Shown here in pieces: positions 1 to 47,502 of a stretch of DNA of 47,502 nt. How positions within the stretch are numbered: position 1 is the stretch's first letter; each line of letters starts with the position of its first letter. The notes under the pieces were generated by a model. The model did no database searches. It was not told the DNA's origin and saw nothing but the letters and a program-made list of their open reading frames with translations. The stretch lies in assembly GCA_001871905.1 (NCBI GenBank), contig MNUG01000031.1:1-47502 (forward strand). Reading direction: 5' to 3'. This DNA is from Alphaproteobacteria bacterium CG1_02_46_17 (GTDB lineage: Bacteria > Pseudomonadota > Alphaproteobacteria > Micavibrionales > Micavibrionaceae). A program made the position numbers and the translations under genes.

Positions 1-2085
1 TTTTGAAAAAGCAGAAGCTACCGGAATAGGCGGAGGTGAAAAACTCTCCCGTCGCGGGGATGGATCAAAACCTGACGAATCCCAATGTTGAGATCTTCCC
101 GGTTTATAAAGACCGGATTCAGAAGCCGCTTCGACATGATCTTCAGGCAGTTCATCGATGAAACGGGAGGGCAGAGCATTGACCCAGTTGCCATACATAC
201 GCCGGTTGGCTGCAAAAGAAATGGTGGCCCGTTTTCTAGCACGGGTGATTCCGACATATGCCAGACGGCGTTCTTCTTCTAATCCCTTCAGGCCATTTTC
301 ATCCATGGATTTTTGCGACGGAAATAATCCGTCTTCCCATCCGGGCAAATAGACTTGTTCGAATTCCAGACCTTTGGCCCCGTGCAGAGTCATCAAGGAC
401 ACATAGTCATCCAGCCCTGTTCCAGAATTCTGGGTTTCCATGACGAGCGCCACATGTTCAAGAAAAGTAGGAAGTGATTCAAATTCTTCCATCCCCGCAA
501 TCAATTCTTTGAGGTTTTCAACGCGTCCTTGTGCTTCCGGAGATTTATCCGATTGCCACATGGTCAGATACCCTGATTCATCCAAGATCTGTCCGGCCAG
601 TTCAGTATGTGCCGTTGTCGAAAGCAGAGATCTCCAGCGGTCAAAATCGCTTAAAACCAATCCCAGAGAGGTTGCGGTCTTTCCTTTGAACTGTCCAGCG
701 TCGATCATGCGTTGACCCGATTCAGTCATGCTCAATCCATTGGCGCGCCCATATTCATGGATACTTTTGATACTGGTCGTTCCGATTCCGCGCTTGGGAA
801 CATTGATAATCCGCTCGAGCGCCAGATCATCTGCGGGTTGTACCACCACACGAAAATAAGCGAGCGCGTCCCTGATTTCCTGCCGTTCATAAAAACGTGG
901 GCCCCCAAACACGCGGTAGGGGATTCCCATCTGGATAAAGCGTTCTTCAAATTCGCGCATCTGGAATCCGGCACGAACCAGAACCGCCATTTTCCGCAGA
1001 GGGACTTTCTTCAGCTGTTGGGATTCAATATCCTCGGCAATAAAACGGGCCTCGGCCTCACCGTCCCAAAGACCCTGAACATGAAGCTTGTCACCCTGTT
1101 CTCCATCACACCATAGAGTCTTTCCCAGACGCCCCTGATTGTTGGAAATCACGCCTCCGGCTGCCGCCAATATATGCCCTGTCGAGCGGTAATTTTGTTC
1201 CAGACGAATAATTTTTGCACCCGGAAAATCTTTTTCAAACCGCAGGATATTTCCAACCTCGGCACCACGCCATCCGTAAATAGATTGGTCATCATCCCCA
1301 ACGCAGCAAATATTATTTGACCCCTGAGCCAGTAGGCGCAGCCACATATATTGCGCGACGTTGGTATCTTGATATTCATCCACCATGATATATTTGAAGC
1401 GGCGATGATAATCGGCCAGAATTTGGGCGTGCTGCGGATTGCGCAAAATCCGGATGATATGCAATAGCAGATCACCGAAATCGCACGCATTGACATCTTT
1501 TAAGCGGGATTGGTAGTCCGTATAAATACCCTTCATCTGCCCGTGTGCGACATCGCCAGCATCCTGCGCAGAAACATCATCAGGAGATAAAGCGCGATCT
1601 TTCCAACGATCAATCATCGCCATAACCATTTTAGGCGGGTTTTTCTTGGGATCAATATTGCGCGTTTCCATGATCTGTTTGATAAGCCGTAACGTGTCAT
1701 CCGGATCAAGAATGGTAAAGGAAGACGTCAGACCAACCAGATCAGCATGACGACGCAACATCCGCGCCGCCAGTGCGTGAAAAGTCCCGAGAGCCCACCC
1801 TTCAACCGGCATTCCGCCAAGCAGATGGGAAACACGTTCTTTCATCTCTGTTGCGGCCTTATTGGTAAAGGTTACCGCCAGAATTTGTGAAGGAAACGCA
1901 CGTCCCGTCTGGATCAGATGGGCAAGGCGCGTGGTCAGAACACGGGTCTTGCCTGTGCCTGCCCCAGCCAGAACCAGAACCGGCCCATCCAGCGCCTCAA
2001 CGGCTTGCATCTGGGCATCGTTTAGCCCTTGGAAATAGGGTGGCAAATCGGAGGTCGGAAAGGGGGCTTCTGGTGCGCTCATCAT
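1..2085 (-). CDS. uvrD: UvrD/PcrA-type ATP-dependent DNA helicase, 3' end cut by window edge
   Basis: SF1A DNA helicase that unwinds DNA 3'-5' in repair and replication restart. The minus-strand frame is open for 695 codons from 2085 to the left edge, so the last part is missing. Visible motifs, in order: Walker A AGAGTGKT (about residues 40-47), Walker B MVDEYQDTN, the motif III region GDDDQSIYGWRG, the PcrA/UvrD signature KRGIGTTSI, motif V LHGAKGLEF and motif VI YVGITRAR. The usual family length is 720-800 aa, so only the tail is lost. Upstream in-frame ATGs at 2103 and 2124 are alternative starts; none has a clear Shine-Dalgarno sequence. It is divergent from lolA. Whether it is UvrD or PcrA cannot be settled here; the symbol is a family-level label. 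Confidence 0.93.
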   Translation of the reverse strand, partial: MMSAPEAPFPTSDLPPYFQGLNDAQMQAVEALDGPVLVLAGAGTGKTRVLTTRLAHLIQTGRAFPSQILAVTFTNKAATEMKERVSHLLGGMPVEGWALGTFHALAARMLRRHADLVGLTSSFTILDPDDTLRLIKQIMETRNIDPKKNPPKMVMAMIDRWKDRALSPDDVSAQDAGDVAHGQMKGIYTDYQSRLKDVNACDFGDLLLHIIRILRNPQHAQILADYHRRFKYIMVDEYQDTNVAQYMWLRLLAQGSNNICCVGDDDQSIYGWRGAEVGNILRFEKDFPGAKIIRLEQNYRSTGHILAAAGGVISNNQGRLGKTLWCDGEQGDKLHVQGLWDGEAEARFIAEDIESQQLKKVPLRKMAVLVRAGFQMREFEERFIQMGIPYRVFGGPRFYERQEIRDALAYFRVVVQPADDLALERIINVPKRGIGTTSIKSIHEYGRANGLSMTESGQRMIDAGQFKGKTATSLGLVLSDFDRWRSLLSTTAHTELAGQILDESGYLTMWQSDKSPEAQGRVENLKELIAGMEEFESLPTFLEHVALVMETQNSGTGLDDYVSLMTLHGAKGLEFEQVYLPGWEDGLFPSQKSMDENGLKGLEEERRLAYVGITRARKRATISFAANRRMYGNWVNALPSRFIDELPEDHVEAASESGLYKPGRSQHWDSSGFDPSPRRESFSPPPIPVASAFSK

Positions 2086-2215
2086 GAAGGAGAGAATAGG
2101 CATTTTCAGGTGAATTGCAATCATATGAGAAGGAAAAGCCGTAAGAAAAGTGGGGGGAGACTTTCCCTTTGATACGTTTTAGGCTAAGTAAGTACACATC
2201 AACCACGAGGAAAAA

Positions 2216-2839
2216 ATGGTTCAAATCCGTAAAATTGCCCTGATGCTCCTGATGCTGCTGGCTTTGCCGTCTATGGCACAAGCAGCCCAACCCGTCGAAG
2301 TCCAGAAAGCAGAAGCCTATTTCGCGGGGCTGAAAACAGCGCAGGCCAGATTTGTCCAGACCTCGGCAGATGGACGTCAGATGCGTGGCTCATTCTACCT
2401 CTCGCGTCCGGGGAAACTGCGGTTCCAATATGACTCGCCCAATGACGATTTTGTCGTGGCAGACGGGCTGTTCATCTATTTTTATGATGCCCAGATGAAA
2501 CAACAAACCAACGCGCCAATCTCTCAGACATTGGCAGATTTTCTGCTGCGTAAGGATTTGAAATTGAGCGGTGATCTTAAAGTGACAAAAATCATGCGCT
2601 CTGCCGACTTGATCCAGATATATCTAACCCAAAAGGAGTCATCGGAATCAGGGACTTTGGTCCTTGGTTTTAGCGAAGATGCCAATGGCAATTTCGAACT
2701 GAAAAAATGGCGGATCATAGATTCGCTGGGGAATATCACCGAAACAGAACTGTTTAATATCAAAACAGGCATCAAATTCAAAAATTCTGCAGCTCTGTTC
2801 TCCTACCATGATCCGGATCGCAAAGGCTTTAATAAGTAG
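2216..2839 (+). CDS. lolA: outer-membrane lipoprotein carrier protein LolA family
   Basis: Periplasmic chaperone that carries lipoproteins from the LolCDE transporter to the outer membrane. The 207-aa protein begins with a signal peptide (hydrophobic residues 7-19, cleavage near MAQA|A at residue 23-24). The mature part has the LolA pattern: an early TAQARFVQ segment, RGSFYLSRPGKLRFQY, VVADG, and a strand-rich remainder. A ribosome binding site GAGGAAAA lies just before the ATG. It is divergent from the helicase and convergent with rmuC, only 5 bases apart. Length and motif order match the family. The product is probably essential for the outer membrane. Confidence 0.9.
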   Translation: MVQIRKIALMLLMLLALPSMAQAAQPVEVQKAEAYFAGLKTAQARFVQTSADGRQMRGSFYLSRPGKLRFQYDSPNDDFVVADGLFIYFYDAQMKQQTNAPISQTLADFLLRKDLKLSGDLKVTKIMRSADLIQIYLTQKESSESGTLVLGFSEDANGNFELKKWRIIDSLGNITETELFNIKTGIKFKNSAALFSYHDPDRKGFNK

Positions 2840-2844
2840 GATAG

Positions 2845-4083
2845 CTATTCCAAGCGCGATTTTAGCTCAATCAGGTCGGTGACATTATCCGGATCGACGA
2901 ACGTATTTTGTAACTCCGGAGAAGAGATCATCCGTGTACTGGATTCAATTTGTCCGGCATCGGGCAAATCTTTCCCGCCGGTTGGAACTTGCAAATCCTT
3001 GAATTTGCGCAAGGTCGGCAGAACAGAAGAATCGAGAGACCCCACAGCCTTGTTATAATTCTCGACCGAACTGGTCAGGCTTCGCCCCAGTTTGCTCATA
3101 TGGTCACCAAAGACAGCCACACGGCGATAAAGTTCAGATCCAAGTGTTGCCACTGTTTTGGCTTCTTCGGCAATTTTTTGCTGTTGCCAGCCATACATCA
3201 CAACACGCAACAAGCCCATGATGGTCGTGGGAGAGGCCAGAATAATATTGGCGCGTGAGGCTTCCTCCAGCAAAGATTGATCTTGGGATACCGCCAGAGA
3301 ATAAAGGCTTTCAGAAGGTAAGAACATCACAACAAATTCGGGAGAGTCAAATTGGCGCCAGTAATCTTTTTGGGACAGCGCTTTCAAATGATCCCGCACT
3401 TTTTGCCGGAAATGGATCAGGGAACTTTCCTGTTCTGCCGTTCCATTCTCGTCCATCATTTGCCAATACGGATCAAGTGGTGTTTTTACATCAATGACAA
3501 TCTGGACACCATTAGGCAGCGTTACAATGAAGTCCGGTTTTTGAGTGACCCCATCCGCAATCACGGCTTTTTGGGTGGTGTAATGAATGCCTTCGACAAA
3601 TCCGATCAGTTCAAAAGTCCGCTGTAACTGCATTTCACCCCAACGACCGCGTGCAGTCGGGTTGCGCAGAACTTGAACCAGACTTTGGGTTTGTTCGCGT
3701 AAATAGCGTTGATCTTCGGAGAAATTTTTGAGCTGTGCCTCAAGCCCCGCACCGGCTTTGCCCAGAGTTTCGATTTTTAATTCCATATCCTTGAGGCTTT
3801 TGCCAATCGGATCAACCAGATCGGATATTGATTTTTGGCGCCGTTCCAGATCAAAAGATCCTTCCATTTGCGCTTGTTTCAATTTTTCTTGCGCCAATTG
3901 TAAAAACTGGTCTTGTGATTTTCGTAAAGAATCTTGGGCCATCTCGTCAAAAACGCGGGTCATTTGCTCTTCCGCCAGACGGGCGCGGGCGATTTTTGGC
4001 CACAGAGCAGCAAACAGGATCAGCATTCCGCCGACAAATCCCAATACCAACGATAAAAGATCAAGTGTAAATCCGATTGCCAT
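2845..4083 (-). CDS. rmuC: DNA recombination protein RmuC
   Basis: RmuC family, linked in E. coli to limiting DNA inversions at short repeats; it carries a PD-(D/E)XK nuclease-like fold. The protein (412 aa from the ATG at 4083) has one N-terminal membrane segment (about residues 4-27), a long predicted coiled coil rich in Glu/Lys/Gln (about 30-140), and then the RmuC core: ARGRWGEMQLQR, the DFIVTLPNG strand, IVIDVKTPLDPY, EFVVMFLPSES and ASPTTIMGLLR. The open frame extends to a TTG at 4089, but an AAGG seven bases before the ATG favours 4083. It is divergent from the pilin-like gene at 4134. Confidence 0.93.
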   Translation of the reverse strand: MAIGFTLDLLSLVLGFVGGMLILFAALWPKIARARLAEEQMTRVFDEMAQDSLRKSQDQFLQLAQEKLKQAQMEGSFDLERRQKSISDLVDPIGKSLKDMELKIETLGKAGAGLEAQLKNFSEDQRYLREQTQSLVQVLRNPTARGRWGEMQLQRTFELIGFVEGIHYTTQKAVIADGVTQKPDFIVTLPNGVQIVIDVKTPLDPYWQMMDENGTAEQESSLIHFRQKVRDHLKALSQKDYWRQFDSPEFVVMFLPSESLYSLAVSQDQSLLEEASRANIILASPTTIMGLLRVVMYGWQQQKIAEEAKTVATLGSELYRRVAVFGDHMSKLGRSLTSSVENYNKAVGSLDSSVLPTLRKFKDLQVPTGGKDLPDAGQIESSTRMISSPELQNTFVDPDNVTDLIELKSRLE

Positions 4084-4133
4084 AGCCAAACCTTACCATT
4101 CCACAAACTTTCAAGCCATGTTAAACTATCTCT

Positions 4134-4826
4134 ATGAACACGCAAAATGGAAATGCCTTTCTCTATATTCTGATCGCCGTTATTTTATTCGGGGTTTTGA
4201 CGTTCACCTTGTCAAAATCAGGGAATCAGGATGATTCGATCGACGAACTGGACACAGGAAGAGTCAGTATCGCGGCTAATGAAATACTGGCCTATGCGAC
4301 CTCTTCATCCAATTCCATTACCCAGATGCAAGCGTCTTCTATCACCAATGACAAGCTGGATTTTATGTTGCCCAGTGATACGGATTTTAATAATGACACG
4401 GCGCTTCGCCCGAATATGTACAAGGTTTTTCACCCGGCGGGCGGCGGGCTGAATTATAAGACCCTGCCCAAGCAGGCTATTGAGGATGATGGGTCTGCAC
4501 CCGATCCGGGCTATTACATAGGCCGCTTTAATTCTGTAGAATGGACGCCTTCTGTCACGCCCGATATTTTGTTTGTTGCTTATGAGCTGACAAAGACTGT
4601 TTGTGAAAGCTTAAATACCAAGCTGGTAGGAGATTCGACAATTCCGGCAGTGACGGGGGAAACATCAGAAAATTTATTCATTGATGACCAGTTACATAGC
4701 GGAACCAATGCAGATTTCAATATTTCAAATTGTGCTGTCTGCGAAGAAAAACCAGCTCTTTGTATCAGCGTATCTCATGGTATTGACGACAAATACATCT
4801 TCTATTCTATTTTGGAAGCTGAATAA
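4134..4826 (+). CDS. uncharacterised membrane-anchored protein with pilin-like N-terminus
   Basis: I do not recognise a named family. The 230-aa protein starts with a short polar stretch (NTQNGNA) followed by one hydrophobic segment (about residues 8-27, ending LTFTLSKSG) and then a long extracytoplasmic-looking domain. The layout resembles type IV pilin or pseudopilin-like proteins, with a Gly before the hydrophobic helix (G6-N-A-F), but no Glu stands at position +5. The C-terminal domain has four cysteines, three of them in NCAVCEEKPALC, which could form a disulfide-closed loop as in many pilins. It is convergent with engB, 4 bases apart. No other pilus genes are visible nearby. The coding call is sound; the function is unknown. 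Confidence 0.75.
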   Translation: MNTQNGNAFLYILIAVILFGVLTFTLSKSGNQDDSIDELDTGRVSIAANEILAYATSSSNSITQMQASSITNDKLDFMLPSDTDFNNDTALRPNMYKVFHPAGGGLNYKTLPKQAIEDDGSAPDPGYYIGRFNSVEWTPSVTPDILFVAYELTKTVCESLNTKLVGDSTIPAVTGETSENLFIDDQLHSGTNADFNISNCAVCEEKPALCISVSHGIDDKYIFYSILEAE

Positions 4827-4830
4827 TATT

Positions 4831-5445
4831 TCAGACCAGGCCAAGGATCATATGTTGCAGGTCTTCGATCCCTTGCTTTTTCCATGAGCTGACAGGAAAG
4901 CTTTCAGGAAAAGCCGCAGGGTGCTTGATCAACTTTTCTTCGACTTGAGCTTTGGTGCTGTCCAGATCTGATTTTTTTGGTTCATCCGATTTGGTTAGAA
5001 TAATACGGTACGAAACAGCAGCCTGATCGAGCATATCCATCATCTCGATGTCATTGTCTTTAAGACCGTGACGGCTGTCGATCAGCAAAAAAACCACCCG
5101 CAAATTCGGACGACCTTTCAGATAATCGCGGAGCACCTGATTCCAGTTATTTTTGAGCTTTTTGGAGACTTTGGCATATCCGTAACCCGGCATATCCACC
5201 AGCCAGAAATGCTCACCGACTTCAAAAAAATTGAGCTGTTGGGTGCGCCCCGGCGTGTGGGACACATGGGCAATTTTTCGCCCCATCAGCGCATTGATTA
5301 ACGATGACTTTCCAACATTGGATCTACCCGCAAAGGCAATCTCCGGAATTTGGCTCGGGGGCAACTGGTACAGATCGGCAATCCCCAGACGAAAGTCGCA
5401 GGGGCCACCGAAAACCTTACGGATAATGGGGTCAGAGCTTGTCAA
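4831..5445 (-). CDS. engB: ribosome biogenesis GTPase EngB (YihA/YsxC)
   Basis: Small GTPase needed for late assembly of the large ribosomal subunit. The 204-aa protein has G1 GRSNVGKSS (residues 40-48), a G2 region with the family TPGRTQ, G3 DMPGYG, and G4 TKSDE. It is the last gene of the rpmH-rnpA-yidD-yidC-engB run, starting 2 bases after the yidC stop. The start is a TTG at 5445 with AAGG about seven bases upstream inside the end of yidC. That spacing and the conserved order suggest co-transcription and coupled translation. Confidence 0.95.
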   Translation of the reverse strand: MTSSDPIIRKVFGGPCDFRLGIADLYQLPPSQIPEIAFAGRSNVGKSSLINALMGRKIAHVSHTPGRTQQLNFFEVGEHFWLVDMPGYGYAKVSKKLKNNWNQVLRDYLKGRPNLRVVFLLIDSRHGLKDNDIEMMDMLDQAAVSYRIILTKSDEPKKSDLDSTKAQVEEKLIKHPAAFPESFPVSSWKKQGIEDLQHMILGLV

Positions 5446-5447
5446 AA

Positions 5448-7331
5448 TCAGACCTTTTCTTCGGCAGGTTTTTGGTCGTTCTCTAAATCTTTTTTAACTG
5501 CTTCAAGCGCCTTTTCGGTCTCTTGTTTATGAGAGTCGTGGTGAGCACGTGAAGCGTCAGGAGAGAACAGATAAATCGGTACACCCATCGAGCGCATAAT
5601 CAACGCCTGTTGAAGAACAGAAAGCATATTCGAGAATGCCCAGTAAATAACCAGACCGGATGCAAAATGCGAGAGCATATAGGTCATGATCCATGGCATG
5701 TAATTGGCGATATCGCGCTGGATCTGGTCTTGGGGTGGTGGGTTGAAATGTTTCTGGATCAAAAGCATGACCAGCATCACCAGCGACCATGGCCCGATAT
5801 AAAGAATGCTAGGGACATCATAGGGCAGTAATCCGAACAGGTTGAAAACAGACACAGGGTCTATGGCTGAAAGATCGTGAATCCATCCAAAGAATGGTGC
5901 ATGACGCATTTCAACCGCAATGGTAATCACTTTATAGACAGCAAAGAAAATTGGAATCTGCAACAACAGCGGGAAACATCCGGCCATTGGATTGACCTTT
6001 TCTGTTTCATACAGCTTGACCAGTTCTTGTTGCATACGCGCCTTATCTGACCCATAGCGTGCCTTGATTTCTGCCATTTTGGGAGAGACCTTACGCAAGG
6101 CAGCAAAAGAACGGTATGATTTGCTGGCCAGTGGATAGACCAAAGCGCGAACCGCGAAAGTCAGAAGGATAATGGCAACACCAAAATTTCCCACCAGACT
6201 GTTGAAGAAAATCAAAGCAATATAAAGAGGTTTGGTCAGGAAATAGAGGACACCAAAATCAACAGCGAGATCAAAATGTTTGATCTGCAGAGTGTCCTGA
6301 TAATCATTGATCAAGGAAAGTTTTTTAGCTCCAATAAAGATGTGACTGGCGTCTTCAACAGAGTCTTTTGCTGGAACCACAATCTCGTCACCCCGCACAT
6401 CCATTTGGTATAAGGAAAGATCAGGATCTTTTTTATTGGGAACCATTTGGAAACGATAGGTATGCATGGACATCTGTTGCGGGATAACAGCCGATAGCCA
6501 GTATTTCTCACCAAACCCGATCCAGCCATTCAAAGCACTGAAGGTCTGGACAGGTTCATCAGATAAATCATTATAGGAAATTTCATGCATATCATCGCCC
6601 ACATAGCCGAGAGGCCCTTCATAGCCGACACTTTGGGTGAAATCTTTGGGGATGCCTCGACGTGCAACCGACAGGTATGGATACAGGCTGACGTCCTTAT
6701 CTGTTGTGTTGATCACACGTTGGGTCAACCCGAACATGAAATGGTCGTCAACAGTATAGGTACGCTCGAACGTCAGGCCTGCGCCATTTGACCATGTCAG
6801 GGTGACAGGATTGGCAGGGGACAGAGGAGAATCATTGCCCTTGACAGACCAGATAGTCTCCGCGCTTGGTGTTGGAACAGAAGAATCTTTGGCCAACCAT
6901 CCGCTCTCTGTGTAATGGGCGCCTTCCGATCCGGATGGCGACATCAGAATAACGTGATCAGTATTCTCAAGGTCAGTATAGAAATTTTTGAGGACAATAT
7001 CATCAAGACGTCCACCTTTTAGGGACAACGATCCTTTGATCTCCGGAGTATCAATAGCCAGCCGTTTGCTTTCTGTTAAACGCTCCGCACGCGGCAAAAT
7101 TGCGTCGGCATTTTTCACTGTGGCCACGGCAACCAGATTCGCTTCTGGAGCTTGTTTGGCCAGTTGGGCTTCTCTGATAGCGTCCACTCTGGGGGCCAGA
7201 ACAAAATGGTCAAAGGCAAACCATATGGCCAGCGAAGCCACGACAAAGATCAAAAGATTACGTTTGTCTTTTGGATGCATCCCTTGTTTGGGAGATCCGG
7301 GTGGCTGTGGGGGGGTCAGGGGAGATGTCAT
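5448..7331 (-). CDS. yidC: membrane protein insertase YidC
   Basis: Inner-membrane insertase (Oxa1/Alb3 family) that works with SecYEG or alone. The 627-aa length fits Gram-negative YidC. It has an N-terminal membrane helix (about residues 27-45), a large periplasmic beta-sandwich domain (about 50-370), and a C-terminal five-helix insertase core starting near FGVLYFLTKPLYIAL, including NFGVAIILLTFAVRALVYPL and NPMAGCFPLLLQIPIFFAVY. A charged tail (EKALEAVKKDLEND) follows. The start ATG overlaps the yidD stop by 4 bases (ATGA), so translation is likely coupled. Confidence 0.97.
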   Translation of the reverse strand: MTSPLTPPQPPGSPKQGMHPKDKRNLLIFVVASLAIWFAFDHFVLAPRVDAIREAQLAKQAPEANLVAVATVKNADAILPRAERLTESKRLAIDTPEIKGSLSLKGGRLDDIVLKNFYTDLENTDHVILMSPSGSEGAHYTESGWLAKDSSVPTPSAETIWSVKGNDSPLSPANPVTLTWSNGAGLTFERTYTVDDHFMFGLTQRVINTTDKDVSLYPYLSVARRGIPKDFTQSVGYEGPLGYVGDDMHEISYNDLSDEPVQTFSALNGWIGFGEKYWLSAVIPQQMSMHTYRFQMVPNKKDPDLSLYQMDVRGDEIVVPAKDSVEDASHIFIGAKKLSLINDYQDTLQIKHFDLAVDFGVLYFLTKPLYIALIFFNSLVGNFGVAIILLTFAVRALVYPLASKSYRSFAALRKVSPKMAEIKARYGSDKARMQQELVKLYETEKVNPMAGCFPLLLQIPIFFAVYKVITIAVEMRHAPFFGWIHDLSAIDPVSVFNLFGLLPYDVPSILYIGPWSLVMLVMLLIQKHFNPPPQDQIQRDIANYMPWIMTYMLSHFASGLVIYWAFSNMLSVLQQALIMRSMGVPIYLFSPDASRAHHDSHKQETEKALEAVKKDLENDQKPAEEKV

Positions 7332-7684
7332 CTCTCTTTTTGCTCCGTACTGGTGGTTATGTCTTCTTGACGTTTTTGATTAGGATTGGCCTCGTTATAA
7401 CGGAAAGGACGCAACCACGCAAATCCTGTATTTGCGGTATCTGGTTCTGGCTTCTTTGGGGGAACAGGATCATTCCACGGCCCACGTCCCCATGGCGCAC
7501 ACCGGACAATTCGCCACAGAGTGAGAACCAGCCCTTTGAAAAATCCATGGGTCAGAAAAGCCTCTTCGGCATAATGGGAACAGGTGGGATGAAACCGGCA
7601 TTGGTTTCCCATCCATGGTGATAGAATCAAGCGATAGAGCCGGATAAAACCTAAAGCCAGATAGGTCAGAGGGTTACGAAACAT
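7328..7684 (-). CDS. yidD: membrane protein insertion efficiency factor YidD
   Basis: Small membrane-associated protein that helps YidC-dependent insertion. It is 118 aa, somewhat longer than the usual 70-85 because of a polar C-terminal tail after about residue 75. Diagnostic segments are YRLILSPWMGNQCRFHPTCS, HYAEEAF and GLVLTLWRIVRCAPW, with the conserved Cys residues. It overlaps rnpA by 11 bases and yidC by 4 bases, the classic gene order. The extended tail (PPKKPEPDTANTG onward) has no recognised function. Confidence 0.94.
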   Translation of the reverse strand: MFRNPLTYLALGFIRLYRLILSPWMGNQCRFHPTCSHYAEEAFLTHGFFKGLVLTLWRIVRCAPWGRGPWNDPVPPKKPEPDTANTGFAWLRPFRYNEANPNQKRQEDITTSTEQKER

Positions 7685-8051
7685 CTTTGAGCAAATCCAG
7701 TCGTTTCAAACACCAGACCATATCACGCCGCAGCTCTTCGATACCCAGTGTCGGCGCATCTTTACGCGCTACAACCATATAATCCATGCCTGATTTGGCG
7801 TGGTGGGGTAGAATTTCAAGCGCAACAGCCCGCAATCTGCGCCGCATCCGGTTGCGAAGAACCGCTGATTTGGCTGTCTTCTTGCTGGCAATGATGCAAA
7901 AGCCGAGTTGTTCGGAAGGAGTGGTGGCCTGCATTGCCTGCAAGGCAAAGCCTTTGGAGACCCAGCGGATTTTGGTCTTACGCAAGGAATCAAAAGCCGC
8001 CTGTTGAGTCAGGCGGCTGGTGGCTTTTATGTCGTCTTTGGTGGCGTGCAT
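7674..8051 (-). CDS. rnpA: ribonuclease P protein component
   Basis: Protein subunit of RNase P, which removes 5' leaders from pre-tRNAs together with the catalytic RNA. The family signature RNRMRRRLR is present, preceded by GFCIIASKKTAKSAV, and LRRDMVWCLKRL lies in the C-terminal helix. It is about 125 aa from the ATG at 8051; a TTG at 8057 is an alternative start and neither has a clear ribosome binding site. It lies 56 bases after rpmH and overlaps yidD. The usual rpmH-rnpA pairing supports the call. Confidence 0.95.
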   Translation of the reverse strand: MHATKDDIKATSRLTQQAAFDSLRKTKIRWVSKGFALQAMQATTPSEQLGFCIIASKKTAKSAVLRNRMRRRLRAVALEILPHHAKSGMDYMVVARKDAPTLGIEELRRDMVWCLKRLDLLKDVS

Positions 8052-8107
8052 TTCCAAAATCCATTTAGAAAGCTAACCCCGCAGCCTAAGCCGCAAGGGG
8101 ACGCCAA

Positions 8108-8245
8108 TTAGGCGCTCAGAACTTTACGTCCTTTTGCGCGGCGGCGGGACAACACTTGTGCTCCATCAGCGGTAGCCATACGGGAGCGGAACCCGTGGCG
8201 ACGCTTGCGAACCAGTCTGCTAGGTTGGTAAGTACGTTTTGTCAT
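8108..8245 (-). CDS. rpmH: 50S ribosomal protein L34
   Basis: Small basic large-subunit protein, 45 aa. Reading the minus strand gives [18 protein letters not shown] at the start and [12 protein letters not shown] at the end, the full L34 pattern. A good Shine-Dalgarno sequence (CTGGAGA) lies 5-6 bases upstream of the ATG. It is the first gene of the operon that continues with rnpA, yidD, yidC and engB. It is too short for many gene callers. Confidence 0.97.
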
Positions 8246-8338
8246 AATATTCTCCAGAAACTTTCTGCGTTACTTAAAATCTCAATTTTGAATTCGAAGG
8301 GAAGTCTATAGAGAATATGGCACAAAGAGTCAACGAAC

Positions 8339-8347
8339 TTATCCACA
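8339..8347 (+). promoter_or_regulatory. consensus DnaA box upstream of rpmH
   Basis: TTATCCACA is an exact match to the DnaA 9-mer consensus. It sits in the 214-base divergent intergenic region between rpmH and the gene at 8460. A near match, TTATCCAAA, lies on the same strand at 8433-8441. The region between is AT-rich with A and T runs. It may be a DnaA-controlled promoter element or part of an origin. Confidence 0.5.
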
Positions 8348-8459
8348 AAACAGCCATAAATGCATTTCCTGTCCTAAAAACCCAAAAAACTCTTTTCTTT
8401 TCATAGTGCTTCGCTTATTTTATCGGCTGGATTTATCCAAAACCTCTTAAGGATTTTCA

Positions 8460-9080
8460 ATGTACGAAGACAATAACTGGAACCCTGTTCTCGGGGAAGA
8501 GCTGGAAGGCTTCATCTCGCAAGTCAACCCGATTGATGGCAAATATCAGGCCAATGCAGCGACAACCGAAGTGGCGTGGCGTGCTTTGCCATTCTACGAG
8601 AACGTCGTCATGATACGTCTGAAAGATCGCAGTTGGGGAAAACCTCGTCTGGCGGTCTATTTTCTAGCCGATCAGGGAACCCTATATCGCCTGAACGGGA
8701 CATCTCCCCCCATCCACGAAGTCAATGCCAAGGCACCGATTGTTGTGACGGAAGAAAATGTTCTCGATTATCTGCGCTTTTTCTGCTTTTTCGTTCGTGG
8801 TGAAGAAGGCCCGTTCCTGATCGCTGAAAGCATGGAAGATTCGTATATTCCACAAATTACGGATGATAAGACCCGTACCGTAATCGAGGGAACCGTTCGT
8901 CCAGCAAGCTATGATGGCCGCAACGAACAGGGATATTTCCTGTGTGATGCTGTGGTGTTTTACTCCAACGCACTCTTTATTGCGAACTTTGCTGTGCAAC
9001 CTTCCGGTATGATCGAAATGCTCTCAGATGAGCCGATTGCTGCTGATCTGCCGGTTAAAGTTGATGCACCTGTGAACTAG
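8460..9080 (+). CDS. conserved alphaproteobacterial protein of unknown function
   Basis: A soluble protein of 206 aa, without signal peptide or membrane segment. I recall similar sequences from other alphaproteobacteria but no assigned role. Striking segments that look conserved are EVAWRALPFYENVV, NGTSPPIHEVN and YLRFFCFFVRGEEGPF. The aromatic-rich stretch at about residues 105-120 suggests a buried core strand. The ribosome binding site AAGGA lies 6 bases before the ATG. It is divergent from rpmH and convergent with the aminotransferase, with a shared hairpin between. Coding is clear; function unknown. Confidence 0.85.
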   Translation: MYEDNNWNPVLGEELEGFISQVNPIDGKYQANAATTEVAWRALPFYENVVMIRLKDRSWGKPRLAVYFLADQGTLYRLNGTSPPIHEVNAKAPIVVTEENVLDYLRFFCFFVRGEEGPFLIAESMEDSYIPQITDDKTRTVIEGTVRPASYDGRNEQGYFLCDAVVFYSNALFIANFAVQPSGMIEMLSDEPIAADLPVKVDAPVN

Positions 9081-9095
9081 GAAGTGAACTAGGAA
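9072..9095. repeat. 12-base perfect tandem duplication over the stop codon of the 8460 gene
   Basis: GTGAACTAGGAA occurs twice in direct succession (9072-9083 and 9084-9095). The first copy contains the stop codon TAG; the second supplies a backup in-frame copy. It probably arose by replication slippage. Confidence 0.8.
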
Positions 9096-9114
9096 ACAAA
9101 AAATAGAATATACA

Positions 9115-9142
9115 AAAAAGCCCGCCAAATGGTGGGCTTTTA
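9115..9142. terminator. bidirectional hairpin terminator
   Basis: AGCCCGCC (9119-9126), loop AAAT, GGTGGGCT (9131-9138), with an A run before and TTTTAT after. It can act in both directions, ending the gene at 8460 on the plus strand and the aminotransferase on the minus strand. Confidence 0.85.
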
Positions 9143-9144
9143 TA

Positions 9145-10350
9145 TTAAGCGACCTGTTTTAAGACAGCTTCGACTTCATCGATTGCCCAGTCAATTTCCT
9201 CACGGGTGATAATCAGAGGAGGAGCAAAGCGGATCGTGGTTTCATGGGTTTCCTTACACAGTAAGCCACGGTCTTTCAGGGCTTCACAGATGGAACGGGC
9301 AGACACCTGATCGGTATAGACTTCCATTCCGATTAATAATCCTTTGCCGCGAACCTCACGAATCAGAGGGCTTTGTAAGGCTTCGAGACGCGAACGCAGA
9401 TACTCTCCAAGCTCTGCCGAACGTTCGGCATACTTATCTTCAATCATAAGATTGATCGCCTCGATACCAATTGCAGCCGCAATTGGATTGCCGCCAAAGG
9501 TCGAGCCGTGAGAACCCGGATTAAAGACATCCATAACATCCTTGCGCGCGAGAAAAGCGGACACCGGATAAACCCCGCCGCCCAGAGCCTTCCCAAGTGC
9601 TAGTCCGTCAGGCCTATCAATCTCATGCTGGTAGCAAAAATTTTTGCCCGTTCTGGCCATACCCGTCTGGATTTCATCCAGAATCAGCAAGACATTATGT
9701 TTGCGGCAGAGTTCTTGCGCTTTGCGTAAATACCCCTCGGGAGGAATGATGATCCCGCCTTCACCCTGAATAGGTTCCAGTAAAAACGCACAGGTGTTTG
9801 GCGTGATCGCAGCTTCCAGCGCGTCCAGATCACCAAGCGGAACTTCGTCAAATCCATCAGAGAAAGGCCCGAATCCATCCTTATAGTCGGCGTCTGAAGA
9901 AAAGCTGACAATCGTTGTGGTGCGACCATGAAAATTTCCACCACATACGATAATGCGCGCTTGATCTTTGGCAATGCCTTTAACGCGGTATCCCCAACGT
10001 CTTGCAGCCTTGATGGCTGTTTCAATAGCCTCGGTGCCTGTATTCATAGGAAGGACACGATCCATACCCGTAATCGCACAAAGTTTTTCGGCAAACTCCC
10101 CCAGAATATCCGTGTAAAAGGCGCGTGAGGGAACACCGAGCTTATTGACCTGATCCATCATGGCCTTGAGAATTCGAGGATTATGGTGTCCGGCACTGAC
10201 TGCGCTATAGGCACTCAAGAAATCAAGATATTTCTTACCTTCTATATCCCAGACCCAGACCCCCTCGCCCCTTGTCAGGACAACTGGCAGCGGGTGGTAG
10301 TTATGAGCCAGAAATTTGTTTTCGCGGTCAATAATATCTTGAGGGGTCAT
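9145..10350 (-). CDS. rocD: ornithine--oxo-acid aminotransferase
   Basis: Class III PLP-dependent aminotransferase that converts ornithine and 2-oxoglutarate to glutamate semialdehyde and glutamate, linking arginine catabolism to proline or glutamate. The 401-aa length matches the family. Features seen are NTGTEAIETAIKAAR (phosphate binding), LLILDEIQTG with the PLP-contacting Asp225, and the catalytic Lys254 in ALGKALGGG. The N-terminal YHPLPVVLTRGEG is typical of ornithine rather than acetylornithine aminotransferases. The Shine-Dalgarno AAGGAA lies upstream of the ATG. It stands alone, divergent from the patatin gene. An acetylornithine or GABA aminotransferase is less likely. Confidence 0.9.
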   Translation of the reverse strand: MTPQDIIDRENKFLAHNYHPLPVVLTRGEGVWVWDIEGKKYLDFLSAYSAVSAGHHNPRILKAMMDQVNKLGVPSRAFYTDILGEFAEKLCAITGMDRVLPMNTGTEAIETAIKAARRWGYRVKGIAKDQARIIVCGGNFHGRTTTIVSFSSDADYKDGFGPFSDGFDEVPLGDLDALEAAITPNTCAFLLEPIQGEGGIIIPPEGYLRKAQELCRKHNVLLILDEIQTGMARTGKNFCYQHEIDRPDGLALGKALGGGVYPVSAFLARKDVMDVFNPGSHGSTFGGNPIAAAIGIEAINLMIEDKYAERSAELGEYLRSRLEALQSPLIREVRGKGLLIGMEVYTDQVSARSICEALKDRGLLCKETHETTIRFAPPLIITREEIDWAIDEVEAVLKQVA

Positions 10351-10445
10351 GATTTATTCCTTCCTGTTCCTGCATCATGGTTTTTTTCTGCACAAAGAGC
10401 AAGTGAGCACTGGTTTTTTTGTGCTGCACTGCCTACAGTAACTCC

Positions 10446-11558
10446 ATGTCTTCATCATCTATAAAAAACAGGAAATGTAAAAAGATCAATCTTGCACTGC
10501 AAGGTGGTGGCGCGCATGGCGCATTTACATGGGGTGTTCTGGATGAATTGCTTAAAGATCAATGTCTGGACTTTGAAGGAATAAGTGCAACATCTGCCGG
10601 ATCCATGAATGCTGTGGTGATGACCCAAGGGTTGATTGAAGGGGGACACGAGCAGGCGCGAGAAACATTGGAAAAATTCTGGCGCAGAGTTTCTGAAACC
10701 GGATCGGTTTTCTCATCCGTATCCTCTTCGATGTCCGAGACCTTTCAATCACATCTTGACACCATGTCAGGTTTCTTCCCACTCCTGAAAAAGGAATGGA
10801 CGGAAGGGTATAATAATGCGACCCACTTTATGAACTTGATGTCACAAAACATATCACCTTACCAATTTAATCCGTTTAATATTAACCCGCTTAAAACCAT
10901 TCTCGAAGAGTTGGTGGATTTTGAAAAAATCAGAGCAACCAAAGAAGTTCAACTTTTTATTACGGCGACCAATGTTAAAACTGGTGATGCACGGATTTTC
11001 AAAACACCCGAACTCACCTCGGAAATGGTGGTCGCGTCTGCTGCCTTGCCTAATATCTTTCAGGCCGTCGAGGTGGATGGAGAATATTTCTGGGATGGGG
11101 GCTTTGTTGGCAATCCATCCCTATGGCCACTTTTTTATGAAGTCACATCAGATGATGTGCTGATTGTGCATGTTAATCCCATTATTCGGAACGACCTGCC
11201 TAAAGATGCACCTTCTATCGAGAACCGGATCAATGAAATCACCTTTAATGCTGCGATGTTAAAAGAATTGCGGGCAATTCATTTTGTTCAAAAACTTCTT
11301 TCCCGCGATATGATAAAAGACGAGTTCAAAGGCAAATATAGAGACGTCCTGATTCACGCCATCCGCGCAGAAGATGTCATGAGAAAACTGGAACTATCCA
11401 GCAAATATGATACGTCTTGGACATTCTTGAAAAATTTGCGCGATCAGGGAAGAACGGTCGCCAGAAAATGGCTGAAGGAAAATTTTGACGCGGTAGGTCA
11501 GAAATCAACCATCAATATTTCACAAGATTATCTATCACCTTCAAAAGCAGAAGAATAA
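10446..11558 (+). CDS. patatin-like phospholipase family protein
   Basis: Probable lipid acyl hydrolase with a Ser-Asp dyad. From the ATG at 10446 the protein is 370 aa (an in-frame TTG at 10419 is possible). The oxyanion-hole loop LQGGGAHGAF is at residues 18-27, the nucleophile elbow is SATSAGS with Ser50, and the dyad Asp217 is in WDGGFVGNP. The elbow reads A-T-S-A-G rather than the usual G-x-S-x-G. There is no signal peptide, so it acts in the cytoplasm or is exported another way. It lies 22 bases before polA on the same strand and may be co-transcribed. The substrate is unknown; membrane lipids or storage polyester granules are both possible for this family. Confidence 0.88.
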   Translation: MSSSSIKNRKCKKINLALQGGGAHGAFTWGVLDELLKDQCLDFEGISATSAGSMNAVVMTQGLIEGGHEQARETLEKFWRRVSETGSVFSSVSSSMSETFQSHLDTMSGFFPLLKKEWTEGYNNATHFMNLMSQNISPYQFNPFNINPLKTILEELVDFEKIRATKEVQLFITATNVKTGDARIFKTPELTSEMVVASAALPNIFQAVEVDGEYFWDGGFVGNPSLWPLFYEVTSDDVLIVHVNPIIRNDLPKDAPSIENRINEITFNAAMLKELRAIHFVQKLLSRDMIKDEFKGKYRDVLIHAIRAEDVMRKLELSSKYDTSWTFLKNLRDQGRTVARKWLKENFDAVGQKSTINISQDYLSPSKAEE

Positions 11559-11580
11559 AAATCATAACGGAATTTTTTAT

Positions 11581-14322
11581 ATGAATGAAAAAACAAAAAA
11601 AGAATTGCTTCTGGTTGATGGATCGGGATTTATATTTCGTGCCTATCATGCCTTGCCTCCCCTGACACGTCCGGATGGAACGCCAGTCGGAGCAGTCATG
11701 GGGTTTTGCAATATGATACATAAGCTTTTAACGACCCATGCAGATGCCCATATCGCGATCATCTTTGATGCAGCAAGAATAAATTTTCGCAATGATATAT
11801 ATGCAGCTTATAAAGCCCACCGCCCACCCGCGCCAGAAGATCTGATCCCTCAATTTCCATTGATTCGTGAGGCGTCCGAAGCATTTGGTTTACCTACATT
11901 GGAGATGGAGGGGTATGAGGCAGACGATCTGATCGCAACCTATGCCCGTCTCGCACATGATAATGGAGTGGATGTTACAATTGTATCGTCTGATAAAGAT
12001 CTGATGCAATTGGTGCGTGATGGTGTCGCGATGATTGATCCGATGAAGCAAATCAAGATTGGCCGCGAACAGGTGATAGAAAAATTTGGTGTACCACCAG
12101 AACAAGTTGTGGATGTGCAATCCTTATGTGGAGACTCCGTTGATAATGTTCCGGGCGTCCCGGGGATTGGCATTAAGACTGCCGCACAATTAATCATAGA
12201 CTATGGGTCATTGGAAAACCTGTTGGAAAAAGCGGGAGAAATAAAACAGCCTAAGCGCCGTGAAGCGCTGGAAAATAATGCGGAGCTGGCGCGCATTTCC
12301 AAACAATTGGTAACACTCAAAAATGATGTGCCTGTAACAGTTCCAGTTGAGGATCTGGTTCCAACCGAACCATTTTCTGAAAAGTTGAGAGATTTTCTTG
12401 AATATCAGGGATTTAAAACATTGGTGTCACGCATTCCGTTTGGAAACAGGATTCAAGAAATTAGACCAACAGCACCGATAATGCCCTCGGAAAAAAAATA
12501 TAGCTTAATCATTTCGGCATCCGAGCTTGCCGAATGGTTGGATGACGCGAATCAAACAGGTGTACTGGCTTTTGATACCGAAACCACCGGATTAACACCA
12601 TCGCTGGCATCATTGGTCGGAATTTCTTTGGCAACCCGTGCAGGGCGTGCCTGCTATATTCCTCTTGGGCACGGAGCCAAGGCGGATTTATTTGGAGATG
12701 TAAAAAATGCACCGCCCCAAGCAGACTTAAAAGAGATGATCTGTGTCCTTGATCCGTATTTGAAAGACCCTGCGATTCTTAAAATCGGACATAATGCTAA
12801 ATATGATCTGCAAATGCTCTATGGCGCCGGATTTGGTGAGATTACTCCGCTGGATGATACGATGCTGATTTCCTATGTTGTGGACGGGACATCGCATGGG
12901 CATGGTCTGGATGAATTGGCCCTGACTTTTTGTAATCACAAAATGATTTCTTACGACGAGGTGACTGGGACAGGAAAGGGCAGAATCTCTTTTGCAGAAG
13001 TTCCTATTGAAAAGGCCTGTGAATATGCTGCAGAAGATGCGGACTTTACCTTGAGGCTTCACGAAATTTTTAAGCCGCGTGTGGCACTCGAGAAAATGGC
13101 TTATATGTATGAGGAGGTTGAACGACCTCTGATTCCGGTTATTGCCCGTATGGAAATGAGCGGGATCAAAGTTGATCGAGATGTTTTGCGGTATTTGTCA
13201 CAAAACTTTGCTGAACGAATCGCAAAACTGGAAAAAGAAATTCATGAGCTGGCAGGGCATCCGTTCAATGTCGGTTCCCCCAAACAACTCGGTACGGTTC
13301 TCTTCGATGAAATGGGTTTGCCGGGTGGTAGCAAGACCAAAACGGGAGATTGGTCGACGGCCGCTGATGTTTTGGAAAAGCTGGCTGCGGAAGGCCATGA
13401 TTTTGTCGAAAAAATTCTCGATTGGCGGCATTTATCCAAATTGCGCTCAACCTATACCGAAAGCCTGCAGGAGACGATTGACCCGAAAAATGGACGGGTT
13501 CACACCTCATTTTCGATGGCATTGACCAATACGGGGCGCCTGTCTTCCTCTGATCCGAATTTACAAAATATCCCGATTCGTACCGAAGAAGGGCGCTTGA
13601 TCCGCACTGCCTTTGTGGCAGAAAAAGGCCATCTTCTTTTATCGGCGGATTACAGCCAGATTGAATTGCGCCTTGTGGCAGAAATGGCTGGCATTGAGTC
13701 GCTGCGTTCCGCCTTTACTTCTGGTGAAGATGTCCACGCCCGTACGGCCTCGGAAGTTTTCGGGTTAAAGCTCGAAGAGGTAACTCCCGAGATAAGACGC
13801 AAGGCCAAAGCCATTAATTTTGGCATAATTTATGGAATTAGCGGGTTTGGATTGGCCAAACAGTTGGATTGTAGTGTTGGAGAGGCCGCCGCGTACATCC
13901 GCACATACATGGAAAGATTTCCTGAATTGGCTGGTTTTATGGCAAGGCTTAAAGAGGAAGCCCGCGCCAACGGCTATGTTAAAACCCTGTTGGGGCGGAA
14001 ATGTGTGATCGCCGGAATTAGTGATAAAAACCCTGCTCGCCGGAATTTTGCCGAGCGTCAGGCTATTAACGCGCCCTTGCAGGGAACGGCTGCCGACCTT
14101 ATCAAGCTGGCAATGGTTCGTATAGATCGGCGCATAGAACAGGAAAAACTTCCTATGCGTCTGCTTTTACAAGTTCATGACGAGCTGATTCTAGAAGTCG
14201 AAGCTGACAAGGTCGAGGAAATGGCAAAGATCATCCGGCAGGAGATGGAACAGGTAGCATCATTTTCCATACCATTACTTGCCGAGGCTGGATGGGCCGA
14301 GAATTGGGCGCAGGCACATTGA
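11581..14322 (+). CDS. polA: DNA polymerase I
   Basis: Repair and Okazaki-fragment processing polymerase, 913 aa. It has three domains: an N-terminal 5'-3' exonuclease (about residues 8-290, with GYEADDLIAT and SSDKDLMQLV), a 3'-5' proofreading domain (DTETTG at 332-337, GHNAKYDLQML, YAAEDADFTL, so the metal-binding acidic residues are kept), and a family A polymerase domain with motif A DYSQIELR (Asp690), motif B RRKAKAINFGIIYG and motif C QVHDEL (Asp867). All catalytic residues are present and the length is normal. The stop codon lies at the start of a short triple tandem repeat. Confidence 0.98.
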   Translation: MNEKTKKELLLVDGSGFIFRAYHALPPLTRPDGTPVGAVMGFCNMIHKLLTTHADAHIAIIFDAARINFRNDIYAAYKAHRPPAPEDLIPQFPLIREASEAFGLPTLEMEGYEADDLIATYARLAHDNGVDVTIVSSDKDLMQLVRDGVAMIDPMKQIKIGREQVIEKFGVPPEQVVDVQSLCGDSVDNVPGVPGIGIKTAAQLIIDYGSLENLLEKAGEIKQPKRREALENNAELARISKQLVTLKNDVPVTVPVEDLVPTEPFSEKLRDFLEYQGFKTLVSRIPFGNRIQEIRPTAPIMPSEKKYSLIISASELAEWLDDANQTGVLAFDTETTGLTPSLASLVGISLATRAGRACYIPLGHGAKADLFGDVKNAPPQADLKEMICVLDPYLKDPAILKIGHNAKYDLQMLYGAGFGEITPLDDTMLISYVVDGTSHGHGLDELALTFCNHKMISYDEVTGTGKGRISFAEVPIEKACEYAAEDADFTLRLHEIFKPRVALEKMAYMYEEVERPLIPVIARMEMSGIKVDRDVLRYLSQNFAERIAKLEKEIHELAGHPFNVGSPKQLGTVLFDEMGLPGGSKTKTGDWSTAADVLEKLAAEGHDFVEKILDWRHLSKLRSTYTESLQETIDPKNGRVHTSFSMALTNTGRLSSSDPNLQNIPIRTEEGRLIRTAFVAEKGHLLLSADYSQIELRLVAEMAGIESLRSAFTSGEDVHARTASEVFGLKLEEVTPEIRRKAKAINFGIIYGISGFGLAKQLDCSVGEAAAYIRTYMERFPELAGFMARLKEEARANGYVKTLLGRKCVIAGISDKNPARRNFAERQAINAPLQGTAADLIKLAMVRIDRRIEQEKLPMRLLLQVHDELILEVEADKVEEMAKIIRQEMEQVASFSIPLLAEAGWAENWAQAH

Positions 14323-14353
14323 TATTGCCGGGATATTGCCGGGATATTTACGG
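14321..14353. repeat. three 11-base tandem units after polA
   Basis: GATATTGCCGG at 14321-14331 and 14332-14342 is followed by a diverged copy GATATTTACGG at 14343-14353. The first unit begins inside the polA stop codon TGA (14320-14322). Confidence 0.8.
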
Positions 14354-14372
14354 TGTGGTTCCGGCTAGAGAC

Positions 14373-14400
14373 ATCAGGCGTTTGTCCAAAAAAGCCTGAT
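14373..14400. repeat. inverted repeat upstream of the paralogue array
   Basis: ATCAGGC (14373-14379) and GCCTGAT (14394-14400) are separated by 14 bases. No T run follows on either strand, so it is a weak candidate for an intrinsic terminator; it could be an operator or a leader hairpin for the array. Confidence 0.4.
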
Positions 14401-14438
14401 AAAAACTTTCTGTTTTGTTTTCCGTGTGTTATCCTGTT

Positions 14439-14446
14439 AGGAGGTG
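14439..14446 (+). promoter_or_regulatory. near-complete Shine-Dalgarno sequence
   Basis: AGGAGGTG is fully complementary to the usual 16S 3' end. It lies 7 bases before an ATG at 14454 that opens a nine-codon ORF, not before a start of the long downstream gene. It is the strongest ribosome binding site I saw in the window. Confidence 0.75.
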
Positions 14447-14453
14447 TCTAAAA

Positions 14454-14483
14454 ATGGTGTTTTGGCAGGTGGTCGGGGTATGA
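14454..14483 (+). CDS. nine-codon leader peptide ORF
   Basis: ATG at 14454 opens a peptide MVFWQVVGV and ends at TGA 14481-14483. The stop overlaps the ATG at 14480 of the next gene (ATGA), the arrangement used for translational coupling. The strong ribosome binding site at 14439 is correctly spaced for this ORF. Four of nine residues are Val and one is Trp. Either the peptide serves only to load ribosomes onto the array mRNA, or the codons sense something. A GTG at 14444 in the frame of the long gene overlaps the AGGAGG itself and is therefore a poor start. This is inference from sequence layout. Confidence 0.45.
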   Translation: MVFWQVVGV

Positions 14484-15856
14484 ACTTTTCTCCATCGGGA
14501 ATCCCTTCTATGGGAATAGCGTCAAGAATGACGAAGCTGAGGAAGGCTTTGCGGACATTTGTGCTGCTTGGAGCCTGTCTTCCGGTTGTCTTGACCCCTG
14601 TTTTATCTGCTAAGGCAACCCCCAATTATAACGTGACCCCCTACTACAACCCTATTTGTAATTGTTGTATTCTGGTCGGGGAGGTCATGCATGAAATTTT
14701 CTGGGGAACCGGACTCTGGACAACCCCAGATGATTTCCAGAATGAATTTTATATCCGTGATATGTTTCAGGATCGTTTTGAACCCGCCATGAAGCAGATG
14801 ACGGACTCGTTCCGTGCCATCATTCTGACCAATGCCTTGATGATTGGAGCCTTCATTGATGGGCAGGCCGAGCTGAATGCCCTGGCAAGTGTCCAGAAAT
14901 TGAACGCACAGACGATCAAGGACTATCAGGTCAGTGACCAGATTTGTCGTTTTGGCACATTGAGCCGTTCCTTGGCTTTAAGTGATGATAAAAGTCGCAC
15001 AGTCCAGATGGGCTTGATGTCTCAAATCCTCAATCGCCAGTTAATGAAAGATAATATGAATTCTGGGGATGCAGGGGAAGATGGAACAACGCTTGGGCGC
15101 TCTGCGGATAAAAAGGGAAGATGGAAGCAATACAAACAGAAATTCTGTGACCCCAGAGATAGCAACAGGTCTCTTGGATCTTCCACGGCTGCAGAAAAAT
15201 GTGAAACAACCAGTGACACCCAGTTGAACAGAGATATTGATCTGACTAGGACTCTGGATGCTCCGAAGTCTCTGGAGATAAATTTTGACGAGGCATCTCC
15301 CACCCTGACCAAAGATGAAGAGAACATCATGGCATTGGGAGAAAATATCTATGCGCATGATCTCTCCCTCAATCTTGGGAGATCCGATCTCTTGAGAATT
15401 AAGCAAAATGGAAGTGATGAGCAGATCAGAAAACTTGTGGATTTCAGGTCATTGGTTGCCAAGCGGTCGGTCGCAGCTAACTCCTTTGCGGCTTACGCTG
15501 GAATGAAAGCAGCTGGCGGGGCGTCCTCCAAAACATATCTGGAAAATGTTGCCAAAGAGTTGGGATTAAGTTCTGCCACGGATATGAAAGCCCTGATTGG
15601 AGATAATCCAAGCTATTACACACAGATGGATTTTTTAGCCAAGAGGCTCTATCAGACCCCACAATTTTATGCCAATTTGTATGATTCGCCGAATAATGTC
15701 GGACGCCAACAAGCGGCCATTAAGGGAATCTCCTTGATGCAGGACCGTGATATATATGAGAGCCTGCAAAGATCGGAAATGCTGCTCTCCACGTTGATGG
15801 AGGTCTATGTTCTCAAGCAACAAGATAGCTATTTTGCCAAAGGAATGAAGCATTAA
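14480..15856 (+). CDS. array paralogue 1: exported protein of unrecognised family, short Cys motif
   Basis: First of four tandem paralogues; I do not recognise the family. From the ATG at 14480 it is 458 aa (470 aa if a GTG at 14444 is used). A basic stretch (TKLRKALR) precedes a hydrophobic signal segment ending near LSAKA. A CNCC motif follows at about residue 60. The shared module then runs from about 100 to the end: LMIGAFIDG, KDYQVSDQICRFGTLSRSLA, KFCDPRD, NRDIDLTRTLD, VAKRSVAANSF, SSKTYLENV, IGDNPSYYTQMD, RLYQTPQFYANLYD and RSEMLLSTLMEVYVL. It is likely periplasmic or surface located. AGGTGG lies 7 bases before the ATG. The next gene starts directly at its stop (TAAATG). Confidence 0.8.
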   Translation: MNFSPSGIPSMGIASRMTKLRKALRTFVLLGACLPVVLTPVLSAKATPNYNVTPYYNPICNCCILVGEVMHEIFWGTGLWTTPDDFQNEFYIRDMFQDRFEPAMKQMTDSFRAIILTNALMIGAFIDGQAELNALASVQKLNAQTIKDYQVSDQICRFGTLSRSLALSDDKSRTVQMGLMSQILNRQLMKDNMNSGDAGEDGTTLGRSADKKGRWKQYKQKFCDPRDSNRSLGSSTAAEKCETTSDTQLNRDIDLTRTLDAPKSLEINFDEASPTLTKDEENIMALGENIYAHDLSLNLGRSDLLRIKQNGSDEQIRKLVDFRSLVAKRSVAANSFAAYAGMKAAGGASSKTYLENVAKELGLSSATDMKALIGDNPSYYTQMDFLAKRLYQTPQFYANLYDSPNNVGRQQAAIKGISLMQDRDIYESLQRSEMLLSTLMEVYVLKQQDSYFAKGMKH

Positions 15857-17164
15857 ATGAGCTGGACCATGAAGATAAAACAAAATTTTCTCGGACTGCT
15901 TTCCGCACTTCTTGTGTTGGGAGCAACTTCGCCAGCCTATGCATTCTGTACCTGCTGTATGTGCGTGTGTCCTTACATCTGTTGTAATATGGGGACAACA
16001 TATTCTTATATCCAGAATGCGTTCAGCCAGTATCGCTCGAACTTTATTATGAATTCCTACTACAAAAACCAGTTCGAAAAGCAAGGGTTGATGCCAATGG
16101 CAGATTCATTGCGCAATCAAATCATCACGTCTGCCATGATGATCGGGGCTTTTCTGGACGGAACCTCGACAAACGCCGCGTTGGCGAATGTGCAGTCTCT
16201 TAATGCCAACACAATGCGCGACTATCAGGTCAGCGATTCAATTTGTAAGTTTGGAACACTCTCTCGTTCTCTAGCCGCAACAGAGGCAAAAGCGAATACC
16301 CAACAGCTGGTTATGAGCGAAATTGGACTGGCTCGAAATCTGGGAACACAATTTAGTTCTGCAGCAACAGGGCGCGGTCGCGATAACAACAGCCGATTAT
16401 ATTCTTTTGTAGAACGTTATTGTGACACACGGGATAACAACAGGGGTTTAAGCTCAATTTGTAAGGCTCTGACAGATCCGTTGGCCACACGAGATGTCGA
16501 GTATAATAGGGACGTGGATTTTACTCGCACTCTTGATGACAAGAAGACACTCAACATCAATCTGACAGATAATACTTTGACCAGGGATGAGACTGCCGTA
16601 ATTTCCTTGGGAAGTTTTCTGTACGGGCATCGTCTGGATACCAAGAGGATATCCCCGTCTATTATCAATGAGGCTCATGGATCGATAGAGCGTTATGCGT
16701 TGGTTCGTTCGATTGTCGCAAGACGGGCCGCGGCCCAGAACAGCTTTAATGCGATGGTTGCAATGAAATCGGGAGGAAGTGGGGCCTCAAAAACTTATAT
16801 GCAGAGCGTTCTCTCGAACCTTGGAATGTCATCCTCCGAGATTTCAAAATATTTGACCGGTAAATATCTGGGGTCATCACCAAAAGCCGGATACGACGAC
16901 GCGAAGGAACCCAGTTACTATGCGCAGATGGATATCCTTACCAAGCGTTTGTATCAGGATCCGGCCTTCTATGCGAACTTGATGGACACGAAGGCCAACG
17001 TCAAAAGAATCTCGGCCTCATTGGATGCATTGGATTTGGCGCAGACACGAGATATCTACAAATCGACCACACGTTCTGAGATGTTGATGGCGGTCTTGTT
17101 GGAACTTGAAGCCCGTAAGCGCGATGATAATGTTGCAAAGAATTTGGTAAGCGATAGTGAATAA
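15857..17164 (+). CDS. array paralogue 2: exported, extremely Cys-rich mature N-terminus
   Basis: Second paralogue, 435 aa. The signal peptide is clear: MKIKQ, hydrophobic residues 11-23, and cleavage after AYA (residue 29). The mature chain would begin F-CTCCMCVCPYICC, with seven cysteines in 13 residues (31, 33, 34, 36, 38, 42, 43), which suggests metal binding or disulfide cross-linking. The shared module follows: MMIGAFLDG, RDYQVSDSICKFGTLSRSLA, RYCDTRD, SSICK, NRDVDFTRTLD, SKTYMQSVLSNLG, EPSYYAQMD, RLYQDPAFYANLMD and RSEMLMAVLLELE. A distinct insertion, about ten residues longer than in the others, lies before EPSYYAQMD. The start ATG abuts the previous stop and AAAGGAA sits in the end of paralogue 1. 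Confidence 0.85.
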   Translation: MSWTMKIKQNFLGLLSALLVLGATSPAYAFCTCCMCVCPYICCNMGTTYSYIQNAFSQYRSNFIMNSYYKNQFEKQGLMPMADSLRNQIITSAMMIGAFLDGTSTNAALANVQSLNANTMRDYQVSDSICKFGTLSRSLAATEAKANTQQLVMSEIGLARNLGTQFSSAATGRGRDNNSRLYSFVERYCDTRDNNRGLSSICKALTDPLATRDVEYNRDVDFTRTLDDKKTLNINLTDNTLTRDETAVISLGSFLYGHRLDTKRISPSIINEAHGSIERYALVRSIVARRAAAQNSFNAMVAMKSGGSGASKTYMQSVLSNLGMSSSEISKYLTGKYLGSSPKAGYDDAKEPSYYAQMDILTKRLYQDPAFYANLMDTKANVKRISASLDALDLAQTRDIYKSTTRSEMLMAVLLELEARKRDDNVAKNLVSDSE

Positions 17165-17188
17165 TAAAGGGGAATGGTGGAGTATAAC

Positions 17189-18469
17189 ATGAAGAATGAA
17201 CAACAACACAGCCCTGAAAAAGTGATGGGAAATAAGGTACGGACGAGCATGGCAAATAAAATAAAAACTCTCTCGCTTCTGTCTGTTGTGGCTATTCTTG
17301 TGTTTGGCGGGACAGTTCGCCAAGCTCAGGCTTGTGGTGCTTGTACTGACTGCGGAACATGGCAGTCTTATGTAACACAGGAAATGAACCTGCATGAAAA
17401 CTGGATGATTACCGAATGGTGGGAGCAATATTTGAAGCCCGCCATGCAAAAATATACAGATGATACCAGAAACGCGTTTATTACCGATGCTTTGATGATC
17501 GGGGCTTTTCTGGATGGAGAAAGTGAATTGAACAGCCTGCGTACCGTGCAGGAATTGAATGCGGTGACGATGAAAGATTATCAGGTCAGTGATGCGATTT
17601 GTAAATTCGGAACACTCTCTCGTTCTCTGGCGGCCTCCGAAGGTAAAGCCAAAGCCAACCAGATCGTGTTGTCGGAGAGATCGCAAAACCGCCAGCTGGG
17701 GCATGAAAATATGGCCTCCGCAGAAGGTGGAACAAGAGACAGAATTGCGCGCTACAAACAATTCGTTAAAACATTTTGTGATCCGGATGATTATGGCAGT
17801 GCCATGAAGGAACTTTGTCCAACGGCACCATCGGATAAAACCCGCAATCTGGATATCAATTATACCCGTCTGGTTGATGCGCGTAGAACACTGAATGTGG
17901 ATTTTACATCTGCAACAGCTAAGGCTAACCCGACGTCAGACGAAGAATCCGTCATTGCTCTGGCAAATAATCTATATGCTCACGAAGTTCTGGAGCGTAT
18001 GGATCCTGGGGGGCTACAAGCCACTGATGATGTTGATAACCGGACGACATATCAGGATCAACGAGCAATCGTTGCAAAACGATCAGTCGCCGAGAATTCG
18101 TTCAACGCAATTGTTGGGACCAAAGCGTCGGGAACGATTGCATCCAAAACATACATGCAGAATGTCCTGACCAAATTGGGATTGTCATCTGCAGATGCCT
18201 TGAAGTATCTGGGAGATAATCCGAGTTACGATGCCCAGATGGAAGTCTTGACTAAGAAGTTGTATCAGGACCCGGCTTTTTATGCGAATTTGATGGATAC
18301 TCCAGCGAACGTTGAACGGCAATATGCTGCCCTTCAGGCATTTGGACTGATGCAACGCAGAGATATTTTTGAAACTATTTTGCGCTCTGAAATGTTGCTG
18401 TCAACCATTCTTGAAATGGAGCTATCAGCTTATCAGGATGACATACAGAACCAGCAGAACAAGAGATAA
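17189..18469 (+). CDS. array paralogue 3: exported, CxxCxxC mature N-terminus
   Basis: Third paralogue, 426 aa from the ATG at 17189, which has TGGAG six bases upstream; an in-frame ATG at 17174 has its purine stretch too close. A long basic N-terminal region is followed by a hydrophobic segment and a cleavage site AQA directly before CGACTDCG, so the mature protein starts with a CxxCxxC cluster. It is not a canonical lipobox (Q at -2). The shared module follows: LMIGAFLDG, KDYQVSDAICKFGTLSRSLA, TFCDPDD, KELC, LDINYTRLVD, VAKRSVAENSF, SKTYMQNVLTKLGLS, LGDNPSYDAQME, KLYQDPAFYANLMD and RSEMLLSTILEME. It lies 24 bases after paralogue 2. Confidence 0.85.
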   Translation: MKNEQQHSPEKVMGNKVRTSMANKIKTLSLLSVVAILVFGGTVRQAQACGACTDCGTWQSYVTQEMNLHENWMITEWWEQYLKPAMQKYTDDTRNAFITDALMIGAFLDGESELNSLRTVQELNAVTMKDYQVSDAICKFGTLSRSLAASEGKAKANQIVLSERSQNRQLGHENMASAEGGTRDRIARYKQFVKTFCDPDDYGSAMKELCPTAPSDKTRNLDINYTRLVDARRTLNVDFTSATAKANPTSDEESVIALANNLYAHEVLERMDPGGLQATDDVDNRTTYQDQRAIVAKRSVAENSFNAIVGTKASGTIASKTYMQNVLTKLGLSSADALKYLGDNPSYDAQMEVLTKKLYQDPAFYANLMDTPANVERQYAALQAFGLMQRRDIFETILRSEMLLSTILEMELSAYQDDIQNQQNKR

Positions 18470-18487
18470 TCGGGAAGACTTTGTGTG

Positions 18488-20404
18488 ATGGCATATCGAC
18501 CTAAAATATTCGGAAAAATAGCGGCATGCAAAAATACGCTGACTGCATGCCGTGCCGTTGTAATGACGTCCGTGCTGCTGGTCGCCGTCGGGGTTAATCT
18601 TCCATCATCAGCCTTGGCGTCAGTCACTCCTGATAATCAGAAAGCAATCATCGAAATCCACGGGACGGGAGTCTCTCCACTGTCCAAAGTTGCGTTAAGC
18701 GCAGGAAAAGGTCAGGCCATTCAGGCCCAGGCTGATAAAAATGGAAATTTTGTATTCACGGGATTGCAGTATTTTTCCTTTGTCCCTCTCAATTTGAGAA
18801 TATCCTTGCCGGATCAAAGTAGTGAGGCGGTAGTGGTTCCCCGTTCTGTTCTGGATATTGCTCTTGATCCTTATGGTTCAATGGTTTCTGTATCGGGAAA
18901 AATATCGCCAGCCGGGAGTATTGCAATTAATATCGATGGAGTAGAGGCCAATTCCCAGATTGCCGGACAAAGTGGAGAATTCTCTATTAATGCCAGAACA
19001 CCCTTGGGTTTGGCAGATGGAACCTCGAGTATCATGGCTAGCATCATTAATGTTGGTGAAGCCTGCTGCCCGAGTACCTTGGTGCCTGTTGCTCCGGTAC
19101 AATTATTAATTTCGAGTATTGGTGTCCGTCACAGTTCACCGACGAATCCTGTTCTGAAGAAACCCCCTGTTCAGAACGCGCCTTCTTATATGCCACCAGC
19201 ACAAAAACAGAATCAAAAAGAAAGCCCCGCTCTCGAAAAGGATCCGGCTAAAGAAAAGCCAAAGAAATCCCCTGCACCCTATATGGTTTTGGGAACCGTA
19301 CAAGACAGATTTGAATTGGATATTTCTGACCAAACACAAGCGATCAGCTTCCCGAGTTCATCTTATGATTCTACATGGGTAGGGGGAATGAAGAAGCTAA
19401 CAGATATGGTTCGCAATGCTATTGTCACCCGAACCCTGATGATCGGGGCATTTATTGATGGTCGTGCGACCAATGCGGCCTTGGGATCTGTTCGGAAATT
19501 GAATGCGCAGGCTATGAAAGATTACCAGGTCAGCGATACAATTTGTAAATTTGGAACACTGACAAGGTCAATTGCCGGAAGTGATACGAAGGTTGATGTC
19601 AACAAATTGGCATTCAACAAGATTCTTCTTGATCGTGATAGTCAGGTTCTTCACACCATGTATGGTGAGTCGACCAGAGGCATGGTCGAAAATTTGAATG
19701 ACTTCAAGGCAAAATATTGTGAAGGGGTTGATGCAAACAACGGATTATCCGGATACTGTAATTCAACCCAGTCTGTACCGGACAAGTTCTTTAATCGTGA
19801 CGTCGATTATACGAGGGTCTTTGATTTGCCCCTGACTCTGGATGTCGATTATAGCGATGCAACTCTGACAGAACAGGAGCAACAATTGATCTCTCTGTTT
19901 CAGAACTTGTCATTAAGGGATCCGGTCTATGGTCTGGACAATGGGAAAACTGCCCAGAAGCAAGACAAGACTGACGATTTTCAGGATTTGCATCAAGTCC
20001 TTGCTGCACGCCAACTGGTTGGAAACACATTTGCCAATCAAGTCGCGATGAAGGCCAAAGGAAATGGTAGCTCTGCAACCTATATGAAGAATGTTCTAAC
20101 CAAACTGGGTCTGGGTGCGGCAGATGCTACAAAATTGATTGGTGATAATCCGAGCTATGAAGCTCAAATGGAAATTCTAACTAAGAAGCTGTATCAGGAC
20201 CCTGCTTTTTATGCGAACCTATATGACACGCCCGCCAACGTTGATCGTCAAAAAGTGGCCATTACGGCTGTTGATTTAATGCAGGAGCGCGACTTTCTGG
20301 GGTCCCTGAAGCGTAAGGAAATGCTGCTCTCTGAGTTGCTGGAAATGAAATTGCGCCGCAGAAGTGAGGAGCTTAATCAGGGGGCATCAGCCGAGGGCAG
20401 ATAA
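18488..20404 (+). CDS. array paralogue 4: exported, beta-rich N-domain plus shared module
   Basis: Fourth and longest paralogue, 638 aa from the ATG at 18488 (GTG at 18485 possible). The signal segment ends near SALAS (residue 45). Instead of a Cys cluster it has about 155 residues of alternating hydrophobic/polar, Gly- and Ser-rich sequence (IIEIHGTGVSPLSKVAL, NGNFVFTGL, VSGKISPAGSIAINIDG, GEFSINARTPLG), which suggests an Ig-like or other beta-sandwich domain, with one CC pair (GEACCPS). A Pro/Lys/Gln linker follows (about 208-262). The shared module starts near 290: LMIGAFIDG, KDYQVSDTICKFGTLTRSIA, KYCEG, SGYC, NRDVDYTRVFD, IGDNPSYEAQME, KLYQDPAFYANLYD and KEMLLSELLEMKLRRR. It lies 18 bases after paralogue 3. 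The extra domain may bind a surface ligand or the envelope. Confidence 0.85.
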   Translation: MAYRPKIFGKIAACKNTLTACRAVVMTSVLLVAVGVNLPSSALASVTPDNQKAIIEIHGTGVSPLSKVALSAGKGQAIQAQADKNGNFVFTGLQYFSFVPLNLRISLPDQSSEAVVVPRSVLDIALDPYGSMVSVSGKISPAGSIAINIDGVEANSQIAGQSGEFSINARTPLGLADGTSSIMASIINVGEACCPSTLVPVAPVQLLISSIGVRHSSPTNPVLKKPPVQNAPSYMPPAQKQNQKESPALEKDPAKEKPKKSPAPYMVLGTVQDRFELDISDQTQAISFPSSSYDSTWVGGMKKLTDMVRNAIVTRTLMIGAFIDGRATNAALGSVRKLNAQAMKDYQVSDTICKFGTLTRSIAGSDTKVDVNKLAFNKILLDRDSQVLHTMYGESTRGMVENLNDFKAKYCEGVDANNGLSGYCNSTQSVPDKFFNRDVDYTRVFDLPLTLDVDYSDATLTEQEQQLISLFQNLSLRDPVYGLDNGKTAQKQDKTDDFQDLHQVLAARQLVGNTFANQVAMKAKGNGSSATYMKNVLTKLGLGAADATKLIGDNPSYEAQMEILTKKLYQDPAFYANLYDTPANVDRQKVAITAVDLMQERDFLGSLKRKEMLLSELLEMKLRRRSEELNQGASAEGR

Positions 20405-20414
20405 ATAGGTTTGT

Positions 20415-21266
20415 CTATTTGCTCTGGAGTTTGATCTCACCGACCGCCAGAATACCAGTATCTCTTCTCTCAAACAAAAGAACCGCACCTTGAGCTTCTT
20501 TTGAAGGGGCCCATTCAAAATGATACGCGCCCGCAGCACCTTTCCAATCGGAGAGAGGGATAAATCGTGACACCACATGAAGGTAATTTTGAGTTACCCC
20601 TTCGTTTGGTCCCATGGCGATAGTTGTTGTAACCGGTTTCCTGTATTCAACCAATTGGACGTAGGCGCGATCATTGAAGTCTTGCAATGGCCCGAACTCC
20701 ATATCTGGAAGGTTGACATGATAGTTTGATCCCCCGTCGGAAACAATATCAAGGCCCAATGGCCGATGCCCTTTTCCATCAATAATGGCTTGTACAACTT
20801 CCTTGAATAAAAAGCCCTTCAAGGCGGTTTGGCTGTTCAGGAATATCTGTGGAGTGATGCGTGGCACGCGTAGTAACGCAGAATAATAGACTTGGCGTTC
20901 TTTACATTGCTGTGTTGTCAACGGATCATCCGGGACGAGAGTTAGGATATTAACATGGCAGGCCAGTGCGATCACATCAGTCTTGCGGATCAGATCATTG
21001 AAAAACTGGTCAGCAGGAGGACAAAACATACATCCCGGATCGGAAAAGAGCTCGAGGACAATTGGCCCCTCGCTAAATTCCTGATTAAGGTCACGCCCCT
21101 CGAAGGGCCAGCTATACCCGAAAAAATGGGTTCCGGCAGCCATACCATCCGGTTTTACGTACATGACTGAGGCTCCGGGAGCTTCGGCTGAAAAACAAGG
21201 CGAAGGGTTGAGGGAAATCATCAGAATACCCAAAGCCCACAAAGAAAATAGGATGCGCTGTTTCAT
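20415..21266 (-). CDS. exported DUF1223 thioredoxin-fold protein
   Basis: DUF1223 family, exported thioredoxin-like proteins of unknown role. The 283-aa protein has a signal peptide (about residues 1-26, ending CFSA). The family segment IVLELFSDPGCMFCPPAD carries the CxxC pair (CMFC). The regions around TPQIFLN and the Lys/Gly stretch fit the fold. It is convergent with the four-gene array, only about 10 bases beyond its end, and divergent from gpt. An exported CxxC protein beside exported Cys-rich proteins invites the idea of a redox partner, but they are on opposite strands and that is inference. Confidence 0.85.
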   Translation of the reverse strand: MKQRILFSLWALGILMISLNPSPCFSAEAPGASVMYVKPDGMAAGTHFFGYSWPFEGRDLNQEFSEGPIVLELFSDPGCMFCPPADQFFNDLIRKTDVIALACHVNILTLVPDDPLTTQQCKERQVYYSALLRVPRITPQIFLNSQTALKGFLFKEVVQAIIDGKGHRPLGLDIVSDGGSNYHVNLPDMEFGPLQDFNDRAYVQLVEYRKPVTTTIAMGPNEGVTQNYLHVVSRFIPLSDWKGAAGAYHFEWAPSKEAQGAVLLFERRDTGILAVGEIKLQSK

Positions 21267-21396
21267 GCAAAAACCATATCAGGATAAAGGTTACTCTGCC
21301 AGCCTAACTTAAAAGTCTAATGTGAGACCAATTCAAGAGGCAGAGAATGTTTCATTTTATTCTTGAACAAAAAGGAAAATCCCACTAAAAATCTGC

Positions 21397-21879
21397 ATGC
21401 CCATTGATTTACCCGTAACATGGCAAGAGATACATGTTCTTGCAAAAAAACTTTCCTCAACTCTCCGTGAGAGTGGCGAAAGCTGGTCTCGTGTGATTGC
21501 TGTCACTCGTGGAGGCATGGTTCCGGCCTGTCTCGTAGCGCGTGATCTGGATATCCGGGTGATTGAGACCATCAGCGTCAAAAGCTACGACCATCAGTCT
21601 CAAAGTGCGGCAGAGGTTCTGTATGCGCCAGAAAATCTGGGCACTGGCAAGGGGTGTCTGATTATTGATGACCTGTCCGATACAGGAAACACCTTCAAAG
21701 CCATTCGCGAGCTTTTTCCTGATGCGACGCTGGCTTGCCTGCATGTGAAGCCCGAGGGCAAACCATTTGCCGATTTTTATGCCACAGAAACCACTCAAGA
21801 CACCTGGATTTACCTCCCTTGGGAAGATCAGGATTTTCCACCCCATATCATGGAAAAAATCGGGCAACATCTGGCCTAA
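21397..21879 (+). CDS. gpt: xanthine-guanine phosphoribosyltransferase
   Basis: Purine salvage enzyme that converts xanthine or guanine with PRPP to XMP or GMP. It is 160 aa, the normal size. The PRPP-binding loop LIIDDLSDTGNT is at about residues 88-99; AVTRGGMVPACLVAR and VKSYDHQSQ match E. coli Gpt, as does the C-terminal QDTWIYLPWE. It begins with VTWQEIHVLAKKL as in Gpt. It is a single gene, divergent from the DUF1223 gene. Confidence 0.9.
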   Translation: MPIDLPVTWQEIHVLAKKLSSTLRESGESWSRVIAVTRGGMVPACLVARDLDIRVIETISVKSYDHQSQSAAEVLYAPENLGTGKGCLIIDDLSDTGNTFKAIRELFPDATLACLHVKPEGKPFADFYATETTQDTWIYLPWEDQDFPPHIMEKIGQHLA

Positions 21880-21900
21880 TTACGAAATGGAATGAAACAA

Positions 21901-21923
21901 ATAAGGGCTTATCAGGCCCTTAT
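21901..21923. terminator. hairpin between gpt and the convergent small gene
   Basis: ATAAGGGC (21901-21908), a 7-base loop, and GCCCTTAT (21916-21923) form a perfect 8-bp stem. It lacks a strong T run on the plus strand, so termination efficiency is uncertain; its place between convergent genes supports the call. Confidence 0.5.
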
Positions 21924-21949
21924 CACTTATTCTCTCTGGGATATTCAGA

Positions 21950-22258
21950 CTATTCGAAAGAAATCTTTCCAGCCCGATACTGGTTTGAGAATTGATCTTC
22001 GACCCGTCCGCAAATACTTCCGGCCATATCTGACAAGGGCATTTTGGATATAACTTTTGTAAATCCTTTCTCCGCTGCTTCTGACAAAATTCCAACAATT
22101 TTTGAGTGGTTGTTGACGGCAGCGCCATGCAAAGACATTCCCATAGCTTGATTTTTCAAAGTTGCTAAAGATAGTTCATGGGCGGCTGCCTTGGCAGCGG
22201 CGGCAAATTCAGTGGTCAGGGAGTTAAGATCGTAGGTTACAGAGAGGGGGGTTGGCAT
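21950..22258 (-). CDS. small uncharacterised protein
   Basis: A 102-aa protein from the ATG at 22258, chosen because AAGGA lies 8 bases upstream; the open frame extends to 22300. I do not recognise it. It is Ala-rich and probably helical (EFAAAAKAAAHELSLATLKNQAMGM), with conserved-looking AVNNHSKIVGILSE. There is no signal peptide or membrane helix. The sequence SLATLKNQAMGMSLHGAAVNN has the feel of a small family of RebB-like or other short helical proteins but that is only an impression. It is convergent with gpt and divergent from lemA. Confidence 0.6.
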   Translation of the reverse strand: MPTPLSVTYDLNSLTTEFAAAAKAAAHELSLATLKNQAMGMSLHGAAVNNHSKIVGILSEAAEKGFTKVISKMPLSDMAGSICGRVEDQFSNQYRAGKISFE

Positions 22259-22430
22259 GGCAATAATCCTTAACTGGGGTTGTGGTCTTATTGCCCCCAT
22301 TTTCTATAAAAAAGACAGGTGTTTTGTCAAATAAAAAATGAAGATACAAATATTTTTCTTAAGATATCTCCCGTAAGATGTACAATATACGATATATATC
22401 AAGATGATATATAAGCTACAGAGGTGAAAA

Positions 22431-23003
22431 ATGAACGGTTTATTCTTATTTGTGATCGGCGGAGTGGCCATTCTGATTGTGGTTTATAACCGGATTGCTG
22501 CCCTGTCCCAGCGCCGCCGCAATGCCTTTGCCGATATAGATGTGCAGCTTCAACAGCGGCTTGATACCATTCCCAACATGGTCGAAACAGTAAAAGGATA
22601 TGCCGGACACGAACATAAGGTGTTCAAGGAAGTGATTGAAGCGCGGGCGGCCATCAATGATTCCTATGGAATCGGCCCTTCACGTTTCAAGGCTGAGGCT
22701 CAAATGACCAAAGCCATCCGGCATTTATTAGCCTTGGTTGAAAATTATCCTGAATTAAAGGCTGACCAGAATTTCTTGTATCTGCAAAACGAACTTTCCG
22801 AACTTGAAAACAAAATCTCTGCCGCCCGCCGATTCTTTAACTCTGCCACTGCAGAATATAATACCTCTATTCAACAATTTCCGGGCAATCTGATGGCCAG
22901 ACTTCTTGGCTTCTTTGAAGAACCATTCTTTGAAATTGATGGCGACAAGAAAGAACAAGCAAAAATCCCCCCTGTTGTTAACATGGCCCAAAAGGATCGT
23001 TAA
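22431..23003 (+). CDS. lemA: LemA family protein
   Basis: Membrane-anchored helical protein, 190 aa. One N-terminal membrane segment (about residues 3-20) is followed by the LemA signature: YNRIAALSQRRRNAFADIDV, QLQQRLDTIPNMVETVKGYA, LLALVENYPELKADQNF and ISAARRFFNSATAEYN. The biochemical role is unclear; the gene often neighbours membrane proteases or TPM-domain proteins. The ribosome binding site GAGGTG is strong. It overlaps the next gene by one base (TAATG), so the two are co-translated. Confidence 0.95.
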   Translation: MNGLFLFVIGGVAILIVVYNRIAALSQRRRNAFADIDVQLQQRLDTIPNMVETVKGYAGHEHKVFKEVIEARAAINDSYGIGPSRFKAEAQMTKAIRHLLALVENYPELKADQNFLYLQNELSELENKISAARRFFNSATAEYNTSIQQFPGNLMARLLGFFEEPFFEIDGDKKEQAKIPPVVNMAQKDR

Positions 23004-24070
23004 TGGCATTAACCGATATTGGGCTGGCAACGAGCCGTTGGAATATACGCAATAAATCTATTGCTCTCATGGCTCTATTTCCTGTGGTTGTCAGCATAGC
23101 CTCATACTGGCAGATTTATTTTGTGTACGTATTACTGCACCGTCAGGAAATGGCCTATACTGCACACCCAAACTTCGGAGACCGCGTTGATGAGGTCTTT
23201 GCAATTTGCCTACCCTTTATTCTTGGAGCGCTTGTTGCATGGTTTCTCTACTGTTTGAGACGACAAGACGATATTATCCAACATCTGTTTCGGGCCAATC
23301 TAATTGACCGACGCGATAACCCTGACCTTTATAATATGGTGGAAACGCTGGCGATCCAGTTGGGACAACCTCTTCCCGAAATTTATCTGATTAAAACTTT
23401 TGCCCGCAATGCATTTGCCAGTACCTTGTCTGATGGAACAGACCGGATCTATGTAACCACAGGTTTGCTCGAAGCCTTGGCCAAAGATGAGGTCGAGGCA
23501 GTTCTAGCCCATGAATATGGTCATATTTTAAGTGAAGATACGCGCTGGCTGGGACTATCTATTATCTTTACCAATATTTTCGGTGCATTACCCGCCGCCG
23601 CAACAAAACATAATAAATTTGGTAACCTTGATGAGGGAAAAGTTGGTGAAGGGCTCAATATTTTTCTGCTGAACCTGATCTTTATACCGGTCTGGCTGGG
23701 ATATGCTGTTGTGTCCTTGTTGCGATTATTCCTGATGTTCCAGCGGGAGTTTCACGCTGATCTTATGGCTGTCGAGATCACCAAAAATCCCGAAGCTTTG
23801 ATGAGAGCACTGCAACGTATTCATAAAAGAGCCCGCATCCCCCATATTCCATCGGATGTGATGTTGTTGTGTATTGACAATCCACCCGGTGGATTTTTTG
23901 CCACCCACCCTCGCTTGTTCTATCGGTTGCGCAAGATTGCTGGTCTTAGTAATATGGAAATACCAATTGTGGAGGAATCCAGTATGGCTCCTATCCATAA
24001 GAGATTTACCAAGAACAAGCTTCTTGAGCGCACCTTCCGCCCGTTCAAAGCCAAAAACCATGATGTGTAG
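23003..24070 (+). CDS. M48 family membrane metalloprotease (HtpX-like)
   Basis: Zinc metalloprotease of the inner membrane, 355 aa. The zinc site HEYGH is at residues 170-174, and the third ligand is in QREFHADLMAVE. Membrane segments lie at about residues 20-40, 60-82, 180-200 and 215-245. The active site should face the cytoplasm, as in HtpX and Ste24-type enzymes. The pairing with lemA by a one-base overlap is a recurrent arrangement and suggests a shared envelope quality-control task. HtpX is the nearest named relative, but the protein is longer than E. coli HtpX (293 aa), so I leave the symbol empty. Confidence 0.88.
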   Translation: MALTDIGLATSRWNIRNKSIALMALFPVVVSIASYWQIYFVYVLLHRQEMAYTAHPNFGDRVDEVFAICLPFILGALVAWFLYCLRRQDDIIQHLFRANLIDRRDNPDLYNMVETLAIQLGQPLPEIYLIKTFARNAFASTLSDGTDRIYVTTGLLEALAKDEVEAVLAHEYGHILSEDTRWLGLSIIFTNIFGALPAAATKHNKFGNLDEGKVGEGLNIFLLNLIFIPVWLGYAVVSLLRLFLMFQREFHADLMAVEITKNPEALMRALQRIHKRARIPHIPSDVMLLCIDNPPGGFFATHPRLFYRLRKIAGLSNMEIPIVEESSMAPIHKRFTKNKLLERTFRPFKAKNHDV

Positions 24071-24142
24071 AACCAGAGCCGGATTAATCTGGTCGAAGCC
24101 AAAAGAATCTCTTGATTTATAAAGGGAAAGCTGTGTATAACC

Positions 24143-24179
24143 CTCCGGTTCCCAATATGGGAGCCCGGTATGGGTTTTT
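24143..24179 (+). terminator. two overlapping hairpins before rpmI (terminator or leader switch)
   Basis: GGTTCCCA (24147-24154), loop ATA and TGGGAGCC (24158-24165) form an 8-bp stem with one G-T pair. CCC (24164-24166) can also pair with GGG (24172-24174), a second hairpin directly followed by TTTTT (24175-24179). The two are mutually exclusive because they share bases 24164-24165. It may end lemA-M48 transcription or serve as an attenuator leader of rpmI-rplT, where autoregulation by L20 is known in other bacteria. Confidence 0.5.
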
Positions 24180-24253
24180 GTCTGGCTAAAATCGGCTGCC
24201 TTTCAGAACTCGCATAAACCGGAAAACTTGAATTATTCAATAAGGAGAAGAAA

Positions 24254-24502
24254 ATGCCGAAGATGAAGACCAAAAGCGCCGCTAAAAAGCGCTTCAAGGT
24301 GACGGGATCAGGTCAGGTTAAATTCAAACCTGCAAAAATGCGTCACATGCAAATGAACAAGCCTAAATCCATGAAACGTAAAGCTCGCGGAACTTCGATT
24401 CTGGCCGAGGTGGACGGGCGCATCATTCTTGAAAACTTCCTGCCATATACACGCGGCAAGAAGAAAACCAACCACAGCCCGGCCCCGGTCGCGGTTGAAT
24501 AG
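24254..24502 (+). CDS. rpmI: 50S ribosomal protein L35
   Basis: Large-subunit protein with the L35 start [20 protein letters not shown] and the conserved MRHMQMNK region. At 82 aa it exceeds the usual 64-67 aa through a C-terminal tail after FLPYTR (about 14 residues, [15 protein letters not shown]). AAGGAG precedes the ATG. It lies 17 bases before rplT. No infC is found upstream. Confidence 0.96.
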
Positions 24503-24519
24503 CGAAGGAGAGAGAAAAG

Positions 24520-24882
24520 ATGTCCCGCGTTAAAAAAGGTTCCCCACGTGCACACGCACGTCACGTCAAAGTTTTGAAACTGGCCAAAGGCTACCGTGGT
24601 CGTTCTCACAATTGCTACCGGATTGCTCTGGAGCGCGTTGAGAAAGCCCTGCGTTATGCTTACCGCGACCGCCGCAACAAGAAACGTGATTTCCGCGCTT
24701 TGTGGATTCAACGTATCAATGCAGCAGCCCGCGAACATGGTCTGACCTATTCCCGCTTCATGAACGGTGTTCATATCGCAGGAATATCAGTTGACCGTAA
24801 AGTTATGGCTGAACTGGCTGTCAATGATACCGCAGCTTTCAAAGCCATCGTAGATCAAGTCAAAAAAGCGATTGCCGCCTAA
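24520..24882 (+). CDS. rplT: 50S ribosomal protein L20
   Basis: Large-subunit assembly protein, 120 aa, normal length. It shows the typical basic N-terminal region ([19 protein letters not shown]), [26 protein letters not shown] and [13 protein letters not shown]. In many bacteria L20 represses its own operon by binding the leader; the hairpins at 24143-24179 are a candidate site. A strong terminator follows at 24913. Confidence 0.98.
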
Positions 24883-24912
24883 CTGGCGCAAGAAGCAAAT
24901 TCTAGATTTTTC

Positions 24913-24944
24913 AAAAGCAGCTCTACGTCAAGAGCTGCTTTTCT
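24913..24944 (+). terminator. intrinsic terminator after rplT
   Basis: AAAAGCAGCTCT (24913-24924), loop ACGTCA, AGAGCTGCTTTT (24931-24942): a perfect 12-bp stem including the A/T flanks, ending the rpmI-rplT transcript. Confidence 0.9.
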
Positions 24945-25004
24945 ATTGTGTCTTGAATGGCTGACATATAACTTCAGGAGAGATCAATAAAAAAGGACTA
25001 AACG

Positions 25005-25289
25005 ATGTTTGTGATTCTATTGCATTATTTGAAGCCGATCGAGGAAGTTGAGCGGATTGTTGTCCCTCATCGGGCTTATCTCGATCAATTATATAAAGAT
25101 GGAGTTCTTCTGGCCTCCGGCCCGCAAATTCCGCGTACGGGTGGCGTATTACTAGCCAAAGGCATGGACAAAGAGGTGCTTTGGGAACTGCTACATAAGG
25201 ATCCGTTCTATACCGAAGGGATCGCGGACTATAAGCTGATCGAATTTGACCCAATCAAATACAATGCCGTTTTGAAAGATATCTTGTAA
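25005..25289 (+). CDS. YciI family protein
   Basis: Small alpha/beta ferredoxin-like fold protein, 94 aa. It shows the family start MFVILLHYLKP, the HRAYLDQLYKDGVLLASGPQ segment with the putative active-site His, and the DPFYTEGIADYKLIEFDP end. Catalytic roles in the family are poorly known (dechlorination and related activities have been reported). AAAGGA lies upstream. The HAD gene starts directly at its stop codon, so the two are probably one transcript. Confidence 0.88.
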   Translation: MFVILLHYLKPIEEVERIVVPHRAYLDQLYKDGVLLASGPQIPRTGGVLLAKGMDKEVLWELLHKDPFYTEGIADYKLIEFDPIKYNAVLKDIL

Positions 25290-25955
25290 ATGAAGTATAA
25301 GCTGGCGGTTTTTGACTGGAACGGAACGCTGATTGATGATTCTCCAGCCAATCTGGCTGGTGCCAATGCCACCTTTCGGGTGGCGGGCGTTCCGGAACTC
25401 ACGATGGAACAATATCGGGATACAATGGATTTTCCGCTGATCCATTTTTATAACCGCAACGGGGTTGATACGGATACCTATCTTAGAAATATCGACGCTT
25501 TCGGAGAGGCTTTTTTTAGTGAGTATCGCAAGGCTTCGGAACACATGCCTTTACGAACCGGAGCAATAGAGATCCTCGACTATTTTCTGGAAGAGAACGT
25601 CACCTTGATGATTTTGAGTAATCATTTGCAAGAGCATCTTGAGGAGCAGTTGGCGGCCCGCCATATCCACCACAAATTCAGACACATTTCAGGGAATACA
25701 GTCTTTGATAAAAAAGAGATGACCAAGATGAATAAGCTGGAACGCCTAAAATCCATAATGGATGAGCATGGCTATAAGGCGGAAGAGTCTTTTATTATCG
25801 GGGACTCGCTTGAAGAGCCGGAAATAGCCAGAGCCATGGGCATGACCGCCGTTTCAGTAACGTGGGGCTGTTTCTCCCGCCGAAGGCTTGAAGGAACAAC
25901 GACAAGTCATATCATTGATCATTTGGAAGATATGATCGATATTTTAAGGACTTAG
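25290..25955 (+). CDS. HAD-superfamily hydrolase
   Basis: Probable small-molecule phosphatase, 221 aa. Motif I reads FDWNGTLID with the nucleophile Asp9; the usual second Asp is Asn11. Motif II is LILSN near residue 110 (LMILSNH), and motif IV is IIGDSLEEPE, where GDS and the following acidic residues bind Mg2+. The cap lies between, as in phosphoglycolate phosphatase-like proteins. The start ATG follows the YciI stop without a gap. The substrate is unknown. Confidence 0.85.
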   Translation: MKYKLAVFDWNGTLIDDSPANLAGANATFRVAGVPELTMEQYRDTMDFPLIHFYNRNGVDTDTYLRNIDAFGEAFFSEYRKASEHMPLRTGAIEILDYFLEENVTLMILSNHLQEHLEEQLAARHIHHKFRHISGNTVFDKKEMTKMNKLERLKSIMDEHGYKAEESFIIGDSLEEPEIARAMGMTAVSVTWGCFSRRRLEGTTTSHIIDHLEDMIDILRT

Positions 25956-26034
25956 ACTGATCTTCTTTCTTGAAATTAGCCATAATAAACCATATAGTGT
26001 CCAGATAATAGGAAAAATAAAGATACAGGGACGT

Positions 26035-26550
26035 TTGGAAGTGAATTGCTCGCTTACCAGAGAATTTGCTCAAAGATCAGAACGGCATGCCCGCATATCA
26101 CTTCAATCCGATCTGTCCTACAGCGTGGAGCCAGGAAGAACTTCACAACTGGAAGCGGCAGTTGCCCAACTTTTGGAGCGTCTGGATGCCCGTGTCTATG
26201 AACAAATGGAAATTGCAGGATTAAATCACCCGCTTGATCTCTCGGCAGTTTATAAGGACAAAAGCTTCCACATTGAATGTGATGGTTGCACCCACTTGGT
26301 CAAGTTATGCAATGGCAAGGAAATGTACCTGAATGGAAGAACCATGTTCCAGTCTGGGCTAATCCAGCGGGTTGTGAAGGCTCCTCTGGTCAGACTCCCA
26401 AGCTATGTTTTTGGTCAAAACAAAAGAAATATGGGCTATTGGAAAGAGTTTCTGGATCAGGTTATCGATGTGCCCGAAAGAACTAGCCTGATGCTCTTGG
26501 GAACGGGGCGCCCCGAACTTATGCCGATCAATGTCAATTGCCCTATATAA
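26035..26550 (+). CDS. RAP-like domain protein (weak match)
   Basis: 171 aa from a TTG at 26035; a GTG at 26041 is equally possible, both near an AGGGA. The N-terminal part is helical (SQLEAAVAQLLERLD). The C-terminal half carries a pattern resembling the RAP domain: FHIECDGCTHLV, then YLNGRTMFQSGLIQR, then VRLPSYVFG. In RAP domains the core is I/V-E-x-D-G-x-x-H, NGxT and a closing hydrophobic-Pro-aromatic strand, and the fold is Vsr-endonuclease-like and linked to RNA binding. The match is by eye. It lies between the HAD gene and pheS. It may bind RNA; the target is unknown. Confidence 0.6.
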   Translation: MEVNCSLTREFAQRSERHARISLQSDLSYSVEPGRTSQLEAAVAQLLERLDARVYEQMEIAGLNHPLDLSAVYKDKSFHIECDGCTHLVKLCNGKEMYLNGRTMFQSGLIQRVVKAPLVRLPSYVFGQNKRNMGYWKEFLDQVIDVPERTSLMLLGTGRPELMPINVNCPI

Positions 26551-26652
26551 TTTATAGTTCGAAATCAGCCTGATATAAGCGATCTCTTGAGTTTCGGGCT
26601 TGCGATTTATACAAAAATCTTGCAAGAATAGCTCTCTCAAAAGAGGGAAAGA

Positions 26653-27729
26653 ATGGATACATCTGCATTAAAAAACGAGTTGGTCGAGCTGGTCGAGGCC
26701 GCCAATGATATGGCAACTCTTGAAAATGTCCGTGTGACGGCACTCGGAAAAAAAGGGCGCATCACAGATCTGATGAAAACATTGGGCACTATGTCCCCTG
26801 AAGAGCGGAAAACCGCTGGGGCAGAACTAAATTTGCTCAAAGATGAAATCGCCTCTTTGATTGAGAAGCAAGCGGGCCAGCTTAAAGTTCAGGAAATGGA
26901 TGCGCGCTTAGCCGAAGAAACGCTCGACGTTACCTTATCCCCTCGTCCCGAACGTAAAGGCACCATCCACCCCATTTCCCAGACCATGGATGAGCTGGTC
27001 ACGATTTTTGCCGATATGGGATTTGAAGTGGCCGAAGGGCCTGATCTGGAAGATGACTTCCACAATTTTACGGCGCTCAATTTTCCGTTGGGGCATCCTG
27101 CGCGGGAAATGCACGATACTTTTTATTTGCCCGATGATGAGCGCAAAGAAGGAGAAGCGCAAAAGAAATTACTGCGCACACATACATCGACTGTGCAAAT
27201 TCGTTACATGCTTGAAAACAAGCCCCCGATCAAAATCATTTGTATGGGGCGCGTTTACCGGTCTGACTATGATATGACCCACACACCGGTCTTCCACCAG
27301 ATGGAAGGTCTGGTCATTGATAAATCAACCCATATGGGCCACCTCAAAGGGTGTCTGATGGATTTTGTCCGCAACTATTTTGAAATTGATGATTTGCCGG
27401 TACGTTTCCGTCCAAGCTTTTTTCCATTTACGGAACCGAGCGCCGAGATGGATATTGGATGTTCCCGCAAAGATGGCGGCCTTAAAATTGGTGCAGGAGA
27501 TTCATGGTTGGAAATTCTAGGATGCGGCATGGTTCACCCGAACGTCATCCGCAATTGCGGTCTTGATCCGGAAGAATATCAGGGCTTCGCATTCGGAATG
27601 GGAATCGAGCGGATTGCCATGTTGAAATACGGCATCCCCGATCTCCGGACATTCTTTGAATCGGATACAAGATGGCTAAGCCATTACGGATTTGATCCGC
27701 TTAACCGTCCGAACCGCGCCACCAAATAA
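26653..27729 (+). CDS. pheS: phenylalanyl-tRNA synthetase alpha subunit
   Basis: Catalytic subunit of the alpha2beta2 PheRS that charges tRNA-Phe. The 358-aa protein has an N-terminal coiled coil (residues 1-85), then the class II core: [19 protein letters not shown], the [12 protein letters not shown] segment, motif 2 around [20 protein letters not shown], the [12 protein letters not shown] region, and motif 3 [24 protein letters not shown] precedes the ATG. It lies 20 bases before pheT. Confidence 0.98.
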
Positions 27730-27749
27730 TTTTATTAAAGAGAATAAAC

Positions 27750-30158
27750 ATGAAATTCACAATTGACTGGTTGAAAGAACATCTGGAGACCTCTGCGTCC
27801 TTAAACGAGATTGTTGAGAAACTGACAGATGTTGGTCTGGAAGTCGAAGAAGTAGAAGATCGCGCAGAAATTTATGCCCCGTTCAAGGTTGCCGAAGTTC
27901 TGGAAGCAGAACCGCATCCCGATGCTGACCGCTTGAAAGTCTGTCAGGTCAAAACAGCCGAAGGTGTGTTGCAAGTGGTTTGTGGTGCGCCGAATGCCCG
28001 CAAAGGGATGAAGGCTGTTTTTGCCCCTGCCGGAACCTATATTCCAGGTCTTGATGTAACACTGAAAAAAACCAAAATCCGTGGTCAGGACTCCAACGGA
28101 ATGATGGTGTCTGAACGCGAAGTGTGTCTGGGTGAAGATCATAATGGCATTATTGATTTACCAGTCGAGACTGAAATCGGAACGCCTCTTGCTGAAATTT
28201 ATGGACTAAATGATCCGGTCATTGAAATCAATGTGACCCCGAACCGTCCAGATTGTGCGGGGATCAGAGGAATTGCCCGTGATCTGGCGGCCGCAGGTTT
28301 AGGGACACTCAAAGCGCTACCGACACCAGAAATCAACAGCAAATTTGAATCAACACCAAAAGCCACTTTGCAATTTGATGACGAGAACAAAGATGCCTGT
28401 CCGCTTTTCATGGGTCGTCTGATTAAGAATGTTAAAAATGGCCCGTCTCCCGAATGGTTGCAGAACCGCTTAAAATCTATTGGTCTTCGCCCGATCTCGA
28501 CTTTGGTCGATATTACCAATTATTTCTGTATTGGCATGGCGCGTCCCTTGCATGTTTTTGATGCAGATAAAATCGTCGGGGATATTCATGTCCGCATGAG
28601 CAAAAAAGGTGAAACGCTCGACGCCTTGAATGACAAATCATACATTCTGGATGATGGTATGATTGCAGTCTGTGATGCCAGTGGCGTTCTGGGACTGGGT
28701 GGTATCGTCGGCGGTGTGGCAACAGGATGCGAAGAGACCACCACCAATGTTTATCTGGAATGTGCCTATTTTGATCCGATGAAAATTGCCCGCACCGGAC
28801 GTGACCTGCAAATTGTCTCGGATGCGCGTTACCGCTTTGAACGTGGTATTGATCCGGTCTTTACGGTCGAGGCTGTTGATCTCGCGACACAAATGATTCT
28901 GGATTTATGCGGTGGTGAAGCAGGAACCGTTGTCAAAGCTGGTGATGTTCCTCCATGCACAAAAACATATCACTATGACCCATCACGCTATGCCAAGTTG
29001 GTTGGCGATGCAGTTCCAGAATCGGAACAGAAATCTATTCTGGAATCAGTGGGATTCTCTGTTTCCAATGATTGGGTTGTGACAACACCAAGCTGGAGGC
29101 CTGATATTTTCGGGGTCGAGGATTTGATCGAAGAGATTGCCCGAATTCGTGGTTATCAGGCTATTGCACCGGTTTCAGTTACAAAAGATCAAGCGGTCGC
29201 GAAATCTGCCGAAACGCCACGGGGCGCAAAAATGCGCAAAGCCAGAATTTCTCTGGCGTCGTCCGGATTGCAGGAATGTGTAACCTGGTCATTTATGGAG
29301 GAAGATCTGGCGTATAAATTCGGCGCCAATGACAAGCAACAAGCGGCACGTTTGAAATTACTGAACCCGATTAGCTCGGAATTGGCACAAATGCGCCCCA
29401 GCATTTTGCCAAACTTGATCGAAGCTGCGAGCCGGAATGCTGATCGTGGTCATCCAAATGCCGCGCTGTTTGAAGTCGGGCCTGTTTTCTTTGGTGCCGA
29501 TATGGCCGAACAGCCGGTTGTCGCATGTGGCGTGCGGGCAGGAACAATGAGCACAAAACATTGGAGCAGCGCAGAGGCGTCCCGTGCCGTGGATGTCTAT
29601 GACGCCAAAGCAGATGTGCTTCGTACAATCGAGGCCTGCGGTGGCCCTGCAGGAAACCTGCAGGTCACGCGTGATGCGCCCTCTTATTTCCACCCAGGAC
29701 GTTCGGGATCCTTAAGACTTGGAGCGAATGTGATCGCCCATTTTGGTGAGATTCACCCCTCTCTTCTTGACCATATGAAGGTCAGTGATCCGGTTGTTGG
29801 ATTTGAGCTTTTTATTGAGAACTTGCCGGAACAGAAGAAAAAGGGAACGGCTCTGCCGTTGGTTGATTTGCCAGCCTTTCAGCCAGTATCAAGAGACTTT
29901 GCGTTTCTGGTTGATGCAGGTGTTGATGCAGACAGCTTTGTCCGCGCCATTACATCGGTGGATCGTAATCTGGTCGTCAAGGTTGAGACTTTCGATATCT
30001 ATACCGGAAAGGGGATCGAGCAGGGCAAGAAGTCGGTGGCGATTGCCGTGACGTTGCAACCTCGCGACCATACGCTCACCGATGCTGAAATTGATGGCAT
30101 CTCTCAAAAAATCATAGCCGTAGTCGAGCAGAAAACGGGAGCAACGCTGCGAGGTTAA
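27750..30158 (+). CDS. pheT: phenylalanyl-tRNA synthetase beta subunit
   Basis: Beta subunit of PheRS, 802 aa. Domains in order are B1 and the tRNA-binding OB fold (about 40-150, with HPDADRLKVCQV and GAPNARKGM), the B3/B4 editing domain (about 210-380), the B5 domain (about 400-475), a catalytic-like core (480-690), and the C-terminal FDX-ACB anticodon-binding domain (about 710-802, from PAFQPVSRDFAF to LTDAEIDGI). The length is standard. It is probably translated from the same mRNA as pheS. Confidence 0.98.
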   Translation: MKFTIDWLKEHLETSASLNEIVEKLTDVGLEVEEVEDRAEIYAPFKVAEVLEAEPHPDADRLKVCQVKTAEGVLQVVCGAPNARKGMKAVFAPAGTYIPGLDVTLKKTKIRGQDSNGMMVSEREVCLGEDHNGIIDLPVETEIGTPLAEIYGLNDPVIEINVTPNRPDCAGIRGIARDLAAAGLGTLKALPTPEINSKFESTPKATLQFDDENKDACPLFMGRLIKNVKNGPSPEWLQNRLKSIGLRPISTLVDITNYFCIGMARPLHVFDADKIVGDIHVRMSKKGETLDALNDKSYILDDGMIAVCDASGVLGLGGIVGGVATGCEETTTNVYLECAYFDPMKIARTGRDLQIVSDARYRFERGIDPVFTVEAVDLATQMILDLCGGEAGTVVKAGDVPPCTKTYHYDPSRYAKLVGDAVPESEQKSILESVGFSVSNDWVVTTPSWRPDIFGVEDLIEEIARIRGYQAIAPVSVTKDQAVAKSAETPRGAKMRKARISLASSGLQECVTWSFMEEDLAYKFGANDKQQAARLKLLNPISSELAQMRPSILPNLIEAASRNADRGHPNAALFEVGPVFFGADMAEQPVVACGVRAGTMSTKHWSSAEASRAVDVYDAKADVLRTIEACGGPAGNLQVTRDAPSYFHPGRSGSLRLGANVIAHFGEIHPSLLDHMKVSDPVVGFELFIENLPEQKKKGTALPLVDLPAFQPVSRDFAFLVDAGVDADSFVRAITSVDRNLVVKVETFDIYTGKGIEQGKKSVAIAVTLQPRDHTLTDAEIDGISQKIIAVVEQKTGATLRG

Positions 30159-30236
30159 TTTTTTACCGGAACTTTGACATATCCATAATATTTGATGTAT
30201 AATGACCCCCATAACAATCAAAAAGAAGGTGTGTTA

Positions 30237-30977
30237 ATGAAAAAAGGTCTTTTTAATGCGGCAGTTCTTGCTGCTGGTGTAGCTCTTGCTGGATGTAATC
30301 AGACAATGGGCGGCTTGGTTCGCCCCGATTCCGAGGGGTCACAAACTCCGACGACTCCGCAAGCTCCAAAAATCGAACCAATGACGCGTCCAGCCCAATC
30401 AGGTCTTTATCTTGATAAATATTGTGAAGAGACTTTGAAATATCGCTCTGACGCAGGAAAAATCCTCTCTACAGTTGCCAATACGGTAACTAATCTCGAT
30501 GATACATGTATTGGTATTCACGTCGGTCATAAAGATAAAGCAACTGGAAAAATTGACCAAAACAGAGAAGTATCCTCCGTATATGGACATATTTGGTTGA
30601 ATGCCTGTCAGGGACGGAACGCAGCTTCCAGCGCTCTAGGCGCTGTCGTCGGTTTTCTTGATAAGAGAACACAAATTGAACAACAGAAAGAAAAACTGGC
30701 TTGTGATAAAGAGCTTAAAGCTGTTGAGAGCTTTACGGCTGCTGTCATCAAAAATATGGAAGTTAAGTTTCCAGGTAAAGCACGTGGAGAAAAACTGGTT
30801 CACGATATTGAAGGAACCGCTGATCTTACGAATTTCATTATCCCAAGCGCAATTCGGGGCCGTATGCCAGATGTTGGATCGTTTGTTCCGCAAATACAGA
30901 CTCCGTCTATCCCATCCATTCCATCCATTCCGAATGGATATGGTGGAAGACCTGCACCCAGCCGGAGCCGTGATTAG
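30237..30977 (+). CDS. uncharacterised lipoprotein
   Basis: A 246-aa protein from the ATG at 30237, chosen for the AAGGTG six bases upstream; the open frame extends to 30192. The signal peptide ends in a lipobox LAGC (Cys at residue 19), so it is a predicted lipoprotein. A Pro/Thr-rich linker (about 30-50) follows, then a domain with four cysteines (YCEETL, DTCIG, NACQG, LACDK) that may form disulfides. The C-terminus is low complexity with the repeat PSIPSIPSIP. I do not recognise the family. It is convergent with the acyl-CoA ligase. Confidence 0.8.
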   Translation: MKKGLFNAAVLAAGVALAGCNQTMGGLVRPDSEGSQTPTTPQAPKIEPMTRPAQSGLYLDKYCEETLKYRSDAGKILSTVANTVTNLDDTCIGIHVGHKDKATGKIDQNREVSSVYGHIWLNACQGRNAASSALGAVVGFLDKRTQIEQQKEKLACDKELKAVESFTAAVIKNMEVKFPGKARGEKLVHDIEGTADLTNFIIPSAIRGRMPDVGSFVPQIQTPSIPSIPSIPNGYGGRPAPSRSRD

Positions 30978-30982
30978 AATAT

Positions 30983-31011
30983 CAAAACCAGCCCTAGGGC
31001 TGGTTTTTTTG
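30983..31011. terminator. bidirectional terminator overlapping the acyl-CoA ligase stop codon
   Basis: AAAACCAGCC (30985-30993 region) and GGCTGGTTTTTTT form a stem around CTAG. The TAG stop of the minus-strand ligase (30994-30996) lies inside the hairpin, so both convergent genes share it. Confidence 0.85.
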
Positions 31012-32697
31012 TTTTTGTAATTCCTGAGCAATCAAATCCTTTTTGGATAGTTTGCCGATCATGGTCTTGGGTAACGGTTCATCTCTGAATTCGACATGCC
31101 TTGGCATTTCGATTTTCGAGATTTTATCGGACAGGAAATGACGCAAATCTTCCTCTGTGAGGTGACGCCCGCTTTTCAGCTTGATCCAGACCTTTGGGGC
31201 TTCTCCCCGATGTTCGTCCGGAACCCCTGCCGCAACACATTCTTCGACGGAAGGGTGCTTGTAGATGGCTTCTTCAATAACGCGCGGGTACACATTATAT
31301 CCATTGACCAGAATTAAGTCCTTGATTCTGTCAACGATATATAAGTAACCATCTTCATCATATTCGGCGACGTCTCCAGTTTTTAAGAATCCATCTTGCA
31401 TGACATTGGCAGTTTCATCCGGACGATTCCAGTACCCCTTCATGACCTGTGGCCCTTTGACCCAGATTTCGCCACGAGTATGTGGAGATGCCACCAATTT
31501 CCCCGTTTCTGAATCATGCAACTCGATAATGGTTCCTGGAAAAGGCAGGCCGATGGATCCCAACTTATTTGCACCTTCAATCGGGTTGGCGCAAGCCACA
31601 GGAGATGTTTCGGTTAAGCCATATCCTTCAACCAATACACATCCGGTTTCAGATTCAAAGGCGCGTTTGACTTCAACAGGCAACGGGGCTCCACCCGAAA
31701 TACAATAGCGCAGCGAGGTAAGATCATATTTCTTGATATCCGGATGGGCATTGATCGCATTATAGATGGCGGGGACTGCCGGAAAGAAATGCGGACGGGT
31801 CTGATGAATAAGGGTGAGGGTTTCATCCAGATTAAAGCGGGGTGACGCAATAATTTCGAACCCTAACCTGACACTCAGATTTAGAATAGTGGTCATGGCA
31901 AAGACATGAAAAAACGGGATGACCGCGAGCATCCGTTCTTGTCCCGGATGCAAATCATAAAACCATCTCACGCATTGTTCGACATTGGCGGTCAGGTTGG
32001 CATGGGTCAGCATTGCTCCCTTGGGGATACCGGTTGTCCCGCCCGTATATTGAAAAATGGCAATATCTTCTTCGACATTGATGGGAGGAGGATTAAAGTG
32101 GCCATCATTACTGGTGAGTTGTTCAAATGAAATGTGCCGATCATCATTTGGAATGACCGCTTGCTCGGATTTTTTGAAAATAGAAAACAGGAGGTTTTTC
32201 GGAAAAGGCAGGCACGATGTAAAAGGACATACGATAATCTGGTTCAGTCTCGTGCAGTGCAACATCTTTTGTAATTTATCATAGGTCACTTTCAGATCAA
32301 TGGTTACCATATAATCTGTCCGGCTATCTTCAATTTGTTTCGCCAGCTCTTCTTCCGCATATAACGGATTATAATTGACGATTGTCGCTCCTGTTTTTGC
32401 AATCGCGTAATAAGCAATCAGAAAATAAGGGCAATTAGGTAAACATAATCCGACCTTAACGCCCTTTTCTACGCCATGGTCATGCAGCCCCTTGGCCATA
32501 CGATCAACAAGAGTTCCAATTTCTTCCCAGCTCCAGACTTTACCCATAAAACGGAATGCAGGACGATGCGGAAACTTTTTTCGGCTGGATTCAAGATATT
32601 GGTATATTGGCCCAGTTTGTAATGGTGAATATAGCTGTGTGTTCCACTGGACATTGGGGGGGTAGGAAGACTCCCAAAAAAACTCTGATTGCTGCAC
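30994..32697 (-). CDS. fadD: long-chain fatty acid--CoA ligase
   Basis: Acyl-adenylate-forming enzyme that activates fatty acids for degradation or phospholipid synthesis. It is 567 aa. The P-loop-like motif YTGGTTGIPKGA is at about residues 218-229; GYGLTETSPV (motif A5), the TGDVAEYDEDGYLYIVDR hinge and the C-terminal Lys in PKTMIGKLSKKD are all present. The N-terminal linker and length match FadD. The start is a GTG at 32697 with AAAGGG seven bases upstream. FadD assignment over other acyl-CoA ligases is by overall likeness. Confidence 0.9.
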   Translation of the reverse strand: MQQSEFFWESSYPPNVQWNTQLYSPLQTGPIYQYLESSRKKFPHRPAFRFMGKVWSWEEIGTLVDRMAKGLHDHGVEKGVKVGLCLPNCPYFLIAYYAIAKTGATIVNYNPLYAEEELAKQIEDSRTDYMVTIDLKVTYDKLQKMLHCTRLNQIIVCPFTSCLPFPKNLLFSIFKKSEQAVIPNDDRHISFEQLTSNDGHFNPPPINVEEDIAIFQYTGGTTGIPKGAMLTHANLTANVEQCVRWFYDLHPGQERMLAVIPFFHVFAMTTILNLSVRLGFEIIASPRFNLDETLTLIHQTRPHFFPAVPAIYNAINAHPDIKKYDLTSLRYCISGGAPLPVEVKRAFESETGCVLVEGYGLTETSPVACANPIEGANKLGSIGLPFPGTIIELHDSETGKLVASPHTRGEIWVKGPQVMKGYWNRPDETANVMQDGFLKTGDVAEYDEDGYLYIVDRIKDLILVNGYNVYPRVIEEAIYKHPSVEECVAAGVPDEHRGEAPKVWIKLKSGRHLTEEDLRHFLSDKISKIEMPRHVEFRDEPLPKTMIGKLSKKDLIAQELQKQKNQP

Positions 32698-32914
32698 GCC
32701 CGACCCTTTCGTCGTTCAAAATTGTTGCACTTCAATATAACATCTCCTTGCATTCTATCATTCTTTACGACCAAAGTCATGACACGCTGCCGCAGCAAAA
32801 AATAAAAATTGAAAGTGATGTCGTAAAACTTTTCTGGACGTTGGCAATAACACATACTATACTTCCGCGTACTAAATTACGTATTATTAAATAAAAAGGA
32901 AATAATCTTTCGAT

Positions 32915-33433
32915 ATGTCGTTGGCTCAAGGCGCTTCATTTCATAAAAAGGTTGAAGGGGTCAAAGCCAAACTGAAGTGGTTTAATGCCACGAAGGGGTT
33001 TGGTTTCGTAATACCTGAAGGCAAAGATATTGATGCGTTTTTGCATATCACGCAGTTGCAAAAGCTTGGGATTTTTGGACTGGGAGAAGGTGCCGAACTA
33101 ATCTGCCACATCGAATATGGAGATAAAGGAGCTTCGGTCATCGAAGTCTTGCAGGTGGTGTCTCAAGGTGAGGGCACTGAGTTACCCATAGCCGATTCTT
33201 CTGACCAGACCGGAATTTTTAAGGCCAAGGGAATTGTGAAGCTCTATTATCCTGACAAAGGATATGGCTTTATTACACCTGATGACGGAATGAAAGATGT
33301 GTTTGTACACAAATCCTGTCTGGAGCGCTGCGGAATAAAACATATCGAGCCTGGCCAGCGTGTCCGTATCACCTTTAAAGCCGCAGAAAAAGGGCGTGAA
33401 GCCATAGAAGTGGCAGTCGAAGGGCCTTTTTGA
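32915..33433 (+). CDS. double cold-shock domain protein
   Basis: 172-aa protein with two cold-shock (OB-fold) domains, likely an RNA chaperone. Domain 1 (about residues 16-80) has LKWFNATKGFGFVIPE and AFLHITQL, while domain 2 (about 95-170) has KGIVKLYYPDKGYGFITPDD and VFVHKSCLERCG. The RNP1-like GFGF and GYGF motifs are both kept. Two-domain CspA proteins are common in alphaproteobacteria. Note that in RNP1 of the second copy the leading Trp-Phe-Asn is replaced by LYYPDKG. It is divergent from the ligase. Confidence 0.93.
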   Translation: MSLAQGASFHKKVEGVKAKLKWFNATKGFGFVIPEGKDIDAFLHITQLQKLGIFGLGEGAELICHIEYGDKGASVIEVLQVVSQGEGTELPIADSSDQTGIFKAKGIVKLYYPDKGYGFITPDDGMKDVFVHKSCLERCGIKHIEPGQRVRITFKAAEKGREAIEVAVEGPF

Positions 33434-33598
33434 TTTTCCGGATTTTTTATTGCGAACAATTCAAGGGAGGAAGGCACGGGGCAGGTCTGCAAATTGTGCA
33501 GAGCACTCCCCCTTGACCTCGATTCAAATATCATGTCTTCTCCCAGAAGGTAAAAACATCAAGTGATGTTTCTGCAGTCTTGTCAAAGGAGAATTGTT

Positions 33599-36500
33599 GT
33601 GTCGGCATCAGCCAAGAAACAAGTGAAAACTTCAAAAAAAATATCATCATCAAAAGCGGGTGGAAAAAGCAAATCGAATGAGCCCCTGACTGCTTTTGGT
33701 AAAGCGTATGCCGAAGCTTTGCGTGAAGTTGATCGTGAAGGGTTGGATCAGAACCTTTTAGGGCATGTGATCGCATATCAGGAAAAAATGTCGGATAAAC
33801 GAAAATCCGGACAAACCTTGATTGATGTCTATAACCCGACCGAATCTGCGCATGGTTGGTATGGCGTGCATACTGTCATTAATATCGTTGCCGAAGATAT
33901 GGTGTTCTTCATCGACTCTGTTACGGCCTACATTGCAGATAAATCATATCTCATTGAGCAAGTCCTGCATCCGCGAGTTTATAAAAAACAGGTTAAAGGA
34001 AAAGCTGTAACCTATATAAATAGAGCGCAGGCCAAGGCTGAAAATATAGATGGACAAATGCACATGTTTGTCCAGCTGAACCGTCGTCTGACCGAGCGGC
34101 AGATGCAGGAAATAAAGAACGATCTGCACGAAGTTATTTCCGATACCGCATTGGCTACACGTGATTGGAGAGAAACCAGACAAAGATTGAATAATGTTCG
34201 TGAGAATATTTCTGTTCTAGAAGGTCAGGGAGAGCGTTTATTCAGCGAGTTCAAGGAATTCTTGCAATATATCCATGATGATAATTTTACTCTGTTGGGA
34301 TCACGAGAATATACCGTCAAAAAGACTGGAAAAGCCTTGTCTCTGACAGCAGTCAAAGGAAGTGGTCTCGGACTTTATAGTGAAGATCGTGCAACCGAAT
34401 TTCTGGAAGATATTGATCGCGTCCGCTTTGTTGAAAATTTGGATGCAAGAAAAGATGCTCCGCAAATTCTTATCACCAAATTATTGAAAAAGTCGGATGT
34501 TCATCGTCGCGTCCCTATTGATTGCATCGTTGTTCGCCATTTTGATCGTAAGGGATCATTGACCGGAGAAACCCATTTTATAGGACTCTTCACATCGGTC
34601 ACATATTCCCGTGGTATCGCCACTGTCCCGTATCTTTGGTACAAAGTTGAAAATTTAATGGCCCGTGCCGGATTTGAATCTGGAGAACATAGTGGCCGCG
34701 CCCTGCGTCACATATTGGAAAAATATCCACGTGATGAATTGTTCCAGATTTCAGACGAGAAATTATTCCAGACCTGTATGGAAATATTGCGTTTACAAGA
34801 GCGTCCACGGATTGCTCTTTTCGTCCGGCCTGATCCATTTGGTCGGACAGCCTCCTGTTTGGTTTACATCCCTCGTGACCGTTATGACACGCGTTTGAGA
34901 ATCCGGTTCAGTACGGTTCTGGAAGAGGAAATGAAAGCCCAGTATATCGGATTCCAGTCAACGGTTGATGATTCCCCTCTGGTTAGGGCCAGCTTTACAT
35001 TGGCGTACCCCGAGGGCCAGCAAGAAAAGTATAATATTGCCCGTATTGAGCAGCGTCTTCAAGAAGAAGGGCAGAACTGGGGTGAGCGTTTGAATGATAT
35101 GCTGGTCGAGCGTCTGGAAAATGAAGATGAAGCAGCGGATATCGCCTTTCGCTATTCCAATGCCTTCCCTGTGTCATATCAGGAAGCATATCAGACCAGA
35201 CAGGCCGTCCACGATATTACAAAAGTCGAAATGGTTACACAAAGCAGAAAGCCGGATGTTGATTTATATCGCCCCCACGGATCGGGAAGCAATCAGGTCT
35301 CAATGAAATTATACAGCCCTGTTGAGGCTGTTCCTCTTTCAGATATTCTTCCAATTCTTGAAAATATGGGGCTGAAAGTTGAAGCCGAATATCCATATGA
35401 AATTCATCCTCGTAATTCCGAACATGCTGTCTGGATTCAGGATTTTGATGCCACGATTGTGGGGGACATCGAAAACTTGAAAGAAGGACAGTCTATACAA
35501 AATCTCCGTGAGAATTTCGAAGAATGTCTCAAAGGAATATGGGATTCTGAAATTGAAAATGACAGCTTGAATCGGTTGATTCTTCTTGCTGGAATGAAAT
35601 GGCGAGATGTTGTTATTTTGCGGTCTTATATTCGTTACATGCGTCAGACAGAGATCCCGTTCTCTTTGCCGTATATGGAGCAGGCTGCAACAGATTATCC
35701 GGTTATCGCGAAATTGCTTGTGGAGTATTTCTACACCCGCTTCTCACCTGAACAACAGACTCGCAAGGCGGCCAACCAGTGCGACGAGATTGAATCGAAA
35801 ATCGAACTGGAATTGCAGAATGTGTCCTCATTGGATCAGGATCGGGTTTTGCGCGCTGCATTGGCAACAATGAAAGCAACATTGCGCACCAACTTTTTCC
35901 AGTATGAGAATGGCAGTAAGCCGAAAAGCTGGGTTTCCGTCAAACTGGACAGCAAACAAATTCCAAACATTCCTGAACCGCGTCCGTATCGCGAGATATT
36001 CGTCTATTCTCCAAGAGTAGAGGGTGTACATTTACGCGGTGGGAAAATTGCGCGGGGAGGTCTGCGTTGGTCGGATCGTCATGAGGACTTCCGCGTTGAA
36101 GTTCTGGGATTAATGAAGGCGCAGCAAGTAAAGAACTCTGTCATTGTCCCGATGGGAGCCAAAGGTGGGTTTGTTGTCAAGATGCCACCTAAAACAGGTG
36201 GACGTCCCGCTTATCAGGCTGAAGGTATTGCATGTTACCAGACCTTCATTCGTGGTCTCTTGGACATTACCGATAACCGTCTGGGTCAGAAAATATTGCC
36301 GCCCAAAAATGTTGTGCGTCAGGATGAAGATGATCCATATCTGGTTGTGGCCGCCGATAAAGGAACCGCAACATTCTCGGACATCGCCAACTCGATTTCC
36401 AAAGAGTATGGCTTCTGGTTAGGTGATGCTTTCGCCTCGGGTGGTTCCGTTGGGTATGACCATAAAAAAATGGGGATTACAGCGCGCGGTGCATGGGAAT

Positions 36501-38446
36501 CGGTTAAACGCCACTTCCGCGAACTGAATCATGATACACAGACCAAAGAATTTGAAGTGGTTGGCGTAGGAGATATGGGAGGTGACGTGTTCGGAAACGG
36601 CTTGTTGCAATCCAAAAAGATCAAGTTGATCGGTGCCTTCAACCATATGAATATTTTTTGTGATCCTTCACCCGATGCCGCTATCTCCTACAAAGAGCGC
36701 GCTCGTTTGTTTGGCGCCGTAAAAGGGTGGGGCGATTACGATATATCGAAACTTTCAAAAGGAGGCCGAATTTTCCTTCGCTCGGAAAAATCCTTGCAAC
36801 TGACACCGGAGATTCAAAAACGCTTTGATATTGATAAATCTACCGTGTCACCGAACGAGTTGATTAAAGCAATGTTATGCGCCAGAACGGATCTACTATT
36901 TTTCGGAGGTATTGGAACCTATATCAAATCATCAAGAGAAACCAATGCTGATGCAGGAGACCGTAGCAATGACAGCCTGCGGATTAATGCAACCGAGGTA
37001 CGTGCCAAGGTAGTCGGCGAAGGTGCAAATCTGGGTGTAACTCAGCGCGCCCGAATTGAGTACGCAAAAAAAGGGGGGCATTTGAACACCGACTTTATTG
37101 ACAACTCGGCTGGTGTTGACACCTCTGACCACGAAGTGAACATCAAGATTTTGCTTTCCGAGGTTATCAGAGATCCAAAACATAAACTGAACGAGAACAC
37201 GCGCAATAAACTCCTAACGGATATGACAGATGATATTGCGGCTCTTGTCTTGCAGGATAACTATTTCCAGACGCAAGCCCTATCGCTGTTGGAAATGCAA
37301 TCAGCAGATTTGTTGTCTGAACATGCCGAGTTTATGAGGTCGATGGAAAAATCAGGATTCCTCAACCGCAAGGTTGAGTTCCTGCCAAATGATGAAGAGA
37401 TTGAAGAGCGTATGAAAATTCGCAAAGGTCTGACGCGGCCTGAACTTTCTCTCCTCGTTTCTTACGGCAAGCTTTCCTACACCAATGCGTTGCTTTCTTC
37501 GTCTCTGCCGGATGATCCATCTATGCTGGATTGGGTCGAGAATTATTTCCCTGAAATTTTGAAGAAAAAGTACAAAAAAGAAATCCTATCGCACCAATTG
37601 CGTCGTGAAATTATTGCGATGGCTGTATCCAATGCGGTAATTAACCGTCTTGGTCCAACCTTTGTACGCAAGGTAGTTGATCGTACTGGCGCGGATATTT
37701 CTTCTGTAACCAATGCATATCTGATTGTACGGGATTCTTTTGGTCTTAGAAAAATATGGGACGAGATCGAAGCTCTGGACAATAAAATACCTGCGCAAAT
37801 CCAGATGAAGGCTATGCTAAAAACAGTCAGGCTATCCGAACGGGAAACCTATTGGATTCTAACCCGTATGGGGCGTCAGGCAGATCGCGCGAAAGATGGG
37901 GAAGTGTTCTCAAAAGGCGTTCGGGAACTTAGATCCTGTTTGTCTGATATTCTTCCGGCTGATATTACAGCCAATCTGGAAATGAGAATCAAGGATTGGA
38001 TTTCAAATGGAATACCTAAATCTTTGGCAGAAGAAATATCCTTATTGCCTTTGATTGGTTCGGCCTACGATCTGATAAAAATATCTCAGGCTCAAAAAAT
38101 TGAAATCAGCAAAATAGCCCAAACTTATTTTGCTCTTGGTTCGATGTTCCACTTTGAACGGCTACGAATTAAGGCGCAGAATATGGAAGGAGATCATCCT
38201 GAACTAGCGCAGGCGGCACAAGGAATTGTTGGGTCTTTGAATATTGTGCAGTCTGATCTGACCGCTAGAGTTATTCGAGAATGTGGTAAAAAATCAATTG
38301 GGCCAGACATCGCAAAAATATGGGTTGAGAAATACTGCCCGTCTGCTGTCCGCGTCCTGGATATGATTAACCAGATGGAAAAAACCGGATCGGCTGATCT
38401 GGCCTCTCTTGTGGTGATTGACCAGCAATTGCGTGGCTTGTGCTAG
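33599..38446 (+). CDS. NAD-specific glutamate dehydrogenase, large (GDH180-type)
   Basis: Very large NAD-dependent glutamate dehydrogenase that interconverts glutamate and 2-oxoglutarate plus ammonia, mainly in the catabolic direction. It is 1615 aa from the GTG at 33599, chosen because AAAGGAG lies 7 bases before it; the frame extends 12 codons upstream. N-terminal ACT-like regulatory regions precede the catalytic core near residues 820-1000 (GGLRWSDRHEDFRVEVLGLM, PMGAKGGFVVK, the nucleotide-binding VGVGDMGGDVFGNGLL, and LVGEGANLGVT-like GEGANLGVTQRARIEY). A helical C-terminal domain follows. Length and motifs fit the family. With rocD it can drain arginine-derived carbon into the TCA cycle. 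Confidence 0.96.
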   Translation: MSASAKKQVKTSKKISSSKAGGKSKSNEPLTAFGKAYAEALREVDREGLDQNLLGHVIAYQEKMSDKRKSGQTLIDVYNPTESAHGWYGVHTVINIVAEDMVFFIDSVTAYIADKSYLIEQVLHPRVYKKQVKGKAVTYINRAQAKAENIDGQMHMFVQLNRRLTERQMQEIKNDLHEVISDTALATRDWRETRQRLNNVRENISVLEGQGERLFSEFKEFLQYIHDDNFTLLGSREYTVKKTGKALSLTAVKGSGLGLYSEDRATEFLEDIDRVRFVENLDARKDAPQILITKLLKKSDVHRRVPIDCIVVRHFDRKGSLTGETHFIGLFTSVTYSRGIATVPYLWYKVENLMARAGFESGEHSGRALRHILEKYPRDELFQISDEKLFQTCMEILRLQERPRIALFVRPDPFGRTASCLVYIPRDRYDTRLRIRFSTVLEEEMKAQYIGFQSTVDDSPLVRASFTLAYPEGQQEKYNIARIEQRLQEEGQNWGERLNDMLVERLENEDEAADIAFRYSNAFPVSYQEAYQTRQAVHDITKVEMVTQSRKPDVDLYRPHGSGSNQVSMKLYSPVEAVPLSDILPILENMGLKVEAEYPYEIHPRNSEHAVWIQDFDATIVGDIENLKEGQSIQNLRENFEECLKGIWDSEIENDSLNRLILLAGMKWRDVVILRSYIRYMRQTEIPFSLPYMEQAATDYPVIAKLLVEYFYTRFSPEQQTRKAANQCDEIESKIELELQNVSSLDQDRVLRAALATMKATLRTNFFQYENGSKPKSWVSVKLDSKQIPNIPEPRPYREIFVYSPRVEGVHLRGGKIARGGLRWSDRHEDFRVEVLGLMKAQQVKNSVIVPMGAKGGFVVKMPPKTGGRPAYQAEGIACYQTFIRGLLDITDNRLGQKILPPKNVVRQDEDDPYLVVAADKGTATFSDIANSISKEYGFWLGDAFASGGSVGYDHKKMGITARGAWESVKRHFRELNHDTQTKEFEVVGVGDMGGDVFGNGLLQSKKIKLIGAFNHMNIFCDPSPDAAISYKERARLFGAVKGWGDYDISKLSKGGRIFLRSEKSLQLTPEIQKRFDIDKSTVSPNELIKAMLCARTDLLFFGGIGTYIKSSRETNADAGDRSNDSLRINATEVRAKVVGEGANLGVTQRARIEYAKKGGHLNTDFIDNSAGVDTSDHEVNIKILLSEVIRDPKHKLNENTRNKLLTDMTDDIAALVLQDNYFQTQALSLLEMQSADLLSEHAEFMRSMEKSGFLNRKVEFLPNDEEIEERMKIRKGLTRPELSLLVSYGKLSYTNALLSSSLPDDPSMLDWVENYFPEILKKKYKKEILSHQLRREIIAMAVSNAVINRLGPTFVRKVVDRTGADISSVTNAYLIVRDSFGLRKIWDEIEALDNKIPAQIQMKAMLKTVRLSERETYWILTRMGRQADRAKDGEVFSKGVRELRSCLSDILPADITANLEMRIKDWISNGIPKSLAEEISLLPLIGSAYDLIKISQAQKIEISKIAQTYFALGSMFHFERLRIKAQNMEGDHPELAQAAQGIVGSLNIVQSDLTARVIRECGKKSIGPDIAKIWVEKYCPSAVRVLDMINQMEKTGSADLASLVVIDQQLRGLC

Positions 38447-38471
38447 AATATTGGAATAATAAGAAATTCAG

Positions 38472-38503
38472 AAAACCAGACCTTATATAGGTCTGGTTTT
38501 TTT
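38472..38503. terminator. bidirectional terminator overlapping the MATE stop codon
   Basis: AAAACCAGACCT (38472-38483), loop TATAT, AGGTCTGGTTTT (38489-38500) then TTT: a perfect 12-bp stem. The TAA of the minus-strand MATE gene (38483-38485) is in the hairpin, so the convergent dehydrogenase and MATE genes share it. Confidence 0.9.
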
Positions 38504-39835
38504 CCATGCCCATAAATGAAAACCGGCACCTGCTATGATGTTCACAAAGGCAATCGCCAGAAAAACCCCCATGACCCCACCAAAATAATGTCCGATAAAA
38601 CATGCCGGGATCATCAGAATAATCATCTTGGTAAAGAGCAGTATTGCTGAAATTTTAGGCCGTCCTGTGGCATTAAAAACAGACCCCCAGCCGTGGGTCA
38701 GATTCCCGAGCGGATAGGATAGCGGAACAATTGTAAGAAAGAGAATCAGGTAACGGTCAAGCTCTGGATCTTGGGAAAAGATACCCGCGATCTGATGAGC
38801 AAAGACCAGAAGGATCACAGCCACAAAACAAGACCATAAAACAGAAAAAATCAGCGCATCTTTAACAGTGTCACGAACACGGTGGAATTGTGCTGCGCCC
38901 CAATTCTGGCCGATAATCGGTGCCATGCCGATAGATAAGGCCATCATAATGACCAGCGTAAAGGCTTCTATGCGGGAAGCTGCGCCAAAGGCAGCCACTG
39001 CCGCGTCCCCGTCTTGCGAAAGGATATGATTGATCGTGGAATTAACAAAAGCTGGCAACATGCTGGTGATGGCCACGGGCAGTCCGATCGTCATCAGTCG
39101 TTTCGTAGAGTCTCCGAATTCATGAAGATTCTTGAGATGGGATAGATCAAATAGACCGCGTCGGTACATAATGGTCAGTCCCGCTACCATCGCACAAAAA
39201 TTCGCCAGAATAGTCGCAAGGGCCGCCCCAAAAAGCTCCAGACGTGGAAATCCCCAAAGACCAAAAATCATCACCGGATCAAGGATGGCATTGGCAACGG
39301 CAGCTATGGTCATGATAATCGCCGGGGTCACTGTATCTCCCGAGGCGCGTAGGGCAGCGTTTCCTACAACCGGCATACTAAGGAAGAATGTCCCGATAAA
39401 ATAGGGAACCATATAATCTTTCAGCAGAAGAATAGCCTCTTCGTCGGCTCCCATAGCCCTAAAAATAGGGTTGATTAAAGGGATACCGATGGCAGCCACC
39501 AAAAGGCTGATCAGCAAAACAAGCAACAGGCCATGAGAGGTAACGCGTTTGACCAGATCCGGTTTTTTTTCACCAATCAGTCGTGATAAAACCGAAGAGG
39601 CTGCAACTCCTATACCGATAAAGATCGAGAAAATCCCATAGGTCACAGGGAAGGTATAACTGATGGCGGCAAGCTTTTCTGTGCCCAGCAAAGAGATGTA
39701 ATAAGTATCAACAAGCTGAAAGCTGATAATCGCTAGAATGCCCCAGATCATGGGGATCGTCATACGAACTAGATGTGATCGGGTGGAGCCTTCTGTCAGG
39801 TTCCCCCGCCGGGAAGATGAAGCTATGTAAGTCAT
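38483..39835 (-). CDS. MATE family efflux transporter
   Basis: Cation-coupled multidrug and toxin extrusion pump of the inner membrane, 450 aa, with about 12 hydrophobic helices. The family features seen are the first helix IPMIWGILAIISFQLVDTYY with its Asp, LRASGDTVTPAI in the middle, and the second-half counterpart FNATGRPKISAI. The NorM/DinF subfamily placement and substrates are not clear. It lies just downstream of the RND pump on the same strand (18 bases between), so the three export genes may form one transcript. Confidence 0.93.
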   Translation of the reverse strand: MTYIASSSRRGNLTEGSTRSHLVRMTIPMIWGILAIISFQLVDTYYISLLGTEKLAAISYTFPVTYGIFSIFIGIGVAASSVLSRLIGEKKPDLVKRVTSHGLLLVLLISLLVAAIGIPLINPIFRAMGADEEAILLLKDYMVPYFIGTFFLSMPVVGNAALRASGDTVTPAIIMTIAAVANAILDPVMIFGLWGFPRLELFGAALATILANFCAMVAGLTIMYRRGLFDLSHLKNLHEFGDSTKRLMTIGLPVAITSMLPAFVNSTINHILSQDGDAAVAAFGAASRIEAFTLVIMMALSIGMAPIIGQNWGAAQFHRVRDTVKDALIFSVLWSCFVAVILLVFAHQIAGIFSQDPELDRYLILFLTIVPLSYPLGNLTHGWGSVFNATGRPKISAILLFTKMIILMIPACFIGHYFGGVMGVFLAIAFVNIIAGAGFHLWAWKKTRPI

Positions 39836-39852
39836 ACCTCGTTATGGTCTAA

Positions 39853-42800
39853 TTATTTGGACTGTTCAAGAGACTTTAATTCAGCCTCAAGTTTACGACC
39901 CGTATATTCCGGTGATTTGGTATTCTTTGCCAACATGGAATAAAAGGACGGGACAACAAACAATGTAAACAAGGTCGAAAATATTACACCACTGGCAATG
40001 ACGATCCCGATCGGGAATCGGCTCTCCGCCCCTGCTCCTGTGGCAAAGATCAATGGCAAAGCACCCGCAGCTGCGGATACAGAGGTCATCAGGATTGGTC
40101 TCAGGCGAGTGGCGGAAGCAGTTTTCAAAGCGTCATAAAACTCATACCCTTCATCTCGAAGCTGGTTGGCAAATTCAACGATCAGAATTCCGTTTTTGGC
40201 GGCAAGACCCACCAGCATAATCAAGCCAATCTGTGTGTAGATATTGAGTGTTGCACCAGAGAGGAACAATCCCCATAACGCACCGACAATAGCCAAAGGT
40301 ACGGCCATCATAATCACGAGGGGGTGAATCCAGTTTTCAAACTGTGCCGCGAGAAACAGGTAAACGGCAACCAGTGCGAAAGCAAAAACGATATAAATCG
40401 CCACGCCACTCTCCTGATATTCACGGGACTCGCCCTTATAGTCAAAGCGTGCTTCAGAGGGAAGAACGCGCTTGGCCGTTGTCTCCAGATAGTTCAGAGC
40501 TTCGCCCAAAGTATAGCCCGGAGCGAGGTTTGCAGAAATTGTAATGGCCCGCATCCGGTTATAGCGGTTTAGTTCACCAGAATTGGCAGTTTCCTTAAAG
40601 GTAATCAGGTTGGATAGTGGAATCAAATCATTGGTGCGTGTTGACCGGACATAAATATTGTTCATATCCAGAGGCTTCACGCGATCCTGATCTTCCCCTT
40701 GCAGGATCACATCATATTGCTCGCCATCTTCGATATAATCGGTGACTTGCAACGATCCCATAAAGATTTGCAGCGTCGATCCAATATCATTGACACTGAC
40801 ACCGAGATCGGCTGCGCGGTCACGGTCAATCACAACTCGCAATTGTGGTTTAGTCTCCTTGTAGTCCCAATCAACATTTCGCAATTTATTATTTTTAGAA
40901 ACTTCGGTCATCAAAGTATCGCGCCAGCGGGCCAGTTCGCTATAATCTGTTCCTAGTACAACAAATTGGACAGGTGTTGAAAAGCCACCCTGACCAAGAG
41001 ATCCAGGCTCAATCGGGAATGCCATGACGCCGGGGATGCCCATAAATTCCTGAAACATACCAGGAGTCCCTTTTGAAAAATCGCCCCAGAGGATCTGGCT
41101 GACCGAGCGTTCACGTTCTCCCCATTCTCTAAGCAGAATAAAAGAGAAGGCAGAGTTCACAACGCCAGTTGATGAAAAACTACCGGGAACAATTGTCACA
41201 ACGCCATGAGCTTCATCGGTACCTTTGTTATCATTCAGTTCACCAGAAGGTAGCAAGGTTTCAAGCTTACTTTCAACGGTCGCAACCTGACGCTTGGTAT
41301 ATTCCAGCGAGGCGCCTTCTGGCGCTTTGATAAAGGCAAGAAAATATCCACGGTCTTCTTTCGGTGCATATTCCGAAGAAATATAGACAGAGAAGAAAGC
41401 ACCCATTCCCAGCATCAAAAACATAAAGGCGATCGTGACGAGAGGTTTGCGGAAAAAATAATCCAGAGCGTTCATATATTTATCACTGAGACGATCCAGT
41501 GACCGGTTCATCCATGCCGTGACAAAGTTTGTTTTGTGATGACCATATTCATCAAGTTTTGGTTTCTTTAGAAGCTGGGAACACAGCATCGGTGAGAGAG
41601 AAAGAGCTGCAAATGCAGAGAACAGAATTGATCCGATAATTGCCCACGCAAACTCGGTAAAAAGACGCCCCGAATTTCCGGGCATCAAAGATACTGGCAG
41701 AAACACAGCCACCAGAACCAGAGTGGTTGCAATCACAGCAAAAGCAACCTGCGCGGTACCAATCTGAGCCGAAGCCAGAGCGGGCGCCCCTTTTTCAATC
41801 CGTTTATAAACATTCTCCAGCACCACAATCGCATCATCCACCACCAGACCGATCGCCAGAACCAGAGCCAGCAAAGTCAAAAGATTGATTGAATAACCCA
41901 TTGCCAGAAGAACGGTAAAGGAGCCAATCAAGGACACGGGGATCGCCACGGCAGGAATGATCGTGGCACGAATGTCACCGAGAAACAACCAGATCACAAA
42001 GATAACCAAGGCCAACGTAATAAAGATAGTGAAGTAAACTTCGTGAACAGCACCTTCAATAAAAATACCAGAGTCAAAAGCGGTTTCCATGACGATATCT
42101 TTTGGAAGAGTCGCTTGGATTTTCGTCATCTCTTCTTTAACGCCACGGATAACATCCAGAGTGTTGGCGTTTGATTGTTTGACAATACCCAGACCAATCG
42201 AGGAAGTCCCGTTATAGTGCAGTTCGGTACGTTCGTTTTCCGCACCACGTTCAATTTTTGCAACATCTTTCAAGCGCACCAGATACCCGTCATCTCCACG
42301 GGCAATGACCAGATTTCCAAAATCTTTGACCGTATTATAAACACGATCAACCCGAACGGAAAATTCTCGATCCAAAGATTCAATACGTCCGGCAGGTAGC
42401 TCGAGGTTTTCTTGTAGTAACGATTTTTGAATATCAGTGACGGTCAGAAGACGTGCAGCCAAAGCTTCACGATCCAACCAAACTCTCATCGCATAACGGC
42501 GTTCTCCACCGATTTGTACGCGGGAGACGCCGTCCACAACAGAGAGGCGGTCTTTCACATAGCGGCTGGCATAGTCGGTCAGAGCTGGCCCGTCACGGTC
42601 TTTGCTTCGGAATGCAATCCAGAATAACGCCTGAGTGTTGGCGTCCACTTTGGAGATCTGCGGGGCATCGACTTCATCTGGAAGTGTACTCTGGACGCGC
42701 TGAACGCGGTCACGCACATCATTGGCAGCTTCTTCAATGTCCTTGTCCAGTTTGAACTCGACCGAGATACTGGAAGATCCGTCTGAAGATTTAGAATCAA

Positions 42801-43038
42801 TAGATTTCACGCCAGAAATTCCGGCAATACTATCTTCCAAGATCTTGGTCACCCGGGTCTCGATAATCTCGGCGCTGGCTCCTGTGTAGGTGGTCTCAAC
42901 TGACACGATTGGCGCATCAATATCCGGATATTCACGCAATTCCAGTCGGGTAAAGGCAACAATCCCGATAATGATAACCAGCAAATTTATAACGGCTGCA
43001 AAAATGGGCCGCTTGATAGAAATATCAGATAAAAACAT
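39853..43038 (-). CDS. RND efflux transporter permease
   Basis: Proton-driven multidrug efflux permease (HAE-1/AcrB-like), 1061 aa from the ATG at 43038. The open frame reaches 43098, but that would overlap the adaptor gene by 59 bases, and MFLSDISIKRPIFA is the typical family start. Twelve membrane helices in two halves with two large periplasmic loops are evident. The proton-relay Asp pair is in LAIGLVVDDAIVVLEN and the Lys in GLAAKNGILIVEFAN. The start lies one base after the stop of the adaptor gene (TAA-A-ATG), supporting coupling. No outer-membrane factor gene is in view. Confidence 0.95.
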   Translation of the reverse strand: MFLSDISIKRPIFAAVINLLVIIIGIVAFTRLELREYPDIDAPIVSVETTYTGASAEIIETRVTKILEDSIAGISGVKSIDSKSSDGSSSISVEFKLDKDIEEAANDVRDRVQRVQSTLPDEVDAPQISKVDANTQALFWIAFRSKDRDGPALTDYASRYVKDRLSVVDGVSRVQIGGERRYAMRVWLDREALAARLLTVTDIQKSLLQENLELPAGRIESLDREFSVRVDRVYNTVKDFGNLVIARGDDGYLVRLKDVAKIERGAENERTELHYNGTSSIGLGIVKQSNANTLDVIRGVKEEMTKIQATLPKDIVMETAFDSGIFIEGAVHEVYFTIFITLALVIFVIWLFLGDIRATIIPAVAIPVSLIGSFTVLLAMGYSINLLTLLALVLAIGLVVDDAIVVLENVYKRIEKGAPALASAQIGTAQVAFAVIATTLVLVAVFLPVSLMPGNSGRLFTEFAWAIIGSILFSAFAALSLSPMLCSQLLKKPKLDEYGHHKTNFVTAWMNRSLDRLSDKYMNALDYFFRKPLVTIAFMFLMLGMGAFFSVYISSEYAPKEDRGYFLAFIKAPEGASLEYTKRQVATVESKLETLLPSGELNDNKGTDEAHGVVTIVPGSFSSTGVVNSAFSFILLREWGERERSVSQILWGDFSKGTPGMFQEFMGIPGVMAFPIEPGSLGQGGFSTPVQFVVLGTDYSELARWRDTLMTEVSKNNKLRNVDWDYKETKPQLRVVIDRDRAADLGVSVNDIGSTLQIFMGSLQVTDYIEDGEQYDVILQGEDQDRVKPLDMNNIYVRSTRTNDLIPLSNLITFKETANSGELNRYNRMRAITISANLAPGYTLGEALNYLETTAKRVLPSEARFDYKGESREYQESGVAIYIVFAFALVAVYLFLAAQFENWIHPLVIMMAVPLAIVGALWGLFLSGATLNIYTQIGLIMLVGLAAKNGILIVEFANQLRDEGYEFYDALKTASATRLRPILMTSVSAAAGALPLIFATGAGAESRFPIGIVIASGVIFSTLFTLFVVPSFYSMLAKNTKSPEYTGRKLEAELKSLEQSK

Positions 43039-43039
43039 T

Positions 43040-44314
43040 TTACTGGGCCGTTTCTTTCGCTTCTGGTGTTTGAGCAGGAGTTTCCGGAGCCTCTTCACCT
43101 TTGGCTTCTTCAGTTGTCACTTGAGGTGAGGGGGCAGATTCATTTGTTGTGTCGGTGGCAATAGAGGATTTGATAGCCTCTTTCTTGCGTTCAATTGCAA
43201 AGTCTAGGGCAGCAGCTTGTGCTTCTTCGACAGTTTGTTGACCAACGATATTTACTGTCGCGCCGGGGCCGGTTTTCATTTGTCCTTCAATGATAACCTG
43301 ATCTCCTTCACTTAATCCGGATGTAATTTCCACATATCCCGGCTCTCGCAACCCTGTCGTGACAACTTTGCTAGACACTTTTTTATCAGCATCAACAACA
43401 AAAACGCTTTTAACAGAACCAGAGGTCATGAGAGCACCTTCCGGTATAGCCAAAGCGTTAAAGTTACGGCGGACAATATTGACCTTCATCAACAACCCGG
43501 GCCGCAATTTGCTGTCGGGGTTTGGCACCAGAGCACGAACACGGATCGAACGTGAGTCTGGGTCAACGCGTGAATCAATTGTATAAATTTTTCCCTCGAA
43601 AACCTGATCAGGATAAGCTTCGGTGACGGCTTTGATGGACATTCCGTTGGTAACGGCGGCCAAGAAAGTCTCCGGAACAGAGAAATCAAGCTTGATCGGA
43701 TCAATATCATCAATGGTGGTGATGATGGTGCCTGGTGTAACCAGATCTCCGATACTGACTTCCCTGATCCCGATAATCCCATCAAACGGGGCAACGATCC
43801 GGCGCTCGTTTAACTGAGCCTTGGCGATATCCATTCTTGCCAAAGCTGTGTCCCTGTCTGCGGCCGAGCCAAGATTTTTCTTGGTGAGTTCGTTATACCG
43901 CATGTAAGAACGTGTGGTTTCGTTGAGGGTTGCCAGTTCTTCTTCGTCTGATAATTCTGCGATCACTGTTCCGGCGGTTACAAAGTCACCTTCTTTGACA
44001 TTGATGGATTTTACAGTCTCGGTCACGGTCACTGTGATATCTGCGGATTCGTTGGATGTAGCTGTTCCAATGGCGTCGATCACTTCTTCGAAAGGAATGG
44101 GAACTACTTTGGTTAACACAACGTTGGCAGGGGCCATAGGCATTTGAAAATCAGCAAATTTTATCTTCATGAACAGCATAAAGCCCGTTCCACCTAAGAG
44201 AGCGATCAAGATCACAAGGGCAACAAGTTTGATCCAGAGGGATTTTTTTTTCTTTTTCGGGGAGTTATTATCAGTCGTGTCAGGGCGCTCGGATAGTGGG
44301 GCGGCAAAAGACAT
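43040..44314 (-). CDS. RND efflux periplasmic adaptor subunit
   Basis: Membrane fusion protein that links the RND permease to an outer-membrane channel, 424 aa. A cytoplasmic N-terminus with KKKKK precedes one membrane anchor (about residues 28-50), then a lipoyl half-motif (VKEGDFVTAGTVIAEL), a short coiled coil (about 125-175), the second half-motif (RIVAPFDGIIGIREVSIGD), beta-barrel and membrane-proximal domains, and an unusual acidic Glu/Thr/Pro/Ala-rich tail (about 375-424). The tail is likely disordered. AAAGGA lies 11 bases upstream. It is co-transcribed with the permease. Confidence 0.93.
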   Translation of the reverse strand: MSFAAPLSERPDTTDNNSPKKKKKSLWIKLVALVILIALLGGTGFMLFMKIKFADFQMPMAPANVVLTKVVPIPFEEVIDAIGTATSNESADITVTVTETVKSINVKEGDFVTAGTVIAELSDEEELATLNETTRSYMRYNELTKKNLGSAADRDTALARMDIAKAQLNERRIVAPFDGIIGIREVSIGDLVTPGTIITTIDDIDPIKLDFSVPETFLAAVTNGMSIKAVTEAYPDQVFEGKIYTIDSRVDPDSRSIRVRALVPNPDSKLRPGLLMKVNIVRRNFNALAIPEGALMTSGSVKSVFVVDADKKVSSKVVTTGLREPGYVEITSGLSEGDQVIIEGQMKTGPGATVNIVGQQTVEEAQAAALDFAIERKKEAIKSSIATDTTNESAPSPQVTTEEAKGEEAPETPAQTPEAKETAQ

Positions 44315-44461
44315 AGTTGCATCATTCCTTTATGAGGGTTTTCTCACAAGAAAATTAGGTTGCAATCAGCCTTTGTGCAAGGGTCACAAGTAAAAATAAT
44401 TTCAGGGCTGGGCAATAGAATTTTATTGAAATGGTTCGCTAATTTGGGTCTAACAACATTT

Positions 44462-45466
44462 ATGACAGATTCCGAAAAAGCATTGGACTTTATGAGATCA
44501 TCCCATCCCATGGGCGAGTTGGTATCCCGTGCCCCTGTTTTTGTTATGAATGGGCAGCTTTCCGGTGATTTTGACTACTTCTATACCCCATTCAAAGGAC
44601 TTCACGATCTATTGATTAAGGCAGGGGGTAAATTTGTATCTCTCGATCTTGAGGGTGATCTGAAGTTTCCGGTGATTTTGATCGTCGGAGCCAAGCAAAA
44701 GGCCGAAAACGCATTTTTTCTGGCCTCCGCCTTAAAAATGGCAAGTGAAGATGGCGTGGTCATGGTGTCCTTGGAAAATGATCGCGGCGGTAAATCACTG
44801 GATAAGTTGTTCGAAGAATTGGGATGCCCCTTCCAAAGCTTTTCAAAACATAAAAGCCGCATAGTCTGGACAACCAGACCTCAAATGGCCAATCCTCAAA
44901 AAGTTGAGGACTATATAAAATCAGGCTCGATCTGCCAAAGATCTGACGGAACCTATACCAGACCAGGCATCTTCTCATGGGATCGGCTTGATAAGGGTAC
45001 AAAAACCTTCATTGAAAATGTTGCGCCGGATTGGCGGGGGACAGGGGCAGATTTTGGCGGTGGCTGTGGTGATCTGTCTAAATCCATTCTTGAGAAAGCC
45101 CCCGAGTTGAACAAACTTTATGTGCTCGAACACGATGTACGCGCTGTTGATTGTGCACGCGCCAATTTACGACAATTTGATGGTCGCACTCAGGTGGAGT
45201 GGGTTAATATCCTGAAAGATGATTTGCCGCGCAATCTGGATTTCATCGTTATGAATCCCCCCTTTCATGAAGCGAAGCTGGAATCAATTACCCTTGGCCA
45301 GAGCTTTATTCGGCGGGGATCCTCATCCTTGAAAAAGGCAGGACGCTTAACGCTGGTTGCAAACGTACATTTGCCATATGAGAAGATTATGAGTGAAGAA
45401 TTCAACCAGATTGAACAGATAGCTGCCCAGTCTGGTTTTAAGATTGTCACAGGTCTAAAGAAGTAA
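44462..45466 (+). CDS. class I SAM methyltransferase, RsmC-like
   Basis: Probable 16S rRNA guanine-N2 methyltransferase of the RsmC type. From the ATG at 44462 it is 334 aa; the frame is open to 44360 with only TTG/GTG starts and no clear ribosome binding site, so the start is uncertain. The SAM-binding motif I is ADFGGGCGDLS (Asp197), and the catalytic NPPFHE motif is at 265-270. An N-terminal methyltransferase-like half without motifs precedes it, as in RsmC/RsmD-like pairs. It is divergent from the RND adaptor and convergent with the gene at 45470, 4 bases apart. Confidence 0.85.
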   Translation: MTDSEKALDFMRSSHPMGELVSRAPVFVMNGQLSGDFDYFYTPFKGLHDLLIKAGGKFVSLDLEGDLKFPVILIVGAKQKAENAFFLASALKMASEDGVVMVSLENDRGGKSLDKLFEELGCPFQSFSKHKSRIVWTTRPQMANPQKVEDYIKSGSICQRSDGTYTRPGIFSWDRLDKGTKTFIENVAPDWRGTGADFGGGCGDLSKSILEKAPELNKLYVLEHDVRAVDCARANLRQFDGRTQVEWVNILKDDLPRNLDFIVMNPPFHEAKLESITLGQSFIRRGSSSLKKAGRLTLVANVHLPYEKIMSEEFNQIEQIAAQSGFKIVTGLKK

Positions 45467-45469
45467 ATT

Positions 45470-46024
45470 CTAATTATTATATGGTGAACGCGTACGGGTC
45501 AGGTCGGCCATGGCGATTGTTGTGCCCTCCAAGGGGGATAGCGCATCCGAAGTGGAAGAAGACAGCAGGCTGACCAAATTATCACCAACAGATTTACCTG
45601 TTTCATAGGTTATTATGGCACCGACCGCTCCGACTGCCGCCCCGGGCAGCCCGCCATACAAAGCCCCTCCAAGCACCTCGGCAACAGGGCCCATCTTATC
45701 ACCTGTAATGTTCTGGTAAATTGTATTGACAATCGGGATATGCTGTAGCGGGTTGATAATATCCAGAAAATCAAAAAACCCGAAGGATGTGTCATTATCC
45801 TGAGCAGGCTCAAAACCGTTTTGATCGTCTTGAAGCTTGTTGAGGGCAGAATCTGCCGTCATATTTTGCCCGACATGAGATGTCTTTTCCCAGACCGGCA
45901 TACTGCCGCTGGTACGGTCATTTTGTCCCGATTGCATGCTAAAAGGCGCCGTTTTATTAGATGTCTGGCTCTTTTTTGTATGATCAACCGGAAGACTATC
46001 CATACTTTGAAGCGGATAGATCAT
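45470..46024 (-). CDS. conserved alphaproteobacterial protein of unknown function
   Basis: 184 aa from the ATG at 46024, chosen because AAAGGAA lies 6 bases upstream; the open frame reaches 46123 but would overlap the divergent regulator gene. The N-terminal half is polar and Ser/Asn/Gln-rich, probably disordered. The C-terminal half has NPLQHIPIVNTIYQNITGD followed by a Gly/Ala-rich hydrophobic stretch (GPVAEVLGGALYGGLPGA) that may insert in a membrane. I recall this NPLQHIP module from other alphaproteobacteria without a named role. The two N-terminal and C-terminal parts are probably separate regions. It is divergent from the winged-helix gene. Confidence 0.75.
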   Translation of the reverse strand: MIYPLQSMDSLPVDHTKKSQTSNKTAPFSMQSGQNDRTSGSMPVWEKTSHVGQNMTADSALNKLQDDQNGFEPAQDNDTSFGFFDFLDIINPLQHIPIVNTIYQNITGDKMGPVAEVLGGALYGGLPGAAVGAVGAIITYETGKSVGDNLVSLLSSSTSDALSPLEGTTIAMADLTRTRSPYNN

Positions 46025-46099
46025 CGAAATTCCTTTCCTTACGGAAAAAGAAGTGCAAATTCTGTACCACATCATCCGGAAAGCGGATAAACTCCGGCC

Positions 46100-46636
46100 A
46101 TGAACAAACAAAAAAATATCCATGTTGTTTTGGACAATCAGAGATTAGCTGATCTGTTGAGAGAGCAGTTAAAAAGCCAGTCCGATCTACGGTTTGATCT
46201 GGATACACCTGCCGATTTGCTTGTTGGGGAGAAATTTTTCCGTCAGGAATTCAAAATGCCCATACGGTTGGGAGAGGTTATGGATCGTTTTCGCTACCTT
46301 CTCTCGGGGCGCGATAGATTTGTCGAAGGTGGTGAGGCCTACGATTTAGGTGAGTTTTTGCTCTATGCAGATAAAAATCTGTTGGTGCATAAACAAAGCA
46401 GCGAGAAAATCCGTTTGACTGACAAAGAGAGGTTATTACTCCGAACTCTCTGTGAATCCCCGTCCCGTTGTGAAAGCAGGGAAAAATTGCTGGATACTGT
46501 ATGGGGATATGCCAGAGGAACCGAAACCCATACGTTGGAAACCCATTTGTATCGCTTGCGCCAAAAACTCGAACCTTTTGAAGGGCAAGATTTAATTCAA
46601 GCCGACGGGCAGGGGAATTATAGTCTTTCCAAATAA
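46100..46636 (+). CDS. OmpR-type winged-helix regulator with degenerate receiver region
   Basis: 178-aa transcription regulator. The C-terminal part (about residues 100-176) is an OmpR/PhoB DNA-binding domain: KIRLTDKERLLLRTLCES, SREKLLDTVWGYA and THTLETHLYRLRQKLEP are the typical helices and recognition segment. The N-terminal 80 or so residues (IHVVLDNQRLADLLREQL, MPIRLGEVMDRFRYLL) resemble a shortened receiver, with no clear phospho-acceptor Asp or conserved Lys. So phosphorylation by a histidine kinase is unlikely. It is divergent from the gene at 46024, which it may control. A terminator follows at 46644. Confidence 0.8.
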   Translation: MNKQKNIHVVLDNQRLADLLREQLKSQSDLRFDLDTPADLLVGEKFFRQEFKMPIRLGEVMDRFRYLLSGRDRFVEGGEAYDLGEFLLYADKNLLVHKQSSEKIRLTDKERLLLRTLCESPSRCESREKLLDTVWGYARGTETHTLETHLYRLRQKLEPFEGQDLIQADGQGNYSLSK

Positions 46637-46643
46637 CCTCAAA

Positions 46644-46667
46644 AAAACCCGCCAGATGGCGGGTTTT
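46644..46667. terminator. bidirectional terminator between the regulator and rpoZ
   Basis: AAAACCCGCC (46644-46653), loop AGAT, GGCGGGTTTT (46658-46667): a perfect 10-bp stem between two convergent genes, rich in A before and T after. Confidence 0.9.
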
Positions 46668-46691
46668 GAATTCTGTAAATTTCAGGAAGAA

Positions 46692-47093
46692 TTATTCTTC
46701 TGACTCACTATATCCGGCGAGATCATCAATTCCGCCTTCATCATCGTCATCATCATCAAAAGAGTCATCGGCAGATACTCCGGTATCATTGGCTTGTGCG
46801 ACCAGAGCATTCCACTCTTCTTCGCCTTCCATCTCTTCCATGACGTCATCCTGATCATCTTCAACGGCGAATACGCGTTGATGGGAACGGATCAAGTCTT
46901 CTTTCATATCCTCTACCTGAACGGTATCCTCGGCAATTTCGCGCAGGGAAACAACAGTGTTCTTGTCGTTGTCACGATCAATGGTCAACGGAGCACCTGT
47001 TCCGATACGACGGGCACGTTGTGCAGACACCATAACCAGTTCAAAACGGTTTGGAACCTTCAGGATGCAATCTTCTACGGTAACGCGAGCCAT
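46692..47093 (-). CDS. rpoZ: RNA polymerase omega subunit
   Basis: Small RNA polymerase subunit that helps fold beta-prime and, in many proteobacteria, forms part of a ppGpp site. The 133-aa protein begins [20 protein letters not shown], followed by [13 protein letters not shown] and ALREIAE-like [11 protein letters not shown], the omega signature. After about residue 75 it has a long acidic tail ([16 protein letters not shown], then a run of Asp near 113-118), unlike the short E. coli protein (91 aa) but as seen in other alphaproteobacteria. It is a single gene convergent with the winged-helix gene. Confidence 0.95.
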
Positions 47094-47236
47094 ATCTAAT
47101 CCTTCTCAAATTATAAGCTATCGGATGCTTATAGTCATATGGAAGTCAAAAAGCAAGTATTTCTCGGCCTGTTTCTGGTCAAAAAGAGTGCAGAATCGTC
47201 TGAAGCCAAAGAGAATTCCAGTTTTTCTCATAAAAA

Positions 47237-47265
47237 CCTCCCCGCACAGATACTGCACGGGGAGG
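47237..47265 (-). terminator. terminator of the chemotaxis receptor gene
   Basis: CCTCCCCG (47237-47244) and CGGGGAGG (47258-47265) pair perfectly around a 13-base loop. On the minus strand the stem is followed by TTTTT, so it terminates the gene ending at 47288. Confidence 0.9.
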
Positions 47266-47287
47266 GAAAAATGATAGGGTGGCTAGG

Positions 47288-47502
47288 CTAGCTTGATCTG
47301 ATTTCGTGGAGGAATTCAGTAACCTGATTTTGAAGGGATTCTGCAATCTCAGCCAGCTCCGAAGCCGCATCATTCAAGGCTCTGGCAGAGTCACCGGTTT
47401 CCTCGGCATTGCGCTGAACATCATGGATGTTCTGTGCAACCTGCTGTGTTCCCTGCGAGGCTTCATTCACATTCCGTCCAATCTCTGCAGTGGCCGCATT
47501 TT
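47288..47502 (-). CDS. methyl-accepting chemotaxis protein, C-terminal fragment
   Basis: The last 70 codons of a gene that enters the window from the right. The visible part reads AATAEIGRNVNEASQGTQQV and onwards, with GDSARALNDAASELAEIAES near the end, the typical coiled-coil signalling region of a chemoreceptor after the hairpin tip. The final residues FLHEIRSS are the usual kind of end for alphaproteobacterial receptors. The ligand-binding part is outside the window. Receptor function implies that the organism has chemotaxis genes and is probably motile. Confidence 0.85.
   Translation of the reverse strand, partial: NAATAEIGRNVNEASQGTQQVAQNIHDVQRNAEETGDSARALNDAASELAEIAESLQNQVTEFLHEIRSS

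Follow-up and report, generated by a model that had tools for sequence, protein, structure and literature searches.

The window analysed here, a stretch of 47,502 nucleotides from Alphaproteobacteria bacterium CG1_02_46_17 (Micavibrionales; Micavibrionaceae), carries four abutting genes on the + strand (14444/14480–20404) that have one exported-type module of ~360 residues in common and are referred to below as TraW/IcmX-like paralogues 1–4. Paralogue 1 (14444..15856, +) encodes 470 aa from a GTG at 14444 or 458 aa from an ATG at 14480. Paralogue 2 (15857..17164, +; 435 aa) is Cys-rich past its signal-like stretch, and paralogue 3 (17174..18469, +; 431 aa) is the slowest-evolving copy and the one modelled in both structure predictions. 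Paralogue 4 (18485..20404, +; 639 aa), the fastest-evolving copy, consists of an N-terminal extension of ~265 residues followed by the module. The initial annotation had described four consecutive same-strand genes built on such a module, and this is confirmed by the ORFs and by a MAFFT alignment with 92 invariant columns, in which paralogues 2, 3, and 4 are 42, 44, and 37% identical to paralogue 1. The conserved blocks it had listed are found among these columns, with small deviations in paralogue 1 (ICRFGTL for ICKFGTL and TYL for [ST]YM). The genes abut as claimed, but the reported spacing of 0–24 bases hinges on the choice of starts and is 0, 9, and 15 bp with those used here. Export was also proposed and is predicted for all four from a Sec-signal-like stretch at the N-terminus (judged by eye), and by a crude criterion all 134/134 full-length relatives have a hydrophobic 12-mer within their first ~65 residues. 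A search of the own genome returned these four genes only (E 3e-289 to 1e-80), with no fifth member at E 10. ORFs were called as the longest frame, by which a few genes are miscalled, namely one array copy in L053/G031 and the member of L137/G344, the latter located at C117:8058-9134 by genome search; several genome-search matches are fragments of a single gene.

The extension of paralogue 4 has an Ig-like appearance, judged by its repeats, and contains a Ca_tandemer repeat at E 5.6e-4 (20.2 bits, below the cut-off of 50). A fast-evolving extension of this kind on the last copy may be in line with the diversification of a ligand-binding set, which had been suggested earlier. Upstream of the array lies a 30-nt element (14406..14435, +) with a putative promoter-like function. 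It recurs at ≤2 mismatches in 6/9 loci of the genus, being absent from L040, L041, and L092; a scan of other loci, among them the dot and DotA stretches of the own genome, did not detect it. The frequency of promoter-like sites was not above chance level, and an Rfam scan gave no match at gathering score.

Curated collections do not recognize the module. With E limits of 1 for Pfam and PHROGs and of 10 for NCBIfam, only weak matches were obtained, none at the curated cut-off where one exists; at E 1 in Pfam, paralogues 1–3 had no family and paralogue 4 only a chance Extensin match, and the curated Pfam model for the VirB5/TrwJ family of type IVA systems did not claim the proteins as members. 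A search of PDB sequences with the window proteins returned nothing usable, no relative was found in viral contigs with a genus profile, and none in plasmids with paralogue 3. To this extent the initial view of an unrecognized family stands, but known relatives do exist. In hhalign comparisons with 21 Tra proteins of IncI-type plasmids, a profile of the family (A3; 58 of 114 members chosen at <60% identity out of 134 full-length sequences) matched TraW at 97.3% (E 2.1e-11, 287 columns), and the other 20 Tra proteins, among which the "profiles" for TraV, TraF, and TraE are single sequences, scored ≤0.5%. As controls, 100 column shuffles of TraW reached ≤0.7% and reversed TraW 0.0%. In the opposite direction, the top 15 matches of a TraW HMM among 821 ORFs of the fetched loci were all family members, three of them with E <0.01 (best 2e-4).

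The strength of this match depends on the breadth of the profile. Profiles of just the four window proteins (E 0.065) or of the genus-level set (E 0.048) did not match TraW significantly, and the family-level set was marginal (24.9%, E 7.8e-4). In turn, 23 order-level members matched both TraW (98.0%, E 1.4e-13) and the family-level set (E 5e-49). As judged from these profiles, the link to TraW is thus transitive, with the strong match carried by the order-level members. In the own genome, the TraW profile had no match at E 10, and the family profile, the TraW profile, and one divergent member gave only chance matches among PDB sequences, IcmX not being reached. Three cysteines occur in the same order in all 6 TraW and in 130/135, 125/136, and 121/136 family members, respectively. 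Their spacing is 59 + 13 in paralogue 3, 57–59 + 14 in five TraW, and 74 + 13 in the sixth. An export-type N-terminus and the TraW/IcmX length of ~400–470 aa are likewise found, the last copies being longer. Two further genes, c61/c62, which two f7 genomes carry upstream of dotI, were considered as members and rejected, as membership was undetectable.

A structure search pointed tentatively to the same group of proteins. An AF2 model of the module of paralogue 3, built from the window's genus only, is of low confidence (pLDDT 58); searched against 350,542 PDB chains, it placed 9ngy_AP1 first with a Foldseek probability of 0.87 at an E of 0.08, which is not significant alone, and the next chain followed at 0.08 (E 1.4). 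VIA-align gave Z 7.8 over 239 residues (rmsd 6.7) for this pair and 5.4 over 73 for the other, and the tool warns that helical models at Z < ~13 can match by chance. Entry 9ngy is the Legionella DotA-IcmX protochannel, AP1 is its non-DotA chain, and since 9ngy_FP1 is DotA, we take AP1 to be IcmX. With a poorer, full-length AF2 model of paralogue 3 (pLDDT 45), IcmX was not among the matches, and the PDB chains retrieved appear to be chance matches.

The family co-occurs with a type IVB secretion system. Counting the own genome, 55/58 genomes of the order have a member, as do 37/37 of the bacterial family, so that the earlier suggestion of a tandem family typical of one clade holds; no member was found in G039 (62% complete), G042, or G055 with either the four-sequence or the 58-sequence profile. 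The arrays mostly comprise 3–5 diversified tandem copies in this bacterial family, often with an N-terminal extension on the last copy. DotH is encoded in 53/58 genomes of the order. In a sample of 385 genomes of the class, DotH was found in 16, and all eight family-positive genomes were among these; the other 8/16 had no detectable family member. That search scored at most four candidates per genome, and its copy numbers are to be read as "at least" values. Among 39 genomes in which the array locus was read, 20 have a member 155–325 bp from dotI in divergent orientation, and in two more a dot gene is found no further than 6 kb away. Members in relatives also adjoin homologues of traM/N/O and, in G344, of traU, and 3/4 family-positive genomes of the class outside the order have a member within ~2 kb of a dot gene. 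In the window's genus, the stretch read around the array (10–48 kb) is free of dot genes in 8/9 genomes, and the link is kept only in G008.

The own genome encodes further parts of such a system elsewhere. One contig (C34) has two dotI genes (PF11393 twice), dotH (PF12293), dotG (TrbI), TraP/DotF-, TraQ-, TraR- (weak), and TraT-like genes, and a DotO/TraU ATPase, the DotO cluster matching TraU at 100% (E 8e-110). Three DotA-like genes are found, two on C14 and one on C11, and C36 carries a TraG/TraD-type coupling ATPase that may be DotL-like. The type IVB components DotI, DotH, DotG, DotO, DotA, and the coupling ATPase are accordingly all present, and DotB, DotC, and DotD are recognized in relatives, e.g., G012. 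DotA was traced with a TraY/DotA profile, as Pfam PF11388 matched nowhere and had no positive control. It was detected in 28/29 genomes, with three genes each in 19/19 genomes of the family, and a profile of 13 DotA-like proteins (11 from family genomes) matches the solved DotA at E 1.6e-30. Thus, both DotA-like and IcmX-like genes are multiplied in this lineage. A TraG/TraD-type domain is found in 28/29 genomes, and the relaxase family searched, PF03432, exceeds its cut-off in 4/29 and not in the own genome.

Taken together, the profile match to TraW, the IcmX-chain match of the model, the co-occurrence with DotH, and the linkage to dotI make it most likely that the four genes encode tandem IcmX/TraW-like (VirB5-like) channel subunits. 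We consider it highly probable that they are paralogues of TraW/IcmX, a subunit seated on the VirB6-like DotA of the central type IVB protochannel. Profiles, structure, and neighbourhood group the family with TraW/IcmX of type IVB secretion and conjugation systems, which counts against a family of unknown kind by the standard of the initial annotation itself, where a match to a characterized family was named as refutation. Its guess of a multi-component envelope assembly is probably right.

The proteins could instead be adhesins at the cell surface, or exported partners of another kind, whose genes lie next to those of the system without contributing to its channel. Tandem diversification, the fast-evolving Ig-like extension of the last copy, the array's own promoter-like element in 6/9 genus loci, and its separation from dot genes in 8/9 genus stretches would fit this explanation, which we nevertheless regard as improbable in view of the full-length TraW profile match, the top structural match to the IcmX chain, and a near-universal presence that suits a machine part. 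It is similarly improbable that the machine is conjugative, with the paralogues serving as variant mating-pair tips in DNA transfer: the sequence relatives detected are TraW of conjugative IncI-type plasmids and a TraG/TraD-type ATPase is present, but PF03432 is rare and lacking over cut-off in the own genome, and a 2022 survey assigns Micavibrionales systems to a relaxase-free, protein-secreting subtype (PMC9418006). That an unrelated all-helical exported family merely neighbours the dot genes and matches TraW by composition would agree with the non-significant window-only and genus-only profiles and the low model confidence, yet is very unlikely given the shuffled and reversed controls, the 20 Tra proteins without a match, the cysteine order and spacing in common with TraW, and an independent structure search that puts the protochannel entry first.

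As IcmX/TraW-like channel subunits, the paralogues would reach the periplasm by export, rest on DotA within the DotG cage, and, once the machine is activated, make up the outer part of a conduit reaching the target cell. Most likely, a single machine would combine several of them or exchange them as tips, and paralogue 4 most likely presents its Ig-like domain outward. Protein is a likelier cargo than DNA, since the Pfam relaxase is missing from the own genome and seldom found in relatives. TraW is the counterpart of IcmX, well-studied machines carry a single gene for this outer channel piece, and the Legionella DotA-IcmX conduit has been described as a pentameric assembly. Paralogues may be mixed in one channel and delivery may be into prey; one tentative possibility is that Micavibrio-type bacteria use a chromosomal type IVB injection machine to contact other cells and that its conduit is a hetero-oligomer, with the three DotA and the several IcmX copies assembling jointly or swapping, giving lineage-specific Ig-tipped channels for different prey.

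Like IcmX of Dot/Icm systems, the proteins are of exported type and similar length, have it as the first match of a low-confidence structural model, and are accompanied by DotI, DotH, DotG, DotO, and DotA homologues. Unlike it, they mostly occur as 3–5 diversified tandem copies rather than one, DotA is triplicated, and a direct sequence match to IcmX in PDB is lacking. They resemble R64-type TraW of IncI/IncL-M plasmids in the 97% profile match, the three ordered cysteines, and similar spacing and length, whereas plasmid TraW is single and adjoins traX-traY in most plasmids read; here, the genes are multiple and PF03432 is rare. The 2022 survey, in its available portions, devotes one sentence to the Dot/Icm subtype pT4SSi in seven marine Micavibrionales, which agrees with the present case in both the type of system and the bacterial order, and names no IcmX or DotA copies for them (PMC9418006). 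The 2011 genome paper on M. aeruginosavorus saw no such system. Rickettsiales provide another alphaproteobacterial contact system with a tandem-multiplied channel part, one copy of which has a large extension; Anaplasma type IVA has four virB6, 8–15 virB2, and no virB5 (PMC7648143). There, the VirB6 part is multiplied, whereas here the system is type IVB and the VirB5-like and VirB6-like parts both are.

In conclusion, two findings appear to be new, namely the identity of the tandem family and the presence of multiple copies of each channel part, DotA and IcmX. Micavibrio is an epibiotic predator of bacteria, and the multiplied DotA and IcmX genes provide concrete deletion targets for studying its action on prey. 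A lineage with several DotA and IcmX paralogues is also a natural test of heteromeric or tip-exchanging channels.

The four plus-strand genes of the array (14444 or 14480–20404) were confirmed by ORF calls and alignment as the initial annotation had described them. Their products have 470 (counted from 14444), 435, 431 and 639 residues, and the intergenic spacings are 0, 9 and 15 bp. Over the C-terminal module, copies 2–4 share 37–44% identity with copy 1. The module is absent from the curated libraries searched (Pfam, NCBIfam and PHROGs); the named relatives include Micavibrio sp. UBA6212 (96% identity) and UBA5572 (70%), which makes the source a Micavibrio-type alphaproteobacterium. The window spans contig C24 completely, in a 2.07 Mb assembly of 40 contigs, and no fifth copy was found in a search of these 40. 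Upstream, a promoter-like element of 30 nt (14406–14435) is nearly identical in 6 of 9 loci of the genus (including L035–L039; absent from L040, L041 and L092), despite differences of up to ~40% between the proteins of the six. It is followed by a 9-codon leader ORF (MVFWQVVGV, 14454–14483), preceded by GGAGG and overlapping the ATG at 14480 as ATGA; GGTCGGGGT lies directly 5´ of this ATG and is also present in several loci of the genus. On the other side, a minus-strand DUF1223 gene (20415–21266) is convergent with the array in 6 of the 8 genus loci that show the next gene. Its product is presumably thioredoxin-like, and a link to the members' conserved cysteines is possible.

The proteins are identified as relatives of TraW, the conjugative counterpart of IcmX. 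This was guessed from length, export signal and neighbourhood, and the profile test came afterwards. Among 21 Tra proteins of conjugative plasmids (loci L099–L105; three as single sequences), TraW matched the members' profile with 97.3% probability (E 2.1e-11) and the other 20 with at most 0.5%; TraW with columns shuffled 100 times reached at most 0.7%, and reversed TraW 0.0. The strength of the match derives from the inclusion of divergent members: TraW scores E 0.065 against the four window proteins alone, 0.048 against the genus set, 7.8e-4 against the family set and 1.4e-13 against 23 order-level members, and the family set matches the order-level set at E 5e-49. A TraW HMM searched against the 821 ORFs from the retrieved loci placed members at all of ranks 1–15, three with E <0.01. 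TraW and the members have three cysteines in the same order and with similar spacing, and the profile alignment places TraW 'REFE.FE.GRRYAN' on the block initially noted as 'PSY.AQME.LTKKLYQDP'.

The model of the trimmed module used 24 sequences, drawn from the window and from five loci of its genus, and has a pLDDT of 58 and a pTM of 0.46. Its top Foldseek match among 350,542 PDB chains is 9ngy_AP1 (probability 0.87, E 0.08; runner-up 0.08, E 1.4), a chain of the DotA–IcmX protochannel as solved in situ. Chain FP1 of this entry is DotA, and AP1 (417 residues) is therefore taken as IcmX. VIA-align of 180 Foldseek candidates gave 9ngy_AP1 a Z of 7.8 over 239 residues (rmsd 6.7), a value that can arise by chance for a helical model, followed by Z 5.4 over 73 residues. 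The poorer full-length model did not have 9ngy_AP1 among its PDB matches. On its own the structural match is suggestive of IcmX; it weighs more because the TraW/IcmX prediction preceded it.

Most other genera read have the array divergent to three genes, often with flgK-flgL downstream. By Pfam these are DotI/IcmL (E 2e-64), DotH/IcmK (E 6e-79) and a TrbI-like gene taken as DotG. A member lies 155–325 bp from dotI in 20 of the 39 genomes with an array locus read, and at most 6 kb from a dot gene in 2 more. In the window's genus the dotI link is seen in one of nine genomes (G008); in the other eight the array follows polA, and the stretch read contains no dot genes. The window's own genome carries two DotI, DotH and DotG on contig C34, where cluster profiles against plasmid Tra proteins also gave TraP-like (95.6%), TraQ-like (96.4%), TraT-like (96.3%), DotO/TraU (100%) and, weakly, TraR-like (46%) genes. 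Counterparts of DotB, DotC and DotD are found in relatives such as G012 (TraJ 100%, TraI 99.9%, TraH 94.2%), a TraG/TraD-type ATPase domain in 28 of 29 genomes and DotH in 53 of 58. Two DotI-like genes lie side by side in the own genome (L073, 12437–13901), a layout suggestive of the DotI/DotJ pair. The array and dot core genes adjoin flgK-flgL in L042–L044, L046, L048, L049, L052, L055–L057, L059 and L066, a stable link of the secretion system with hook-associated flagellar genes across many genera. In two genomes of group f7 (L081, 12282–14884, and L094), the position next to dotI is taken by genes c61 (~450 residues) and c62 (~410 residues), neither of which has a profile match to the module family or to TraW.

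A profile of the four window proteins, followed in 20 genomes by one of 58 diverse members, detected the family in 55 of 58 genomes (the window's own among them): 37/37 in the same taxonomic family (G036 weakly, E 2e-12) and 18/21 in other families of the order Micavibrionales. Loci of the family have 1 to 5 called member genes, mostly 3–5; elsewhere in the order up to 8 matches per genome are listed, some being fragments of one gene. In an evenly drawn class sample, 8 of 385 genomes are positive, 4 of them outside the order. All 8 are among the 16 with DotH (hypergeometric 1.2e-12, and 5.7e-7 for the 4 genomes outside the family, relatedness ignored in both); in the other 8 of the 16 no member was detected. 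Beyond the order, a member adjoins DotO in G344 and lies divergent, with one gene in between, near DotH in G102 and near DotI-DotH-DotG in G146. A fourth genome, G158, has a tandem array of four matches (L138, C1:56462–60945) with no dot genes in the stretch read; from this array of its own, more than one amplification event is possible.

The tree, built from 133 modules, gives a separate clade (support 1.00) for each array position of the nine genus genomes, so the four copies are old within the genus and have retained their order. The genus' four copies together form one clade (1.00) apart from those of other genera, many of whose last copies group together. This pattern points to repeated, lineage-wise amplification or homogenisation of the array. 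With near-identical L035 left out, copy 3 is the most conserved (57–79% identity to the window, seven genomes) and copy 4 the least (module 42–66%, extension 32–57%), compared with 67–82% for PolA in six genomes. The last copy carries an extension in many genera, Ig-like in the window's genus by 'ADKNGNF' repeats and a weak repeat-adhesin match, and helical-looking in a few others.

DotA is multiplied as well. The TraY/DotA profile found three DotA-like genes in each of 19/19 family genomes searched, encoding ~900–1100 residues unless cut by contig ends and lying on a single contig in 18; the own genome has them divided between C14 (L128) and C11 (L129). Further such loci of the family are L130, L131, L133 and L136. 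Among 10 genomes of other families, 8 have one DotA-like gene, G045 possibly two and G044 none by this profile. A profile of 13 DotA-like proteins matches solved DotA at E 1.6e-30. The DotA tree, displayed without support values, has three orthologous groups common to the window's genus and G012, and the three genes of G016 cluster together; the family's three genes appear to be mostly old orthologous groups. Both halves of the channel, DotA-like and IcmX-like, are multiplied. The two multiplications are not tied, because G038 (L061) has four members but one DotA match.

Reviews describe DotA and IcmX as a VirB6- and VirB5-like pentameric assembly in the central axis (PMC12857230, PMC12981334), and another paper draws a parallel between R388 VirB5 and pore-forming proteins, with a function at the membrane of the recipient as a possibility (PMC9259494). 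Among the open-access matches listed, no title or abstract start describes multiplication of IcmX or DotA in the Micavibrio group; the nearest precedent among such records is tandem VirB6 in Anaplasma (PMC7648143). The M. aeruginosavorus ARL-13 paper states that there was no evidence of type III or IV secretion (PMC3189940). The occurrence of the system in the order was already known, since a 2022 paper on marine genomes reports pT4SSi, the relaxase-free Dot/Icm subtype, for seven Micavibrionales (PMC9418006).

In conclusion, the analysis shows the probable identity of the family, its linkage to dot genes, its co-occurrence with DotH and its multiplication. By analogy with IcmX and VirB5, the paralogues would be exported by Sec, assemble on DotA inside the DotG cage and, on activation, extend across the outer membrane to touch the target membrane. 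Relaxase PF03432, the one relaxase family considered, exceeds the cut-off in 4 of 29 genomes and not in the own genome, and this rarity favours protein over DNA as cargo. The paralogues could be mixed in one ring or used as alternative tips, and our guess is that the system serves predation.
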